From Methanococcoides methylutens (GTDB lineage Archaea; Halobacteriota; Methanosarcinia; Methanosarcinales; Methanosarcinaceae), in contig NZ_JRHO01000010.1 in the NCBI RefSeq assembly GCF_000765475.1, positions 1-64,000 on the forward strand: a stretch of DNA of 64,000 nt. Reading direction: 5' to 3'. The notes under the pieces were generated by a model, which searched no databases, was not told where the DNA came from, and saw only the letters and a list, made by a program, of their open reading frames with translations. Shown piece after piece: positions 1 through 64,000 of this stretch (position 1 is the stretch's first letter; every line of letters starts with the position of its first letter). The translations under genes and the position numbers were made by a program.

Positions 1-44
1 GCCTGCAGAGCGATTCCATTCCGGTTCGAATCCGGACCTTGGCT
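1..44 (+). tRNA. tRNA-Cys(GCA), 3' part only
   Basis: The window opens inside a tRNA. The anticodon loop with GCA is visible at about 4-10. The T arm has a TTCGAAT loop closed by a TCCGG/CCGGA stem (20-36). The acceptor 3' strand CCTTGGC (37-43) is followed by discriminator T44. A U73 discriminator and GCA anticodon fit tRNA-Cys. CCA is not encoded. In many Euryarchaeota tRNA-Cys closes the rRNA operon after 5S rRNA, so an rRNA operon may lie just before the window (inference). The tRNA-dependent cysteine enzyme SepCysS lies 2.6 kb downstream. Confidence 0.85.
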
Positions 45-83
45 TTCATCCGTTAACAAAAGTAATATCTGATTCATTAATAT

Positions 84-149
84 GAGTTAGAGTACGGCGG
101 CCATAGCGGCAGGGCAACTCCTGTTCCTACTCTAATGCACTTTTTCTTT
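84..149 (+). ncRNA. 5S rRNA-like mini-hairpin followed by a T tract
   Basis: An 8-bp perfect stem (87-94 with 128-135, extendable by a G-U pair) encloses 33 nt. The start of the enclosed part, CGGCGGCCATAGCGG at 95-109, looks like the conserved 5' part of archaeal 5S rRNA just after helix I. Inside, CAGG/CCTG can form a small second hairpin. A T-rich tract (141-149) follows, as at archaeal transcript ends. The rest of a 120-nt 5S rRNA is absent. It is either a degraded 5S copy behind the tRNA-Cys or a small stable RNA. Similarity was judged by eye. Confidence 0.45.
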
Positions 150-626
150 AACTGATCTTAACTCACTAGCTTTGAGTTTGCTGTTTTGATATGTTTTTAT
201 TTATGATCACATTTTTGAAAATTCGAATTGCTATGCTAATCTGATTAACTTCTGCTTAGTGGAAATGATCTCTACAGCCTGCGGTATATTTTCTAACTAA
301 TTTATTAAACCAGTGGAGAATAGAGATACTTGAAAAGATGGGATTGTTTCTAGATCTGAATACACCATTCCAATCATCGTTGGTGATCTGACTATACTTT
401 CAATACTCTTCATATATCTAATCTGAAGATGTATCCTAATAATAATTTATTTTCATTATTGATTTATAAACGATATCTTGGGAAAATGAAAAGAAAATAG
501 TTAAAATGAGTAATGAGCTCATTGTTCTCACAATGAGTTCGCCATAGGTTGTAACACCTTTTACCAATTGATTTTGATAATTGGTTTCCAGGTTATTAAG
601 TTGATCTTTTTTTCACAGAATTAAAT
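150..626. other. AT-rich noncoding stretch with one strong hairpin
   Basis: No convincing coding frame is seen. The clearest structure is at 515-540, an 11-bp stem (ctcattgt/acaatgag core plus three outer pairs) with a TCTC loop. A weaker ccaatt/aattgg repeat lies at about 567-585. These sit just downstream of the minus-strand regulator gene, whose stop is at 627, and could belong to its 3' end. Confidence 0.4.
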
Positions 627-923
627 TTATGTTGCCAATACTTCGTACTCCTTAGGTACAGTATATACATTGGCAAAATCAAATTCAGCCTGTGAAGCTG
701 TTTCGCCTGCTGCCTGTTGGTTGGTCATTTCTTTTAGACCATACAGGCTTTGCCTCGCGTCTTTGAAGTAGAATCTTTCCTGCAGGAAATTCTCATCCTT
801 CAGTCTTCCCAATGCATATCGGATGGTACGTGGGGGAAGATAACTTTGTTCGGCGATTTCTTTCTGTGTCAGAAGACCACCGTATTCAAGTACCTTGTAG
901 ACAAGTTTTGCAGAAGGCGGCAA
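627..923 (-). CDS. winged-helix (MarR/ArsR-like) transcriptional regulator, probably frameshifted 5' end
   Basis: The protein has a helix-turn-helix region (LTQKEIAEQ...PRTIRYALGRL, about residues 18-42) typical of small archaeal winged-helix regulators. The TTG start used here is weak because the same frame stays open upstream to a TGA at 1020-1022, encoding plausible basic and helical sequence with no usable start codon. A Shine-Dalgarno GGAG (1032-1035) and ATG (1021-1023) exist in the neighbouring frame. Removing one G from the GGG at 1017-1019 would join them into a protein of about 132 residues. Either a genuine frameshift, a sequencing error or a short form started internally is possible. 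Paired palindromes upstream suggest autoregulation. Confidence 0.65.
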   Translation of the reverse strand: MPPSAKLVYKVLEYGGLLTQKEIAEQSYLPPRTIRYALGRLKDENFLQERFYFKDARQSLYGLKEMTNQQAAGETASQAEFDFANVYTVPKEYEVLAT

Positions 924-1087
924 CGCTTCAATTGTCTTTCTCAGGTGTTTGTCCTTTGGCTCTTCGATGCTTTTCTTTATCTGTACTTTTTTCTCGTGAT
1001 TGTCAACAAAAGCGATCCCTCATTTTCATTACTCCTTTGTATAGGTTGAATATAGTCGCACCATAGTTTGATATGGCACATCGCAAA

Positions 1088-1114
1088 TTCACTATTGTGA
1101 AGTCACACTTGTGA
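1088..1114. promoter_or_regulatory. two tandem TTCAC-N4-GTGAA type palindromes
   Basis: TTCACTATTGTGAA (1088-1101) is a perfect inverted repeat, and TCACACTTGTGA (1103-1114) repeats the core, with centres 14 bp apart. They lie between the winged-helix regulator (minus) and the TusA-like gene (plus), a typical place for the operator of the adjacent regulator. Direct repeats of ATACATGTC follow at 1115-1123 and 1134-1142. Binding by the adjacent regulator is inference. Confidence 0.45.
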
Positions 1115-1302
1115 ATACATGTCTCTAATATATATACATGTCGGCAAAATACATCTGTTAGACAAGATATATAGCATCTTTTGTGTTGCTGGCCTTACAG
1201 TTGATTGATGAAGAATATGTCTTTATTTGCCTGTATCTTAGATCTTATATCTTTAGAAGTAGAGCTAATTTCATTCTAATATTAATGACCAAAGGTGAAA
1301 AA

Positions 1303-1536
1303 ATGACTGAAGGCTCGATCGAATTAGATCTTAGGGGGGAGATTTGTCCCTTTACTTTCGTAAAAACTAAATTACAATTAGAGGAGCTGGAAAGTGGTGA
1401 TAATCTCACGGTCGTCTTTGATTATGCACCCGCGATTTCAAATGTTCCTAAAAGTGTCAAGAATGAGGGTCATACAATTCTTGGTATTGACAAAGAAGAA
1501 AATAACATCTGGAAAGTTCACATTAAGAAAGCCTGA
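1303..1536 (+). CDS. TusA/SirA-like sulfur carrier
   Basis: A 77-residue protein of the TusA (SirA/YeeD) fold, which passes persulfide sulfur between enzymes in the cytoplasm. The family signature appears as DLRGEICPFTFVKTK near residues 9-23. The active-site cysteine is present, but the usual CPxP is CPFTF, so the second proline is missing. ATG at 1303 is chosen because AAAGGTG lies about 8 bases upstream; a longer frame from 1183 has no support. It stands alone, divergent from the regulator and convergent with the DUF169 gene. Partner unknown; the neighbouring SepCysS and DUF169 genes suggest sulfur delivery for cysteine synthesis (inference). Confidence 0.75.
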   Translation: MTEGSIELDLRGEICPFTFVKTKLQLEELESGDNLTVVFDYAPAISNVPKSVKNEGHTILGIDKEENNIWKVHIKKA

Positions 1537-1634
1537 TCTCTCGACAAACCCTCTTTTTTATCATTTTATACTTTTAAAAGTAAACAAAAGCAGATCTTCT
1601 ACAACCTCATAGGAGATCCACTTTTACTAAAGAT

Positions 1635-2642
1635 TCACTGTATCGTCTTGCGCTTGAATTTAGCAACACGATCCAGCATTACCTCTATTCCATTGTTAAC
1701 AAGTGCGTTGAACTTCTCAGGTTTCATGGCTGCACGCCTTATCGGTTCGTGGAGTTCGATCAGCAATATTGCATCCATCCAGTTGTCCCTGAGACGATAG
1801 TTCATCGGTTCCTCGAACAGGCAGGATGCCCCATCCTCTGAAGCTTTTGATGCATCCGCATCTTTGAACTTGACTGGAACATGCAGTGTAACCGATGAGC
1901 TCTTCCCGCTTTCGTCCTTTGGAATGTATAGCCTTACGATCTCATCCCCGAAACGTCCGATGAAATGATCCGTGCCTTTTGTGAAACCAAGTGCAAGTAT
2001 TGCATCCACCAAACGTGCCGGCAGGTCATCCATAAGACAGCCACAAAGTGCTTTTGTGATACTCTCTTCCTTCAGCGATTCTGTGAGCTCAACAAAGGCC
2101 TCCATAGGGAACCCGAACACGATCTCATCGTTCCTGTAATCACTGAACATACGTGCTCCGGCACACAAAAGTGATAGGTTCACCTTGTTCTCCATTACCG
2201 GGATGGTCGTACATTCTCCACAGACAGCGAATTCACCTTTAAATTTGGCATTAACCATATCTCCTTTCACTTTGGAGAGTGTTGCAGCTACACGCATGAG
2301 TTTGCTGGCGGTTCCTACAACCACCACAACATCAGGTTCGAATTCACATATGTCAAGCGGTGTGATGGTCATTGTCCTGGTATCTGCAGTTTTTATCCTT
2401 GGATACACATCTCCGTAAGCAGGTTCTGTGAAACCAAGTGCCAGTTCTGCGCTTGCACATGACATATCATCAGCTGAACAAGTATAGGACGTACCAAAGG
2501 CTGCTGCTTTTCTAACGATCTCACAATAACGCATTGGGTGTGGAATATTTGGCTCATCGTCGGTATTGAACTTCACGGCAACCGGTGTAAGCGGTAACTC
2601 GAACAATTGTCTGAACTGCTTTGTCAGTTCCGTATATTTCAT
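1635..2642 (-). CDS. DUF169 family protein
   Basis: A 335-residue protein matching the DUF169 family (COG2043), which is common in methanogens and has no settled function. The first 202 residues hold nine cysteines (40, 55, 62, 99, 141, 144, 160, 200, 202), including CGEC and CGC pairs, so metal, Fe-S or persulfide chemistry is possible. Its ATG overlaps the SepCysS stop by 4 bases, so the two are translationally coupled in one transcript with SepCysS first. That coupling suggests a role linked to cysteinyl-tRNA synthesis or its sulfur supply (inference). No membrane segment is seen. Confidence 0.75.
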   Translation of the reverse strand: MKYTELTKQFRQLFELPLTPVAVKFNTDDEPNIPHPMRYCEIVRKAAAFGTSYTCSADDMSCASAELALGFTEPAYGDVYPRIKTADTRTMTITPLDICEFEPDVVVVVGTASKLMRVAATLSKVKGDMVNAKFKGEFAVCGECTTIPVMENKVNLSLLCAGARMFSDYRNDEIVFGFPMEAFVELTESLKEESITKALCGCLMDDLPARLVDAILALGFTKGTDHFIGRFGDEIVRLYIPKDESGKSSSVTLHVPVKFKDADASKASEDGASCLFEEPMNYRLRDNWMDAILLIELHEPIRRAAMKPEKFNALVNNGIEVMLDRVAKFKRKTIQ

Positions 2643-3832
2643 GCTTCATCCTCCACCGGTATATCATATTTCCTTGCTATCTCAATGAAAGCGTTAGCGA
2701 CATATTCTATCTGAACTCTGCTGAGTCCGAATGTATTTAATTTGAAACTTTTGCTCATCCCGGGCTGGATTCCAATTATCTTTCGCTTCTTAAGTTCATG
2801 GTATAGGAAGTAACCACGTTTCTTGGTCTTGGCAGCAGCTTCAAAGAGTGGCAGGGATTCGAATGCCACAAGAGTATGTTCTGTCGGCTTGACACCCATC
2901 TGGTGAAATCCTTCTATACGCTCGAGCTGTGATGCAAGGTATCTTGCATTCTCGACATGTTCATCCCAGTGCTTCACACGTTCTACAACACTCGGGAATG
3001 ATGCCATAAGTGACATTACCGGAACTCCAAAGACAGGTGAACATCCAAATAAAGCAACCTCCTTTTTTGTGAAGCCACGTCCACTCCAGTCTCCCCTGAT
3101 GGTTGACTTATCGAATACCTGCTGATTCCATTCAAAGGTAGTTGCAAGTATTCCCATGGGGGCGGATGCCGCCCAGCTTTTGTGCCCGGAAGCACACAGG
3201 AAATCCACACCAAGTTTCTTTCCATCAATAGGCATTATTCCTGAAGAGTAAGCTGTATTCAGCAGGAAAGGAACACCGTATTCTTTACAGATCTTCCCAA
3301 CGGAGGCAGCATCTGCCACATTTCCATAACGATAATCAACATGTGTAAGCAGTGCCAGTGCTGGTAGTGAGCCGGTATTGCGTTCAACTTCCTCGAACTT
3401 TTCTGCGTATCCTTCAGGATCTATTGTAAATTCCGGGTAGCCGCTATGTGGCACCTCAACGACCTTCAACTGGTTCGCCTCTGCTGCAAGATATGATGTA
3501 TAATGTGCAAGTGAATCCAGTACAAGGGTCTCACCGGGTTCTGTGACCATGTGCATTGCTGCCCATTTTGCATGGCGGCAACCGGCTGTGAACCTCACGT
3601 CATCCATATTCAGGAATTCTGCAATATCTGCTGTAAGATTTCTTACAGGTGGGTTTTGGACAAGATCTACCCTTGATTCGAAACAGAAGTCACAAACTGA
3701 ATAACCATCCGCAAATTCAAGTGCTGCTTTTCTGGCCTCAGCGGTAAGCACTCCTCCCCGCTGGATCGGGTTCAGGTTAATGTATGTGCTTTCAATACCC
3801 CTGTTTAAATTTTTATAAATGTCAAGATTCAG
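2639..3832 (-). CDS. pscS: O-phosphoseryl-tRNA:Cys-tRNA synthase (SepCysS), divergent type
   Basis: A PLP enzyme that converts Sep-tRNA(Cys) to Cys-tRNA(Cys), the indirect cysteine route of methanogens. Numbering from 3832, the cysteine pair in CDFC is C47/C50, a third cysteine is C264, and the PLP lysine is in SGHKSW (K218). A GTG at 3749-3751 gives a shorter product, but the frame upstream encodes INLNPIQRGGVLT, which resembles the conserved NIDPLQTGG segment of the family, so translation must begin further up. No ATG, GTG or TTG exists there. A CTG at 3832 sits 8 bases after AGGAGG and is the best start. Sequence differs clearly from Methanosarcina SepCysS1, so this may be the second paralogue. 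Confidence 0.85.
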   Translation of the reverse strand: MNLDIYKNLNRGIESTYINLNPIQRGGVLTAEARKAALEFADGYSVCDFCFESRVDLVQNPPVRNLTADIAEFLNMDDVRFTAGCRHAKWAAMHMVTEPGETLVLDSLAHYTSYLAAEANQLKVVEVPHSGYPEFTIDPEGYAEKFEEVERNTGSLPALALLTHVDYRYGNVADAASVGKICKEYGVPFLLNTAYSSGIMPIDGKKLGVDFLCASGHKSWAASAPMGILATTFEWNQQVFDKSTIRGDWSGRGFTKKEVALFGCSPVFGVPVMSLMASFPSVVERVKHWDEHVENARYLASQLERIEGFHQMGVKPTEHTLVAFESLPLFEAAAKTKKRGYFLYHELKKRKIIGIQPGMSKSFKLNTFGLSRVQIEYVANAFIEIARKYDIPVEDEA

Positions 3833-3878
3833 TTGGAATTCCTCCTGTATTCTGTTGGTCTAATACAATTCTTCTTGC

Positions 3879-4166
3879 TCAAAGGAAGCCTTCAAGTTCC
3901 TCTTGTATCTCGTCCTTTTCCACTCGTCCGATAAACACGACTTCCCCATTAATAGTGATAGTAGGCACTTCTTCTATCCCGAGTTGCTTTGCTCTTTCAG
4001 CACCTTCCAGGCTTGTTACGTTTATTTCCTTGAACATAACACCTTCCAGGCTTGTTACGTTTATTTCCTTGAACATAACACCTTCAGGGAGAACTTCTAT
4101 TATCTGGTTCCTGACATAATGGCAGTTCATGCAAATATCGGAATAATACAGTTCGATTAATGTCAT
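3879..4166 (-). CDS. small thioredoxin/glutaredoxin-like protein with internal 13-residue duplication
   Basis: A 95-residue thioredoxin-fold protein with a redox motif CMNC near the N-terminus and the cis-proline segment EVPTITI later. A perfect 39-bp tandem duplication (see 4001-4085) repeats GVMFKEINVTSLE in frame. Without it the protein would be 82 residues, like the 80-residue relative at 33742. ATG at 4166 is preferred to the longer start at 4250, whose extra residues do not resemble the family. It lies directly upstream of SepCysS on the same strand, with a 46-bp gap, and may be a reductant for cysteine or sulfur chemistry there (inference). Confidence 0.75.
   Translation of the reverse strand: MTLIELYYSDICMNCHYVRNQIIEVLPEGVMFKEINVTSLEGVMFKEINVTSLEGAERAKQLGIEEVPTITINGEVVFIGRVEKDEIQEELEGFL
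4001..4085. repeat. perfect 39-bp tandem duplication inside a coding gene
   Basis: Bases 4001-4039 and 4040-4078 are identical and adjacent, and the next 7 bases (4079-4085) begin a third copy. The length is a multiple of three, so the thioredoxin-like frame stays open and gains 13 residues around the second beta strand. Perfect identity, including third codon positions, suggests a very recent event or an assembly artefact. Confidence 0.95.
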
Positions 4167-4264
4167 CGATGGTCTATTAACTGCCAGATAAATAACAAAT
4201 GGTATTCTGACAATTATTGCCTCCCCCGTTACCTTATTAATATCTTGCATATATAAGAAGTTCT

Positions 4265-4492
4265 ATGGACGCTACAACGATCAACAGGACAAAGTCAGCG
4301 ATAGATGCTCTTATCGAGGTACAGCAGTTGTGGATAGACAATGTACCTGAGTATGATCTTTCAGACAGGGAACTTGTACTATTGAAAAAGCGCCTTAATC
4401 GCGCAATGGACAATGTCCGGAAGATCTATGAAGACAATGAAGAAATTATGAACAGGGCAGAAGAATCTCTTAAAAAAGAAAATGCCAGATGA
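4265..4492 (+). CDS. small hypothetical protein, charged and helical
   Basis: 75 residues, mostly charged, predicted to be almost entirely alpha-helical with coiled-coil character (heptad-like leucines around residues 30-60). No cysteine, signal or membrane segment. It begins 14 bases from the divergent ORF end at 4250 and 98 bases from the thioredoxin-like start at 4166, so a shared divergent promoter region is likely. Family not recognised. The frame, ATG and amino-acid composition support a real gene, but only moderately. Confidence 0.55.
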   Translation: MDATTINRTKSAIDALIEVQQLWIDNVPEYDLSDRELVLLKKRLNRAMDNVRKIYEDNEEIMNRAEESLKKENAR

Positions 4493-4579
4493 AACTGTCA
4501 GAACTTATCAGTAATATCATAGGCTATGAAGTATCGACCTTGAATCTCTTTTTTTGTATCGAGTTCTCTATTTTTTTGT
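4493..4579. terminator. T-rich convergent terminator region
   Basis: Two T tracts (about 4549-4555 and 4571-4578) lie between the plus-strand hypothetical gene and the 3' end of the minus-strand PiT permease. The plus-strand gene would end here. No strong hairpin is seen. Confidence 0.4.
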
Positions 4580-5539
4580 TCAGGAAACAAGACTGATAGC
4601 AGTATATGCTATCAGACCTGCTACCAGTGGGGATGTTACCCACATAACTACAATACGTCTTACCGTTTTGTTCTTTATTGTATCCATACCTTTACTGGCA
4701 CATCCAATACCAATAACAGCTGCAGGTACTAACTGGCCAAGTGCCACAGGAATGCCGTAATGGGATGCACCGTGTACTATGATCGCTGCGATTGCTTCAA
4801 TGAAGATCGCACGGATCGTACAGATCTCTGCTATATCCGTTCCGACCGTCTGGAGGATACGGCCACCTATCAGTATAGCTCCAATGCCAAGTGTAAGACC
4901 CCCGATAACAGCTCCGGTTGTCGGATCCATAAATCCTGCTCCCACAAGAGGACCAACAGCATTTGCAGCATTGTTCGCACCTGCTGAATAAGCAACATAA
5001 CAACCGGTCACAGTCAGGAGTTTTGCAATAGTGCTTCTTATCTGTGCTTCAGATTCATGTTCCACAAGCCAGACCACAAGCCTGGGGTGAATATATTTGC
5101 CGGAAAGGTACGCAAGCACGAATGCAAGTAACGGTGTGGCTATCCACCAACCCACGATCTGTGAAAGCAGCTGTGTATCGAGTACCCCGTAGAATATGCC
5201 AATTCCGACAATAGCTCCTACAGCTGACTGACTGGCTGATATAGGGATCTTCAGTATGTTTCCGATGAACAGGCTGATGGCAGCTGCACTTGTTGCAATG
5301 ATGGCTGCAGTAAGGGTTATTGTATTGCCGGGAACAATTCCCTCACCTAGGGTCCTGATGACCTCCTCTCCACTAAGTACAGCGCCAAGCAGGGAAAATA
5401 TTGCAATTAATATTACTGCCTGTCTTTTGGTACGGGCTCGTGCACCATATGCTGCTCCCATGGCAGCGGCTGCATTGTTCCCGCCAATGTTGATCCCCAT
5501 GAAGATCGCAGATGCAATGGCAGCCAGTGCTATGATCAT
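4580..5539 (-). CDS. PiT-family anion permease (phosphate or sulfate)
   Basis: A 319-residue integral membrane protein with about ten hydrophobic segments. The duplicated PiT signature is present as GGNNAAAAMG (19-28) and SAGANNAANAVG (185-196), with SASQSAVGAIVG (101-112) between. PiT proteins normally import phosphate with H+ or Na+, but one branch (CysP of Bacillus) imports sulfate. This gene is divergent from the sulfite reductase gene that heads a sulfate-assimilation set, with no phosphate regulator (PhoU) nearby, so a sulfate or thiosulfate substrate is a reasonable inference. Length is at the short end for PiT. The start is ATG at 5537-5539. Confidence 0.85.
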   Translation of the reverse strand: MIIALAAIASAIFMGINIGGNNAAAAMGAAYGARARTKRQAVILIAIFSLLGAVLSGEEVIRTLGEGIVPGNTITLTAAIIATSAAAISLFIGNILKIPISASQSAVGAIVGIGIFYGVLDTQLLSQIVGWWIATPLLAFVLAYLSGKYIHPRLVVWLVEHESEAQIRSTIAKLLTVTGCYVAYSAGANNAANAVGPLVGAGFMDPTTGAVIGGLTLGIGAILIGGRILQTVGTDIAEICTIRAIFIEAIAAIIVHGASHYGIPVALGQLVPAAVIGIGCASKGMDTIKNKTVRRIVVMWVTSPLVAGLIAYTAISLVS

Positions 5540-5757
5540 TTGTTAGTAACTCCCTTGATTTCGTCCCGTTTACTTTAATCTCTCGATTTACTTAGCTTTA
5601 TTTACAAGTTTTATTTTTAGAGTAAATATATAGTATATGAAAGGTAATTTGCTATATATCAGTGGGGAATGGGGCTAAAATTACCACTAAAACAGTGCAA
5701 CTTTTGCCTTATTATATACATATATATCTATATCTGCGGAACTTACGGTGATAATAC

Positions 5758-6618
5758 ATGGGTAATAAGACTATCAACTATGACAGGCTCAAACAGGGCG
5801 GTTTTCTTCGACAGAGGCAGAAGGAAGACCTTTTCTCAATGCGACTTCGTGTTGTCGGAGGTCAGCTGACCGCCGATCAGCTTCGGGCACTCGCTGACGC
5901 TTCTGAGAAGTATGGCAAGGGTGAGGTTCACATAACTGCACGACAGGGACTTGAGATCTCATATATTCCTTTTGATGATGCAGAGAACCTTCTTGACGAA
6001 CTCGAGAACAGAAATGTTCGCCAGGGTACCTGTGGTCCGAGAGTTCGTGGAGTAGTTGCCTGCCAGGGGAATCTCATCTGTCCGCGTGGACTGATCGATG
6101 CAGAGGATATCGCAAAAAAGATCGATGAGAAGTACTTTGCCATGGAACTTCCCGGCAAGTTCAAATTTGCAGTTACAGGCTGTCCATCATCATGTATGAA
6201 ACCACAGGAGAACGACCTTGGTGTAATGGGTGGACTTGAACCAAAATGGGTAGAGGATAAATGTACTTATTGTGGTCTCTGCCAAACAGTATGTCCAGTA
6301 GATGCGATCAAGGTTGAGGATGGAGCCCTACACTTTTACAGGGGCAAATGCAACCTGTGTGGTCAGTGTCTCCTGATATGCCCAACTGAGGCATGGATCA
6401 AGGCAAGAGAAGGGTACACTGTATACATTGGCGGCAAGGTTGGGAAGCATCCAAGGCTTGGTATCAGACTAACCGAGCTTGTAGACGAAGATACTCTGTT
6501 CAGGATCATTGAGAGGTCTGTGGAGTTCTTCAAAATAGAAGCAACTTCAGGAGAACGATTTGGAGATACTATCCAGCGTGTAGGGCTTGAAGAGTTCAAG
6601 GCCTTTGTGCTGGAATAA
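5758..6618 (+). CDS. siroheme sulfite reductase, small assimilatory type with two [4Fe-4S] clusters
   Basis: A 286-residue protein with the sulfite/nitrite reductase core: ferredoxin-like half domain (about 24-85), then the siroheme-[4Fe-4S] ligand pattern C102-x5-C108 and C142-x3-C146. An inserted ferredoxin module follows with C169/C172/C175/C179 and C198/C201/C204/C208. This matches the small Dsr-like sulfite reductases of methanogens and lacks the F420-oxidase half of Fsr. It would reduce sulfite to sulfide with ferredoxin. RBS GGTGAT stands 6 bases before the ATG, behind TATA-like ATATATATC around 5720. It heads the run to cysH, cysD and cysN. It could instead act on nitrite, but the context favours sulfite. 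Confidence 0.85.
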   Translation: MGNKTINYDRLKQGGFLRQRQKEDLFSMRLRVVGGQLTADQLRALADASEKYGKGEVHITARQGLEISYIPFDDAENLLDELENRNVRQGTCGPRVRGVVACQGNLICPRGLIDAEDIAKKIDEKYFAMELPGKFKFAVTGCPSSCMKPQENDLGVMGGLEPKWVEDKCTYCGLCQTVCPVDAIKVEDGALHFYRGKCNLCGQCLLICPTEAWIKAREGYTVYIGGKVGKHPRLGIRLTELVDEDTLFRIIERSVEFFKIEATSGERFGDTIQRVGLEEFKAFVLE

Positions 6619-6631
6619 TTTGAGAGTTTGG

Positions 6632-6654
6632 ACCATCAGTAAGGAACTGCTGGT
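6632..6654 (+). terminator. hairpin between sulfite reductase and APS reductase genes
   Basis: An imperfect stem of accatcag with ctgctggt (one mismatch) and a 7-base loop, followed after 8 bases by CTCATTTTATTT. It may attenuate or stabilise the transcript between the two genes. Weak support. Confidence 0.25.
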
Positions 6655-6729
6655 ACGGACCTCATTTTATTTATGCTTATAATCACAGTTTCTCCTAATA
6701 CTTCATCAAGATCACAGGAAAACGAGATC

Positions 6730-7497
6730 ATGCCAGAAAAGGATCCGGAAATAATAAAAGAGATCGAACAATTTGCTGAAGATTATAAAGACAGTTCTCC
6801 GCAGGAGATTCTTGAGTATGCACTGAACAGGTTTGGCTCAGGCATATCTATTGCATTCAGTGGTGCTGAGGATGTTGTGCTCATTGATATGGCAATGAAG
6901 ATCAAGGCACAAGTCAGTGTATTTTCACTTGATACAGGTCGTTTGCACCCTGAAACCTACAAGTTCTTCGACTTGGTGCGGGAGCATTATAATATCCCAC
7001 TGGAGATCTTCTTTGCTAACAGGGAAAAGACCGAAGAACTTGTCCTCAAAAAGGGTATGTTCTCATTCTACAAGGATGGTCATCAGGAATGTTGTGGTGC
7101 CAGGAAGGTCGACCCACTAAGACGCTCCCTTAGCAAGAGAGCTGCATGGATCACAGGCCAGCGTAAAGACCAGAGTCCTAACACGCGCGCAGAAATACCT
7201 GTAGCTGAATTTGATCTGGCATTTGGTGACGGTAGACTTGTGAAGTTCAATCCTCTGGCCAACTGGACCTCCAAACAGGTTTGGGATTACATAAGGGAAA
7301 ACGATGTCCCATACAACGAACTCCATGAGAAGGGATATGTCAGCATTGGTTGTGAACCATGTACCAGACCTGTACTGCCTGGACAGCATGAACGTGAAGG
7401 ACGCTGGTGGTGGGAAGAAGCAACCAAGAAAGAATGTGGACTTCATTCAGGAAATGTCAGATCACAGTCTCAAAAATCAAAATCAAGATTTCAATAA
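6730..7497 (+). CDS. cysH: adenylylsulfate (APS) reductase, CysH family
   Basis: A 255-residue PP-loop reductase. SGAEDVVL (44-51) binds the nucleotide. The pairs C121/C122 and C208/C211 bind the [4Fe-4S] cluster that marks APS (not PAPS) reductases, and C236 in ECGLH is the catalytic cysteine. It would reduce APS to sulfite and AMP with thioredoxin. ATG at 6730 is chosen because the upstream frame to 6673 looks unlike the family. No APS kinase (CysC) gene lies nearby, which agrees with direct APS use. The C-terminal tail after ECGLH is longer than in most family members and is rich in Gln, Ser and Lys. Confidence 0.9.
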
Positions 7498-7562
7498 AAG
7501 ACCACCGTTTCAATTGAGAACGTCATTGAATATATTTATAAAAAATAAGTGGAGGGTCAAAT

Positions 7563-8471
7563 ATGGTCACTACGGAAGAATCTTATCGGCTTTCAAATTT
7601 AAAGACACTTGAAGCGGAAAGCATAGGCATTATCAGAGAAGTCGCTGCAGAATTTGAAAATCCAGTGATGTTGTATTCGGTAGGGAAGGACTCATCAGTA
7701 ATGGCCCATCTTGCGATCAAGGCCTTTTATCCGAAAAAAGTGCCTTTCCCTTTATTGCATGTTGACACCGGATACAAGTTTCCTGAAATGTACGAATTCA
7801 GGGATTATTATACAAAAAAACACAACCTTGACCTGAAGGTTCACAGGAACGAAGAAGCCCTCAAAAAAGGGATAAATCCACTTACGGTGGGGACGGTCAA
7901 ATGTTGTGCCGAGCTTAAAACAAAAGCACTCCTTGATGGTTTAAATGAAGGTGGCTATGATGCAGCTTTTGGAGGTGCCCGGAGAGATGAGGAGAAATCA
8001 AGGGCAAAGGAAAGGATCTATTCGTTCCGCGACAAGCATGGACAGTGGAATCCGAAGGACCAGAAACCTGAGCTGTGGAACCTCTTTAATTCAAAGATCG
8101 ATCCGGGAGAATCCATAAGGGTGTTCCCGCTTTCGAATTGGACCGAACTTGATATCTGGACATATATCTACCATGAAAATATTGAGATCGTTCCTCTTTA
8201 CTTTGCAAAGAAAAGACCGGTTATTGAGAAGCATGGTCAGCTAATTCCGGTTTATACGGATGAGCATGAGGAAGAGGTCAAGGAAGTCATGTGCCGCTTC
8301 AGGACACTGGGGTGCCATTACTGTACAGGTGCAGTAAGATCAGAGGCAGACACTTTGCCGAAGATCATTGAAGAGATGATGGTTGCCCGCCATTCCGAGC
8401 GTATTACAAGGGTGATAGACCACGATCAGGATAGCTCCATGGAGCAAAAGAAGAAGGAGGGATACTTTTGA
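7563..8471 (+). CDS. cysD: sulfate adenylyltransferase subunit 2 (CysD)
   Basis: A 302-residue PP-loop subunit of ATP sulfurylase, making APS from sulfate and ATP together with CysN. It shows YSVGKDSSV (about 38-46), [15 protein letters not shown] and [12 protein letters not shown], all diagnostic of CysD. RBS GTGGAGG lies 8 bases before the ATG. Its end overlaps the cysN start by four bases, so the two subunits are translationally coupled. ATP sulfurylase of the CysDN type is mainly bacterial and rare in methanogens, which suggests acquisition by transfer (inference). Confidence 0.95.
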
Positions 8472-10015
8472 AGGGTTCTGACTCTTTGATTGAAAAAAAT
8501 CAGAACATTGATCTATTACGGTTTGCCACTGCAGGTAGTGTTGATGATGGTAAATCAACCCTTATCGGGAGATTATTATACGATTCAAAATCAATATTTG
8601 AGGATCAACTGAATTTAATTAAGACATTCTCGAAAGCTCATAGGAACCAGGATATTGATTATTCCCTGGTAACTGATGGCCTTAAATCAGAAAGAGAGCA
8701 GGGAATTACAATTGATGTCTCATACAGGTTTTTCTCGACTCCAAAAAGGCGCTTTATTATTACCGATACTCCAGGGCATGAGCAATATACAAGAAATATG
8801 GCTACAGGTGCATCAAATGCATCACTTGCCCTGATCCTCATTGATGCCAGGAACGGAGTTGTGACACAGACAAAACGGCACTCATTTATCTCATCCCTTC
8901 TTGGTATCCGGAACTTTGTGGTTGCAGTTAATAAAATGGATCTGGTAGATTATTCAGAAGAAGTGTTTGAGAATATTGTAGGCGAGTTTAATGCCTTTGC
9001 TGATAAGTTATCGGATGAATCAATTTATTACATACCCATAAGTGCCCTCAAAGGTGACAATGTCATCGAACGAAGCGCGAATATGCCTTGGTATCAGGGT
9101 TCAACATTACTTGATTATCTGGAGAACGTAAGTGTATCCGGTGGTCACAACCTCATTGATTTCAGGTTCCCGATCCAGTATGTTAACTGGGGAGGCGGCG
9201 ATGATTTCAGAGGGTATTGTGGTACAATATCTTCAGGCGTGATTCACAAGGGCGATGAGGTAAGGGTTCTTCCTTCGGGAAAAACCAGTAATATCTCAAG
9301 GATCGTCACCTATGATGGGGACCTCGATCATGCCTTTGCTCCCATGGCAGTGACCCTCTGTCTTGAGGATGACATTGACATAAGCCGCGGTGATATGGTC
9401 GCAAAGGTTGATGATCTTCCTGTAATTGCCGGAAGTCTGGAGGTAAACATAGTATGGATGGATAGCGCTCCCATGGAGATCGGGAAAGATTATTTGATCA
9501 AGCATACTACCAGCACGGTGAAAGGAAATTTCTCAGAAGTAATTCATGAATATGATCCTGAAGATATCAGCATGAAACCTTCGGAAGTTTTGAGCTTAAA
9601 TGAGATCGGAAAAGTTAAGGTCGAGTTAAAGGCCCCGATATTTGCCGATATTTACTCTGAGAACAAGATCACGGGTTCATTTATTGTGATCGATCCTCAC
9701 ACCAACCAGACTGCTGCTGCGGGAATGATCCTGAAATGCAAACAGGTATCTCCTGACAAAGCATGCAAAGCGGTAACGGCCAGAGTTATTAGATATCCGG
9801 GAGGTAAAAAGGAAGAGGCAAAGGCCAATTATGACCGCCTTTCCATGAAGGGTACACATTGCATCTATGTAGATGATGATCTGCTACAGGAAACCCTTTG
9901 CAAAGGAGTCCCGGTTGACAGTGATCAATATTCCGACACAATTGAGGATCTGTGCAAGATCGTTACGAGCTCAGGTGTGTCTGTGGTCTTGTGCTCTGAT
10001 CATTTGAGCAGTTGA
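8468..10015 (+). CDS. cysN: sulfate adenylyltransferase subunit 1, GTPase (CysN)
   Basis: A 515-residue elongation-factor-like GTPase that drives APS synthesis. G1 is GSVDDGKST (23-31), G3 is DTPGHEQY (about 100) and G4 is NKMD; beta-barrel domains follow. The TTG start overlaps the cysD stop and has GGAGGG 7 bases upstream. No CysC domain is fused. The protein is somewhat longer than most CysN (about 470), the extra length being at the C-terminal end (roughly 450-515), which resembles no domain I recognise. Confidence 0.95.
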
Positions 10016-10288
10016 ATTTATTGAGGTGGGATACCTCTGCATTTGATAGATGGGTGCGGAGTTATTTCCTCTTTATTGTGGGCACATTTCCTGTTGCTAC
10101 ACTGCTGAAGGGGTTATTAAAAGATAGCTCTTTCCTTCTTTCTTTTTTTCTTAGGATTTATATTAAAAAAGCAAGTTAATGTAAAAAAGGATTACTTTTC
10201 TTTTTTCGAGATCATATACAATCCGATTTCATCTTTCAAATTTCAATTGTACATTAGCATTATCTAAGAATATGGTCAATAAAAATCT
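10016..10288. other. noncoding, T-rich tract after cysN
   Basis: A T/C-rich run at about 10129-10151 is a likely transcript end for the sulfate-assimilation operon. The rest is AT-rich with no coding frame. The ATG of the interrupted AlkD-like frame is at 10289. Confidence 0.45.
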
Positions 10289-10396
10289 ATGAACAAGATT
10301 ATCGCTAAAATATGAAAAGACCTGGAACAAAACTCTGATGAACAAACAAAGATAAGTTCCTCACGTGTTTTTAAAGAAAAAATAAAGTGTTATGGT

Positions 10397-11023
10397 GTGT
10401 ATGTTGCTGCAGTCAGGAAAATAGCAAATGAGCATTTTAAAAGCATATCCGGCAAAACCAAGCCGGAGATATTTTCTTTATGTGAGGAACTTCTGAGGTC
10501 GGATTACATTGAGGAAGCCTTCATCGCATTCGAATGGTCATATAGTTTGAGAAATCAGTATGAACCTGAGGATTTCGAAGTTTTTGAAAGGTGGATTGGG
10601 GATTATGTGAACAACTGGGCGAAATGTGATATTCTTTGCAATCACACACTGGGTTCGTTCATCGAAATGTATCCTCAATACATTGGATCGCTCAAGACCT
10701 GGGCAGGTTCAGATAATCGCTGGTTCAGGCGTGCTGCTGCTGTTACACTGATCTTGCCTGCCCGCAGAGGAGATCTTCTGGATGATGTTCTGGAGATTGC
10801 CGATCTGTTATTAACAGATAAAGATGATCTGGTCCAAAAAGGGTATGGGTGGATGCTCAAAGAGGCTAGCAGAAAACATCTGAATGAAATATTCGACTAC
10901 GTCATGCGAAATAAGGAAAATATGCCTCGTACAGCGCTTAGATATGCGATCGAGAAATTCCCGGAAGAACTAAGGAAGAGTGCTATGGAAAAAGAAATGA
11001 AAAAAATAAACTCAAAGTCCTAA
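10397..11023 (+). CDS. AlkD-like DNA alkylation repair protein, 5' end interrupted by in-frame TGA
   Basis: A HEAT-repeat DNA glycosylase of the AlkD family; WAKCDILCNHTLG (about 74-86) and DNRWFRRAAAV are typical. The GTG at 10397 gives 208 residues but starts inside the conserved N-terminal repeat. The same frame upstream encodes ISSSRVFKEKIKCYGV and reaches an ATG at 10289, with a single TGA at 10313-10315 (codon 9). The expected residue there in the family is arginine, so CGA or AGA to TGA is a likely nonsense mutation. The full product would be 244 residues. The gene may be a recent pseudogene or be translated in shortened form. Its 3' end overlaps the convergent gene by 12 bases. Confidence 0.7.
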   Translation: MYVAAVRKIANEHFKSISGKTKPEIFSLCEELLRSDYIEEAFIAFEWSYSLRNQYEPEDFEVFERWIGDYVNNWAKCDILCNHTLGSFIEMYPQYIGSLKTWAGSDNRWFRRAAAVTLILPARRGDLLDDVLEIADLLLTDKDDLVQKGYGWMLKEASRKHLNEIFDYVMRNKENMPRTALRYAIEKFPEELRKSAMEKEMKKINSKS

Positions 11024-11920
11024 TTCTTCAACAAACCGAAGGTTGAAGATATCCTTTTCCTCAAGTTCCTTTGAGATATATCCGAGTTCGTTCAGTACAT
11101 CTACAAATCTCATCGTAGACTTGATATATTCTTCTGATATGCTTGCTGAGTATTTTGGTGATACTTTATACATATCGTTCACGAAATCTGCATCAATGAT
11201 CTCAATCGTCTTGGCGACAATGCTTGCTGCCTCTTCGGTATTCTCACGAATGAGCTCACAGGCATTTTCATGCAATTCTATGAACTTCAAAAGAATCTCT
11301 GGTGAGTTCTCGATCATCTCAGAGGTTGCAACTATGCCGTAACTTGGATTGTCAGGCCACAGTTTTTCAGGCTGGATCACTATCTTTGCATCACAGTATC
11401 TCTTTGCCACAACAGCTAGGGATGGTGTTCCGACTGCAGCTTTGATCTCTCCGTCTGCTATTGCTTCGGGGATCATATCAGCCCATTCGTAGTTGAGGAC
11501 ATCAATATCATTCTCAAGACCTGTTTCTTTGATATAATTCCTGATGATCACGTCATGGATAGAACCTGCCGGCGGACAGGCTATTGTGTATCCTTTAAAT
11601 TGCTCCAAAAAAAGTGTCCGTTCGTTCCTGCATTCTTCCAGCGTAAGGAATTCGGCAGTAGCGATCATCACTGTCCCTTCAACGTGACCGCCTGCAATGC
11701 ACTTGATCTTCAAACCGTGATCTATTCCTATCATAGCAGGAGGAAGTCCGATATATCCGATATCAAGGTCGTTGTTCTCAAACGCTCGGACAATTGCAGG
11801 CCCTCCTCCATAAAGTTTCCACTCAGGTTCTATGCCTGCGTTTTTAAGCCAGTCCGTTCCCATCAGTATGAATGAGGTATGGTATATGGTTGAAAGGTGT
11901 CCTATCCTTAATTTCATCAT
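11012..11920 (-). CDS. NMT1/TauA-like solute-binding fold protein without signal peptide
   Basis: 302 residues of the periplasmic-binding-protein type II fold (COG0715: nitrate, sulfonate, taurine or thiamine-precursor binding). The KLYGGGPAIVRAFENNDLDIGYIGLPPA segment region (37-64) is characteristic. No signal peptide, lipobox or membrane helix is present: the protein begins directly with the first beta strand (MMKLRIGHLS). No ABC permease or ATPase gene is adjacent. It may act in the cytoplasm as a sensor or enzyme, or the start may be misread. It precedes the sulfur-carrier gene on the same strand order but is separated by 84 bases. Confidence 0.75.
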   Translation of the reverse strand: MMKLRIGHLSTIYHTSFILMGTDWLKNAGIEPEWKLYGGGPAIVRAFENNDLDIGYIGLPPAMIGIDHGLKIKCIAGGHVEGTVMIATAEFLTLEECRNERTLFLEQFKGYTIACPPAGSIHDVIIRNYIKETGLENDIDVLNYEWADMIPEAIADGEIKAAVGTPSLAVVAKRYCDAKIVIQPEKLWPDNPSYGIVATSEMIENSPEILLKFIELHENACELIRENTEEAASIVAKTIEIIDADFVNDMYKVSPKYSASISEEYIKSTMRFVDVLNELGYISKELEEKDIFNLRFVEELGL

Positions 11921-12004
11921 AGATTCACCACTTTAAGGATTTGCAGGTCCTTTTTGATCGATATAATTTCCAGAACCTGCTCTTCCCGGTTAACTTCCTG
12001 AGGA

Positions 12005-12280
12005 TTAGCCTCCGCTTACTGCCGGCAATATTGAAATTTCGTCAGCATCGGTAATTTCGGTAGCAAGACCTGAAAGATGCCTTATATCTTCTCCGTTGAC
12101 ATAGACATTGACGAATCTTCGCACTTCTCCATCATGAAGCAGGCGTCTTTCAAACTCCTCGCCGTACTCAGTAGTAAGTCTATCAAAAAGGCTCTTTACT
12201 GTAGTATCGCCCAGATCGATGCTTGTTGACCTTGTTCTTGTTATGTTGTTCAATGCTGATGAAAATCTTATAGATACCAT
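12005..12280 (-). CDS. ubiquitin-like sulfur carrier (MoaD/ThiS/SAMP type)
   Basis: A 91-residue beta-grasp protein ending in SGG, the diglycine tail that is adenylated by ThiF/MoeB-like enzymes and then thiocarboxylated or conjugated. It follows threonine synthase by 20 bases on the same strand, and a ThiF/MoeB-like gene lies at 13849. It could supply sulfur for molybdopterin, for tRNA thiolation or for an amino acid, or act as a small archaeal modifier. Neighbourhood favours sulfur-amino-acid chemistry (inference). Confidence 0.85.
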   Translation of the reverse strand: MVSIRFSSALNNITRTRSTSIDLGDTTVKSLFDRLTTEYGEEFERRLLHDGEVRRFVNVYVNGEDIRHLSGLATEITDADEISILPAVSGG

Positions 12281-12300
12281 TTTACTTCACCTCTTGATCA

Positions 12301-13545
12301 TTAGTTATTTTTTGTAATATTGCTGTACTTCTTCGTGAATTCGGAATATGACGGCTTGATCGATCCAGGTCTCTCAACTGCTCCTGCAATCGTATCCTGC
12401 GCTTTTAGACCATTACCTGTTACATATACAACTGTTCTCTCATCGGGGTCAATATGGCCGCTTTCGACAAGTCTCTTAAGACCTGCAACCGTTGTCCCGC
12501 CAGCAGGTTCTGTGAAAATACCTTCAGTTCTTGCAAGCAGGAATATGGCTTCAAGTATTTCCTCGTTCGTCACAGATGCAGCATAACCGCCTGAATTCTG
12601 GATCTCCTGTTTTGCATAATGTCCATCTGCAGGATTACCAATAGCTAGGCTGTGGGCTATGGTGTCAAGTTCTCTTATCGGGATAACTTCCGCGTCGTTC
12701 TGGACAGCGGTCGATATGGGTGAACAACCTGCTGGCTGTGAACCTGATATCCTGATCTTCCTTTCGGGTTCAACAAAACCTATCTTTTCAAGTTCCCTGT
12801 AACCTCTGGTAAGGGCGCACAGAAGTGCTCCACTTCCAAGTGGTGCAACGATATGATCCGGAGCATTCCACCCGAGCTGTTCAGCAGTTTCGAATGCAAG
12901 TGTCCTGGAACCCTCCGTATAATATGGTCTTATGTTTATGTTGACAAATGCCCAGTCAGGATTCTGGTCTGCAACTTCACTTGCAAGACGATTCGCGTCA
13001 TCATAGGTCCCGTCAACTGCTATGACGTTTGGTTCGTATGATAGCATCTGTGTTATCTTTCCAAGCTCGATCGAGGAAGGTATGAAGATATATGATGGAA
13101 TGCCTGCTTTTGCAGCATGTGCTCCTACAGCGGATGCGAGGTTTCCTGTGGATGCACATCCAATTGCGGTGGCACCGAGTTCCAATGCCTTGCTTACAGC
13201 CACAGATGTTACCCTGTCCTTGAATGAATTTGTGGGATTGACAGAATCATCAAGAATGTATAGTTCCTTAAGTCCCAGTTCCTTTCCAAGGTTCTTTGCA
13301 TGATGTAACTTATTGTAACCTGATCCAAGGTCAACATAATTCGTACTATCTATTGGAAGCAGGTCTGCATATCTCCATATGGACGGAGGCCCTCTTGCGA
13401 TCTTCTCCTTACTTGCTGTATTATGTATCTCATCCCAGTCGTAGTGCACTTCAAGAGGTCCGAAACATTCATAGCAGGTATTCTGGATTCCACTCGGATA
13501 TTCAGCACCACATTCTCTGCATTTTAACCCAATTACTTTACTCAT
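12301..13545 (-). CDS. thrC: threonine synthase (or related PLP sulfhydrylase)
   Basis: 414 residues of the fold-type II PLP family. An N-terminal zinc ribbon (C9, C12, C24, C27) precedes the core; the PLP lysine is K109 in NPTNSFKDR, and the phosphate-binding loop is ASTGNLASA. This matches archaeal threonine synthase, which makes threonine from O-phosphohomoserine. The close relatives CysK/CysM use sulfide or a thiocarboxylated carrier, and here the next gene is exactly such a carrier, so a homocysteine- or cysteine-forming role should be kept open (inference). The upstream gap holds repeated ATTGC motifs. Confidence 0.88.
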   Translation of the reverse strand: MSKVIGLKCRECGAEYPSGIQNTCYECFGPLEVHYDWDEIHNTASKEKIARGPPSIWRYADLLPIDSTNYVDLGSGYNKLHHAKNLGKELGLKELYILDDSVNPTNSFKDRVTSVAVSKALELGATAIGCASTGNLASAVGAHAAKAGIPSYIFIPSSIELGKITQMLSYEPNVIAVDGTYDDANRLASEVADQNPDWAFVNINIRPYYTEGSRTLAFETAEQLGWNAPDHIVAPLGSGALLCALTRGYRELEKIGFVEPERKIRISGSQPAGCSPISTAVQNDAEVIPIRELDTIAHSLAIGNPADGHYAKQEIQNSGGYAASVTNEEILEAIFLLARTEGIFTEPAGGTTVAGLKRLVESGHIDPDERTVVYVTGNGLKAQDTIAGAVERPGSIKPSYSEFTKKYSNITKNN

Positions 13546-13623
13546 TTTGTATCTCTCCTAATAGCCGATGATTATTAAGTATTAAACATAAAAACACGTT
13601 ATAATATTACTATTAGTTATGGG

Positions 13624-13822
13624 GCAATAATTGCCTATATTCTGATTTGATGCCTTATGAGTTGGGTTTTGACCAATTTGGGGTGTGGTTGCACAAAATT
13701 GCCGCTTTCTATACCTATTTATCAGGAAATTGCACTTTTTTGAAAATGCTAATACGAATTGCAAGGTGTTGCGAAACATTGTCACATGACTCTGATCAAC
13801 CATGACCGATGCAATTCATTGC
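13624..13822. promoter_or_regulatory. cluster of ATTGC/GCAAT elements in a divergent promoter region
   Basis: The 303-bp gap between thrC (minus) and the thiF-like gene (plus) holds GGCAATAATTGCC (13623-13635, perfect palindrome) and GCAATTCATTGC (13811-13822). Further ATTGC half sites are at 13698, 13729 and 13758. Seven half sites in 200 bp exceed chance. They could be operators for a shared regulator of both transcripts. The regulator is unknown. Confidence 0.4.
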
Positions 13823-13848
13823 GATTTATTATTTCAAGGGAGGTTAAA

Positions 13849-14667
13849 ATGTTAGGCGAATTTACTGAAGAACAGATCCGGCGGTATTCAAGACACATCA
13901 TACTGCAGGAAGTTGGCGGAAAGGGACAACAAAAACTGTTGTCTTCCAGAGTACTCTGTATAGGTGCAGGAGGACTTGGATCTCCTATCATACAATATCT
14001 GGCTGCTGCCGGGGTTGGAACTATCGGGATAGTTGACGATGATGTTGTGGATCTCAGTAATCTTCAAAGACAGGTCATACATGGCGGAAATGTCGATGTT
14101 CCAAAGGTAGAATCTGCAAGGCAATATGTTGAGAATTTAAATCCCGATGTGAAGGTTATCACTTATCAGAAAAGGATAAGTCCTGATAATATTCTTGATA
14201 TCATAAACGATTACGACATCGTAGTGGATGGTTCCGACAATTTTGCAACCCGCTATCTAGTAAACGATGCCTGTGTACTTGCAAAAAAACCTCTCTCACA
14301 TGGCAGTATTTTCCGCTTCGAAGGCCAGGTCACGACCATTCTTCCGGGTGATGGGCCCTGTTACAGGTGTCTTTTTGAACATGCACCACCTGCCGGAATG
14401 GTTCCAAGTTGCCAGGAAGCCGGAGTTATCGGAGTACTTCCGGGCATCATTGGTGTTATTCAGGCAACTGAGGTCATCAAATACCTGCTGGGATTCGGGG
14501 ATCTGTTGAAAGGCCGGCTTATCTTCTATGATGCCTTTGGCATGTCTTTCGATGAAATTAAGGTTCGTAAGAACCCTTTATGCCCGGTATGTGGTGAAGA
14601 TCCGTCGATAACATCAATTGAGGATGAGAATTATCAGGAAGGCGGCGGGGTCTGTAGTATTGGATAA
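13849..14667 (+). CDS. ThiF/MoeB/HesA-type adenylyltransferase (E1-like)
   Basis: A 272-residue E1-like enzyme that adenylates the C-terminal glycine of MoaD/ThiS-like proteins. The nucleotide loop GAGGLGS is at 39-45, the structural zinc cysteines are C171/C174 and C245/C248, and C188 in PSCQEAG is the likely active cysteine. No rhodanese domain is attached. The RBS GGGAGG stands 5 bases before ATG 13849; the in-frame extension up to 13759 has no family likeness. It is divergent from thrC and the MoaD-like gene, and with them probably forms a carrier-activation module. Confidence 0.88.
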   Translation: MLGEFTEEQIRRYSRHIILQEVGGKGQQKLLSSRVLCIGAGGLGSPIIQYLAAAGVGTIGIVDDDVVDLSNLQRQVIHGGNVDVPKVESARQYVENLNPDVKVITYQKRISPDNILDIINDYDIVVDGSDNFATRYLVNDACVLAKKPLSHGSIFRFEGQVTTILPGDGPCYRCLFEHAPPAGMVPSCQEAGVIGVLPGIIGVIQATEVIKYLLGFGDLLKGRLIFYDAFGMSFDEIKVRKNPLCPVCGEDPSITSIEDENYQEGGGVCSIG

Positions 14668-14740
14668 CAATATCAAAGCATCATACATGAGAATGAAAGT
14701 ATTATACACAAGAAAATAAAAACATCAAAGGGGATGAATA

Positions 14741-14977
14741 TCAGGCTTTACGGACGTATATGTTGAAGACGCCTCTCTTTTCTTCAACAGCAAGCAGTAC
14801 ATTCCCTGTCTTTTTTGCCCAGGTGGCGATGTTTTGAGGTGTCATGGCCTCATTTGCTATGACCAACAGTATCTCATTTGTTTCCATCTCATCCACCATC
14901 TCCTTTGTCCTGATAAGTGGGTAAGGACAGCACTGTCCTCTTACATCAAGTTCAAAGTCTGCTATTATTTTATCCAT
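14741..14977 (-). CDS. TusA-like sulfur carrier
   Basis: 78 residues of the TusA fold with the canonical signature ELDVRGQCCPYPLIRTK near the N-terminus: active cysteine and CPxP are intact, and an extra cysteine precedes them. ATG 14977 is favoured over the upstream TTG at 14986. It is convergent with the ThiF-like gene and probably passes persulfide sulfur to that carrier system (inference). Confidence 0.85.
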   Translation of the reverse strand: MDKIIADFELDVRGQCCPYPLIRTKEMVDEMETNEILLVIANEAMTPQNIATWAKKTGNVLLAVEEKRGVFNIYVRKA

Positions 14978-15214
14978 TTGAATCAACCATAATTATTATC
15001 TGTTTAATATTGTAGATATTCAATGAGGCAATATTTGTTATCACTATATCTATATTCTTCTGTTTTTCTCTTCATCGGCACTTCTTACCGCAAACAGTGC
15101 TGCTATGTATATGGGAATATTTTACTGACATACTTCAATACTTTAACAATGGTGTAACCTTAGAAAAAGCCTGCCATATTATCTTACAATATCATTAACG
15201 GGGGATAAAGATCC

Positions 15215-15625
15215 ATGAAAATGCTAATGTTCGATACGGAATATTTTTGGTTTGAAACCTTCAGCAAGACCCTTGATCACGTAGATGATACTGAAAGAGA
15301 GGAAAAGATAGAAGACACGGCAGTTGTTTTCATTCATGTTGAGGCAGAGGATGAATTAAGAAAGAGCAAAGTGGTAAAAAAAGCAGTCGCAAATCAGAAG
15401 TGGTATCTTAATAAAGTGAATAAAGAAAGAATGGTACTTCACTCATTTGCTCATCTCTCTTCAAGCAAGTCCTCTCCTGAATTCGCAGTAGAGATAATTT
15501 TGGCTATCAAAGAAAAGCTGGACAATAAAGGAATTGATGTTCACACTACTGCTTTTGGTTACTTCTCTGAATTTTCGATCCATGTTCGTGGCGAATCACT
15601 GGCAAAAGTGTTCAAAGAGATCTAA
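15215..15625 (+). CDS. free-standing archaeal threonyl-tRNA synthetase editing domain
   Basis: 136 residues resembling the N-terminal editing domain (PF08915, D-Tyr deacylase fold) of archaeal ThrRS: a start of the form MKMLMFDTEYFWFE, then HSFAHLSSSKSSPE (about 76-89) and the closing ...TTAFGYFSEFSIHVRG. No synthetase catalytic domain follows before the stop. The domain hydrolyses Ser mischarged on tRNA(Thr). Free-standing forms act in trans. The gene lies alone, with ATG after AACGGGGGATAAAG. Substrate may differ, because the aminoacyl pocket residues were not compared. Confidence 0.75.
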   Translation: MKMLMFDTEYFWFETFSKTLDHVDDTEREEKIEDTAVVFIHVEAEDELRKSKVVKKAVANQKWYLNKVNKERMVLHSFAHLSSSKSSPEFAVEIILAIKEKLDNKGIDVHTTAFGYFSEFSIHVRGESLAKVFKEI

Positions 15626-15691
15626 AAAGCAGATCATTTTATCCATTTTATCACATATCTATAATTAACAAAAGCAACATTCTCCAAATGT

Positions 15692-16324
15692 ATGGGTAAC
15701 GAGGATGAACTTCCTGAAAGTGAAGGCTTTGAAGAACTTATCAGGTATACTGTTCCCGGATATGTCCTGGGTATTTTTGCAGGCATTTTCCTTGATATGC
15801 AGGGTTACCAGACAAGTCCTGTGGGGCAATGGCTTGTCAGGACATTATCCGGTGAAGGCGAAAGCATACTGGAGGGTATCTATTCAATTCGTCAGCGCTT
15901 TCTTGGTGGTGCGAGTACAATGGCAGAAGCCTACGGTTGGGGTAAGCTATTTGGCTTGGCAGTGCCCTGGATTATCGACATCTTCAGTCGCCTTGCAGGC
16001 GTTAACGTATATGGTGTTGAGGGCTTCTACATTCCTTATTTCTATGCACTTAGTGACCAGATCGGTGCGAACATTTCCGGGATGCTTTTCCTGAAGGGAA
16101 AGGAAGGTTCCTGGGTTGGAGCGGTCAATAGGTATGTGCATCATCCGGTGATGCTCGCAAGCCTTGCAATAATTATTATCGTACCTATCGGTCTTTTACT
16201 TTTACGCATATATGGTTTCAGCCCGACCACCCAAACATTTACTGCCCTTGAGACCATTGTGGCAAATCTATGCTGGGTTCCACCTCTTGTGGGCTGGTAT
16301 GTACAGAAAAAAAGAGGGATATGA
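15692..16324 (+). CDS. hypothetical membrane protein
   Basis: 210 residues with about four hydrophobic stretches (near 23-35, 84-102, 150-170 and 183-200) and an acidic N-terminus ([15 protein letters not shown]). Family not recognised. It ends 9 bases before the TPR gene, so both are likely co-transcribed. No enzymatic motif is seen. A role in the membrane together with the TPR protein is possible but unproven. Confidence 0.65.
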
Positions 16325-16333
16325 GGATATTCT

Positions 16334-17029
16334 ATGGCAAAAGATGATGTAAGTAAGATCGTTGAGAGGTACATTGCTTCCGGCAGATCTGAAAAGGATG
16401 TTGAAAGGAAGGAACATTACTTCAAGATGGCTCTGCAGCTGCAGCCTAAAAATGTCCACGCATTGAACAATATGGCTCTTCTTTTGCAGCAGGAACGAAA
16501 ATTCAGGGAAGCTGTAGATCTCTATGAAAAGATCCTGAGCATAGGTGTTGTGGCACGACCATATCCTGTATATTATAATATTTCACTTTGTCTGAAAAGT
16601 CTTGGTAACCTTGAAGGCGCAAAAACATACATAAACAGGGCATTGGCAATAAAGCCTGACGATGAGATATTTCTTGAGTTAAAAGGAGAGATTGTTGATC
16701 TTTTAAGTAGTGGTTCAAAAGAATCAGCTCCAAAGATAACTTCGAATGCTCTGGAGATCGGTGCAACCTATGACGAATGGGATCCTCCGGCAGTTTCGAC
16801 GCTTACCAGCCAGATATATTATGCTGACTGGAATGATTACAAATATCATCGTGGATTGGGTGAGACCGATCTTCACGAAAAGTTTGTCCGGAACAAATTG
16901 GAACAGCGAGTCTACCGCTGCAATTCATGTCGTTATTTCTCTGCAGGTACATGCAGGAAAAAAGGAAAAGTTGGCAGGAAAGTATTGCCGGATTCTATAT
17001 GTAAAAGTTTTTATCCTGAAAAGCATTGA
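16334..17029 (+). CDS. TPR-repeat protein with C-terminal cysteine cluster
   Basis: 231 residues. Two to three tetratricopeptide repeats span about 23-125 (KEHYFKMALQLQPKNVHALNNMA is within the first). A linker is followed by a cysteine-rich end with CNSC, a further C nine residues on, and a final C before the last six residues. This could bind zinc or an Fe-S cluster. It follows the membrane protein by 9 bases. Not recognised beyond the TPR part; a scaffold role is the general expectation for TPR proteins. Confidence 0.7.
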   Translation: MAKDDVSKIVERYIASGRSEKDVERKEHYFKMALQLQPKNVHALNNMALLLQQERKFREAVDLYEKILSIGVVARPYPVYYNISLCLKSLGNLEGAKTYINRALAIKPDDEIFLELKGEIVDLLSSGSKESAPKITSNALEIGATYDEWDPPAVSTLTSQIYYADWNDYKYHRGLGETDLHEKFVRNKLEQRVYRCNSCRYFSAGTCRKKGKVGRKVLPDSICKSFYPEKH

Positions 17030-17171
17030 TTCGATTTTGATTTTCACGAAATGTATTATTATATTTCAATCAATAAGGAAGTTATTTTTAGAAAATCGGT
17101 TTCTTTTTTAAAAAAACCCGTTCATTTATGGAAAGGTTTATCTATTAAGCAATTATACTATATTTTGTCCT

Positions 17172-17264
17172 TAGAAGAGAACATTGAGACCATTCCTGAA
17201 CACAAATACATAAACTATTGTACCACCAATATATTCCCCCACTCAAACTCAAAGTTCTCTTCTA
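17172..17264. repeat. 17-bp imperfect inverted repeat in the leader of the cohesin-domain gene
   Basis: 17172-17188 pairs with 17248-17264 with a single mismatch (core GAAGAGAA/TTCTCTTC), enclosing 59 bases. It lies 66 bases upstream of the cohesin-domain gene. It could fold in the 5' untranslated RNA or mark a small mobile remnant. An 88-codon frame crossing it looks like chance. Confidence 0.5.
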
Positions 17265-17329
17265 GTGGTTCCAATCAACAGATAGATATGTTAGAATGGA
17301 CTAATTTTTTCTTATAAGTGGTGCTCAAT

Positions 17330-18562
17330 ATGATCAATAAAAATAAAATTTCAGATAGTTTTACGAATAGTCAGCTAAAAATCCTTGATTCTAATTTGCC
17401 TAGATATCTCTTGATGGCTTTTATGTTGGTACTATCAATATATGTTATCATGAGTCCGGTCTCTGCAGAAACAGGTGTGAGTCTTTCTCCGGCTAACCAA
17501 TCCGTGGAATTGGGGTCGGAAATCGTTGTCAATGTCTACGTCGAGCCAGATATGCCTATATCCGGGGCACAGTTCGACCTGTATTTTGATGGTTCTGTAC
17601 TTGATGTGAAAAGTGTATCAGAGGGAGATCTGTTTAGCAAAACTGGTACTACTCTTTTCGGTGAAGGTACTTTTGATAATACAACTGGAAATATCATATA
17701 TGCACATAGTGTTCTTTTTGAAAAAGAGGTCACAAGTCCCGGTATACTTGCAACGATCGTTTTTAAAACAACAGCCACTGGTCAATCCAACTTGCAGTTG
17801 GTCAATGTTGTGGTAAGTAATTCCGATGGGACAGCAGTCCCGATAACTGTGGAAAATGCTGTGGTGAGCATATCGGATACGTCTTCATCCGGAGGGAGCA
17901 CCGACAGTGCTGGTTCAGGAAGTGGTGGTGGAGGAGGTGCCGGTGATTCAGGCGAACAATTTGGAAATATTGAATTTAAAGATGTTACTGAAAGGCCGGT
18001 TAATAAGGGAATGAATGTGTCCTATACTTTTAAATCTCCTGAAAACCCGATTGTGAACGTAAATTTCACTCCACTTAAAAATTCAGGTTATATAACTACA
18101 ACGGTTGAAGTTTTGAAGGAGAGGTCTGCTCTTGTCTCGGATGATCCTGAGGGTCTTGTTTATCGGAACATGAACATTTGGGTTGGCAAATACGGCTTTG
18201 CAACTCCTGCAAACATTGAAGCTATGACAATTGGTTTCAAGGTAGAAAGTTCATGGATGGAGGCAAATGGCGTAAATACTTCTGCTATTAAGTTAAACAG
18301 GCATTCTGATGGAAAATGGGAGGCTCTTCAAACGATGTCTGCGGGTGAGGAAGATGGTTATGTTTACTTTGAATCTTCAACGCCAGGTTTTTCACCATTT
18401 GCAATAACTGCAGTTCCAGATTCAAGTGTTATCTCAGATGATGTTTCTCTAGAGGATTCAGCATCTGAAGATGATGAAGATCAAACTCTGGACCAGAATA
18501 TGGCTTTGGTACTTTTTATTGTGATTATGGTCCTGATTGCAAAACGTGGCAGAGATACATAA
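17330..18562 (+). CDS. secreted surface protein with cohesin and PGF-pre-PGF domains
   Basis: About 410 residues. An N-terminal hydrophobic signal (LLMAFMLVLSIYVIMSPVSA, cleavage near ...SAE) is followed by a cohesin domain (about 50-185: a jelly-roll with PISGAQFDLYFD). A Ser/Gly-rich linker comes next, then a PGF-pre-PGF-like domain (about 220-375, IWVGKYGFA...STPGFSPFAI). An acidic stretch and a C-terminal helix with RKR-like end (AKRGRDT) anchor it. ATG 17330 follows GGTG at 17320; an upstream GTG at 17318 is the alternative. The anchor lacks a PGF motif. Likely displayed on the cell envelope; no dockerin partner lies in the window. Confidence 0.8.
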   Translation: MINKNKISDSFTNSQLKILDSNLPRYLLMAFMLVLSIYVIMSPVSAETGVSLSPANQSVELGSEIVVNVYVEPDMPISGAQFDLYFDGSVLDVKSVSEGDLFSKTGTTLFGEGTFDNTTGNIIYAHSVLFEKEVTSPGILATIVFKTTATGQSNLQLVNVVVSNSDGTAVPITVENAVVSISDTSSSGGSTDSAGSGSGGGGGAGDSGEQFGNIEFKDVTERPVNKGMNVSYTFKSPENPIVNVNFTPLKNSGYITTTVEVLKERSALVSDDPEGLVYRNMNIWVGKYGFATPANIEAMTIGFKVESSWMEANGVNTSAIKLNRHSDGKWEALQTMSAGEEDGYVYFESSTPGFSPFAITAVPDSSVISDDVSLEDSASEDDEDQTLDQNMALVLFIVIMVLIAKRGRDT

Positions 18563-18825
18563 TCTCTGTCAATACACTTTTTATCATTTATACTTGCCTT
18601 GGAACAACAAATTCAATAAAGTAGAACAAGTCTGCCAGAACTTACATTGCAGATATTGCCTGCTTCTGGATTTGGTTATTATAATAATGAACTCTCCATT
18701 TCAACATCTCTGGAGTTGGAACTTCAAGTATATTGTCGCCTTGTCTTCTTTATTATAACATTCAAGGGTTTTCTACTTAATAAAAAAGGTAAAGATCCTA
18801 AAAATCACAGTAAGGCTGGATCAAT

Positions 18826-19761
18826 TCAGTCGATCTTTATTATGCCATCTCGATTGTAGGATCCTATGGCTGCGAGTGCAACTTTTAATGCATGTTTTCC
18901 GTCAATGCCTGATTCGAGGGGTGTCTCACCTGTTTCTACACAGTTGATGAAATGTTCGAGTTCCTTTTGCAATGGTTCAGCTTTCTCGACCTTTGCATCT
19001 CTTATCCATTTAGCATCATGTATCGTAACTGTTTGTTCGATGTAGTCCAGGTATCCGACCCCACTTACTCCAATAACTTCCATTTTTCTCACCCTGTGTG
19101 GGGTCAACCAGTTAACATTAACTACGCCTGCCTGTTCATCATCAAATCTAAGCATTATTGATGCATGGTCTTCCTTTGAATGAATATCCTTGCCGGCAAT
19201 GGCGTAGACTTCTGTAGCATTGCTGCCGTACATATAGGATATAGCATCGATGTCATGTACTCCAAGATCTAAGATGATTCCCACATCCCTTATCCTCGGG
19301 TTGTAAGGCCCAACTCTCTTTGTGGAAATTGATACTATCTTGCCAAGGAGTCCGCTATCGATTATTTCTTTCATTTTTGTTGTTGCCGGGTTGAATCTCT
19401 CGATCTGTCCTACCATAAGGATGACTCCTGCTTTTTCAGCGGCTTCTATCATTATGTCGGCATTTTCAAGTGTATCTGCAATGGGTTTTTCTACAAGTAC
19501 ATTCGTGTTTGAATTTATAGCATCCAATGTGACATTTTTGTGGAGTGTAGTTGGGACAACAATACTTACTGCATCAAGATTCTCTTTTAAGAGTTCTTCA
19601 TAATCAGTATAAGGTTTAACATCATATTCTGCTGCCAGTTCTTCGACCCTTTCCCTATCAACATCGGATATTCCTACAAGTTCTACTCCTTCCATTTCTT
19701 TGTAGATCCTGACATGGTGCTGCCCCATAGCACCAACCCCTATAACTCCTACGCGTGTCAT
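18826..19761 (-). CDS. Gfo/Idh/MocA oxidoreductase, WbpB-like
   Basis: 311 residues. N-terminal Rossmann GVIGVGAMGQHH (5-16), then EKPIA (about 91) with the catalytic lysine, and a C-terminal alpha/beta domain. It resembles UDP-GlcNAc-uronate 3-dehydrogenase, which oxidises C3 before transamination. It is the last gene of a three-gene set with the aminotransferase (1-base gap) and the acetyltransferase. The expected product is UDP-linked 2,3-diacetamido-uronic acid for archaellin or S-layer N-glycans (inference). Confidence 0.8.
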   Translation of the reverse strand: MTRVGVIGVGAMGQHHVRIYKEMEGVELVGISDVDRERVEELAAEYDVKPYTDYEELLKENLDAVSIVVPTTLHKNVTLDAINSNTNVLVEKPIADTLENADIMIEAAEKAGVILMVGQIERFNPATTKMKEIIDSGLLGKIVSISTKRVGPYNPRIRDVGIILDLGVHDIDAISYMYGSNATEVYAIAGKDIHSKEDHASIMLRFDDEQAGVVNVNWLTPHRVRKMEVIGVSGVGYLDYIEQTVTIHDAKWIRDAKVEKAEPLQKELEHFINCVETGETPLESGIDGKHALKVALAAIGSYNRDGIIKID

Positions 19762-19762
19762 T

Positions 19763-20839
19763 TTACTTGACCCCCTCTATTACAGTTTTGATTATATGTT
19801 TAAGATCGTTCTCTAAAACACCCGGGTGTACCGGGAGTGAGATTACTTCCTTTGCTGCTTTTTCACATACTGGCAGATCGTAATTGTATCCTGCATCAAT
19901 ATATGTCGGCTGCATATGTATTGGTATTGGATAATAGATGCCTGTACCAATGCCATTCTCAGTCAGCTTTGTGATAAGATCATCGCGTGATTCCGTCCTT
20001 ATGGTGTATTGGTGGAACATGTGCTCACATCCTTTCCTGATAGTTGGAATGGTAATGCCACTTGCACTTTTTAGTCCTTCTGAAAGGAGATGTGCATTCT
20101 TCTGGCGTTTAAGGTTGAACCCATTGACCTTTTTGAGCTGAACAAGACCAATTGCAGCTGCAATATCGGTCATTCTGAAATTATATCCTAACATCTCGTG
20201 AAGGTAACGTTCCTGTGAACCATGTGCACGTATCATCCTGGCTTTTCTGGCAATTTCGCTGTCATTGGTAGTTATTATTCCGCCTTCGCTGGTTGTCATG
20301 TTCTTTGTAGGGTAGAAACTGAAAGCTCCCGTTCCGAAGGAACCTACTTTCTTGCCTTGATAAGTTGCACCATGGGCCTGGCATGCATCTTCAATAATAG
20401 CCAGATCGTGATCTTTTGCAATTTCATTAATCTGCTTCATCTCTGCTGGATGGCCGTAGAGGTGTACCGGCATCAGTGCCTTTGTGTCTTTGGTTATACT
20501 ATTCTCTATCAAACTTGTATCAATATTGAACGTTTCAGGTTCAATGTCCACGAATACTGGCCTTGCACCGGTATACATGATACTGTTAGCAGTTGCTATG
20601 AAGCTAAAGGACGTTGTGATGACCTCATCGCCTTTACCTATTCCATGTGCCAGTAGTGCGGCATGAAGAGCAGCTGTTCCAGAGTTCACCGCGATCGCAT
20701 GATCTGTTCCGATAAATTCTGCAAAAGCACTTTCAAACTCTGCAACACGCTTTCCTTCCGCAATGTTTCCTGAAGCCAGCACCTCGGATACTGCATCTAT
20801 CTCTTCATCTCCAATATTTGGTTTTGCGATTGGGATCAT
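19763..20839 (-). CDS. DegT/DnrJ/EryC1 sugar aminotransferase, WbpE-like
   Basis: 358 residues of the PLP sugar aminotransferase family. [16 protein letters not shown] (about 184-199) holds the PLP lysine, and EDACQAHGA is the cofactor-stacking region. It transfers an amino group from glutamate to a 3-keto nucleotide sugar, the step after the WbpB-like oxidoreductase encoded immediately downstream. Upstream lies a pentanucleotide repeat between this gene and the acetyltransferase gene. Confidence 0.85.
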
Positions 20840-20881
20840 TTTATTCCTCGTGTGTTTGGAATTATTTAGATGGCTGATTAA

Positions 20882-20914
20882 ATTAGATTAGATTAGATTA
20901 GATTAGATTAGATT
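20882..20914. repeat. ATTAG pentanucleotide repeat, 6.6 copies
   Basis: Six consecutive ATTAG units (20882-20911) and a partial seventh, then a further GATTAG. It lies in the 100-bp gap between the acetyltransferase and aminotransferase genes, about 43 bases upstream of the aminotransferase start on the minus strand. Such tracts can change length by replication slippage. Confidence 0.9.
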
Positions 20915-20939
20915 GATTAGATCAACTGGGGTGGCTAAA

Positions 20940-21608
20940 TTAGATGCTGTTTAAGGATCTCAGCTCTTCTGGGAGCTCTTTTATCTTTGCGGGACATCCG
21001 ATTGCAAGTTTCCATGGGGGGACTTCACGTGTCACCAGTGCCCCACCTGCTATGAATGCACCTTCTCCGATCTCAACTCCCGGGAGTATGGTTGCATTTG
21101 CACCAATTGATGCTCCTTTTCGAATGATGGGGCCTTCTGGCTTGTATTCTTTACGAATTGGATATTTATCATTTGCAAGTACTGCACATGGGCCAATGAA
21201 GACGTTGTCCTCTATCATTACATCAGTAGGGATATAGACATTCCCTTGGATACTGACATTATTCCCGATAGTTACATTTCCGTCGATGATAACGTTGGTC
21301 CCTATCAGGACATTATTGCCAATGATGGTGTTCTCACGTATCATGCAGTTGTGTCCGGTCTTGAAATTGCTACCTGTCCTGACATTACTGAAGATCGTTG
21401 TGTTTGGTCTTATGAATGAGTTTGATCCAATTTCACATCCTTGAAAATCAGAATCTTCGATGCGGCCATTTTCCTCTACTATTCGGGAGAGGATCTTATG
21501 TTCCGGATATCCAAGTATGACGTTTTCAAGCACTACTGAATTATCTCCTATGGTGCTTGATCCATATACTCTGGCAGAAGAATGTATCTTTAAATTTATA
21601 TTATGCAA
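20940..21608 (-). CDS. left-handed beta-helix acyltransferase, WbpD-like
   Basis: 222 residues with many hexapeptide repeats (for example [20 protein letters not shown]) over about 10-200, ending in a closing segment [20 protein letters not shown] typical of trimeric acetyltransferases. It would acetylate the 3-amino group made by the WbpE-like enzyme using acetyl-CoA. First gene of the minus-strand set. The ATG is at 21608. Exact sugar substrate is inferred from neighbours. Confidence 0.82.
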
Positions 21609-21883
21609 TATGAACTCCCCTGAATCTTATATGTCAGTAATATATTGATAATGTTTATGGCTTGTAACATATATCATTTTGGAATTATTGTTTAAAATAA
21701 TTGATGAAACCGATAGCTTACCTATTGATGACAGGTTTTTTACCTTATATCCAATTTGTCTTTAGCTTGTATTTATAATCAGTTTCAATGAGTGATCTAA
21801 TATGTTTTCCATCTTCTGTGCAATTATTATTTCAGAAGAAAAAGTGTATCAATTTTCTCAAAATCTCCAATGTTGCCAAATGC
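21609..21883. other. AT-rich divergent intergenic region
   Basis: A 275-bp stretch between the glycan set (minus) and purA (plus). No coding frame or clear repeat is seen apart from promoter-like A/T runs. Confidence 0.4.
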
Positions 21884-21890
21884 TTTATAT
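21884..21890 (+). promoter_or_regulatory. TATA box of purA, probable leaderless transcript
   Basis: TTTATAT lies 25-31 bases before the purA ATG, the usual TATA-to-start distance in archaea. Transcription would then begin at or within a base or two of the ATG. No Shine-Dalgarno sequence is present in the preceding CCCCCTCT. Confidence 0.5.
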
Positions 21891-21914
21891 GTATAAACTG
21901 CAATTTCCCCCTCT

Positions 21915-23186
21915 ATGTTTACTATTCTGACAGGATCACAGTTTGGTGATGAAGGAAAAGGAAAGATCGTTGATCTGCTCTCAAAAGACTACGATCTTGT
22001 CGTCAGGTTCCAGGGTGGCGACAACGCCGGCCATACGGTAACAGTTGGCGAAGATGTCTATAAGTTACACTTGATACCTTCAGGTTTTTTGCTTGATTCT
22101 AGGGTGTTGATAGGTCCGGGTACCGTCCTGAACCCTGAGGTTCTGGCAGAAGAGATCGATATGCTTGCAAAGGGTGGTGTTGATATCCATTCCGATAAAC
22201 TTGGTATTGATGCTAAGACCAGTATCATTATGCCATATCATATTGAGCAGGACGGTCTTCGTGAATCTTCCCGTAAGGAGAAGATCGGCACTACTAAGAG
22301 AGGTATTGCTTTTGCTTATATGGACAAGATCGCAAGGGATGAGATCCGCATGGGGGATCTGGTCAATTCCGAGAAACTCCTTAGCAGACTATCTTTGATA
22401 GCAGCTTCCAAAGAGGCGGCTATTAAGGAACTTGGCGGTGATCCTTCAATTGTGACCGATAAGGAACTTATTGATAAGTATGTGGAACTTGGTAAGAGAT
22501 TAGCTCCTTATGTTACGGATGTGTCATATGAAGTGAACAAAGCTATTGCAGATGGCAAGAACGTAATGGCTGAGGGGGCACAGGGCACTCACCTTGATGT
22601 TATCCACGGTACGCAGAAGTTTGTGACCTCTTCAAGCACTATTGCAGGTTCAGCATGTGCAAATCTTGGTGTTGGTCCTACTAAGGTGGATGAGGTTCTG
22701 GGTATTGTTAAGGCTTATATTACAAGGGTCGGAGAAGGTCCGCTTCCAACAGAACTTGATGATGAGGCAGGCAAACATTTACATGATGTTGGTCATGAGT
22801 TCGGAACTACTACCGGAAGGTCCCGCAGATGTGGATGGTTCGATCTCCCTCTTTTGAAGAAGGCGATCTTCCTGAACGGCTACACAAGTGTTGCATTGAC
22901 AAAATTAGATGTGTTAACAGGCCTTGAAATTAATAAGATATGTGTTGCCTACGAACTTGATGGGGAAAAACTGGATTATCCACCTATTGATACTTCCGAT
23001 CTTGAAAGGTGTAAACCTGTTTATAAAGAGATGCCTGGCTGGTCTGACGATCTCACAGATGTCAAAAGCTATGCAGATGTTCCCGAAGCTGCCCGCAACT
23101 ATGTTGAGCGCCTTGAAGAATTGATGGGCGTACCTATTGAATACGTGTCCGTAGGACCTGGCAGGGAGCAAACTTTCAAGAAATAA
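21915..23186 (+). CDS. purA: adenylosuccinate synthetase
   Basis: 423 residues. It joins IMP and aspartate using GTP in AMP synthesis. The N-terminal GSQFGDEGKGKIVDLL (8-23) holds the catalytic aspartate and P-loop-like glycine loop; QGGDNAGHTV and GTTTGRSRRCGWFD further on are diagnostic. Length is that of the family. Single gene followed by a 200-bp gap before rpS19e. Confidence 0.96.
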   Translation: MFTILTGSQFGDEGKGKIVDLLSKDYDLVVRFQGGDNAGHTVTVGEDVYKLHLIPSGFLLDSRVLIGPGTVLNPEVLAEEIDMLAKGGVDIHSDKLGIDAKTSIIMPYHIEQDGLRESSRKEKIGTTKRGIAFAYMDKIARDEIRMGDLVNSEKLLSRLSLIAASKEAAIKELGGDPSIVTDKELIDKYVELGKRLAPYVTDVSYEVNKAIADGKNVMAEGAQGTHLDVIHGTQKFVTSSSTIAGSACANLGVGPTKVDEVLGIVKAYITRVGEGPLPTELDDEAGKHLHDVGHEFGTTTGRSRRCGWFDLPLLKKAIFLNGYTSVALTKLDVLTGLEINKICVAYELDGEKLDYPPIDTSDLERCKPVYKEMPGWSDDLTDVKSYADVPEAARNYVERLEELMGVPIEYVSVGPGREQTFKK

Positions 23187-23389
23187 TGCACTATTATCTA
23201 TGATACAATGCATGGGTATGGTGGGATATACGAAAGCTGCCGAAACACGTATATACTAATCAATAAATTACAACCCTATTTCCATGCACACATTATGATA
23301 GATAATTATACTTGCTGGTAACAAGTTTACTGAATAAATCAACTACAAATAAAAATCCAATCGATACATTTCATTCCAAGGAGGATAAG

Positions 23390-23839
23390 ATGACTACAGC
23401 ATATGATGTTCCTGCTGCAAATATTATTGCAAAGGTGGCAGAGAAGTTAAAAGAGAACGAGCAGATCAATGCTCCCGTATGGGCAGCTCACGTTAAGACA
23501 GGTGTTCACAAAGAATTGCCACCTATTGATAATGAATGGTGGTACACCCGCTGTGCAGCTATCATGAGGACCATTTACATGGAAGGTCCTATCGGTGTGG
23601 AGAGATTAAGGTCTGTCTATGGTGGTAAGAAGAGGAGAGGCGCAAACCCTTCCAAGAAAGCAAAAGGAAGCGGCTCTGTCGCAAGGGAAGCAGCTCAGCA
23701 GCTCGAAAATGCAGGTTTTGTCCGCAAGTTGAAGAGCGGAAGAGTAATCGCTCCTGCTGGCCAGTCACTGCTTGACAATATGGCAGTTGAGGTCAAGAAC
23801 GAGCTTGTCGAAACAATTCCAGAGCTTGCAAAGTACTGA
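23390..23839 (+). CDS. rps19e: 30S ribosomal protein S19e
   Basis: 149 residues of the S19e family (absent from bacteria), with [20 protein letters not shown] (50-69) and basic [10 protein letters not shown] following. ATG 23390 has AAGGAGGA 4-11 bases upstream; the in-frame extension to 23312 is not family-like. It opens the conserved archaeal cluster S19e, PDCD5, L39e, L31e, eIF6, L18Ae, prefoldin, FtsY. Confidence 0.95.
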
Positions 23840-23947
23840 ATGGGTTTAAGGGAGTTGATCTCCCCTCCTGCTCAGATACATAATAATTGCTATATGATGG
23901 TTCCATTGGAGCCATTATAATTAAATCGGAAAGGACGTGATGAAGTA

Positions 23948-24304
23948 ATGGTGGACGATATTGAAGCTATCCGAAGAAAGAGACTTGCTGAAATGCAGCA
24001 GCAACAGCAGGCTGCTCCCCAGATGCAAAATGATGCCCAGGCCGCATACCAGCAGGAACAGGCACAGGCTGAAAGGGATGCCCAGGTCCAGGCGGTCCTT
24101 CGTCAGATCATGACTCCGGAGGCGCGTGAGAGGCTGACTCGCCTGAAACTATCACGCAAGGAACTGGCTGAGCAACTTGAATCCCAGCTTGTGATGCTTG
24201 CTCAAAGTGGTCGCTTACAGTCAATGATCGATGATGATAAGCTTAAAGTGCTCCTTTCACAGATGCAGCCTAAAAAACGTGAACCAACCATCACACGCAT
24301 GTGA
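23948..24304 (+). CDS. PDCD5-family DNA-binding protein
   Basis: 118 residues. An N-terminal helix DDIEAIRRKRLAEM is followed by a Gln/Ala-rich stretch (17-45) and the PDCD5 core with LTRLKLSRKELAEQLESQL. Archaeal members bind double-stranded DNA in vitro; the cellular role is not settled. It overlaps the next gene by four bases (ATGTGA) and is in the S19e cluster, its usual place in archaea. Confidence 0.92.
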   Translation: MVDDIEAIRRKRLAEMQQQQQAAPQMQNDAQAAYQQEQAQAERDAQVQAVLRQIMTPEARERLTRLKLSRKELAEQLESQLVMLAQSGRLQSMIDDDKLKVLLSQMQPKKREPTITRM

Positions 24305-24900
24305 ACATGAAAGCTCAGGTACTGTTCAGTGGAGGAAAAGATAGTTCACTATCAGCAATATTGCTTGATCCCTTCTTTGATGTCGAACTTGTGACTTGCA
24401 GTTTCTCTATCCTTCCGGTTGGGGAAGTTGCAAAGGTTGCCGCAGATGAGTTGGGTTATTCCCACAGAGTACTGGAACTTGACAGGTGCATATTAGAATC
24501 CGCTTTGGAGATCATAATAGATGATGGTTATCCAAGGAACGCTATCAATTACATACACAAGGCCGTGATCGAGACACTTGCAAAGGAAGATGAGGTCTCT
24601 CTGATTGCGGATGGCGTCAGGCGCGATGATCGTGTTCCGAAACTGACCGATTCAGAAGTTCGAAGCATAGAGGACCGGTTCAGTGTAAGTTACATATGCC
24701 CTCTTCATGGGTATGGTAGAAGTGCCGTTAATTTGCTGGTGAGCCGATATCTGGTGATCGAAGAAGGTCAAAGTGATAGTATTGCAAAAGCAGACTATGA
24801 AACTGAGCTTCGTGAACTGATAAGGCAGCAATATGGTGATGAAAAAGTACTTGAAATCTTTCCGGAACATGTTCAATCGAGGGTTATCAGGCGTGTCTGA
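24301..24900 (+). CDS. PP-loop ATPase domain protein (COG2117-like)
   Basis: 199 residues. The N-terminal FSGGKDSSLSAILL (9-22) is a PP-loop (SGGxDS) that adenylates a substrate; later GVRRDDRVPKLT and CPLHGYGRSAVN are conserved in this archaeal group, once predicted as a subunit of tRNA thiolation. Only a few cysteines are present (C33, C61, C128), so the reaction is unclear. GTG 24301 overlaps the PDCD5 stop; ATG 24307 is an alternative start. Confidence 0.75.
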   Translation: MNMKAQVLFSGGKDSSLSAILLDPFFDVELVTCSFSILPVGEVAKVAADELGYSHRVLELDRCILESALEIIIDDGYPRNAINYIHKAVIETLAKEDEVSLIADGVRRDDRVPKLTDSEVRSIEDRFSVSYICPLHGYGRSAVNLLVSRYLVIEEGQSDSIAKADYETELRELIRQQYGDEKVLEIFPEHVQSRVIRRV

Positions 24901-25057
24901 TAGTCTTACGATGTTTTGGATAAGCAATTTAATAAGCAATTTGTTATGTGAAGGCAGGAATCTATCGTACATAGATTAATAATTTATAGGATAATCGATT
25001 TATAGACGCAAATCTTTTAGATTGGCGTTACAATTAATCAATTCACAGGTGAGATAA

Positions 25058-25213
25058 GTGAGCCACAATACAAAAGGACAGAAAATAAGGTTGGCAAAAG
25101 CGCACAATCAGAATCAGCGCGTTCCAACCTGGGTTATCATAAAGACTAACAGACACGTTGTTAGCCACCCTAAGAGAAGACACTGGAGAAGAAATAGTTT
25201 AGATGTAAAGTAA
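25058..25213 (+). CDS. rpl39e: 50S ribosomal protein L39e
   Basis: 51 residues starting at GTG (25058) with AGGTGA 7-12 bases upstream. The protein has the characteristic [18 protein letters not shown] start and RRHWRRNSL end, highly basic, lining the peptide exit tunnel. Too short for routine ORF length limits. Ten bases before L31e. Confidence 0.96.
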
Positions 25214-25223
25214 GGTGATGACA

Positions 25224-25490
25224 ATGGCAGAAGACGCGGTAAAGGAACAGATATACACAATTCCACTACGCCAGGCAAAGCTTGCACCAAGGTGGAAACG
25301 TTCCAGCAGGGCAATTTCACTTATCAGAAAATATCTGGTAAGACACATGAAGGCAGAACCTTCACAGATCAAGATCGATGCTTCCGTCAACCACAAGGTT
25401 TGGGAGAGAGGTTCTCAGAAACCACCATCTTCAATACGCATTCGTGCAGCTAAGTTCGAAGATGGGGAAGTTCAGGCAGAACTTGCCTGA
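25224..25490 (+). CDS. rpl31e: 50S ribosomal protein L31e
   Basis: 88 residues with [20 protein letters not shown] near the N-terminus and [16 protein letters not shown] at the end, as in L31e. ATG 25224 is preceded by AAGGTGATG, a good ribosome site; the GTG at 25215 lies within that site. Directly follows L39e. Confidence 0.95.
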
Positions 25491-25539
25491 TCCTTCTTTC
25501 GATGATGGATAATATTCAACAAAAGTATAAAGGACAATA

Positions 25540-26193
25540 ATGATCAAAACCGTGAACATTTACGACAATCCCGTTCTAGGGGTTTTTGCCACATGCACAG
25601 AGGATGTGGCAGTTGTTCCTATTGGTACAACTAAGAAGGCCATTGATATGATCGCAGAACTGCTTGATGTCAGGGTCATCTCTACACTGGTAAATGGCAG
25701 TACTGTTGTTGGTTCTCTTTCCAGGGGCAACTCGAATGGTTTTTTACTATCCAGGGATGCTAGTGTCAACGATCTTAAAGACGTTGATGTCCCTGTGGAA
25801 GTGCTTCCAGACAGGCTCACTGCCACTGGGAATGTGATATTAGCAAATGATACGTCTGCACTGGTGCATCCGGATATCAGTGACAGGTCCATGGAAGTTA
25901 TATCAAGGGTTCTTGGTGTGGATGTTCATAGGGGTACAATTGCAGGCCTCGGTACGGTTGGAATGTCCGGCGTAGCTACTAACAAGGGACTTCTGGTTCA
26001 CCCAATGGTGACGCAGGAGGAACTTGCGCATCTTGAGGAAGTGTTCGGACTTTCTGTGGATGTGGGAACTACAAATTATGGCTCACAAGCCGTAGGTTCC
26101 GGATTACTGGCCAACTCGAAAGGGTATGTAGCAGGTTCCAATACAACTGGACATGAGCTAGGTAGGATTGAGGATGCTCTGTTCTTTGATTGA
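25540..26193 (+). CDS. eif6: translation initiation factor 6 (aIF6)
   Basis: 217 residues with the five-fold pentein repeat pattern (NGSTVVGSLSRGNSNGFLL, ...NDTSALVHPDIS, ...TVGMSGVATNKGLLVHP). It binds the large ribosomal subunit and blocks joining. Length matches archaeal aIF6. It lies 49 bases after L31e in the usual archaeal order. Confidence 0.96.
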   Translation: MIKTVNIYDNPVLGVFATCTEDVAVVPIGTTKKAIDMIAELLDVRVISTLVNGSTVVGSLSRGNSNGFLLSRDASVNDLKDVDVPVEVLPDRLTATGNVILANDTSALVHPDISDRSMEVISRVLGVDVHRGTIAGLGTVGMSGVATNKGLLVHPMVTQEELAHLEEVFGLSVDVGTTNYGSQAVGSGLLANSKGYVAGSNTTGHELGRIEDALFFD

Positions 26194-26237
26194 TCATATT
26201 ATTGTTAAAATTTAAATTATAAAACAGGTGATTCCGT

Positions 26238-26414
26238 ATGCAGAATTATGTTGTCAAAGGCACATTCAAAGCAGGTCATTCTTGGGAAAATTTTACTAAG
26301 ACCGTTGAGAGCCAGAACGAGAAGAATGCTCGTGAAAAGACGTATTCCACTTTCGGCAGTAAACATCATATTAACAGATCATTGATCAAGATCGATAGTA
26401 TCGTAGAGGCGTGA
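26238..26414 (+). CDS. rpl18a: 50S ribosomal protein L18Ae (LX)
   Basis: 58 residues: [17 protein letters not shown], later [20 protein letters not shown], matching archaeal LX. ATG 26238 follows AACAGGTG with 7-base spacing. Its end overlaps the prefoldin start by four bases. Confidence 0.94.
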
Positions 26415-26836
26415 AGCACATGTCAGAATTAAGTGAGCAGGATGTGAGGAATCTCGCATCTCAGCATCGCGAGCTCCAGAATCAGGCAGAATCCCTGCAG
26501 CAGCAGATGGGAATGGTTCAGATGTCCATCGAAGAGTGCACACGTGCAATAGGAACTCTCGAGGAACTTGAAGCTGTTTCCGGCAGTATCAACACGATGC
26601 TTCCTCTTGGAGGCGGTGCATTCGTACATGCAAATGTCGCAAATCTCGAGAAGGTTGTTGTAAGTGTTGGTGCAGGCATAAGCGTGGAGAAACCCCCTGC
26701 TGAAGCAAAGGAACTCCTTAATCAGCGCAAAGAAGAGCTAAATAAGGTAGTTGAACGCTTGAATGGATCAATTGCTCAGGTCGGACAGCGTATCCAGTCC
26801 ATAGAATCTATGGTTGGTAACAGAAGTCCGCAGTGA
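26411..26836 (+). CDS. pfdA: prefoldin alpha subunit
   Basis: 141 residues. Two long coiled-coil helices (about 8-50 and 100-136) flank the beta hairpin region with [13 protein letters not shown] (65-77). Prefoldin hands unfolded proteins to the thermosome. GTG start overlaps the L18Ae stop; ATG at 26420 is an alternative. A T-rich tract (about 26863-26880) separates it from ftsY. Confidence 0.94.
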
Positions 26837-26895
26837 TCCTGTTCATGAAGTTCTGATACTTTTTTTATTTTTATTATTTTTAAGGATGAGTTTGC

Positions 26896-28017
26896 GTGTT
26901 CAATAAACTCAAGGATAAACTCAGTAATTTCAAGCAATCGATTGGAAAAACGATCGATGAGAAAGCAGTTGATCTTGAAGAGCCGGTGGTAGAATCTGTT
27001 GAAGTACCAGCTGAAGAGTTGGTTGCCGAACCTATCGAAGAGTCCGTCATTCCAGAGGAAAAAACTTCCACTCCTGAAGCTTCAACTACTCCTGTAGTCC
27101 AGCCAGAATCAAAACCCTCATTCAAGCAGAAAATAGGCTTTGCCCAGAAGGCCAAAGCTCTTGTTTTTGAGCGTGAGGTCATACTGGACGAGGGTGATAT
27201 CAGCGATTCCCTCTGGGAACTGGAGGTGGCATTGCTTGAAAGTGATATTGCTATTACCGTTGCTGAAGCTATTGTCGAAGCTGTCAAAGCAGAACTTGTG
27301 GGCAGCCGTAAAAAGATTGGAAGTAACACTGGTGAACATGTGGAGCAGGCTCTTAGGACTGCCATTTATAATGTGATGTCTGCTAATGTTTTCGACCTTG
27401 ACGAATATATAGAAAAGGCTGATAAGCCTGTTCATATAGTTTTCATAGGCATTAACGGAACCGGCAAGACCACAACGATCTCCAAGATGGCAAAACGTCT
27501 GAAAGATATGAAATATTCTGTTGTCATTGCAGCAGGTGACACTTTCAGGGCAGGGGCTATTGACCAGATCGCTATCCATGCAGAACGAATTGGCGTAAAA
27601 CTGATAAAACATCAGGAAGGCGGCGATCCTGCTGCTGTTGTCTATGATGCGGTACAGCATGCAAAGGCCCACAATGTGGATGTCATTCTTTCTGATACTG
27701 CAGGCAGGATGCACACCAATGTGAATCTCATGGCACAGCTTGAAAAGGTTTGTCGTGTAAGCACTCCTGATCTTATCATCTTTGTTGATGAGGCCGTTGC
27801 AGGGAACGATGCTGTAGAGCGTGCAGAGCAGTTCAACGCTGCTGTCCCTATCGATGGGTCCATACTGACAAAAACAGATGCAGATTCAAAAGGTGGCGCA
27901 GCGATCTCTATCGCATATATCACTGGAAAACCGATCCTTTTCCTTGGAATGGGTCAGGGATATGATGATCTTAGGAAATTTGATCCGCAATGGTTTGTAG
28001 ACCAGTTGTTCGAATGA
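26896..28017 (+). CDS. ftsY: signal recognition particle receptor FtsY
   Basis: 373 residues. An acidic A domain (about 25-75, rich in Glu, Val and Pro) precedes the NG GTPase: GINGTGKTTTISKMAKRL (184-201), DTAGRMHTN, TKTDADSKGG. It docks SRP-ribosome complexes at the membrane. Start is GTG after GGATGAG. The usual partner gene for SRP54 is not downstream here; the strand changes after a hairpin terminator. Confidence 0.95.
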   Translation: MFNKLKDKLSNFKQSIGKTIDEKAVDLEEPVVESVEVPAEELVAEPIEESVIPEEKTSTPEASTTPVVQPESKPSFKQKIGFAQKAKALVFEREVILDEGDISDSLWELEVALLESDIAITVAEAIVEAVKAELVGSRKKIGSNTGEHVEQALRTAIYNVMSANVFDLDEYIEKADKPVHIVFIGINGTGKTTTISKMAKRLKDMKYSVVIAAGDTFRAGAIDQIAIHAERIGVKLIKHQEGGDPAAVVYDAVQHAKAHNVDVILSDTAGRMHTNVNLMAQLEKVCRVSTPDLIIFVDEAVAGNDAVERAEQFNAAVPIDGSILTKTDADSKGGAAISIAYITGKPILFLGMGQGYDDLRKFDPQWFVDQLFE

Positions 28018-28060
28018 GAAGATCCTAATAAAGACACTTTAAAAAAAATCTTAACGAAAA

Positions 28061-28107
28061 AAGGTCTTTGAGTTTATCAAGGACCTTCTTTGTTATCTTT
28101 TTGTTTA
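28061..28107. terminator. bidirectional hairpin terminator between ftsY and trpA
   Basis: An 11-bp stem (aaggtctttga with tcaaggacctt, one G-T pair) with a five-base loop at 28061-28087, followed by CTTTGTTATCTTTTTG. On the other strand a T run also follows the stem, so it can serve both converging transcripts. Confidence 0.6.
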
Positions 28108-28188
28108 ATTTTCATTTAGTTTTGCATTTTATTATATTCGATTGTATTCCCTTATATAATGGCATACTTAACCAAATTTTACTATTTC

Positions 28189-28965
28189 TCAGACCTTGCA
28201 TCCGCTTTTAATATCGCTTGCAAGTTCTTCAAGACGTTTGTTAACATTGTCTCCGGATGCGACGATGTCCACAAAAGCAGATCCCACGATAATGCCGTCA
28301 GCTCCTGCTGCAACAACTTTTGAAGCCTGTTCTCCGTTCGAGATCCCAAATCCGACAGCTTTTGGTATGTCGGTCTTCACCCTGGAAAGTATCTGTGCAG
28401 TAGCATCGGTGACCTCTGAACGTGCTCCTGTAACGCCAAGTCTTGAGACAATGTAAACAAAGCCGGAACTTTTTTCCAGTATCATCTTTATTCTCTCATC
28501 TGTGGTAACAGGTGCTATCAGGAAGATCAGGTCTACACCGTTAGTTGAACATGATCTTGCAAGTTCTTCACTTTCCTCTGCAGGCAGGTCTGGTACTATA
28601 AGTCCGCTAATGCCGGAGTTTACACAATCTTTCACGAATTTGTCAAGACCTCGCTGGAATATCAGGTTATAGTATGTCATGCAGACAAGAGGTACATCAA
28701 CATCAAGGGATGCAACCAGTTCAAAGTACCTGTCAGGGTTCATTCCGGCTGCAAGTGCTCTTTCGGATGCTTCCTGTATCGTAGGTCCGTCTGCAACAGG
28801 GTCTGAAAAAGGTAATCCCAGTTCGATGATGTCGGCACCGCCTTTTATAAGTGAATCAACGATTGCTGGTGTTGCCTCAATATTTGGATCTCCTGCGCAA
28901 ACATATGCCAGTAAAGCAGCTTCTTTCTTAGCATTAAGTTCAATGAATTTAGTAGATAATTGCAT
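28189..28965 (-). CDS. trpA: tryptophan synthase alpha chain
   Basis: 258 residues, (beta/alpha)8 barrel. ELGLPFSDPVADGPTIQ carries the catalytic glutamate/aspartate pair; LIVPDLPAEE and VGFGISN are conserved. It splits indole-glycerol phosphate and passes indole to TrpB. ATG 28965 follows GGGGTGAG; the longer frame to 29085 runs into trpB and is not family-like. One base separates it from the trpB stop. Confidence 0.95.
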   Translation of the reverse strand: MQLSTKFIELNAKKEAALLAYVCAGDPNIEATPAIVDSLIKGGADIIELGLPFSDPVADGPTIQEASERALAAGMNPDRYFELVASLDVDVPLVCMTYYNLIFQRGLDKFVKDCVNSGISGLIVPDLPAEESEELARSCSTNGVDLIFLIAPVTTDERIKMILEKSSGFVYIVSRLGVTGARSEVTDATAQILSRVKTDIPKAVGFGISNGEQASKVVAAGADGIIVGSAFVDIVASGDNVNKRLEELASDIKSGCKV

Positions 28966-28966
28966 T

Positions 28967-30151
28967 TTACTCACCCCTGTCGATCTTTCGAACAGCTTCA
29001 AGGTCTTTGTCTCCTCTTCCTGAAAGGTTGATAACCACAAGTTCACCAAGCTCTCCTGATTCTGCTGCTTCCATGACATGGGCAACTGCGTGTGATGATT
29101 CCAGTGCCGGGATGATGCCTTCCATAAGGCTTAGTTCATGGAATGCATTGAGTGCCATGTCATCATTTGCAACGCGCGGTGTAAGTCTGCCAATATCTGC
29201 AAGATATGCCAGTTCAGGTCCCACTCCGGAATAGTCCAGTCCGGCAGAAACAGAACTTGATTCCAGGATCTGTCCATGTTTGTCCTGCAGGATACGGGTG
29301 CGAGCTCCCTGGAGGACGCCATCTTCTCCCACTGAAAGTGATGCGGAGTGGAGTGCAGCTCCTTCTGTCTGTTTCATCCCGCTACCTCCGGCTTCCACAG
29401 CAACAAGCTTCACGTTTTTCTCTTCAACAAACGGATGGAAGATCCCCATGGCATTACTGCCACCACCTGTGCAGGCTACTATGGAATCAGGGTAACGTCC
29501 TTCCTTATCCATTATCTGCTGTTTGACCTCATTTCCTATCACACTCTGGAAATCCCTGACCATCATTGGGTATGGATGTGGTCCCACTACTGAACCTATA
29601 AGGTAGTGAGTTTCCTCGACATTTGAGACCCAATCCCGTAAAGCTTCATTGATTGCATCTTTGAGCGTCTTTGAACCGGATTCTACGGGATGTACTTCCG
29701 TTCCCATAAGCTCCATGCGGTAAACATTCATTCGTTGCCTGACGGTGTCCTTTGCCCCCATGTAAACGTGGGTCTGGAATCCCATGTTCGTACCTGCCAT
29801 AGCGGTTGCAGTTCCATGCTGTCCTGCTCCGGTCTCAGCTACAAGTCTTGTCTTACCCATGTATTTTGCAAGCAGTGCCTGGCCGATGGTATTGTTCAGT
29901 TTGTGTGCTCCACCGTGTACGAGATCCTCTCTTTTCAGGTAGATCTTAACACCGTATTTCTTGCTCATGTTCTTTGCATAATACAATGGGGTCTCACGTC
30001 CGGCAAAGTCCTTGAGGTAATAATCCAGTTCCTTCAGGAATTCTGGATCATTTTTATATTTTTCATACCCTTCCTCAAGTTCCTCAAGTGCGGGCATAAG
30101 TATCTCAGGGACAAATTGTCCTCCGTACTTGCCATACTTTGGTCCACTCAT
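28967..30151 (-). CDS. trpB: tryptophan synthase beta chain
   Basis: 394 residues of the TrpB1 type that pairs with TrpA. The PLP lysine is in HGGAHKLNN (about 82-90), [10 protein letters not shown] binds the substrate, and GGGSNAMG binds the cofactor phosphate. GGAGG lies just before the ATG. Middle gene of trpCBA. Confidence 0.96.
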
Positions 30152-30180
30152 TTCATTTCCTCCTAATTGTCAATTGTATT

Positions 30181-30984
30181 TCAGTCAAGAGCATCAACAA
30201 GCTCTTTTGTCTTGCTGTAAATATCGTCATTTTTCACGATGGATGTTCCAATGAGTATCGCATCGGCACCAGCTGAGATCATCCTTCTCACATCATCTGC
30301 AGTATGAACTCCACTTTCACTTATTATGAGATGTTCAGTATCGCTCATGCGATCGTGTTCTTTTATTATTGGTATAAGTTCTTCTGTTGTTGCAATGTCC
30401 ACTTGCATTGTTGTAAGGTTCCTGTTGTTAATTCCAATGATCCTTGCTGAGGTGTCAAGTGCATTGAGCAGTTCTTCTTCATTGTGCACTTCGACCAGAG
30501 GTTCGAATCCCTTTGAACGTGCATATAGGATGAAATCTTCAAGTTTCTCATTTAGAAGTCCTGCAATAAGCAGTATAAGGTCACTTTTAACTTCATCGAA
30601 CTGGACCTTGTCAATTATAAAGTCCTTTCTGAGGACTGGCAATGATATATTTTCCCTGACCGCTGTCAGGTTATCTGTGGATCCGTTAAAAAATTCAGGT
30701 TCAGTTAGGACAGAGATTGCAACAGCTCCGGCCTTTTCCATTTCTGTGGCTATTCTCTTTGCTTCGGTAGGATCTATATCTCTTATTTTCATTGATGGGG
30801 ATGCTGGCTTTACCTCAGAAATGATAGGAGCTTTTCCCTTCTGTTTTTTCGATAATATTGAGTTGATTATGTTTTGTGTATTGGGTGTGGAATTATCTAG
30901 GGGTATGCTATTATTTTTAAATTCATAAAGTTTTTTAACCCTATTTTCAGTTGAATTTATTATTTTATGTATTGCAGAATGCAT
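30181..30984 (-). CDS. trpC: indole-3-glycerol phosphate synthase
   Basis: 267 residues. EVKPASPS (catalytic KPxSPS-like loop), VLRKDFI, NNRNL and ISESGV (glutamate general acid) are all present. ATG 30984 is favoured because residues from there resemble the N-terminal helix of the family; the frame up to 31068 adds an unlikely tail that overlaps the operator boxes. First gene of trpCBA; trpD, trpE, trpF and trpG are not in the window. Confidence 0.92.
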   Translation of the reverse strand: MHSAIHKIINSTENRVKKLYEFKNNSIPLDNSTPNTQNIINSILSKKQKGKAPIISEVKPASPSMKIRDIDPTEAKRIATEMEKAGAVAISVLTEPEFFNGSTDNLTAVRENISLPVLRKDFIIDKVQFDEVKSDLILLIAGLLNEKLEDFILYARSKGFEPLVEVHNEEELLNALDTSARIIGINNRNLTTMQVDIATTEELIPIIKEHDRMSDTEHLIISESGVHTADDVRRMISAGADAILIGTSIVKNDDIYSKTKELVDALD

Positions 30985-30996
30985 AATAACCACTTG

Positions 30997-31091
30997 TGTA
31001 CAATGATGTCTAATGATGTACATAATACTTATTGTATATACGTTTTGCGGATTATAAAATATTCTCAAGTATTGCTGCTATATAGTGTACA
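30997..31091 (-). promoter_or_regulatory. three TGTACA boxes upstream of trpC
   Basis: Palindromic TGTACA occurs at 30997-31002, 31017-31022 and 31086-31091, the first two spaced by exactly 20 bp. TGTACA is the TRP box bound by the archaeal repressor TrpY of Methanothermobacter. A TATA-like GTATATACAATA (31031-31042 region, minus strand) places the start of transcription near the first two boxes, as expected for repression. Assignment to a TrpY-like protein is inference. Confidence 0.55.
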
Positions 31092-31708
31092 GGCATTTCA
31101 TGTTCTGAATTATTTTGGTAGGTAGTTAGGGTACACAAGACTGTTAAATAGATACGATCGTTATAATTAGCCTACTAATATCAATTCTGTAGTGACGGCT
31201 GTTTTATCTTTTCGAATGTCTTTTTTAGTAATAATTGCTGCAAAGGTTAAAATGCATAGTTGTGATAGCAATGCAAATTGCTGTGCTTAAAAGTAGTACT
31301 GGATTCTTTCTATTCATCTTTTCTAATTATATAATAACTTCTTATACAAAAAATCCAGTCGTTTACGTTTGAAGCAAAGGTTTATTTGAAATCTCCAACC
31401 GGTGAGTATTTATACGATATTCTTCAGACTCATAATGATTATAATGATATTAACTTTAAGTAATATGTAGCATTGTTTGTTTGGGCTATAAGCTTTAGAA
31501 AGGATGAAAACAATTACTTAAATGCCTCGATACTTGTTCTGGATTCAGGCTTGAGCCTTAATTCAATGACAACCGGGGATATCCAGATAATTCCATAAAA
31601 TGGGTTCCAAACGATTCAAAGTTTAGCATTCAACTCTGAATTTGAATGAAAAATACATGACATAATCATAATTCAATGATCGAATATAACTTATGAGGAG
31701 ATGAATAA
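31092..31708. other. 617-bp AT-rich divergent gap between trpC and archaellin
   Basis: No convincing coding frame on either strand. It should contain the archaellin promoter. Apart from the trp boxes at its left edge and the RBS GAGGAGATGA before the archaellin ATG I see nothing specific. Confidence 0.4.
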
Positions 31709-32488
31709 ATGAAAGCAAACAGGCATCTGATGAGAAAAGATGAGTGTGGACAAGTAGGTATAGGCACACTTATCATCTTCATCGCAATGGTATTGGTAGC
31801 TGCGGTAGCTGCCGCGGTATTGATCCAGACATCTGGTGTTCTTCAGGATAGGGCACAGTCAACTGGTACACAAGCTGCTCAGGAAGTATCAACCAACATG
31901 ATGATCAAGAGCATTGAAGGTGTAAGGTCCAGTAATGGTACCGAGCTCTCTGACACCGTTGACCTTCTCAAGGTCAAAGTAGCACTCAATATTGGTAGTT
32001 CTGCCATGGACCTTAATCAGTTTGTCATTACTGTGACCGATGGTGTGACTACAAATGATCTTGTCTATGCTGGTAATGATAAAACACATAGTACTGCCAT
32101 GGCTGGTTTCTCTTCATCTGCAAACGCTTCCGCAAATACAATTCAGTTACTCACAAACAACACAACTGGTGTCGGTGAGAACGGCAAGTACTTCTTCACT
32201 GTTGAGAAGATGAGGGATGATGACGAGTCATTCTCACAGGATAGTCCAATTATGAACCAGGGAGATTTTGTTACGATCTACATCTCTACTGTAGGCAATG
32301 CTGCAACAGGTAACACAGCTGTTGGTGATTTGACTGTATCGTCTGGCAGTCTCGATAATACCGGGCTTACAATCGAACCAAGATCAACATTCAGCCTAAT
32401 ACTAACTCCTGAAGCTGGTTCATCAACTACTGCGAAGTTTACAGCACCATCCTTTGGTCTGGACACAAATATTGCCCTCAAGGCATAA
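31709..32488 (+). CDS. archaellin (archaeal flagellin)
   Basis: 259 residues. A class III signal peptide (KDECG|QVGIGTLIIF, cleaved after G14 by FlaK-type peptidase) leads into the hydrophobic helix that forms the filament core (20-42). The rest is a Ser/Thr/Asn-rich beta domain with several N-x-S/T sites (for example NAS, NNT), which could be glycosylated by products of the 18826-21608 genes. Strong RBS GAGGAGATGA. No other archaellum genes are adjacent. A hairpin terminator overlaps its stop. Confidence 0.93.
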   Translation: MKANRHLMRKDECGQVGIGTLIIFIAMVLVAAVAAAVLIQTSGVLQDRAQSTGTQAAQEVSTNMMIKSIEGVRSSNGTELSDTVDLLKVKVALNIGSSAMDLNQFVITVTDGVTTNDLVYAGNDKTHSTAMAGFSSSANASANTIQLLTNNTTGVGENGKYFFTVEKMRDDDESFSQDSPIMNQGDFVTIYISTVGNAATGNTAVGDLTVSSGSLDNTGLTIEPRSTFSLILTPEAGSSTTAKFTAPSFGLDTNIALKA

Positions 32489-32520
32489 GGTGAATTAATT
32501 CACCTTATTCTTTTTTATTT
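32487..32520 (+). terminator. hairpin terminator of the archaellin gene
   Basis: AAGGTGAATTAATTCACCTT (32487-32506) is a perfect 20-base palindrome, followed by ATTCTTTTTTATTTTT. It includes part of the archaellin TAA stop. Confidence 0.65.
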
Positions 32521-32681
32521 TTAAAACCGTGAATATCAATATTTATATTATTTTGACCATTAATTTATCTTAGTGTATTATATTGCCTTCAGGTTATTAA
32601 TCTAAAAATAATGTGGTAAAAATTGTATCTGGTTGTATGCATATTTAGAAATGCATAGGTTATACAAGGAGTTATTTTCAT

Positions 32682-33632
32682 ATGGTGGTAGTGTTGGGAA
32701 AAACATTTTTTTGTACATTAATGTGCATTGCCTTGTTGCTGGTCACTTGTAGTGGGTGCCTGGGTTCAAGTTCCGATGAAGAGGTAAATGAGACTATAAC
32801 TTCATTTTTGACTTCATTTAATAATGGTGATCTTAATACGGCATTTTCTTATTATGAAGGGAAAGATTTCCTTGTTCCTGCGACATTGGAGATCAAGTTC
32901 AATAACAGGGGTATACTAATTGATTCCATAAAACAGTTCGAACTGAAGGATACTGTGGTTGATGGAGATGTTGGTTATACAACTGCAGTATGTGAGGTTA
33001 CACATTTTGAAAAGAACAAAGCTGCTGGTACAGAACAGAAACTGATATACTTCAGGGTCCAGAAAGTGGGTGCTCTCTGGGTCATTACAAAAGTAGATCT
33101 TGATGGACCGATATCTGCTTCTGAAACGCTTGAAAATATAGAAGTTCCCGCTACACCGGTTGATCCGATCATCAATAATATTCCTCTAATTTCAGGGGTA
33201 ACAGTTGCTGTGTTGGCTCTAGGTATTATCTTGAATAAAAAGGATAAGTCCGGTGGTGGCAGCACTCCGTTACTGGATATTTCTACTGCTGTGCCGGTGG
33301 AAAAAGAAGCTCTTGCACAGTTCATTAAATTCGTACCTGCTCATCAGTACTCTGCAGGTTCGAAGGCAGCAGTGGATATATGGATCAAGAACTTCTCGCA
33401 GCAATCCTATGATAACTTAGCAGTAATTGCCAATTTCCCGGGAACTGTCAAAGTTAAAAAGCCTGCATTATCATTTGGAAGCATTGGTCCGGGTGAGACT
33501 GTCAAGAAGACATGGAATATAACTCCGGCTATATCTGGTTGGGTTGCCATAGAAGAACCTATGGTCGTTTTCGAGTATGCTGGTACTCGATATTCCGGGC
33601 AGCTTGATCCTGTCTGGCTTAATGTTCAGTGA
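32682..33632 (+). CDS. putative lipoprotein with membrane helix and Ig-like C-terminal domain
   Basis: 316 residues. The N-terminus has a hydrophobic signal and a lipobox-like VTCSGC. An NTF2-like alpha/beta region (about 30-145) comes next, then a hydrophobic helix (about 166-185, IPLISGVTVAVLALGIIL). The C-terminal beta domain (205-316) resembles archaeal CARDB/APHP Ig-like folds. RBS AAGGAG stands 12 bases upstream. Function unknown; likely outside the cell. Follows archaellin but behind a terminator, so separately expressed. Confidence 0.65.
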   Translation: MVVVLGKTFFCTLMCIALLLVTCSGCLGSSSDEEVNETITSFLTSFNNGDLNTAFSYYEGKDFLVPATLEIKFNNRGILIDSIKQFELKDTVVDGDVGYTTAVCEVTHFEKNKAAGTEQKLIYFRVQKVGALWVITKVDLDGPISASETLENIEVPATPVDPIINNIPLISGVTVAVLALGIILNKKDKSGGGSTPLLDISTAVPVEKEALAQFIKFVPAHQYSAGSKAAVDIWIKNFSQQSYDNLAVIANFPGTVKVKKPALSFGSIGPGETVKKTWNITPAISGWVAIEEPMVVFEYAGTRYSGQLDPVWLNVQ

Positions 33633-33638
33633 AGGCAG

Positions 33639-33666
33639 AAGGTTTTTCGAAACCTTTTTATTTTTC
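33639..33666 (+). terminator. hairpin terminator after the lipoprotein gene
   Basis: AAGGTTT and AAACCTT pair around a TTCG tetraloop (33639-33656) and are followed by TTTATTTTTC. Confidence 0.65.
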
Positions 33667-33741
33667 ACTTTTTAGTATGTATTTTTAAAAGATGAGCTAC
33701 ATATTATATTCTGTTGTTTTACAAACAAGGGGAGGTAGTTT

Positions 33742-33984
33742 ATGGTAAAAGTAACTCTTATTCATGCTTCATGGTGTCATGTTTGTCCTGCTGCCAGAAA
33801 GTTCTGGAATGATCTTAGATCGGAACGTGACTTTGATTATGAGGAGGTAGATTATGATACTCCGGAGGGTGACGAACTCTCGGAAAAGTATTCGATCATG
33901 TCTGTTCCAACAACTATAATCGATGGTGAGATTGCTTTTATAGGCGTCCCTGGCAAGGAAGAAGCGCTTTCGAAAATATCCTGA
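33742..33984 (+). CDS. small thioredoxin/glutaredoxin-like protein
   Basis: 80 residues with the redox motif CHVC (12-15) and cis-proline SVPTTII (53-59). It stands 14 bases before thioredoxin reductase, so it is probably the thioredoxin reduced by that enzyme. It could also donate electrons to APS reductase encoded at 6730 (inference). RBS GGGGAGG before ATG. Confidence 0.85.
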   Translation: MVKVTLIHASWCHVCPAARKFWNDLRSERDFDYEEVDYDTPEGDELSEKYSIMSVPTTIIDGEIAFIGVPGKEEALSKIS

Positions 33985-33998
33985 TGAGGTAGCTCAAA

Positions 33999-34919
33999 AT
34001 GGTATACGATCTAATTATTGTAGGCGGTGGCCCGGGTGGCCTGTCTGCCGGAATATATGCTGTTCGTTACGGGTTGAACACACTCGTTCTCGAGAAAGGA
34101 TTTGTCAGTGGCCAAATCGCGACAACCGGTGAAGTAGAGAACTATCCGGGTTTTCCTTCCATAAGTGGTATGGACCTGATGGATAAGTTCTCCGAACATG
34201 CAAAAACAGCCGGTGTTGTAGTGGAGAGCAGGGAGATTCTTGGAATCCGGTCGGAGGGTGATCGAAAGATCATCAGTACAGAATCCGGTGATCTGGAAAC
34301 GTTCAGTGTCATAATTGCCACAGGCGCAAACCCACGACATCTCGGTGTTCCCGGGGAGGAAGAGTTTCGTGGAAAAGGGGTTTCATATTGTGCTACGTGC
34401 GATGGTCCTTTCTTCAAGGGCCGCAATGTTATCGTTGTGGGAGGAGGCGAATCTGCACTTACCGATGTATTGATCCTTTCAAACATTGCAGCTTCTGCAT
34501 GTGTTGTGCATCGCAGGGATACGCTTCGGGCATCACAGATACTTCAGGACAGGGCTTTTGCGAAGCCCAACGTTGAGTTCTCATGGAACACCGTCCTTGA
34601 AGAGATCATTGGTGATTCAGTTGTAAGGGAGGTCGTACTTAGAAACACCGTTACAGATGAGGTGTGGAGAACTCCTATTGACGGCATCTTCATCTACGTT
34701 GGCATTGAGCCAAATACTGAATTTGTTGATGTTGATAAAGATGCTTCCGGTTTCATCATAACCGATGAGAGAATGGCTACATCAGTTGATGGCATATTTG
34801 CAGTTGGGGACTGCAGGGCAGGTATTCTGCGTCAGGTTATAACTGCCGTAAGTGATGGCTCTATTGCAGCGTTTGGTGCCTACGAATATGTTTCCAATAT
34901 AAAACACAAAAGCGAATGA
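33999..34919 (+). CDS. trxB: thioredoxin reductase
   Basis: 306 residues of the low-molecular-weight flavoprotein type: FAD loop GGGPGGLSAG (9-18), redox CATCDG (C131, C134), second nucleotide loop VGGGESALTDVL, and FAD-binding GIFAVGDCR. In some methanogens such enzymes use F420H2 instead of NADPH; the motif after GGGESA lacks the arginine pattern HRRDT-type only partly (HRRDTLR is present), so NADPH use is plausible. Same operon as the upstream thioredoxin. Confidence 0.92.
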   Translation: MVYDLIIVGGGPGGLSAGIYAVRYGLNTLVLEKGFVSGQIATTGEVENYPGFPSISGMDLMDKFSEHAKTAGVVVESREILGIRSEGDRKIISTESGDLETFSVIIATGANPRHLGVPGEEEFRGKGVSYCATCDGPFFKGRNVIVVGGGESALTDVLILSNIAASACVVHRRDTLRASQILQDRAFAKPNVEFSWNTVLEEIIGDSVVREVVLRNTVTDEVWRTPIDGIFIYVGIEPNTEFVDVDKDASGFIITDERMATSVDGIFAVGDCRAGILRQVITAVSDGSIAAFGAYEYVSNIKHKSE

Positions 34920-35004
34920 ACAGATATTTCTATTGTCTTACCCTTTAGGAATACCTTAAAAACAAAATAACTAAATGTTTCAATTTTAAGTGGGATGTAA
35001 TAAT

Positions 35005-35397
35005 ATGATGTGTTTGAAGATCTGTCCGGATTCAACTTCTGAAGACCTTAAGCCAATTGCAGAAGCGGTACATTCGCTTCTCGGAATCCCTACTACTATC
35101 CGAAGCAAGAGCTTCCATGGGATCCGAATGGAGAAGGGTCAGATAATCGATGATGATTATAGCGGTCCTGTTCTGGAAGAGGTGTTGGAAAAGAATATGA
35201 TCATCAGGAAAGTTCCTATGGAGGGTGTCTACAAGGGCAAAGCTGTTGTCGTGGTCCCGATCAGGTCAGCCGATGGAGAGGTTTTAGGAGCTCTTGGTCT
35301 TGTGGACCTTGTGGCAGCTCTTGATATCCTTTCTGTTTTCCGTGAATATCCTGACATCATTGGTGAGGTCGAAGATGCTAAAAAACGTATGTCATAA
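35005..35397 (+). CDS. DUF2111 family protein
   Basis: About 130 residues of a methanogen-specific family of unknown function (DUF2111), with GIRMEKGQIIDDDYSGPVLE (about 45-64) and a C-terminal VLGALGLVDLV segment. It resembles a small alpha/beta sensor fold. ATG 35005 or 35008 is likely; a GTG at 34990 is the longer option. It begins 85 bases after trxB. Confidence 0.7.
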   Translation: MMCLKICPDSTSEDLKPIAEAVHSLLGIPTTIRSKSFHGIRMEKGQIIDDDYSGPVLEEVLEKNMIIRKVPMEGVYKGKAVVVVPIRSADGEVLGALGLVDLVAALDILSVFREYPDIIGEVEDAKKRMS

Positions 35398-35468
35398 TGG
35401 CATAGGTTTTCTTCTCATTTTTGATTTGGTAACACAAAGCTCTTTAATATTCAGGACAATTACTGCCG

Positions 35469-36359
35469 ATGATAGACGATGTACTCAAGTTCTTCAGGAC
35501 ACTGGATAGTAAGGACCTCAGAATCCTGACCGGTATTGAGATCGGGATGAAAAATTTTGAATGGGTCCCCCTCGAAGAGATCCGTAAATATACCAAACTT
35601 AATTTTGATCAACTTGAGTACAGGCTTTTTAAGCTTTACAAATCCAACATAGTAGTTGGTACGAAAACCCCCTATGAGGGCTATCAGATCTATTTTGACG
35701 GATATGATGCACTTGCATTGAACACGTTTGTTAAAAGGGGCGTTGTCAGCGCCATAGGTGATGAGATCGGTGTCGGCAAGGAATCAGTGGTCCATGAAGC
35801 CATTCAGGAACCTGAATTAGCTATTGCAGATCCTATCCCTGTTATCATCAAGTTCCATAGGGAAGGAAGGACAAGTTTTAAACGCGTAAAAAGAGTGCGT
35901 GACCACCTTGTTGACCGTGAACACTTCTCCTGGATATACGCAGCCAGACTTGCGGCCAAAAGGGAGTATGATATCATGCAGACATTATATGGCAAGATAT
36001 CAATACCTAAACCTCTTGATCACAACAGACATGCAATTGTCATGGCTCCCGCAAAGGGAAGCATTCTTGTAAAGACCAGACTTCTGGAACCGGAATGGGT
36101 TCTCGATGAGATCCTTTCACAGATAAAGATCGTTTACTCTGAAGGAATAATACATTCTGACCTTAGTGAGTACAATATCTTCGTCAGTGATGAAGGTGTG
36201 GAGTTCATAGACTGGCCTCAGTATGTTACAGTGGAGCATCCGCATGCAGATGAGCTTCTTGAGAGGGATGTTTTCAATGTACTTACACATTTCAGGCGGA
36301 AGTACAATCTTGAGAAGGATCTGGATGAGGTAATTTCCCAGATCAAAGAAAATGTATAA
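35469..36359 (+). CDS. rio2: Rio2-type serine protein kinase/ATPase
   Basis: 296 residues. An N-terminal winged helix (about 1-85) is followed by the RIO kinase domain: glycine loop IGVGKESVVHEA, catalytic HSDLSEYN (D231, N236) and metal-binding IDWPQ (D248). Rio2 acts in late maturation of the small ribosomal subunit. Length is typical for archaea. Confidence 0.94.
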   Translation: MIDDVLKFFRTLDSKDLRILTGIEIGMKNFEWVPLEEIRKYTKLNFDQLEYRLFKLYKSNIVVGTKTPYEGYQIYFDGYDALALNTFVKRGVVSAIGDEIGVGKESVVHEAIQEPELAIADPIPVIIKFHREGRTSFKRVKRVRDHLVDREHFSWIYAARLAAKREYDIMQTLYGKISIPKPLDHNRHAIVMAPAKGSILVKTRLLEPEWVLDEILSQIKIVYSEGIIHSDLSEYNIFVSDEGVEFIDWPQYVTVEHPHADELLERDVFNVLTHFRRKYNLEKDLDEVISQIKENV

Positions 36360-36460
36360 AGGTTAAAATCAGAACTGTATGTTAGTTTAAAATAATTATT
36401 ATGGAAATTCTGGTTCTGCTCCAGAATATTCCTTTCTACTTTTTTAGCCAAAGCTCGATT

Positions 36461-36498
36461 TTTATAATTTAATTATTATTTTATAATTTAATTATTAT
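36461..36498. repeat. perfect 19-bp tandem duplication, AT-only
   Basis: TTTATAATTTAATTATTAT occurs at 36461-36479 and again at 36480-36498. It lies between rio2 and the DUF460 gene, about 110 bp upstream of the latter, and duplicates TATA-like sequence. Confidence 0.9.
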
Positions 36499-36607
36499 TT
36501 TGCTCACATCTATTTTTCCTTTAAATGGAACCAACTGTCTATATATTTCTCTTTAACATATATTACATGGGGGCATCTGATCAAACTCTATGTGATGATG
36601 GTAGATT

Positions 36608-38593
36608 ATGCAAAATCCAGATTATCAAACCAGGGTAATATTTGGCATTGATATCGCAAAAGGCTCCTCCAGGGCTCGGGAATTGCCAAGGTATGCAGTT
36701 GCTGTGCTGAAAGAGGGAGATGTAACCCACCATAAAATGGTGCGCCTTCCGCGTATATTGAAGATGATTCGCGAAGAGCATCCTGAATATATCGCAGTGG
36801 ATAATATTTTTGAACTGGCTCCTGACAAGAAGGAACTTGTGCGCTTTCTTCAAAAACTTCCGGAAGGTGTCCGGCTTGTACAGGTTACAGGCGGTCTGCA
36901 CAAAAAATCCCTGATACATCTTGCAAAAGAAAATGGCCTATCCTTCAATCAGTTCGATCCAAACGAGGAGGCAGAGACATGTGCGCGCCTTGCGAGCATG
37001 GGAGTTGGCTCTGAAGTTTCCCTTTTTGAAGACATCACGAAGATCAAGGTAAGTCGTGCCCGCTCCCTTGGACGTGGGGGCTGGAGTCAGAACAGGTATC
37101 GCCGTAAGGTCCATGGGGCTGTGAGGGAACGGAGCCGCGAGGTCGAGGCGATATTGAAGAAAGCTTCAAAGGAACACGGATATACCTATACAAGCAGGAT
37201 ATCCAGTGGGTTTGGAGGTTATGTGCGTGCTGAGTTCACAGTATATGCAAAGAGGAATCAGGTGCCCGTTGGTTCCGGTTCCACTGCGGATGCCCAGATA
37301 CGTGTAAGTAGCGTGGTGCGGGATAAGATCCAGTACACTCCCCTGAAGAAACTCAAAAGACGTCCTACCATTGTGGGTATCGACCCTGGAACCACGGTAG
37401 GAATAGCTATACTCTCCTTCGATGCTGAGCTTCTGCTTCTGAAAAGTATTCGTGGTATTTCCCACGATGAAGTTGTCAAGCTTATTGCTGAATATGGGAA
37501 ACCTGCGGTCATTGCTACGGATGTCACACCAACTCCGGGTTCTGTGGAGCGGATAAGGCGCAGTTTCAATGCTGTGATAAGCACGCCTTCAGCTGAGATA
37601 TCCTCTGAGGAGAAGATCGCTCTTGGAAGACCTTTTGGATATTCTAATGACCATGAACGTGACTCTCTTGCCGCGGCTCTTTATGCTTACCGGAATTACA
37701 AGAACATGTTCTCGCGTGTTGAAAAGAAAGCACCTCAGCATCTGGATATGGATAAGATCAAATTGTACGTGATCCAGGGTGCTTCCATAGGTGAAGCCAT
37801 CGAGAAAGTTTCCGGCCTACCGGTTCCTGAGAAGAAACCTGTGAAGGTGTTGGAAACTCCTGCTGAAGATACTGAAGAAAGGGACAGGAAAATTTCAGAG
37901 AAACTTAAGCTAAAAGATACCCAGATAAACAATCTCAGAGATTATCTCCAGGAACTCAAGAAGGAGTTGAAGGCAAAGGATAAGCGTATCTCAAAACTTG
38001 AACTTAAGCTGGAGAATATGAGGAAAGCCAACCATCTTCAGATCCGCAAGGACAAGGAGATCGAGATACGTGAACATAAGATCTCATCTCTGAAGAAAGA
38101 CCTGCGCAGGGCTAAAAAGTCGCTAAAAAAGGCACATTACAACATCAAGAAGTTGAAGCAGATAAGAAAGATGGAGATCAAGGGGGAAGGGATCCCTGTA
38201 AAGATACTTCCTTCTTTTACACGTGAGGCAATTTTTGAAATAAAGGACCGTCTTGGCATTAAGAAAGGGGATGTCATCTTCCTTCAGGATGCAAGTGGTG
38301 GGAGTTCAGTGACAGCTTCAATGGTAGTTGAATTAGGTGTTCGTGCTGTGATCACTTACTCGGATATGACATATGCTGCAGAGGATGTTTTCTTCAGGGC
38401 AAATGTCCCATTGCTTAAAAATGTCAGGATACAGAGGGTTGACGATCTTGCAGTAGTGGATCCTGCTCTTCTTCAGGAAGCCCTGGGTGAGTGGGAAAAG
38501 GAAGCTGAGATAAAGCGTCAGGAAGAAAAGGAAAAGAAATTGAAGCATCTTGTGGATGAGTACAGAAGTGAGAGGCGTAGGGGTCTTGTCTGA
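36608..38593 (+). CDS. DUF460 / RuvC-fold (COG2433) predicted nuclease-like protein
   Basis: 661 residues of an archaeal family. The first 210 residues form DUF460-type sequence (FGIDIAKGSS start, LGRGGWSQNRYRR near 145). A second RNase H/RuvC-like motif IVGIDPGTTVGIAIL is at about 256-270. A long coiled coil, very rich in Lys and Glu, runs from about 430 to 520, and a compact C-terminal domain follows. Two RNase H-like motifs suggest nucleic acid binding or cutting, but activity is not established. Confidence 0.85.
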   Translation: MQNPDYQTRVIFGIDIAKGSSRARELPRYAVAVLKEGDVTHHKMVRLPRILKMIREEHPEYIAVDNIFELAPDKKELVRFLQKLPEGVRLVQVTGGLHKKSLIHLAKENGLSFNQFDPNEEAETCARLASMGVGSEVSLFEDITKIKVSRARSLGRGGWSQNRYRRKVHGAVRERSREVEAILKKASKEHGYTYTSRISSGFGGYVRAEFTVYAKRNQVPVGSGSTADAQIRVSSVVRDKIQYTPLKKLKRRPTIVGIDPGTTVGIAILSFDAELLLLKSIRGISHDEVVKLIAEYGKPAVIATDVTPTPGSVERIRRSFNAVISTPSAEISSEEKIALGRPFGYSNDHERDSLAAALYAYRNYKNMFSRVEKKAPQHLDMDKIKLYVIQGASIGEAIEKVSGLPVPEKKPVKVLETPAEDTEERDRKISEKLKLKDTQINNLRDYLQELKKELKAKDKRISKLELKLENMRKANHLQIRKDKEIEIREHKISSLKKDLRRAKKSLKKAHYNIKKLKQIRKMEIKGEGIPVKILPSFTREAIFEIKDRLGIKKGDVIFLQDASGGSSVTASMVVELGVRAVITYSDMTYAAEDVFFRANVPLLKNVRIQRVDDLAVVDPALLQEALGEWEKEAEIKRQEEKEKKLKHLVDEYRSERRRGLV

Positions 38594-38646
38594 GCTGTAT
38601 GGCCTCTCCCTCTACCCCCATCTATAATTATAAGTCTCAATATTCC

Positions 38647-39198
38647 TTATTTCCTGTCAAAGAACAGGTTCTTGCCCTTGATGCTGAGAGGCATTCCACA
38701 TGCGATGTCAGCATCCAGAAGTCCGGCTGATAAGGCTCCGGCACCTACCGAGTACATTACCCTGTTGTCAACACAGAGGTCCTTTGCTCTTGCAGCAGCG
38801 CTTCCCAGTGCAATACCCATGTCAATGTACTTGAAAGAACAGTGTGGACCTGTGAAATCAACGTTTACCTTTGATTGCTGGAACATATCCTTGCAGCTTT
38901 CAAAACCACAGGCTCCACAGTTAAGACCAACGACACTTTCGGTCTTGAAACCGATAAGTAATACTGCATCTGCATTGCGTACATTCTGTGCATCACGCTT
39001 GAAGAATGCAAATCCATCTCCCTTCTTTTCTGCCATCTCTTCCATGGATGACGCAAGGTTTTCCACATCTTCTGTTTCCAGTAATGCTGTTACAATATCG
39101 TCCTTTCCTTTTGCTTTAGGTGCTGTCCTTGCTGCAACAAGTATTGTCTTTGCAAGCATCTCAATAGTTTCAGATTCAGGATTAATTTTCATGAACAT
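38647..39198 (-). CDS. DUF2148 ferredoxin-domain protein
   Basis: 183 residues (COG4739). The cysteine-rich centre NCGACGFESCKDM (about 93-105) plus PHCSFK (about 118) may bind an Fe-S cluster. Family of unknown function, common in methanogens and anaerobes. Convergent with DUF460, divergent from mobA. ATG at 39198 or 39192. Confidence 0.8.
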   Translation of the reverse strand: MFMKINPESETIEMLAKTILVAARTAPKAKGKDDIVTALLETEDVENLASSMEEMAEKKGDGFAFFKRDAQNVRNADAVLLIGFKTESVVGLNCGACGFESCKDMFQQSKVNVDFTGPHCSFKYIDMGIALGSAAARAKDLCVDNRVMYSVGAGALSAGLLDADIACGMPLSIKGKNLFFDRK

Positions 39199-39281
39199 AT
39201 TTATGTTATTTTCAGACTTAATTATTTCTGTGTAAAGCTATACGCATCTTTTTGTATCATCATTCTCAATTACAATTTAAG

Positions 39282-39887
39282 ATGACAATATCAGCATTGA
39301 TCCTTGCAGGCGGGCGTGGCAGACGCCTTGGAAATATGGAAAAGGCCCTTATGAAATGTGATGGGAAGTCTGTGCTGGAAAGAACCATCAATATGCTTGA
39401 TGATGTAGTTGATGAAGTGCTGGTTTCTGTCAGAGATGAAAAGCAGGAAAAAGAATTCGAGTCACATGCCCGTGGCAAAAAGATGGTTCCTGACAGTTAT
39501 TCTGATATAGGACCCCTGGCAGGGATACTTGAGGGTTTCAAGGCAGCAAAGGGAGAGTATATCTTTGTGACTGCATGTGACATGCCCTTTATTGACCCGA
39601 AGGTCGTTGAGTTCATGTTCCAGTGTGCAGAAGGGCATGATGCAGCAGTACCCTTGCGCTTGGATGGTTCTATGGAGCCATTGTGTGGTGTTTATCGTGT
39701 TGCACCTCTGTTGCCTTTGATCGAAAAATCGATAGGCTCAGGAAAGAGGTTCATACTTGCGCCGGTCTTTGAACTGGATGACGTTATAGGCGTTGAAATG
39801 GAGCGTATCCGTGAAGTAGATCCGCATTTAAGGACTTTTATCAACATTAACACATTTGATGATATGGATAAACTGGATGTATGCTGA
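39282..39887 (+). CDS. mobA: molybdenum cofactor guanylyltransferase
   Basis: 201 residues. LILAGGRGRRLGNMEKALM (6-24) is the nucleotidyltransferase loop, and TACDMPFIDP (about 95-104) binds metal. It attaches GMP to molybdopterin, needed for Mo/W formylmethanofuran dehydrogenase in methanogens. ATG 39282 begins the family-like sequence; the upstream extension is not conserved-looking. Confidence 0.9.
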   Translation: MTISALILAGGRGRRLGNMEKALMKCDGKSVLERTINMLDDVVDEVLVSVRDEKQEKEFESHARGKKMVPDSYSDIGPLAGILEGFKAAKGEYIFVTACDMPFIDPKVVEFMFQCAEGHDAAVPLRLDGSMEPLCGVYRVAPLLPLIEKSIGSGKRFILAPVFELDDVIGVEMERIREVDPHLRTFININTFDDMDKLDVC

Positions 39888-40086
39888 TATATCGTTACAT
39901 TTTATATTTTTCTTTAGGATTCTAAAATTCATCGCAAACAATTTGTTTTCTATGTTTTTTTAGATACTGTTCTTCCCATAGTTCATACAAAATCTATTTA
40001 TATCAGCCACTCTCATAATTATTATGAGGATGTTATATTACATCCCATAATTGCAGGCAATTAAGCCTGATACAGAGGGGAACGAT

Positions 40087-40206
40087 TTGAGAGATTCAGA
40101 ATCAGCACAAGAGGAAGAAGAATCTGGGCAGATGATGTACGAAGAAGAATGTAATGGGTTCTATTCAAGTTCAGGACAGGCGTTTATCAGAATACCGATG
40201 AAATAA
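40087..40206 (+). CDS. possible 39-residue acidic peptide
   Basis: A TTG at 40087 is preceded by GAGGGGA with 4-base spacing. The frame of 39 codons encodes an acidic N-terminal half (EEEE) and a basic hydrophobic end (FIRIPMK). The 70 bases upstream hold short inverted repeats (GGATGT/ACATCC, ATTGC/GCAAT). No family recognised; it could be chance, so low confidence. Confidence 0.3.
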   Translation: MRDSESAQEEEESGQMMYEEECNGFYSSSGQAFIRIPMK

Positions 40207-40489
40207 TTTGATTTCCAATGTTTTTTCCATCGATCTGTTGATCGATTTATTCGGTTTATCTGATATTAGGCAGAACTTATTCAGCAAAAGAAGTTTTCTT
40301 TTTAATTTCTTCTTTTTGTTTTTAACTATTTTATTTGATTGCTACTATTTTCATCTATGTTTCATCGATATTTCTGATTTTACTCTAATTTATTTTGTCT
40401 GATTTTGTTTTCGATCTACCTCTTTCATCTGCAAAACATTATCAACTTTAAACACTAAAATTATATCAGAAAGTTAAGGAGTGATCCCA
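40207..40489. other. T-rich noncoding region before the MoxR-type gene
   Basis: A strongly T-rich plus strand (about 40295-40400) without plausible codons. It ends in AAGGAG (40475-40480), the ribosome site of the next gene. Confidence 0.4.
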
Positions 40490-41314
40490 ATGACCAATAT
40501 TATCTGTTCCCAGCAGCGTGTTGAAGAATGCGTCATTAAAGAAGAACCATACTACGTTCCTGTCGGAAATGAGGTCGAGATCTTCAGGGCTGCTTATGAA
40601 AATAAACTGCCTGTAAGTCTCAAAGGACCAACCGGTTGTGGGAAAACACGTTTTATTGAATATATGGCCTACCATCTTGGTCGTCCTCTTATTACGATCT
40701 CCTGTCATGAGGACCTGACAGCTAACGATCTTATCGGGAGGTTCCTGATAAAAGGTGAAGGAACCGAATGGAACGATGGACCCTTAACAGCTGCTTTGAA
40801 GAGCGGTGCTATCTGTTACCTTGACGAGTTCGTGGAAGCAAGGATGGATACAAGGGTCGTAATTCATCCGCTGACAGATGACAGGCGCATCATGCCCATC
40901 GAGAAAATGGGTATTGTACTTCAGGCACCACCCGAGTTCATGCTGACCATTTCATACAACCCGGGATACCAGAGCGTTCTGAAGGACCTGAAGCAGAGCA
41001 CAAGGCAGAGATTTGTTTCTATTGATTTTGACTACCCGCCTGCTGAACTGGAAACCGACATAGTTGCTCATGAAAGTGGCGTGGATGAGGAAACTGCCCG
41101 GACCCTTGTGGATATTGGTCATCGCATACGTAATTTTAAGCAGCATGGCCTTGAGGAAGGAGTAAGCACCCGTCTTCTCATATATGCAGGTATGCTTATC
41201 AGTTCCGGGATAGAACCAAGGGAAGCATGCAGGGTCGCCATGGTCAAGCCGATCACAGATGATTCTGACCTCCAGAAAAGCATAGATGAGATCATATCAG
41301 CTATTATGGAGTGA
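40490..41314 (+). CDS. MoxR-type AAA+ ATPase, NorQ/CbbQ family
   Basis: 274 residues. Walker A GPTGCGKT (46-53), Walker B YLDEF (110-114) and a sensor-1 region ISYNPGYQ match the NorQ/CbbQ branch of MoxR ATPases. These remodel a target enzyme to insert metal or remove inhibitors, working with a VWA protein. ATG 40490 follows AAGGAGTGAT; the GTG at 40481 lies in that site. The VWA partner follows after 6 bases. The target in a methanogen is not known. Confidence 0.88.
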
Positions 41315-41320
41315 AAGTAG

Positions 41321-44300
41321 TTGTCACAGGATGAAGGGGAGGTCGTTCATCTTAAGGATGTAATTGATATCCTGGATTCAGCAGGTCTGCTCGAGGATTT
41401 GTCAGATGTGGAAATTTCAGAAATATCGGCTGAATTTGAAAAAATACCTCTGGAAAGGCTTGTACTTTTCAGAAAACAACCATCCCGGTTTGTAGAATGG
41501 TTCGATGTCTGGAAATCTTCACTTAACAAGGATATAAGTCTTGGAAATATCTATTTTTCGGCAACATTTCCTGTGTTCCTTGAACTTGGTTCTGCCGCTT
41601 TCAGCGGATGGGTCGAAATGTTCACAGAACTTAATTCTTTGAATCCCAGTGTCGGAAAGACATTTCTGGGAAATCTCGAAACGCTTGTACCTTTGATGGA
41701 TCAGGAGCTTTTAGACATCTGGTATCCGATGGTACAGGATATTGCCGGGATAAAATGGAAAGTTGCTATCGACTTTATTGAGCAGACTGTCAATGCTCTT
41801 CCTGCTCTTCCAGAACATCAGAGAAAATTACTTTTGTTTTCATTAGAAAGTTTCAGGAATATTGATCTTCAGATATTCCTTACATTCTTAACCAGTGCAC
41901 CTCTTGCATTAGCTGCACTCAGTAAAAGTGAGTTCGATAAATGGTCGCATCTCGGGAAAGAACTTGCTGTTGAGAACAGCGATGTAGCCACCTCATTCCT
42001 GAAGATTACTCCAAAGTTCATTGGCATGATCGATATTGAAGATCTTGCAGAATATGTGGTAATGGGCAAAGAAATCTTTTCACACGATGAGCCTGAAGCT
42101 GCAAAAACTTTCTATGAAGCGGTTTTCAGAGGATTGGGTAAGGATCTTCGGCGGGCTGACGGGGAAGAGACAAGACATCTCATCGATATTGGTCTACAAT
42201 TAACTAAAATCTGCTGGAGATGTGTTGGGAGTTTTTTTGAGACTGCACCTGAGATGCTAATTCATCTGGAAAAAGGGGAGTTCGATGAGTGGGTCTTTAT
42301 TGGGGAGAGCATTTCGCAGAGTTCGACATTTTATGGCTCGGACTATTTCCACAGTTCTCTTTCTGTATTGAAGAACAGCGATCGGAAATACTATTCGACA
42401 ATATTCAGTAATGCAAAGCTTCTGGCAGAAAATAACGGAATGCTTGCAGGAATATATTTCTCCATCCTGTCAGATATCCTGCTCAGTATACATCCGAAGG
42501 AGATCGAAAGATGGGTGTATACAGGGCTTGAAGTCTTTAAAATCGACAGAGAAATGGCATTCAGTTTTTTCAGGAATTCCCCGGCATTGTTAAAGGACCT
42601 CGATGTAACAGAGCTTGATGACTGGGTGAAAAAAGGCCTTTCCATTTTTGAAGAGGATCGTGGGAGTGGCAGGGCCTATTTCTCGCTGAGGTCAAAGAGT
42701 GCAACGGAGTTTGCTGAAAAACTGATGAGTGGCGTGGCACTTAAGCGCGTGTCAAGGGTCCTTAAGTATTATTCAGTGGGAATTTCAGGCATAAATTTCA
42801 CAATACGTTCAAAGAGTTTCCTTTCAGGAGAGTTCAGCAGGTATCCTAATCCGATAGTTTCCGGCAGGACGATCTATTTGGAGCCTACGGTGAAAGGGTA
42901 TGGAGATTTCGAGGAGAACTTCACTATCTATAAGTTGGCTGTAATGCATGAAGTGGGGCATATCCAGTTTGGAACTTCGGTCTTTGAGCTGAAGGATATT
43001 TTGTCACTGCTCGAAAAGATCGGTATAGACATTTTGGATCTTCCTGAGGATGTGGAAGTTGATCCTGCTGTTAAGTCTAACGTAGTTGCATTCGTTATCG
43101 GGAAGCTTCCAGCTCCATTCATTGCTGCTGACATAATGGGAATTATAGAAGATGCAAGGGTGGAGCACATGACGACATCCTTTTACAGGGGATTGCGACG
43201 GGAGTTCGAAAAAGTAAGAATTCAAATTTCACAGAATAGAAGTTCAGATGTATTCGGTATTGGGAAGTTCATGGAAGGCCTTTTGCTTTACTCTGTAGGT
43301 ATCGAACCATCATTTGAAATTGAGAGCGATCTCCAGGAAATTTTGGATCTTTCTCATGAACTACTTGTTAATAACGTTTTCAAACCTGATTCATCCACAC
43401 TTGATTCACTTGAAGCGACTATCGAAATCTATGCCGTGCTTAATGATCGGTTTGGTCCCCTCAAATTTTTGGAATATGAGTCGATAAGGAATTTTGACTA
43501 TCGTGGAATGGGTGTCGGTTCTTCCTCTGCCACTCAAACTAGTGGTGAAGAATTTACGGAGCAGGTAATGGAATCTTTTATTCCTCAGTCCGTCCTTCCG
43601 GATGACGAAGAGCTCATTGAGGACAGGCCAGGCAAAGGTCCTGAATATGCAAGATCGAAGAACTGGGAAGTGCTTGGAAGTTACAGTTATGATGAATGGG
43701 ATTCTCGTATGCAGGACTATAAGAACGACTGGTGTACTGTCTATGAGGTATCCCCTTCAGGAAGTGACAATGAATTCTACCTTGAGGCCAGAGAACATTA
43801 TGCGCGTGAGATCACTCTGATAAACCGGATCTTCAAGATGATGAAGCCGGAATCCTTCCGCAAATTACGCAGGCAGCTGGATGGGGATGATTTTGATCTT
43901 GATGCTTTGATCGAGGCTTTTACTGACAGGAAGTGCGGTATCAACCCTACTGACCGGTTGTACATTAGAAGGGATAAGCGTGAGAGGGATGTTGCAACTC
44001 TTTTCCTTCTGGATATGAGTTCATCAACCAGAAAGAAACTGGAAAATGGCCGTAGAATACTCGATGTGGAAAAGGATTCACTTATCATTATGACCCAGGC
44101 TCTTGAGAGCATAGGAGATAAATATGCAATTGCAGCCTTTTCCGGAAATACCCGGTCAGATGTTGAATTTTATACGATAAAGGAGTTCAACGAGAACTTT
44201 TCAGAGGATGCGGAATGCAAGATAAGCGCTTTGGAACCTGCAATGAACACAAGGCTGGGTGCTGCGATCCGTCATTCCATCTCAAAGCTTAAGAATATCG

Positions 44301-44578
44301 ATGCCAAGGTAAAGCTTCTTGTCCTGCTTTCAGATGGCAACCCTTACGATCTTGGTTTTGCTGACGGCAAATATGAAGGACAGATGGCCATTGAGGATAC
44401 AAGGGTTGCAATACAGGAGGGCAATACACTTGGGATGCACTTCTTCTGTATTACCGTTGATAGTGAAGCAGGAGAGTACCTGGATACCATCTTCTCAGAT
44501 GTAGGTTACACAATAATCGATAATGCGGCTTCACTACCGGAAAGGCTTCCGATGCTTTACAACAGGATAACTACCTGA
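41321..44578 (+). CDS. giant VWA-domain protein, NorD/CbbO type, with HEVGH motif
   Basis: 1085 residues. The first 480 contain degenerate helical repeats of about 60-65 residues (patterns such as EFDKWSHLGKE, EFDEWVFIGES, EIERWVYTGLE). A metalloprotease-like H543-E-V-G-H547 follows, with EDARVEHM about 70 residues later. The C-terminal VWA domain has the MIDAS DMSSS (D898) and LLVLLSDGNP. NorD/CbbO proteins partner the NorQ/CbbQ ATPase encoded 6 bases upstream. Start is TTG. Larger than typical NorD (about 630); more like CbbO-type. Protease activity is only suggested by the motif. Confidence 0.82.
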   Translation: MSQDEGEVVHLKDVIDILDSAGLLEDLSDVEISEISAEFEKIPLERLVLFRKQPSRFVEWFDVWKSSLNKDISLGNIYFSATFPVFLELGSAAFSGWVEMFTELNSLNPSVGKTFLGNLETLVPLMDQELLDIWYPMVQDIAGIKWKVAIDFIEQTVNALPALPEHQRKLLLFSLESFRNIDLQIFLTFLTSAPLALAALSKSEFDKWSHLGKELAVENSDVATSFLKITPKFIGMIDIEDLAEYVVMGKEIFSHDEPEAAKTFYEAVFRGLGKDLRRADGEETRHLIDIGLQLTKICWRCVGSFFETAPEMLIHLEKGEFDEWVFIGESISQSSTFYGSDYFHSSLSVLKNSDRKYYSTIFSNAKLLAENNGMLAGIYFSILSDILLSIHPKEIERWVYTGLEVFKIDREMAFSFFRNSPALLKDLDVTELDDWVKKGLSIFEEDRGSGRAYFSLRSKSATEFAEKLMSGVALKRVSRVLKYYSVGISGINFTIRSKSFLSGEFSRYPNPIVSGRTIYLEPTVKGYGDFEENFTIYKLAVMHEVGHIQFGTSVFELKDILSLLEKIGIDILDLPEDVEVDPAVKSNVVAFVIGKLPAPFIAADIMGIIEDARVEHMTTSFYRGLRREFEKVRIQISQNRSSDVFGIGKFMEGLLLYSVGIEPSFEIESDLQEILDLSHELLVNNVFKPDSSTLDSLEATIEIYAVLNDRFGPLKFLEYESIRNFDYRGMGVGSSSATQTSGEEFTEQVMESFIPQSVLPDDEELIEDRPGKGPEYARSKNWEVLGSYSYDEWDSRMQDYKNDWCTVYEVSPSGSDNEFYLEAREHYAREITLINRIFKMMKPESFRKLRRQLDGDDFDLDALIEAFTDRKCGINPTDRLYIRRDKRERDVATLFLLDMSSSTRKKLENGRRILDVEKDSLIIMTQALESIGDKYAIAAFSGNTRSDVEFYTIKEFNENFSEDAECKISALEPAMNTRLGAAIRHSISKLKNIDAKVKLLVLLSDGNPYDLGFADGKYEGQMAIEDTRVAIQEGNTLGMHFFCITVDSEAGEYLDTIFSDVGYTIIDNAASLPERLPMLYNRITT

Positions 44579-44734
44579 TCGATCAAAGCGATGCTGCGTT
44601 CTGCTAAGTGATGATACATTTATGTTAGACTGAACTTGAAGTTTGAATTAAAAAAGATAAGAAAATGAAATTGCAGAAATTAGATCCGCAACCCATTATG
44701 TATTCTTATGAAAAACCTGTGAACCCCTTGAAAT

Positions 44735-45970
44735 TTAGATCATAACATCTTCGCCGTTGGCAGGAGCATATCCTTCTGCACCGATCTCTTCATTGACCCA
44801 TGTGGCGAAATCTTCTGCGTTCTCTCCATGCATTGGGAAGACCTTCTCTCCACCTTTGTCACAGAAATCTTTCACAAGCTGCTTTAGCTCATGGTCACCG
44901 CAGTGGGCTGAGAAATCATACTGCTCGACCTTCATGCGAACCTGCTGGATAACTCCATCGTTGTCGATGATGCCGGTGTCGAGCATCATTCTTCCGTTGG
45001 TACCTTCCACCTGATAGCCTGTGAGCATGATCTTGGATTTTGCATCCTTGTAGAGCTGGTTGATATAGTAAAGAACAGGGCCACCGTTAAGCATGCCTGC
45101 AGTTGTCACGATCACGGATCCATGAAGCGAAACATTTGCTCTTTTTCTGCCTTTGACAAATGTTGCATTATCAAATGCATGTTTCAGGTGTGCCGGGTTC
45201 TTCAGATAATCAGGATGGTTCATCAGAAGTTTGTATATCCCAACTCCCATTCCGTCTACATAGCATGGGATACCATAGTCGCTGAGAAGCATGAGTATTT
45301 CCTGTGTTCTTCCAATGGCGAAAGCAGGTATAAGGACATTGCCTCCCATGTCCAGTGTGTCCTTCAGTGAGTCGATGAATTCCCTTTCAGTTTCCTTTCT
45401 GGAAGGGTGGTCCTCGTTAAAATATGTGCTTTCTGTTATGAGTGCATCTGCTTTTGGCAGTTCATCGGCTACCGGTACAAGTCTTGTATCAAGGGTGTTG
45501 AAATCACCGGTATAAACAATGCTTTTCCCATCTTTTTCAAGATATATTGCTGAGGAGCCTGGTATGTGACCTGCATTATAGAACTCTGCGGTGTAACCGT
45601 GAGTATGGAATTCTATGCCTGTGTCCACCTTCCGGGTGTTCATTGTCAGCTGCTGGAGTTCCCAACCACTATATGGTACAGCCCTTCCTTCTCTTTCTGC
45701 TATTGCAAGTGTGTCCCTTGCGAGTACATGTGCAAGATCAGCTGTTGGTGGTGTCATGAACACTTCAGGTTTCATGTCCATGAGGTTTGCAACAGCCCCA
45801 CAATGGTCCAGATGGCCGTGTGAAACAAAGACAGCTTTAGGAGCTACTTGGTCTACAGGATAGAGCGGAGTCTCTCCAGGTTTGATACCGTAATCGACCA
45901 ATATCTCATCGTTGACTAAGAGTGCAGAACGTCCGACTTCCTTACAACCGCCTTTGAATCCCAGTTTCAT
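44735..45970 (-). CDS. beta-CASP metallo-beta-lactamase RNA nuclease
   Basis: 411 residues. HGHLDH (51-56) is the zinc site of the metallo-beta-lactamase fold; TGDFN (about 154) and a beta-CASP insert with PAFAIGRTQE follow, and HCG and PMHG near the C-terminus complete the metal site. No KH domain is present, so it is the aCPSF2/aRNase J-like group rather than aCPSF1. Probable role in RNA end processing. It lies 22 bases downstream of topA on the same strand. Confidence 0.87.
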   Translation of the reverse strand: MKLGFKGGCKEVGRSALLVNDEILVDYGIKPGETPLYPVDQVAPKAVFVSHGHLDHCGAVANLMDMKPEVFMTPPTADLAHVLARDTLAIAEREGRAVPYSGWELQQLTMNTRKVDTGIEFHTHGYTAEFYNAGHIPGSSAIYLEKDGKSIVYTGDFNTLDTRLVPVADELPKADALITESTYFNEDHPSRKETEREFIDSLKDTLDMGGNVLIPAFAIGRTQEILMLLSDYGIPCYVDGMGVGIYKLLMNHPDYLKNPAHLKHAFDNATFVKGRKRANVSLHGSVIVTTAGMLNGGPVLYYINQLYKDAKSKIMLTGYQVEGTNGRMMLDTGIIDNDGVIQQVRMKVEQYDFSAHCGDHELKQLVKDFCDKGGEKVFPMHGENAEDFATWVNEEIGAEGYAPANGEDVMI

Positions 45971-45992
45971 TTATATCCCTTCTTTTGTTTAT

Positions 45993-48215
45993 TTATGCAA
46001 CAGCTTCCTGCCATTTCATGATCTTGCCGACAGAAATTCCTGTGCTTTTTGAAAGTTCTATTGCGTTTATCTCACCAAGCTCATCTACAGTTGAAACGCC
46101 TGCATCTTTGAGCTTTTCAGCTGTAACCTTTCCGATACCGGGTACATCCAGTATCTTCTCAGGTCTTGGAACTTCAGGAAGCTTCTTTTTCTCTTCTTCC
46201 TGTGTCTTTTTCCATTCGATGAAATTACATTGCGGGCAACCAAGATCCCATGGTCTTTTTCCGGCATTTATGATCTTAATATGGTTGATGCCGTGTTCCT
46301 CACATGTCTTATCAGTAACAATAACCTGTCCGCTCTTTGGAAGCGGCAGGGAGAAATTACAGTCAGGATAACCGTCACAACCGATGAACCTGGAACCTCT
46401 TTTTGAGCGTCTGACTATAAGCTTTGAGCCACATTCTTTGCAGATGCCAATGACCTTGTCTTCTCGAAGACCGGCACGCAATGATTCCGATATCTTCTCC
46501 TTATTTTCTTCAAGTTCGGCAAATACATTGTCAAGCATCTTCCTTGAGTCGCTCAGGACATCCTCTTCATTGACCTTGCCTTCTGCAATACGGTCCATGT
46601 CCTCTTCCAGCTTGCTTGTCATGTCATGCTTTGTGATAGTAGGGGCATATTCCTCAAGGGCCTCTACTACTGCAAAGGATGTTTTTGTAGGCTGGAGCGG
46701 ATTTCCGTGGACGTATGCTCTTGAATATAGCTTGCTGATAATGTCATGACGTGTTGCTTTTGTGCCAAGTCCAAGCTCTTCCATGAGCTTGATGAGCCTT
46801 CCCTGACCATATCTTCCGGGTGGCTGTGTCTCCTTTGACGTCATCTCTTTGCTCTTTATAGTGAGTACTTCACCTTCTTCAAGGGCAGGAAGCAGCCTGT
46901 CCTGTGGTGCATTGTATGGGTAGTACCATCTCCATCCTGCGTGAAGAAGTCTGGCACCGTTCGCTTTGAATTCCTCATCTTCAATATCGAACTTTACCTT
47001 CAGGGTCTCCCACTCGGCCTCTTCAGCAAAGGTTGCAAAGAATCTTCTGACCACAAGTTCGTAAAGCTTCCATTCCTGGTCATTGAGCTCGCTCTTCTTT
47101 GCAAGTGATGCAGGATAGATAGGAGGGTGATCGGTGGTCTCTTTCTTACCACGGGTCGGAACAAGTTTTTCCTTGGCGAGCAGTTTTTCGGCATATTCCT
47201 TGAAAGTGCCTTTCTTGAATATCTCGATCTGCTCTCTCAGATCGATAGATGCCGGATATACGGTGTTGTCAGTCCTCGGATATGAAATGAAACCGCTTGT
47301 ATAGAGTGATTCTGCGATCCTCATGGCATTTGCAGCACTATACCCGATGGAACTTGCAGCGCCTATGAATTCGGTGGTATTGAAAGGAGTGGGGGGCTTG
47401 TCTGTCTTCTTTGATCTGACTACCGAAGTAACGGTTGCATTGTCACCTATGATGTCCATTACCCTTTCTGCTTCTGCTTTGTCCCAGAACTTCAGGGTCT
47501 TGTGCTGGATGTTGAAGAGTTCACCCTTATCATCCTTGAGGGTGGCAAAAATTTCCCAGTATGGTTTTGGGATGAAAGCCTGCCTTTCTTTCTCCTTGTC
47601 GACTATAAGTGCAAGGGTCGGTGATTGTACCCTTCCTACAGATAGGAATAGCTTACCCAGCCTGCCTGCTGAAATTGAAAGGTATCTTGTGAGCGATGCT
47701 CCCCATACCAGGTCGATGACCTGTCTGGAATGGCCTGCATCAGCAAGATTGAAATCAATAGCTGCAGGGTTTGCAAAAGCATCATCGATCTCTTTCTTTG
47801 TGATCGCACTGTAGAATACACGGTCAAAGTCTACTTCAGGGTTCACTTTCTTGATGATCTCAAGCGCTTCGACACCAATAAGTTCTCCTTCTCGGTCGTA
47901 GTCAGTAGCAATGGTAACGTGTGTTGCTTCTTTTCCCAGCTTTTTAAGTGCACTCACGATCTTTACATGTGTGGGTGTGGTGATGACCTCAGCATCGATG
48001 AGCTCTCTTGACTCTACTTTCTGCCAGTTGTTGTATGCTTTAGGGAAGTCCAGCTGGACGATGTGTCCACTAAGCCCCATGACAACGGTCCTGTCATCAG
48101 CATTGAACTCGTAGGTATCCATTCCGCTGACACGTACCTGCTTTGGTTTCTTCGGGGCAAGGATAGTTGCTATCCTCTTGGCCGCAATGTGTTTTTCTGC
48201 TATGATAAGATGCAT
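45993..48215 (-). CDS. topA: DNA topoisomerase I (type IA)
   Basis: 740 residues. The Toprim domain begins LIIAEKHIAAKRIA and has DYDREGELIG (about 104-113); the catalytic tyrosine is in ISYPRTDN (about 315). C-terminal zinc-binding cysteine pairs (CKECGSKL, CDGYPDC, CEEHG, CPQC) and a helix-hairpin-helix (DVPGIGKVTAEKLKDAGV) end the protein. It relaxes negative supercoils. Not a reverse gyrase, as no helicase domain is present. Confidence 0.96.
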   Translation of the reverse strand: MHLIIAEKHIAAKRIATILAPKKPKQVRVSGMDTYEFNADDRTVVMGLSGHIVQLDFPKAYNNWQKVESRELIDAEVITTPTHVKIVSALKKLGKEATHVTIATDYDREGELIGVEALEIIKKVNPEVDFDRVFYSAITKKEIDDAFANPAAIDFNLADAGHSRQVIDLVWGASLTRYLSISAGRLGKLFLSVGRVQSPTLALIVDKEKERQAFIPKPYWEIFATLKDDKGELFNIQHKTLKFWDKAEAERVMDIIGDNATVTSVVRSKKTDKPPTPFNTTEFIGAASSIGYSAANAMRIAESLYTSGFISYPRTDNTVYPASIDLREQIEIFKKGTFKEYAEKLLAKEKLVPTRGKKETTDHPPIYPASLAKKSELNDQEWKLYELVVRRFFATFAEEAEWETLKVKFDIEDEEFKANGARLLHAGWRWYYPYNAPQDRLLPALEEGEVLTIKSKEMTSKETQPPGRYGQGRLIKLMEELGLGTKATRHDIISKLYSRAYVHGNPLQPTKTSFAVVEALEEYAPTITKHDMTSKLEEDMDRIAEGKVNEEDVLSDSRKMLDNVFAELEENKEKISESLRAGLREDKVIGICKECGSKLIVRRSKRGSRFIGCDGYPDCNFSLPLPKSGQVIVTDKTCEEHGINHIKIINAGKRPWDLGCPQCNFIEWKKTQEEEKKKLPEVPRPEKILDVPGIGKVTAEKLKDAGVSTVDELGEINAIELSKSTGISVGKIMKWQEAVA

Positions 48216-48458
48216 CGAAAACTCCGGTATTATCGATTTATAAATATATGGAACGTCTTGCCGTTACCAGTGAAACTATAATGAGTATATCAGGTGTTGA
48301 AAATCTTTATATAATAAAAAGTTTTGTGTCACACTAATATTCTCGCATACTAGTTCCCGATCATATGTTCCTGTTGAAATGATGTAATATATTTTGTTAT
48401 TTCCAATCTTGTATCTTTCTATCCATATTCTATAATAATTTTCAAAGAAAAGTACTAT

Positions 48459-48486
48459 TTACTTACTTACTTACTTACTTACTTAC
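48459..48486. repeat. (TTAC)7 tetranucleotide repeat overlapping a stop codon
   Basis: Seven TTAC units, 28 bases, covering the TAA stop of sdhB on the minus strand (48483-48485). On the minus strand it reads GTAA repeated, so changes in copy number leave the stop intact and alter only the 3' untranslated region. Confidence 0.9.
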
Positions 48487-49250
48487 TCTTCTTTTTTCTT
48501 ATTTGTATTTATCCTGTTGCGAAGTTCATTTATCCCTAACGTAGGTGCCACTTTTTTGGGACAGACTGCAACACACTTGTATACAGTGTCGCAACCCCAT
48601 ACGCCGGATTCTGAGTTCACGATTTCAAGCCTTTCTTTTCTATTGGATTCATTTTCCCTTGGGTCAAGATCAAAACGCCATGCTTTTGCAAGAGCTGCCG
48701 GTCCGTAGTATTTCCTGTCCCTTGCTGCAACAGGGCATGACCCGTGGCATATTGCACATAGGATGCAGTTAGTATATTGTTCAAGCTTGACCTGCATTTC
48801 CTGATCTATAATGTTTTCCTTTTCAGGAATATCATTCTTCATCTCAAGCCAGGGTCTTACACTTTCCAGCAAATTATAGAATGGATTCATGTCTACTACA
48901 AGGTCACGTATGACATTCAGGTTAGGTAGTGGTTCTATCAATATTTCATTATTGTCTGTTTCAGTCTTCTTGTTAGCTATCATGACCTCCGAGTTCCCTT
49001 CATTCGTAGGTTCCTTCCTCAGTTCAGATACCTGTACCTTGCAGGCAAGCCTTGGTACCCGGTTGATGAGCATTCCACAACTTCCACAGACAGCACCTCT
49101 GCAAGAGTATCGGAAAGTAAGGCTTCCATCAAGTTTTTCCTGGACAAAGAACAATGCTTCCAGCAGATTCATTCCCTGCTTGTCCTCAACCTCAAAGAGA
49201 TCATACCAGACCTTTTCACCATCCTGTCTTCTGATCTTTAGCTTGATCAT
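48483..49250 (-). CDS. sdhB: succinate dehydrogenase/fumarate reductase iron-sulfur subunit
   Basis: 255 residues. CRGAVCGSCGMLIN (50-63) with a later C binds [2Fe-2S]; CILCAICHGSCPVA (about 163-176) and CDTVYKCVAVCPKKV (about 222-236) bind the other two clusters. No membrane-anchor subunit gene (SdhC/D) and no CCG domain as in TfrB is found nearby. It overlaps sdhA by one base. In methanogens the enzyme supplies succinate for biosynthesis; the electron donor is unclear here (thiol or other). Confidence 0.9.
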   Translation of the reverse strand: MIKLKIRRQDGEKVWYDLFEVEDKQGMNLLEALFFVQEKLDGSLTFRYSCRGAVCGSCGMLINRVPRLACKVQVSELRKEPTNEGNSEVMIANKKTETDNNEILIEPLPNLNVIRDLVVDMNPFYNLLESVRPWLEMKNDIPEKENIIDQEMQVKLEQYTNCILCAICHGSCPVAARDRKYYGPAALAKAWRFDLDPRENESNRKERLEIVNSESGVWGCDTVYKCVAVCPKKVAPTLGINELRNRINTNKKKEE

Positions 49251-50926
49251 CAGTAAATCCTCCTCTGTGGCTGGAAGATCGTTATACTAACATCTTTGTA
49301 TTCCAGTCGTGGACCTTCCGGTGCGGGATAGGCGAGTGTGTGCTTTAACCAGTTCTTGTCGTCCCTTTCAAGGAAATCGGTCCTGTAATGTGCACCCCTG
49401 CTTTCCTCACGTACCAATGCTCCTAATGCGATGACATGTGCCAGGTCCAGCATACCCTTAAGCTCGATGGCATTGAGCAGTTCCAGGTTGAATTCCTTTG
49501 CTTCTGTTCTGACTTTCAGTGACTTTGCTCTCTCTTCCAGATCTTTGATATCCCTGACCGCCTGCTCGAGTTTGTCGTGTTCCCTGAAAACACCTACGTT
49601 CTCCTGCATGGTCTGTTTCAGTTCCTGACTGATGCTGGAATAGCTTTCTCCATCTTTCCCCATCATTTGAGAAATTGCAGTTCTCTCACTATCAAGTGCC
49701 TTTGTCAGGGGAGCATCGGTCGCTTCTTCAAGTGATGCAATATAATCTGCTGCATGTACTCCTGCCCTTCTTCCAAAGACCACGGTGTCAAGGAGTGAAT
49801 TTCCTCCCAGTCGGTTTGCACCATGAACACTTATACAGGCACATTCCCCAACTGCATAGAGTCCTTTTGCAGGGGTTGCACCGTCCTTGTTTGAGGTGAT
49901 GCCACCCATAGAGTAATGCTGCCCGGGCTGTACGGGAATAGGTTCCTCGACCGGGTCAATGCCTATAAAATCGATACAGATCTGCCTTATTCCTGCCAGT
50001 CTTTCTTCGATAAGGTCCTTTCCAAGGTGTGTGATGTCCAGATGGACATAACCTCCGGGGAATCCCCTTCCCTCGTCGATCTCCTGCTGGATAGACCTTG
50101 CAACAATATCTCTGGGTGCCAGTTCCATTGATGAGGCTGCGTAGCCTTTCATGAACCTTTCATGGTCCTTGTTGTAGAGGTATCCGCCTTCACCCCTTGC
50201 ACCTTCGGTGATCAGTATATTAGTGCCCCATAATGTTGTGGGGTGGAACTGTACGAATTCCATGTCCTGGAGTGGTACTCCTGCACGATAAGCAAGACTT
50301 ATCCCGAAACCTTTGTTGATAATGGCATTGGTGGATTTCGCGTAGATTCTCCCATAACCTCCGGTGGCAAGTACTGTAGCCTTTGTCTTGAAAACCTCAA
50401 GTTTGGAGTTTAGCATGTTCATAGCTACAAAACCCAGACACCTGTCATCCTCTATGACAACTTTTGTTACAAGCCATTCCCTGTAGACCTTGATACCAGC
50501 ACGTAATATCCTTTCATGAAGTGTATGAAGAAGGTTGTGTCCGGTCCTGTCCCCTGCATAGCAGGTCCTGGGAAATCCTGCACCACCAAAAGGACGCTGT
50601 GCTATGGTCCCATCATCCTTCCTTGAGAAATTGGTTCCCCAGTGTTCCATTTCAAGAACCCTGTCAGGAGCTTCCTTACATAGTATTTCAACAGTGTCCT
50701 GGTCAGCAAGGTAATCGCTTCCCTTAACAGTATCAAATGCATGCGATTCCCAGCTGTCATTGGAGCCAAGGGATGCATTGATCCCTCCTTGTGCAGCTCC
50801 GGAGTGGCTTCGTATCGGAGGAACTTTTGAGATGATGGCTACGTCCACTCCCTTTTCATGAAGTTCAATAGCACATCTGAGACCTGAAAGGCCGCCTCCT
50901 ATCATTATCACATCATGTGTGATCAT
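49250..50926 (-). CDS. sdhA: succinate dehydrogenase/fumarate reductase flavoprotein subunit
   Basis: 558 residues. FAD loop GGGLSGLRCAIEL (8-20), the flavin-linked histidine region HSGAAQGGINA (41-51), GEGGYLYN, and the active arginine region near HTLAYP-like C-terminal segment. Starts at ATG overlapping the fumarase stop (ATGA) and its stop overlaps sdhB, so the three are one translationally coupled operon. Catalyses fumarate-succinate interconversion. Confidence 0.92.
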   Translation of the reverse strand: MITHDVIMIGGGLSGLRCAIELHEKGVDVAIISKVPPIRSHSGAAQGGINASLGSNDSWESHAFDTVKGSDYLADQDTVEILCKEAPDRVLEMEHWGTNFSRKDDGTIAQRPFGGAGFPRTCYAGDRTGHNLLHTLHERILRAGIKVYREWLVTKVVIEDDRCLGFVAMNMLNSKLEVFKTKATVLATGGYGRIYAKSTNAIINKGFGISLAYRAGVPLQDMEFVQFHPTTLWGTNILITEGARGEGGYLYNKDHERFMKGYAASSMELAPRDIVARSIQQEIDEGRGFPGGYVHLDITHLGKDLIEERLAGIRQICIDFIGIDPVEEPIPVQPGQHYSMGGITSNKDGATPAKGLYAVGECACISVHGANRLGGNSLLDTVVFGRRAGVHAADYIASLEEATDAPLTKALDSERTAISQMMGKDGESYSSISQELKQTMQENVGVFREHDKLEQAVRDIKDLEERAKSLKVRTEAKEFNLELLNAIELKGMLDLAHVIALGALVREESRGAHYRTDFLERDDKNWLKHTLAYPAPEGPRLEYKDVSITIFQPQRRIY

Positions 50927-51639
50927 TTACCCACTCCTGTCATGGTGATGGGATCAAGAAGTTTCTCTACGTCTTTCTCACCCATTATGTTCATCTCCTT
51001 CACTACCTCGATTATGCTTCTGTTCTCCCTGTGTGCAGTGTGTGCGATCTCTGCAGCCTTCTCATAACCTATGCTTGTTCCCAGTATGGTGACAAGAGCA
51101 AGGCTCTGCTTTGATAGTTCCTCACATCGTTCCCTGTTCACAGTGATTCCCCGAAGGCACCTTTCTGTAAAGGAGATCGATGCACCTGTGAGGATCTCTA
51201 TCGAGCTAAGAAGATCATAGGCAAGTACAGGGGTGAATACGTTGAGTTCGAACTGACCTCCCTGTGCAGCCATTGTTATTGTTGTATCATTCCCGATGAT
51301 CTGGAAACATGCCATGTTCAGCATTTCGGCCATCACGGGGTTCACTTTCCCGGGCATGATGGAAGAACCGGGTTGTACTGCCGGAAGGTTGATCTCTCCG
51401 ATACCTGTTCTTGGACCGCTTGAAAGAAGACGCAGGTCGTTTGCGATCTTGATAAGTGTTACAGCAATGCTTCGAAGTGCTCCCGACGCTCCAAGGATGG
51501 CCTCTGCAGACTGCGTGGCCTCAAATGCATTTTGAGCCAGCCTAAAATCCTGGCCTGTGATATGTTCCATCTCTTTTATTGCCAGTTGTCCGAAATCTTC
51601 CGGTGTGTTCAGTCCGGTACCAACAGCAGTGCCTCCCAT
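50923..51639 (-). CDS. fumC: fumarate hydratase class II, C-terminal part (after in-frame TAG)
   Basis: 238 residues from an internal ATG, with the signature GSSIMPGKVNP (about 91-101) of the fumarase/aspartase superfamily. It is the continuation, in the same frame, of the N-terminal part at 51649-52308; only TAG at 51649-51651 separates them (codons S-L-TAG-E-L-N-M-G-G). Together they equal one class II fumarase of about 461 codons. Alone this fragment lacks the substrate sites of the N-terminal half. It overlaps sdhA by four bases. Confidence 0.85.
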   Translation of the reverse strand: MGGTAVGTGLNTPEDFGQLAIKEMEHITGQDFRLAQNAFEATQSAEAILGASGALRSIAVTLIKIANDLRLLSSGPRTGIGEINLPAVQPGSSIMPGKVNPVMAEMLNMACFQIIGNDTTITMAAQGGQFELNVFTPVLAYDLLSSIEILTGASISFTERCLRGITVNRERCEELSKQSLALVTILGTSIGYEKAAEIAHTAHRENRSIIEVVKEMNIMGEKDVEKLLDPITMTGVGK

Positions 51640-51648
51640 GTTCAGCTC

Positions 51649-52308
51649 CTAAAGGCTATCAATGGCAACTTCAAGCCGTTTGATCCCAAGTTCAAGCATA
51701 TGTGCATACCCGGAGAATTCCTGGCCGAGTGTGACCGGCACTGCATCCTGCAGATGTGTTCTTCCGGGCTTGACGATCTCCATGAACTCAGCTGACCTTT
51801 CAGCAAATACTGTCAGCATTTCCACAAGTGCAGGCATGAGCTCTGAATTAATGGTCTCCACAGCAGCAATGTGAATAGCAGTATGTGTAGTATCATTTGA
51901 AGACTGGGACATGTTCACATGGTCGTTTGGGTGTATTATGTCATAATGTCCCTTTTCAACTCCAAGGATCTCAAGTGCCCTGTTGGCAATGACCTCGTTT
52001 GCGTTCATGTTCTGTGATGTCCCTGCACCTGACTGGAACGCATCTACCACGAACTGGTCATCGAACTTACCTTCTCTCACCTCGGATGCAGCTCTGATTA
52101 TGGCTTCTCCCTTTGTGATATCAAGCTTTCCGGCTTCCATATTCGCACGTGCTGATGCCATCTTTATTGCAGCCTGTGCTTTTACAAAAGAAGGGGGCAG
52201 CCTCTGGCGGCTGACCTTGAAATTATGAACTGCCCTTGTTGTCTGAGGGCCATAATAGGCGTCCTCAGGCACTTCCACTTCCCCAAGTGTGTCTTTCTCT
52301 AAACGGAT
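51649..52308 (-). CDS. fumC: fumarate hydratase class II, N-terminal part (no standard start codon, ends at TAG)
   Basis: Contains VMS-type substrate motif NMNANEVIANRA and SQSSNDTTHTA typical of fumarase/aspartase. The expected start RLEKDTLGEVEVPEDAYYG lies upstream of the first possible start (GTG at 52278), but where the ATG should be there is ATC at 52306-52308, four bases after a GGGGGGG run. No ATG, GTG or TTG lies in that stretch. The frame ends in TAG at 51649, where relatives have a leucine-like residue. A decaying gene, or pyrrolysine readthrough with an unusual start. Confidence 0.8.
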   Translation of the reverse strand: MRLEKDTLGEVEVPEDAYYGPQTTRAVHNFKVSRQRLPPSFVKAQAAIKMASARANMEAGKLDITKGEAIIRAASEVREGKFDDQFVVDAFQSGAGTSQNMNANEVIANRALEILGVEKGHYDIIHPNDHVNMSQSSNDTTHTAIHIAAVETINSELMPALVEMLTVFAERSAEFMEIVKPGRTHLQDAVPVTLGQEFSGYAHMLELGIKRLEVAIDSL

Positions 52309-52385
52309 ATAACCCCCCCGGTTATTTATGCTTTTATTTTATAGACCTGCTTTACGATCTTATTTTCTATGATATGCATCAGATC

Positions 52386-53876
52386 TCAGACATGTTCGAT
52401 CTCGGTATGGTCTGAAATTTCGGAATTTGTAGTGCAAAGGTCATTGATGCTTAATTTGTGAACATCATCATTTCCTGTGAGCCTTGCGAAATTTTCAAGT
52501 TCTTCGGTGGATACTCTAAGGAAGTTCTCAAGTTTCTTTGCAGAAATATCGATCTTAAGTCTGGAACGAAGTTCAGGATCCTGTGTTGTGACGCCGACCG
52601 GACATTTTCCGGTATCACATTGCCTGTATTGCTGGCAGGCACACGCCATGAGCGCTGCTGTGCCTATGGCAATTGCATCTGCACCAAGTGCAAGTGCTTT
52701 TGCAAGATCGGAAGATACACGCAGGCCACCTGTGATTATAAGGGAAATATCCTTTATGCCTTTCTCATCAAGGAATTTCCTCGCACGGTAAAGTGCAAAT
52801 ATTGTGGGTATCGATGTTGCATTCTTTACAAATTTGAGTGCAGCAGCAGTTGCTCCTGGTCTGCCATCGATGGTAATGAAATCGGGCTTTGCATAAACAG
52901 CAATTTCAAGGTCAGCTTCGATATTACCTGCTGCCATCTTGATACCGATAGGTTTGCCTCCTGAGGTCTCTCTGAGCCAGTCGACCTTTGCTTTCAGGTC
53001 CTCCTTGCTTCGGATATCGTCAAAATGAGCAGGACTTACGATGTCTGTGCTTTCCGGAAATCCCCTGATCTCCGCCAACTCATGTGTTACCTTCTCAGCA
53101 GGCAGGTGTCCACCCATGCCAGGTTTAGCAGACTGTCCGATCTTGATCTCGATGGCATCCACCTTCTTGAGATTATCTTCGGTGACACTGTATCTGTTCG
53201 GCACATATTCAAAAATATACTTGTGGGCTTTCTCCATGCTCTCCTTGAGGATGCCGCCTTCCCCTGAACACATTGCGGTCTTTACAGCAGCACTTCCCAT
53301 TGCAAGGGCCTGTTTAATTTCACTGGATAATGCGCCATATGACATATGGGTAATGAACACGGGAGTTTCAATAACAAGTGGGTGCTTTGCTTTTGGTCCA
53401 ATGACGGTGTTAGTGTTGACAGCTTCATCCTCGTTAAGAGGTATCTTTGCAAGCTGTGCTCCTTTGATAAGGATGTCATTCCATGAAAGCACATCTTGCT
53501 TTGTCTTCATCGGTTCAAGTATGGATTCACCACTAACAGAGATCTTGTGGATGTCTTCCATGTAGGTTTCAGTAGTATCTGAGGTTCTTCTCCATTCTCC
53601 AAGATAACCACTGATGTCTATTTTTCCAAATTCTGATACTGTGATCTTACTCTTTGTACCACATTTGGGACAGGTAACTATCTCTTCTGAAGTGATCTCC
53701 TCGATCTCTTCTTTTTCAACAGGCATCTGGTGGTTCTTGTCAGCACCACATATCGGACAGCGCCAGTCTTCAGGGAAATCTTCCGGCTTTGTTCCGGGTT
53801 TTATGTCGGTGTTCGAGTCTCCCCTTGTATCATCATACTCAAAAGCGCCACAGACGTTGCATCGATATTCGGTCAT
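52386..53876 (-). CDS. glutamate synthase FMN-domain protein with N-terminal rubredoxin
   Basis: 496 residues. Rubredoxin module with CNVCG and CPICG (5-50), a second CPKC site (about 69), then the glutamate synthase large-subunit FMN/Fe-S domain (100-496) with PGMGGHLPAEKV, GRPGAT and a CACQQYRQCDTGKCPVG cluster motif (about 410-426). Archaeal GltB-like enzymes of this type make glutamate from glutamine-derived ammonia and 2-oxoglutarate; rubredoxin may supply electrons. A separate near-identical rubredoxin lies directly upstream. Confidence 0.88.
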   Translation of the reverse strand: MTEYRCNVCGAFEYDDTRGDSNTDIKPGTKPEDFPEDWRCPICGADKNHQMPVEKEEIEEITSEEIVTCPKCGTKSKITVSEFGKIDISGYLGEWRRTSDTTETYMEDIHKISVSGESILEPMKTKQDVLSWNDILIKGAQLAKIPLNEDEAVNTNTVIGPKAKHPLVIETPVFITHMSYGALSSEIKQALAMGSAAVKTAMCSGEGGILKESMEKAHKYIFEYVPNRYSVTEDNLKKVDAIEIKIGQSAKPGMGGHLPAEKVTHELAEIRGFPESTDIVSPAHFDDIRSKEDLKAKVDWLRETSGGKPIGIKMAAGNIEADLEIAVYAKPDFITIDGRPGATAAALKFVKNATSIPTIFALYRARKFLDEKGIKDISLIITGGLRVSSDLAKALALGADAIAIGTAALMACACQQYRQCDTGKCPVGVTTQDPELRSRLKIDISAKKLENFLRVSTEELENFARLTGNDDVHKLSINDLCTTNSEISDHTEIEHV

Positions 53877-53936
53877 CCTGCAAGCACACCCCTTTGCTGT
53901 GTTAAAAAATATAAAATTTAATAATATCTAAAAATA

Positions 53937-54098
53937 TCAAACTGGCAGCAGGTGACTTTTATCTGCACCACATATAGGGCATTTCCAGTCATCAGGGAAA
54001 TCTTCCGGCTTTGTTCCCGGTTCGATGCCCATTTCAGCATTTCCTTCTGCGTCATCGTATTCAAAAACGTTACAGACATTACATCGATAGCCTGTCAT
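53937..54098 (-). CDS. rubredoxin
   Basis: 53 residues. Iron ligands are C6/C9 (CNVC) and C40/C43 (CPIC), with [20 protein letters not shown] shared almost word for word with the rubredoxin module of the glutamate-synthase-like protein 60 bases downstream. A small one-iron electron carrier. The similarity suggests a local duplication. Confidence 0.93.
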
Positions 54099-54129
54099 TT
54101 CAATTCACACTCCCTCTGTTAAATTTTGT

Positions 54130-54567
54130 TTAAATGAACAGTGTTATTTTCGCATCCCTTGCTTCATTGACATAGGTGCCCACTGCACCGTATTCATCGA
54201 TCCATTCGGTGCGAAGCTCTTCAGCCTTGACTCCCATAATTTCCATGGTCATCTCACAGGCAAGTATTTTCCCGCCCAGTTCCTTGTAGTCGTTCATGAG
54301 CTTTTCAAGAGAAGCTACGTTTGCTGCTTTCATGCGTTTGTTTATCATCCATTTTCCAAGTCCCAGCATATGCATCTTTGAAAGGGGTCCCTTTTCAAGT
54401 CCACCTTTTTTAAGTCTCTGAAGTCCCCAGAAAGTGAAGTACATGGAAACATCCATTCCCATTGCAAGTGCCCCATTGCCAACTATAAGGGCGCTGTATA
54501 TTTTGTCCAGATCCCCACTATGGACAATAATGACAGCCTTATCGGTAGTCTCTGCAGTATCGGTCAT
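54130..54567 (-). CDS. DsrE-like protein
   Basis: 145 residues of the DsrE/F/H-like fold: KAVIIVHSGDLDKIYSALIVG start, ALAMGMDVSMYFTFWGL, and a single cysteine in KILACEMTMEIMG (about 107) at the position of the sulfur-binding residue. Such proteins exchange persulfide sulfur with TusA. The TusA gene is 15 bases upstream on the same strand, so the pair is a sulfur-trafficking unit. ATG 54567 follows GGGGGTT. Confidence 0.82.
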   Translation of the reverse strand: MTDTAETTDKAVIIVHSGDLDKIYSALIVGNGALAMGMDVSMYFTFWGLQRLKKGGLEKGPLSKMHMLGLGKWMINKRMKAANVASLEKLMNDYKELGGKILACEMTMEIMGVKAEELRTEWIDEYGAVGTYVNEARDAKITLFI

Positions 54568-54582
54568 AGTAACCCCCAAACG

Positions 54583-54804
54583 TTACCTGCGTATCTTTAT
54601 CTTCCATTCCTCATCTTTTTCTTCAACACCAATGATCTCAAGCCCAAGTGCTTTGCATGCCATTGGTATTTCCTTTTTTGATGCGGGATGCGTTCCGAGA
54701 ATTGTGACCTCATCTCCTTCGGATGCCTTCTTCAAAGCTTTGCGGCATTCTACAAGAGGTACAGGGCATGTTTCCCCTCTGGTATCAATTTCAATATCTG
54801 TCAT
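54583..54804 (-). CDS. tusA: TusA-like sulfur carrier
   Basis: 73 residues with DTRGETCPVPLVECRKAL (6-23): active cysteine and CPxP intact. The next gene is DsrE-like, a known TusA partner type. ATG 54804 follows GGGGGAAATC; the frame to 54837 adds a tail that is unlike the family. Third TusA-like gene of the window. Confidence 0.88.
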   Translation of the reverse strand: MTDIEIDTRGETCPVPLVECRKALKKASEGDEVTILGTHPASKKEIPMACKALGLEIIGVEEKDEEWKIKIRR

Positions 54805-54903
54805 ATTTGATTTCCCCCATAAATTTGTGTAGATCATAAATTGTGATGTAGCACCACAATTTAGTCCCTAATAAGCTATCTTTATTATACTATTAAAGTA
54901 TTG

Positions 54904-55359
54904 TTACCTTGTCAAAAATAGCCCCAATACGATCTTAACAGCATCCTCCGGGCTTGCTGCGATCCATGCTCCTTCTACGTCCCATTTTGATTCCAGTGTT
55001 ACGACCGGCTTCCCCATCTTTAGAGAAAGCGCTATCTCTGAAAGTGTGCCGTATTCTCCATCTACAGCTATCAGTGCATCACATGATTGTGCAATGATCG
55101 CATTTCTTGCATGTCCCATTGCAGTAACGATCACAAGATCAATATACGCGTTCGCATCCTCTTTCTTGTTTCCCGGAAGTATGCCTATGGTCTGCCCGCC
55201 TTCTGCTTTACATCCCATTGCTGCAGCTTCCATCACACCACCCAGGCCTCCGCAAATGAGTATTGCGTCGTTCTTTGCGATTTCAGCACCGACGGTTTCG
55301 GCCAACTTTGCTACTCTCTTATCGCATGAACCTGCGCCAATGACTCCGATCTGTATCAA
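54904..55359 (-). CDS. LOG/TIGR00725-type nucleotide-binding-fold protein
   Basis: 151 residues with a Rossmann-like GVIGAGSCDKR start, CGGLGGVMEAAAMGCKAEGG (36-55) and GYGTLSE-like GEYGTLSEIA (about 101-110). This fits the family around lysine decarboxylase-like (LOG) proteins and TIGR00725. Function in archaea is unknown. TTG start at 55359. The gap to Tsr3 is 24 bases. Confidence 0.75.
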   Translation of the reverse strand: MIQIGVIGAGSCDKRVAKLAETVGAEIAKNDAILICGGLGGVMEAAAMGCKAEGGQTIGILPGNKKEDANAYIDLVIVTAMGHARNAIIAQSCDALIAVDGEYGTLSEIALSLKMGKPVVTLESKWDVEGAWIAASPEDAVKIVLGLFLTR

Positions 55360-55383
55360 TGTATCAAATTCCTTTTTTGCCGG

Positions 55384-55905
55384 TCAGATGTATTCGCCCT
55401 GGATTCTGATGATATCCTTGCTGTCCTTTGCTTTGGAATAGTCTTCAAGTGGCTCTCTATTAACCTCAAGGAAACTATGTCCCCAGTTGAACTTTGAAAG
55501 GATCTCCTCTGCCTGTTCTTTATTACCAAGTATGTATAGGGCAGCTGCAAATGCTTCAACGGAATTGAGTTTGAAAGGCCGCCCGAAGTTCACAGGATTG
55601 GCAGCTACAAGATAAGGAAGTGCACGGTGTTTAAGCTGCAATCTTAAAAGTTGTGGGAATACTTCCTCAACGGTTTCCCAGGAGCAATCAAGTACAGTTA
55701 TGTTCTGCTCGTTGCTGTCTGCCGGGGAAAGTGCCTGTTCTGCCATTGGGTCGAGTAGAATGGATCCGCGTGGGATCTTCTGGACCTTGTCGAAAAGGCG
55801 TGCAAGGTCAAATCGTGCCATCTTTTTGCCGGTGCATTTTTTCGGATCGCACTGACGGGCGTGATAAATATGAAGGTGGTACTTTTTCTCTTTCTGTTTA
55901 TCCAT
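55384..55905 (-). CDS. tsr3: Tsr3-type rRNA aminocarboxypropyltransferase (DUF367)
   Basis: 173 residues. [11 protein letters not shown] (19-29) and LDCSWE (73-78), with [22 protein letters not shown] (101-122, conserved NxGRP motif), match Tsr3, which adds the aminocarboxypropyl group to a nucleotide of small-subunit rRNA from S-adenosylmethionine. Starts ATG 55905. Confidence 0.9.
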
Positions 55906-56342
55906 GAAGCCTTAATTGTTGTTTTTAAGGTTATACTTTTTGGATTCCAGTTCGATCTCAAAATTTTAAATGGATTAAAAAGTTCATAATAGTGAAATTG
56001 ATCGGATTAAATACAATTTCGGATAGGTCTGAACAAAATACTGTATATACAAGAATAGGTATGAATCCTGACACTGAGGAACCCCAGCATCAGGTTCAAA
56101 TTGGTGGTAGTATTCGTTTTTCCTCAAAGACATTCTCAAATAGGATTTAATAGTGTCTTTCAGTATTCGCTAATTATCATTATACTATTTAAATGTTAAC
56201 GGCGTAAACATTCTATGGAAAGTTATTTTAATATGCTAAAAAAAACGATCTAAACTTATAAACATGCATTTTCTGTTCAATAGATAACTACATAAAATGT
56301 TCAGCTGTTATATTGAAATATATAGTAACAGGATACGTTCTT
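55906..56342. other. 437-bp noncoding gap with one hairpin
   Basis: A/T-rich. At 56067-56094 CCTGA pairs with TCAGG around an inner CTG/CAG stem, which looks like a small stable hairpin. No RBS or coding frame is convincing before 56343. Confidence 0.35.
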
Positions 56343-56690
56343 ATGAATATTATAAAAGGAGCAATTATTGGACTGATATGTACAGTCATTCTCTATATGG
56401 TACCGCTGGTGAATGCACTTTCTCCTTTCTTTGGAGGTCTTATCGGTGGATATGTTGCTTCCGAAGGTGCTTTCGGTGGCTTCAAAGTGGGTGTTTTGAT
56501 GTCTTTACTGGCAGCTATTCCCGGATTCATGCTTTCAGGTGTTCTGGCACTTCTGCTTGCAGATATTCCGGTGTTGGGTGCTATTCTGGCAGGATCAGGT
56601 CTTTTTATTACATTCGTAATTGTCATCTACACTGCGATATTCGGAATCATCGGTGCTGTTGTAGGTGGAGTTGTAGCGGATAATAATTGA
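56343..56690 (+). CDS. DUF5518-like small membrane protein
   Basis: 115 residues, glycine-rich with four hydrophobic helices (about 4-22, 30-45, 48-75 and 78-110) of the form GAIIGLICTVILYMV and GGLIGGYVASEG. This resembles archaeal DUF5518 proteins. ATG 56343 is chosen; a TTG at 56313 gives ten more residues. Function unknown. Confidence 0.6.
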   Translation: MNIIKGAIIGLICTVILYMVPLVNALSPFFGGLIGGYVASEGAFGGFKVGVLMSLLAAIPGFMLSGVLALLLADIPVLGAILAGSGLFITFVIVIYTAIFGIIGAVVGGVVADNN

Positions 56691-56724
56691 TCTTCCCTTT
56701 TCTTTTTTTAATACAGGAAACCAA

Positions 56725-57474
56725 ATGATGCCTGAAAAAGAAGTGGTAATAGAGATCCCATGGGATGCCGAAGCAAAATTAATGTCAAGACCTAACAGGT
56801 TCCTGGGAATTGTGGATATCAGATCAATTTCCGGATCTCCTGCTGATGTGCAGGAAGAGAAGGTGCACATTCATGATCCTGGAAGACTTGAGGACCTTCT
56901 CTATGCAGGCAATGACCTGCTTCTGAAAAAAGCTGCCAATACTAACCGGAAGACCGGCTGGGATGTCATTGCCGCTAAAGCTGATGATGGCTGGATCCTG
57001 ATCAATTCAGCATTCCATCGCAAGATCGCGGAATGGGCTATAAGGAATGAGGTATCTCCTTTCCTTGAAGGGCTGGATTCAGTTGCAGCTGAGCAGAAGT
57101 TCGGGGATAGCCGGCTGGACTTTCTTCTGGGAAAAGGGAATAAGAAGATATGGGTGGAAGTAAAAGGTTGCACTCTTATTAATGACAGGAAAGCAATATT
57201 TCCCGATGCACCGACCTCCAGGGGAAGAAGGCATATTGAAGAACTGATAAAGGCGGTCAGTGGTGGTGATGAAGCACTTCTAATCGTACTGATATTCAGG
57301 CCTAATGCACAATGCTTCGCCCCGAATGAAGTTATTGATCCTGACCTTGCAGCTGCTTTCAGGGATGCGATTGATGCGGGCGTTAATGTATGCCCCCTGG
57401 TATTCAATTATGAGGGCCGGGAAATTATCTACAGGGGCAATATACCTCTGTGTGATGGATGGAAATTACTTTGA
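56725..57474 (+). CDS. sfsA: SfsA family protein (putative nuclease)
   Basis: 249 residues. RFLGIVDI-type OB-like N-terminus, HDPGRLEDLLY (about 52-62), and the PD-(D/E)xK-like region DSRLDFLLG with WVEVKGCTL (about 129-160) and FPDAPTSRGRRHIEEL (about 169-184) are diagnostic of SfsA. Known as sugar fermentation stimulation protein A; structure suggests a nucleic acid nuclease. It starts with ATG ATG after a T-rich gap. Confidence 0.9.
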   Translation: MMPEKEVVIEIPWDAEAKLMSRPNRFLGIVDIRSISGSPADVQEEKVHIHDPGRLEDLLYAGNDLLLKKAANTNRKTGWDVIAAKADDGWILINSAFHRKIAEWAIRNEVSPFLEGLDSVAAEQKFGDSRLDFLLGKGNKKIWVEVKGCTLINDRKAIFPDAPTSRGRRHIEELIKAVSGGDEALLIVLIFRPNAQCFAPNEVIDPDLAAAFRDAIDAGVNVCPLVFNYEGREIIYRGNIPLCDGWKLL

Positions 57475-57514
57475 ATTATTGCTTATGCCGATTGTTTATA
57501 AGGAGTTGATGTGA

Positions 57515-58141
57515 TTGAATATCGAGGACGTTGTGAGGATTCATGCAAATCCTTCAGGTGAAGATGGGAAAAAAGTTGGTCTTGAGATGAACGAGCACCA
57601 TTATGAACTATGGAAATGGGGCATTGGCCATATTTCCATTGAACCGGATTCATGGATACTTGATGTTGGCTGTGGTGGAGGGCGTGCTGTGAGTATCCTT
57701 GCGGATCTTTTTGAGGCTGGTAAAGTTTATGGTGTCGACCATTCCAGTGAGATGGTAGAGCTTGCCACCGAACTGAACAAGAATGCGGTTGATAGTGAAC
57801 ATGTCACCATAATACATTCCTCTGTTTCAGAGTTGCCGCTTTCGGATGACATGTTCGATATTGTCACAGCTTTTGAGACATGCTATTTCTGGCCGGATAT
57901 CCTGGAGGACCTCAAAGAGGTAAGGCGTGTGCTCAAAGATGGTGGTATACTTCTGATAGTCAATGAGATGTACGAGCATAGCAACTTTGAGGAAAGGAAC
58001 ACACCTTTCACTGAAGTAGTTGGCATGAACATATTCTCACCTCAAGATTACAGGGTTATGCTTGAAAGTGCCGGTTTTTCTTCCGTTGAGGTCGATGAAG
58101 TTCCGGAAAACAACTGGATAACTGTTATTGCAAAGAAATGA
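57515..58141 (+). CDS. class I SAM-dependent methyltransferase
   Basis: 208 residues with DVGCGGGRAVSIL (50-62), the SAM-binding loop, VDHSSEMVE (about 74-82) and a later EVRRVLKDGGILLIVNE (about 129-145). Substrate unknown. Start is TTG after AAGGAG. The MBL-fold gene follows after 13 bases, so they may be co-transcribed. Confidence 0.85.
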   Translation: MNIEDVVRIHANPSGEDGKKVGLEMNEHHYELWKWGIGHISIEPDSWILDVGCGGGRAVSILADLFEAGKVYGVDHSSEMVELATELNKNAVDSEHVTIIHSSVSELPLSDDMFDIVTAFETCYFWPDILEDLKEVRRVLKDGGILLIVNEMYEHSNFEERNTPFTEVVGMNIFSPQDYRVMLESAGFSSVEVDEVPENNWITVIAKK

Positions 58142-58154
58142 ACAGAGGTCAAAC

Positions 58155-58991
58155 ATGCAGGTAACAGAACACGTACATGCCATAAAGATACCGTTTAGCC
58201 TCACCACCGAATCAGGTATTGTGGTCGAGAGGTTCGTGTATTCCTATATTATCTGTGGGAAGAATGTCTGCCTTGTGGACTGTGGTGTTGCATCTTCAGA
58301 GGATGTCATATTCGACTACATGAAAAAGACAGGCAGGGATCCGCAGGACATTTCACTTATAGTGCAGACTCATTCCCACGCGGACCACATAGGTTCTACT
58401 CCTGCGATAAAGGAATTAACAGGATGTGAAGTTGCTGCTCACGGGGATGCTGTAGGATGGATAGAGCATCCTGATATACAGTTACGTGAACGTCCAATTC
58501 CAAATTTTAATACTCTTACCGGTGGTCCTGTGAAAGTGGATCGTGTGCTTGAAGATGGGGATGTGTTCGATCTTGGTGAGGGTATGTCCCTGCAAGTAAT
58601 TCACACTCCGGGTCACTCTAAAGGTTCGATCTCATTACTGTTATCTCCTGATAATGTTCTGTTCTCCGGTGATGCTATTCCTCTGGTGGGAGATATTCCG
58701 ATCTATGATGATGTTACGGAAGTTCTCTCATCCCTCAGGAAACTTCGGGATATATCTGATATGAAGGTACTTTTGTCCTCTTGGGATGATCCAATTGAGG
58801 GTGAAGGTACCTACAAAGCTATCGATGAGGGAATTGAATATGTCAAAAAGGTCCATGAGGCTGTTCAGAAATTCTCATCGGTTTCATGGGAAAAGGTTCT
58901 GGAAGAGATCGGATTGGAAGGTATTCCTGTTAACCCATTGGTCGTGAGGACTTTTGAGGCTCATTTAAAAGTAAATGAAGATATTTCCTGA
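58155..58991 (+). CDS. metallo-beta-lactamase-fold hydrolase
   Basis: 278 residues. HSHADHIG (about 78-85), HTPGHSKGS (about 158-166) and a FSGDAI (about 177) form the binuclear zinc site of glyoxalase II-like hydrolases. C-terminal helical extension differs from classic glyoxalase II. ATG 58155 follows AGAGGTC and the ORF begins with conserved-looking strand sequence; an ATG at 58128 is less likely. Substrate unknown. Confidence 0.82.
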   Translation: MQVTEHVHAIKIPFSLTTESGIVVERFVYSYIICGKNVCLVDCGVASSEDVIFDYMKKTGRDPQDISLIVQTHSHADHIGSTPAIKELTGCEVAAHGDAVGWIEHPDIQLRERPIPNFNTLTGGPVKVDRVLEDGDVFDLGEGMSLQVIHTPGHSKGSISLLLSPDNVLFSGDAIPLVGDIPIYDDVTEVLSSLRKLRDISDMKVLLSSWDDPIEGEGTYKAIDEGIEYVKKVHEAVQKFSSVSWEKVLEEIGLEGIPVNPLVVRTFEAHLKVNEDIS

Positions 58992-59002
58992 GCTTTCTGT
59001 TT

Positions 59003-60208
59003 TTACTTGATCCCGGCATTTCCAGTATTATAACTGCTCTTCCTTAATGCAGCCCATACTAATATTCCTGATAGGATGATCAGCAGGCTGCTGATATGGA
59101 ATGGTGTTTCAAAACTGACATATCCTCCAAAAACTCCCCCTATCAGAGGTCCCATTGCCACTCCTGCAGCCTGTGCACTGGTTATGGTGCTCACTTTGCT
59201 GCTAACCTTCTTCTCGCCTGATAGTTCCACTGCCAGGGCGAGCAGGGGTGTTTCAACTGCTGCCATGGCTATACCCTGTAGTAATCTCAGCAGGATCAGA
59301 GAGTTTATGGTATCAACGTGTCCGAGGCCATATACTATGATTGAATTGAAGAATATGCCTGCAATTATAGGAAGCTTTCTTCCGAACCTGTCCGAGAAGA
59401 TACCTATGGGTACCTGGAATACTATCCTTGAGATCACGTAGGCAGATAGTGCTATGCTGAGCAGGAATTCGCTTGCTTCAAGCCTTGTCTGATAGGCAGG
59501 CAGGAGGGAAAGGATGAGCATTATTCCTACGAGCATCATGAACATGGCAATAGCAAGTATCCTGATGATAGCAGGTCCGTCAGGTGATTCCTCTTCCGGG
59601 TATTTGGTCTCAGGTGCTCTTGTTTCTTTCACAAAGAGGACTATGAGGATAGTACTCAACAGAACAAGGGCTGCACTGATGTAGAAACCGGCAACGAATC
59701 CATAGTAGGTCACAACAGCACCGCCGACCATTGAACCTATTCCAAAGAATGCACCCCTGAGGCTGGAGTATATGCCTATTGCCTGCCCCCTAGCCGTTGA
59801 AGCTGACAAGTGTGTGACCATTGTAACGATGGCAGGAATGGTTGCACCTATTGCAATTCCCTGAACTATCCTGAAGAAAAGTATTGATTCAAAATAGCCT
59901 GAGATGGCATAGGTGTAACAGATAGTTGCGAAGACCATGTAACCAATGGTCAGGAAAAGCTTTCTCCTGTCAAGCCGTTCGCTTAATCTTCCCATATATG
60001 GCTGGGAAATGGAGTTCGCCAGTCCGAATACAGTTGTTGCAAGCCCTGCTTTGAGAACTGCCGGCATATCCTGCAGTATCAGGGTGTCCATATTCGCAAC
60101 GTACAAAGGTATTATGAACACCAGCATTCCGGTAGCAAGGTCCTTGAATAGTTTGGATATGGAAAGGACGTAAAGCTGGCTCTTAATTGGATGGTCCGAA
60201 GGTGCCAT
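59003..60208 (-). CDS. major facilitator superfamily transporter
   Basis: 401 residues with twelve hydrophobic segments. The MFS loop motif appears as GRLSERLDRRK between helices 2 and 3 and is repeated as GIFSDRFGRK in the second half. This type resembles drug or metabolite exporters. Substrate unknown. Convergent with the MBL gene. Confidence 0.88.
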   Translation of the reverse strand: MAPSDHPIKSQLYVLSISKLFKDLATGMLVFIIPLYVANMDTLILQDMPAVLKAGLATTVFGLANSISQPYMGRLSERLDRRKLFLTIGYMVFATICYTYAISGYFESILFFRIVQGIAIGATIPAIVTMVTHLSASTARGQAIGIYSSLRGAFFGIGSMVGGAVVTYYGFVAGFYISAALVLLSTILIVLFVKETRAPETKYPEEESPDGPAIIRILAIAMFMMLVGIMLILSLLPAYQTRLEASEFLLSIALSAYVISRIVFQVPIGIFSDRFGRKLPIIAGIFFNSIIVYGLGHVDTINSLILLRLLQGIAMAAVETPLLALAVELSGEKKVSSKVSTITSAQAAGVAMGPLIGGVFGGYVSFETPFHISSLLIILSGILVWAALRKSSYNTGNAGIK

Positions 60209-60334
60209 ATATTCATTTATTTATGATGTATGGTATAAAAGGAAGTAGGTTTGTATCTTGCTATGGGTTTTGAGAACTTTTCTAGCAAAATATTATATAT
60301 TAATCACGTCCATCTAATTGTGGAGGTTAAAAAA

Positions 60335-60508
60335 ATGCTTGAAGCCATATGGGGCCTTTTAGTACTATTGTCAGTTATCTGGGTTATCTATGATGTGGTG
60401 ACACAGAATAAGAGATTAAGCGATGTAATGAAAGTTGTATGGATACTTGTCGCACTTGTATTCGGTATCCTTGGTGCAGCTGTATATTACTTTGTAGGTA
60501 GAAAATAA
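60335..60508 (+). CDS. small PLDc_N-like membrane protein
   Basis: 57 residues with two hydrophobic helices: LEAIWGLLVLLSVIWVIYDVV and VVWILVALVFGILGAAVYYF, separated by a short charged loop. It resembles phospholipase D nuclease N-terminal (PLDc_N) motifs found as free-standing membrane peptides. ATG 60335 follows TGGAGG with 8-base spacing. Confidence 0.75.
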   Translation: MLEAIWGLLVLLSVIWVIYDVVTQNKRLSDVMKVVWILVALVFGILGAAVYYFVGRK

Positions 60509-60710
60509 GAAATCTTCCATTTTATTTTTTTGGTATTTATCGATTTTTTTGAAAAGACCTAATTGCTTTTATTTAAAAAATAGTTTTTCCAAAGCATCAA
60601 TTTCTATTGAAACTTGTATATCAATACCGAATTCATTTGGAAAAAGGAAATGATCCTCATGGAATTATCTTTCTGAGTATCATTGCCGGTTTGTAGAAAA
60701 ATGGATTAAT

Positions 60711-60929
60711 TTACTTATTTTTGGCTCGTGAAGCAAGTCCTCTTGAAAGTATCTTGTATGTCATCAGATATACTCCAAGAATTAATAATATTATATTTTG
60801 AGTGAGTGTAAGACCACTGTTGGACAGGACTGGTATGTTAATACCAAGGAAATTGCTTATGCTGGCAATGAAGAATAAAAATCCTGCGATCTCACTTATA
60901 ATACTTTGGTTTTTGTCGATTATTCCCAT
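60711..60929 (-). CDS. hypothetical small membrane protein
   Basis: 72 residues with two hydrophobic helices (about 13-30 and 41-61) and a positively charged C-terminus (SRGLASRAKNK). Not recognised. No clear RBS. Possibly real because hydrophobic pattern and codon use are coherent. Confidence 0.5.
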   Translation of the reverse strand: MGIIDKNQSIISEIAGFLFFIASISNFLGINIPVLSNSGLTLTQNIILLILGVYLMTYKILSRGLASRAKNK

Positions 60930-61137
60930 AATTGATCATCCATGAATTCGGTCATTAGTTCGAAGTCTTGTTCATTAACTGGAACCGGCTGCTTCAAGTT
61001 TTCGATCATTTTAATTGAATGAGTTAACGATCTTTCACTCTAAATGGTCTTTATTTGTATTTAATTGCAGTGTATGGAGAAAAAAGTGGAAAAAACAATG
61101 GAATTTAATATCAAAAATGAATGTGGGATGAATGTAA

Positions 61138-62412
61138 TTAAAGATTTCCACGGAGTCTCTCAGCGTACAGTACCCTGCGAACTGAGAATTGTAATGCTGC
61201 TCGCCTCATACTGCAATCTTGTTCCATGCAGATCTCATATACTTTATCAAACGCAGTTATCATTTTCTGCTGTAGCCTTTCCAGAACTTTATCCTCTTCC
61301 CAGTAATCCTGGCTGAGATTCTGTATCCATTCAAAATAACTTACCACAACGCCACCGGCATTAGCAAGTATATCGGGTATAATTATCACATGTTTGTCAA
61401 GTAATACGCGGCTTGCTTCCATTGTAATAGGAGCATTGGCAAGCTCAAGGATTATTTTTGCTTTAATTTCATGAACGTTCTCGCGTTTGATCTGTTCTGA
61501 AAGAGCTGCAGGGATGAGTATTTCACAATCGGATTCCAGCAATTCTTCATTTGTTATATTCCGTGTTTCCGGAAAATCGATCACACTTCCGGTCCTGTAT
61601 TTGTGGTCTATGACCTCCATAATGTCAAGACCTTCCTCTTTGAATATTCCACCACTGGAGTCGCTTACTGCACATATTGTGAATCCTTTCTCATGGAGTA
61701 TGCGTGCAGCGTTCAATCCCACTTTTCCGAATCCCTGGATGGCAACACAAAGTCTGGACTTGTCAAGATTGGCTTTTTCCATGGCTGCTTCAAGTATGTA
61801 GACACCTCCAAGGGCTGTGGAATATTTCCTGACCTGACTTCCTCCTAATTCTATTGGTTTACCGGTAACAATTGAAGGCGTGTGCTCTCTTTTGATCCTC
61901 TCGAACTCGTCAAGTATCCATACCATGATCTGTTCATCGGTATACACATCAGGTGCAGGGATGTCTTTCAATGGTCCGATGTAGTCAGCGATCTCTCGAA
62001 TATAGGCTCTGGTGACCCTTTCAAGTTCACCTCGGCTAAGTTCTTTGGTATTGGCCACGATACCGCCTTTTGCTCCACCGAATGGTATGTCAACAAGAGC
62101 ACATTTTATGGTCATCAGAAAAGCGAGGTCCTGAAGATATTCAATGGTAAGGTCTGGATGATACCTTATTCCTCCCTTGGTGGGACCTCGGGCATCATTG
62201 TATTGAACCCTGTGGCCGATGAACATCTTCATTCTTCCGGAATCCATGCGAACAGGGAAATGTACTGTAAAAGAACGTTTTGGCAGGTCTAGCAGGTCGA
62301 TCTCTTCTCTTGACATGGCAAGGTCATCATAGAGGTATTCCATTTCCTGCATGCACAGTTTACAGGTCATTGCACTATCCGCATGGAACCTTTCGATTTT
62401 ATTTTCTATCAA
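61138..62412 (-). CDS. gdhA: Glu/Leu/Phe/Val dehydrogenase, glutamate dehydrogenase
   Basis: 424 residues. PFGGAKGGI (about 114-122) binds the substrate, the catalytic lysine is in the KCALVDIPFGGAKGG region, and IQGFGKVGLNAARIL (about 219-233) is the NAD(P) Rossmann loop. It interconverts glutamate with 2-oxoglutarate and ammonia. The N-terminus is close to typical length. Start ATG 62412. Confidence 0.93.
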   Translation of the reverse strand: MIENKIERFHADSAMTCKLCMQEMEYLYDDLAMSREEIDLLDLPKRSFTVHFPVRMDSGRMKMFIGHRVQYNDARGPTKGGIRYHPDLTIEYLQDLAFLMTIKCALVDIPFGGAKGGIVANTKELSRGELERVTRAYIREIADYIGPLKDIPAPDVYTDEQIMVWILDEFERIKREHTPSIVTGKPIELGGSQVRKYSTALGGVYILEAAMEKANLDKSRLCVAIQGFGKVGLNAARILHEKGFTICAVSDSSGGIFKEEGLDIMEVIDHKYRTGSVIDFPETRNITNEELLESDCEILIPAALSEQIKRENVHEIKAKIILELANAPITMEASRVLLDKHVIIIPDILANAGGVVVSYFEWIQNLSQDYWEEDKVLERLQQKMITAFDKVYEICMEQDCSMRRAALQFSVRRVLYAERLRGNL

Positions 62413-62655
62413 AATTGCACTTCCTGATCTTCCCTTATGCTAAATTCGAGTAATCGTTTTCCTTTACCAAAATGGAATGGCCAGTATTATATCAATTCTC
62501 TGACTGGCAGTGACCTATGGTAATTTCCAATAGGTACAATATTTTATTGTTCTTAGAACTTATAACCTGAACTGATGTTCCATTAACATCAGCTACCTTC
62601 CGCCAGCTATCTGGTATGAAAACTATTACCATCAAGTAGTATCAGGTATCTATCA

Positions 62656-64000
62656 TCAACCATAGACCGGGCTTTCTATCTCTCTGGACCTCTTTGTCTT
62701 CAGGTCGCCTTTAAGATCCTCGTAATATTTCATGGTGTCAGAGGTGACAGATGTTCCCGTTTCAGCAATAGCTTTCAGGAAGTGTTTTTGTGAAACTTCT
62801 TTTGCCATGAGGTCTTCACGAAGGGCAAAGCGTCCTGCTTTTTTACAGACCGCAGCAACATCAGCTCCGGTATATTTGTCTGTTGAAGTCACGAGTTCCT
62901 CTATATTGACATCACTTGCAAGTGACATCTTTTTGGTGTGGACCGCAAAGATCTTACGCCGTGTGGGCAGGTCAGGCACAGGGACAAGTATGAGCTCATC
63001 AAATCTTCCCGGGCGGAGAAGTGCCGGATCGATGATGTCAGGTCTGTTCGTAGCACCCACGATCACAACACCGTGGAGTTCTTCAAGACCGTCAAGTTCC
63101 GAGAGTAACTGGTTCACGATACGTTCAGTAACCTGTGGTTCTCCCATTGCTCCTCCGCGTATGGGTGCAAGTGCATCAAGCTCATCAAGGAAAACGATGG
63201 ATGGTGCTACCTGACGTGCACGGGCGAACATTTCTGAGATGTGCTTTTCAGATTCTCCATACCATTTTGAAAGCAGGTCACTTCCCTTTGAGGTTATAAA
63301 ATTAGCATTGGATTCATGTGCAATAGCCTTTGCCAGCATGGTCTTCCCGGTTCCAGGTGGTCCATAGAGCAATACTCCTTTTGGAGCTTCCACTCCGATA
63401 CGCTGGAATGATTCCGGATTTTTAAGAGGCCATTCTACAGCTTCCTTGAGTAGCTCCTTTACATCTTCCAGTCCTCCGACATCCTCCCATCCTACATTTG
63501 GCGTCTCGATCATGATCTCGCGCATGGCGGAGGGTTCCACATCTTTCTGTGCCAACTTAAAATCTTCTGAGGTAACACTCAGCTTTTCAAGGATCTCGGC
63601 AGGGATGTGTTCTTCTTCAAGGTTGATCTGGGGAAGTATCTTTCTGAGCGAGCTCATTGCCGCTTCACGACAAAGTGCTGCAATATCGGCTCCCACAAAA
63701 CCATAGGTGGTTTCAGCCAGTGTTTTAAGGTCCACGTCATCTGCAAGTGGCATTCCGCGGGTATGTATCTGGAATATTTCCAGCCGTCCGTCCTGATCAG
63801 GTACATGTAGCACTATCTCACGATCGAACCTTCCGGGACGGCGCAGTGCCATGTCTAAAGCTTCCGGACGGTTGGTTGCACCAATAACGATGACATTTTT
63901 ACGTTCCTTCAGGCCGTCCATCAATGAAAGAAGCTGTGAGACTACCCTCCTTTCGACCTCTCCGGTAACTTCTGCTCTCTTCGGTGCGATGGAATCGATC
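62656..64000 (-). CDS. Cdc48/p97 (VCP-like) AAA ATPase, 3' part; 5' end outside the window
   Basis: The frame is open to the window end: upstream of the first internal ATG at 63924 it still encodes [22 protein letters not shown]. Visible are the end of AAA domain 1 ([20 protein letters not shown]) and a full AAA domain 2 with Walker A GPPGTGKT, Walker [10 protein letters not shown] and arginine fingers near [19 protein letters not shown]. Archaeal Cdc48 unfolds substrates and feeds the proteasome. About 448 residues are inside the window. Confidence 0.92.

Follow-up and report, generated by a model that had tools for sequence, protein, structure and literature searches.

A conserved in-frame TAG codon, probably read as pyrrolysine, in an aspartase/fumarase-superfamily lyase gene of Methanococcoides

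A gene for a lyase of the aspartase/fumarase superfamily, encoded in a window of 64,000 nucleotides from Methanococcoides methylutens (the whole stretch of DNA analysed here), is interrupted by an in-frame TAG and has ATC in the place of a start codon. This raises the question whether the gene is decaying or is translated in full, with the UAG read as an amino acid. The explanation that we favour, with a probability of about 0.8, is a functional lyase gene, started at AUC and with the UAG at codon 220 read as pyrrolysine, whose product is likely to be an aspartase feeding fumarate reductase. The conservation, the purifying selection, the presence of the pyrrolysine genes and the scarcity of TAG as a terminator have been computed in the current analysis, and from the whole we infer the pyrrolysine, the AUC start and the activity of the enzyme.

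The lyase gene, its neighbours and the identity of the enzyme

The features of the locus are collected in Table 1. On re-reading, the coordinates given in the original prediction, the position of the TAG within S-L-TAG-E-L-N-M-G-G and the ATC have all proved exact. A profile search of the source genome (2.51 Mb, 99.87% complete) has assigned PF00206 to this frame with one TAG inside the match, and has revealed no second class II or aspartase-type copy besides this lyase. The frame has no ATG, GTG or TTG start and is otherwise intact. The nearest named relative found is Methanococcoides vulcani, whose lyase is 95% identical; a still closer genome (G001) encodes a lyase with 97% identity over the C-terminal half.

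Table 1. Coordinates of the features of the lyase locus in the window
Feature	Position	Strand	Remarks
SdhB/FrdB/TfrB-like iron-sulfur subunit	48483..49250	-	TIGR00384, 218.1 bits (cut-off 88)
SdhA/FrdA/TfrA-like fumarate reductase/succinate dehydrogenase flavoprotein	49250..50926	-	TIGR01812, 778.3 bits (cut-off 567.3)
Aspartase/fumarase-superfamily lyase gene	50923..52308	-	461 codons from ATC, TAG counted as a residue; read-through translation
In-frame TAG, codon 220, predicted pyrrolysine	51649..51651	-	same codon TAG in relatives
Probable AUC start codon	52306..52308	-	ATC in nine of nine species
Shine-Dalgarno-like G-run GGGGGGGTTAT	52309..52319	-	predicted duplex with the anti-Shine-Dalgarno tail
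Upstream gene with rubredoxin-like N-terminus and glutamate-synthase (FMN domain) homology	52386..53876	-	NF008730, NF045768

The stop codon TGA of the lyase gene (50925-50923) and the start codon ATG of the sdhA-like gene (50926-50924) share an ATGA overlap on the minus strand, which confirms the earlier observation that sdhA starts inside the lyase stop. This arrangement is conserved, the sdhA-like gene adjoining the lyase gene in all nine Methanococcoides genomes and in the 12 out-group loci inspected. The gene upstream matches NF008730 over residues 177-466 and the rubredoxin family NF045768 over residues 1-54, both below the cut-offs. A search of positions 50500-52700 against Rfam has matched no known RNA element.

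The gene had been described as a class II fumarase complete apart from the TAG. It is indeed a complete lyase of the superfamily with that one exception, but the family name is doubtful, as the aspartase model is favoured. The aspartate ammonia-lyase subfamily model NF008909 is passed with 624.8 bits against a cut-off of 510, whereas the class II fumarase model TIGR00979 (fumC_II; 580.6 bits, cut-off 664.75) and the aspA model (559.2, cut-off 681.2) are not. The GAGTS, QDAVP, QPGSS and NPVM motifs match aspartases rather than most of the reference fumarases, and the motif SQSSNDT matches fumarases. AspB of Bacillus YM55-1 (1j3u; PRK12273/NF008909) has GAGTS, QDAVP and QPGSS...NPVM in common with the lyase. 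In the tree, the methanogen lyases form a clade that stands apart from the reference aspartases as well as from the reference fumarases. A separate class I fumarase (PF05681) is encoded elsewhere in the source genome and in the relatives, which answers the question raised earlier of another fumarase in the genome. The neighbouring fumarate reductase/succinate dehydrogenase pair fits a route from aspartate through fumarate to succinate. Judged from these comparisons of sequence, aspartate ammonia-lyase is the likelier activity, held with less confidence than the reading of the gene as a whole.

Conservation of the TAG codon and its probable decoding

Codon 220 is TAG in seven of the nine lyase-bearing Methanococcoides species, the source species included. 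The two remaining species have TGG (G008) and CAG (G003), each one step away from TAG, and none of the nine has TAA or TGA, which is unlike what is expected of a working stop codon. No close copy of the lyase was found in a further genome, G006 (2,575,032 bases). In the gene tree the nine Methanococcoides lyases form a fully supported clade with two sub-clades; TAG occurs in both, and TGG and CAG are confined to one of them. The simplest reading of this distribution is an ancestral TAG followed by two changes to sense codons.

The ratio dN/dS, computed for eight species with the TAG codons excluded, falls for the most part in the range of 0.04 to 0.09, before as well as after the TAG, with a single value of 0.21 in the N-terminal half, between two close relatives. 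The corresponding dS ranges from 0.1 up to saturation, which is reached between the two clades. The purifying selection on the C-terminal half indicates that this half is translated and functional. The original prediction had taken the TAG and the ATC as two lesions suggestive of decay; aligned relatives do carry the same TAG and the same start, both are conserved in the genus, and the sequence before and after the TAG is under strong purifying selection.

The source genome encodes, in one cluster (L117), a tRNA-Pyl(CTA) with CUA anticodon followed by pylS, pylB, pylC and pylD, so that the pylTSBCD set for which a check had been proposed is present. The tRNA and pylS (423 bits against a cut-off of 178) have been identified by model searches or ARAGORN in the source genome and PylB by TIGR03910 in the relatives; pylC and pylD have been assigned from gene order and sequence only. 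Two dimethylamine methyltransferase (MtbB) genes of the same genome have one in-frame TAG each. These have been used as the control, the monomethylamine methyltransferase genes being split at contig ends and thus uninformative.

As noted earlier, no other gene in the window stops at TAG, the lyase being the sole TAG-ending gene called. The use of TAG was further surveyed, by means of a simple gene caller, in stretches amounting to about 860 kb from three Methanococcoides genomes (part of each). Called genes end in TAG in 7 of 318 cases in the source genome (G000), 2 of 153 in G001 and 2 of 145 in G006 (11/616 in total), and in nearly all of these the coding sequence goes on in frame beyond the TAG. 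The continuing genes include the lyase, a histidine-kinase-like gene, a UvrD/PcrA-like helicase and a large repeat-rich protein; one further call is probably an antisense artefact, and the clear true TAG end is that of pylB. In G013, which belongs to another genus, the figure is 17 of 100, mostly with short non-coding extensions, and in G020, of a third genus, 2 of 115, both with extensions that look non-coding. The rarity of TAG ends and their continuation in frame suggest that Methanococcoides treats UAG largely as a sense codon.

Several other genes with an in-frame TAG have been encountered. The UvrD/PcrA-like helicase gene (L127 2163-3080; G000:C14) has it in the source genome only, the other Methanococcoides orthologues having CAG or CAA at the site, except for GAA in G002; being so confined, this TAG looks recent, unlike that of the lyase. 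A single in-frame TAG is also present in the histidine-kinase-like gene, in a gene of about 204 codons that by eye resembles the zinc/MTHFR-C type, and in the repeat-rich protein (G000:C9 117946-118974 and 54391-54615; G000:C14 31458-36533). A biotin-carboxylase-like gene of G001 (C1 166518-167753), by eye like pyruvate carboxylase subunit A, continues in frame for 87 codons beyond its TAG.

All 11 Methanococcoides genomes have a pylB gene that ends in TAG, as do six genomes from other genera. This TAG lies mostly one base before the start of pylC (L117 8460-8456 in G000:C9; L199-L211 in the other Methanococcoides), and read-through would add 42 residues in Methanococcoides. A pylB ending in UAG is already known in M. 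mazei, M. acetivorans and M. burtonii, and shows that UAG terminates too in pyl-bearing methanogens (PMC2933860). Read-through of a reporter in M. acetivorans likewise reached only 20-30% (PMC2933860), and both observations count against the pyrrolysine reading of the lyase. UAG must terminate at least once, or else PylB is sometimes extended. The breadth of this occurrence suggests a possible feedback by the supply of pyrrolysine.

Column 220 is highly variable, with Lys, Gln, Trp, Glu, Ala, Gly, Leu, Tyr and Arg in the relatives; it is often Lys, including in several out-groups. An AlphaFold2 model of the lyase (mean pLDDT 88.7, pTM 0.89) places residue 220 directly past a long helix formed by residues 194-219. 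The variability of the column and its place after the helix suggest that a bulky derivative of lysine should be tolerated here, and a pyrrolysine at 220 is unlikely to be catalytic.

The probable AUC start

The frame begins alike in the nine species, with a G-run followed by TAT or CAT and by ATC-CGN. The out-group genes open with ATG-GTG-CGN or similar; their ATG aligns one codon upstream of the ATC, at the TAT/CAT of Methanococcoides, and their second codon GTG aligns with the ATC itself. The ancestral ATG has apparently become TAT/CAT, with ATC replacing the second codon. The duplex predicted between the G-run and the anti-Shine-Dalgarno tail, which we take to be AUCACCUCCU, has an energy of -10.4 to -10.8 kcal/mol in the nine species. 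Over the long ORFs of the source genome the median is -6.1 and the 5th percentile -10.9, which places the lyase G-run near the strongest 5%.

The six closest species have no ATG, GTG or TTG in frame from the upstream in-frame stop down to the conserved N-terminus, and an upstream start has been rejected for want of such a codon common to their clade. A frameshift through the G-run has also been considered and rejected, as the spacer varies in length and sequence and an upstream ATG in another frame of the window is not conserved. The clade of G003, G008 and G009 has an in-frame GTG a few codons upstream of the ATC, so in these species the start is less certain and may not be AUC. AUC is a rare and weak start codon, which is a point against initiation at this site; on balance translation probably starts at AUC.

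Competing readings, precedents and biological meaning

Conservation of the TAG, the selection on the gene, the pyl genes and the rarity of TAG stops together make pyrrolysine by far the best reading. The original prediction had offered it as the alternative to decay, and it is now strongly supported by the pylTSBCD cluster, the near absence of TAG stops and the relatives with the same TAG. In the proposed mechanism, ribosomes would bind the G-run as a Shine-Dalgarno sequence and start at AUC; the UAG at codon 220 would be decoded by tRNA-Pyl(CUA) charged by PylRS, inserting pyrrolysine at a variable site; translation would go on to the UGA in the overlap with the sdhA-like start; and the lyase, most likely an aspartate ammonia-lyase, would supply fumarate for the fumarate reductase whose genes follow immediately. 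The codon is likely to be of neutral origin, in an ancestor within Methanococcoides, and would be tolerated because members of the genus in effect use UAG as a sense codon.

Other readings account for parts of these observations. An improbable one is a split enzyme, in which UAG ends an N-terminal half of 219 residues and re-initiation at the ATG at 51639 yields a C-terminal half of 238 residues that pairs with it. The TAGGAG-N6-ATG of the source gene, with the ATG nine bases after the TAG, resembles a Shine-Dalgarno start, and the site is just past the end of a helix in the AlphaFold2 model. However, the Shine-Dalgarno-like stretch is TAGGAA in four of the seven TAG species, the ATG encodes the Met of a motif that is common in uninterrupted out-group genes as well, and the site holds a sense codon in two species and TAA or TGA in none, although these two make up about 98% of the called gene ends. 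Still less probable is the reading of UAG by an ordinary near-cognate tRNA in place of tRNA-Pyl. The column does tolerate Gln, Trp, Lys and Tyr in the relatives, and the two non-TAG species carry CAG and TGG; yet the genome encodes a dedicated tRNA-Pyl(CUA) together with PylRS, and its MtbB genes depend on the decoding of UAG.

The stop codon and the missing standard start would suit a decaying pseudogene, for which relaxed selection and lesions confined to one lineage are expected. Both oddities are common to other species and genus-wide, dN/dS is far below 1 on either side of the TAG, the frame shows no other damage and the operon is conserved, and we regard decay as very improbable and have rejected it. 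The G-run beside the start is in principle prone to sequencing error. The same TAG and ATC bases recur in independent assemblies of other species, so these codons are not due to chance or to misreading, and an error of sequencing or assembly is scarcely credible. It is unlikely, though less so than any of these readings, that the two conserved codons, UAG and AUC, jointly serve as a deliberate throttle on translation of the lyase.

The lyase would be a new and unusually long-lived example of a known phenomenon, with Thg1 as precedent. An in-frame amber codon in the gene for this tRNA-His guanylyltransferase of M. acetivorans has been described by Heinemann et al. (2009), as related in PMC2933860. 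There the UAG is found in M. acetivorans only (PMC2933860), whereas that of the lyase is common to seven species of a genus, and the lyase, unlike Thg1, belongs to central metabolism. MtmB, MtbB and MttB have a single conserved in-frame UAG read by means of pylTSBCD, as is proposed for the lyase, and two MtbB genes are present in the source genome. The methylamine methyltransferases carry their pyrrolysine in the active site and have kept the UAG (PMC2933860, PMC8211752), whereas the lyase column is variable, with Gln or Trp in two species. According to a 2021 review the known pyrrolysine proteins comprise the methylamine methyltransferases, some transposases and Thg1 (PMC8211752; see also PMC2933860). 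The titles and abstracts of literature naming both fumarase and pyrrolysine mention no fumarase with a Pyl codon, and fumarase is absent from the main text of the earlier pyrrolysine surveys checked.

The near absence of TAG stops and the occurrence of TAG inside unrelated genes of Methanococcoides resemble the 'Pyl code', in which some archaea reportedly read all TAG as pyrrolysine, as is said to have been described by Kivenson et al. in 2025. The lyase fits that picture, and what stands out is the persistence of its TAG across the genus together with the common AUC start. It offers a natural, long-conserved UAG in a gene of central metabolism unrelated to methylamine methyl transfer, and allows a direct test of whether Methanococcoides simply uses UAG as a sense codon. 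Genes of this kind can be misannotated by automated pipelines, either as a pseudogene or as a pair of fragments. Few examples of AUC initiation would be comparable among archaea if the start common to the nine species holds, and it would serve well for testing the rules of initiation. If the throttle did operate, the output of the lyase, and with it the branch from aspartate through fumarate to succinate, would be tied to the level of charged tRNA-Pyl and hence to methylamine metabolism.
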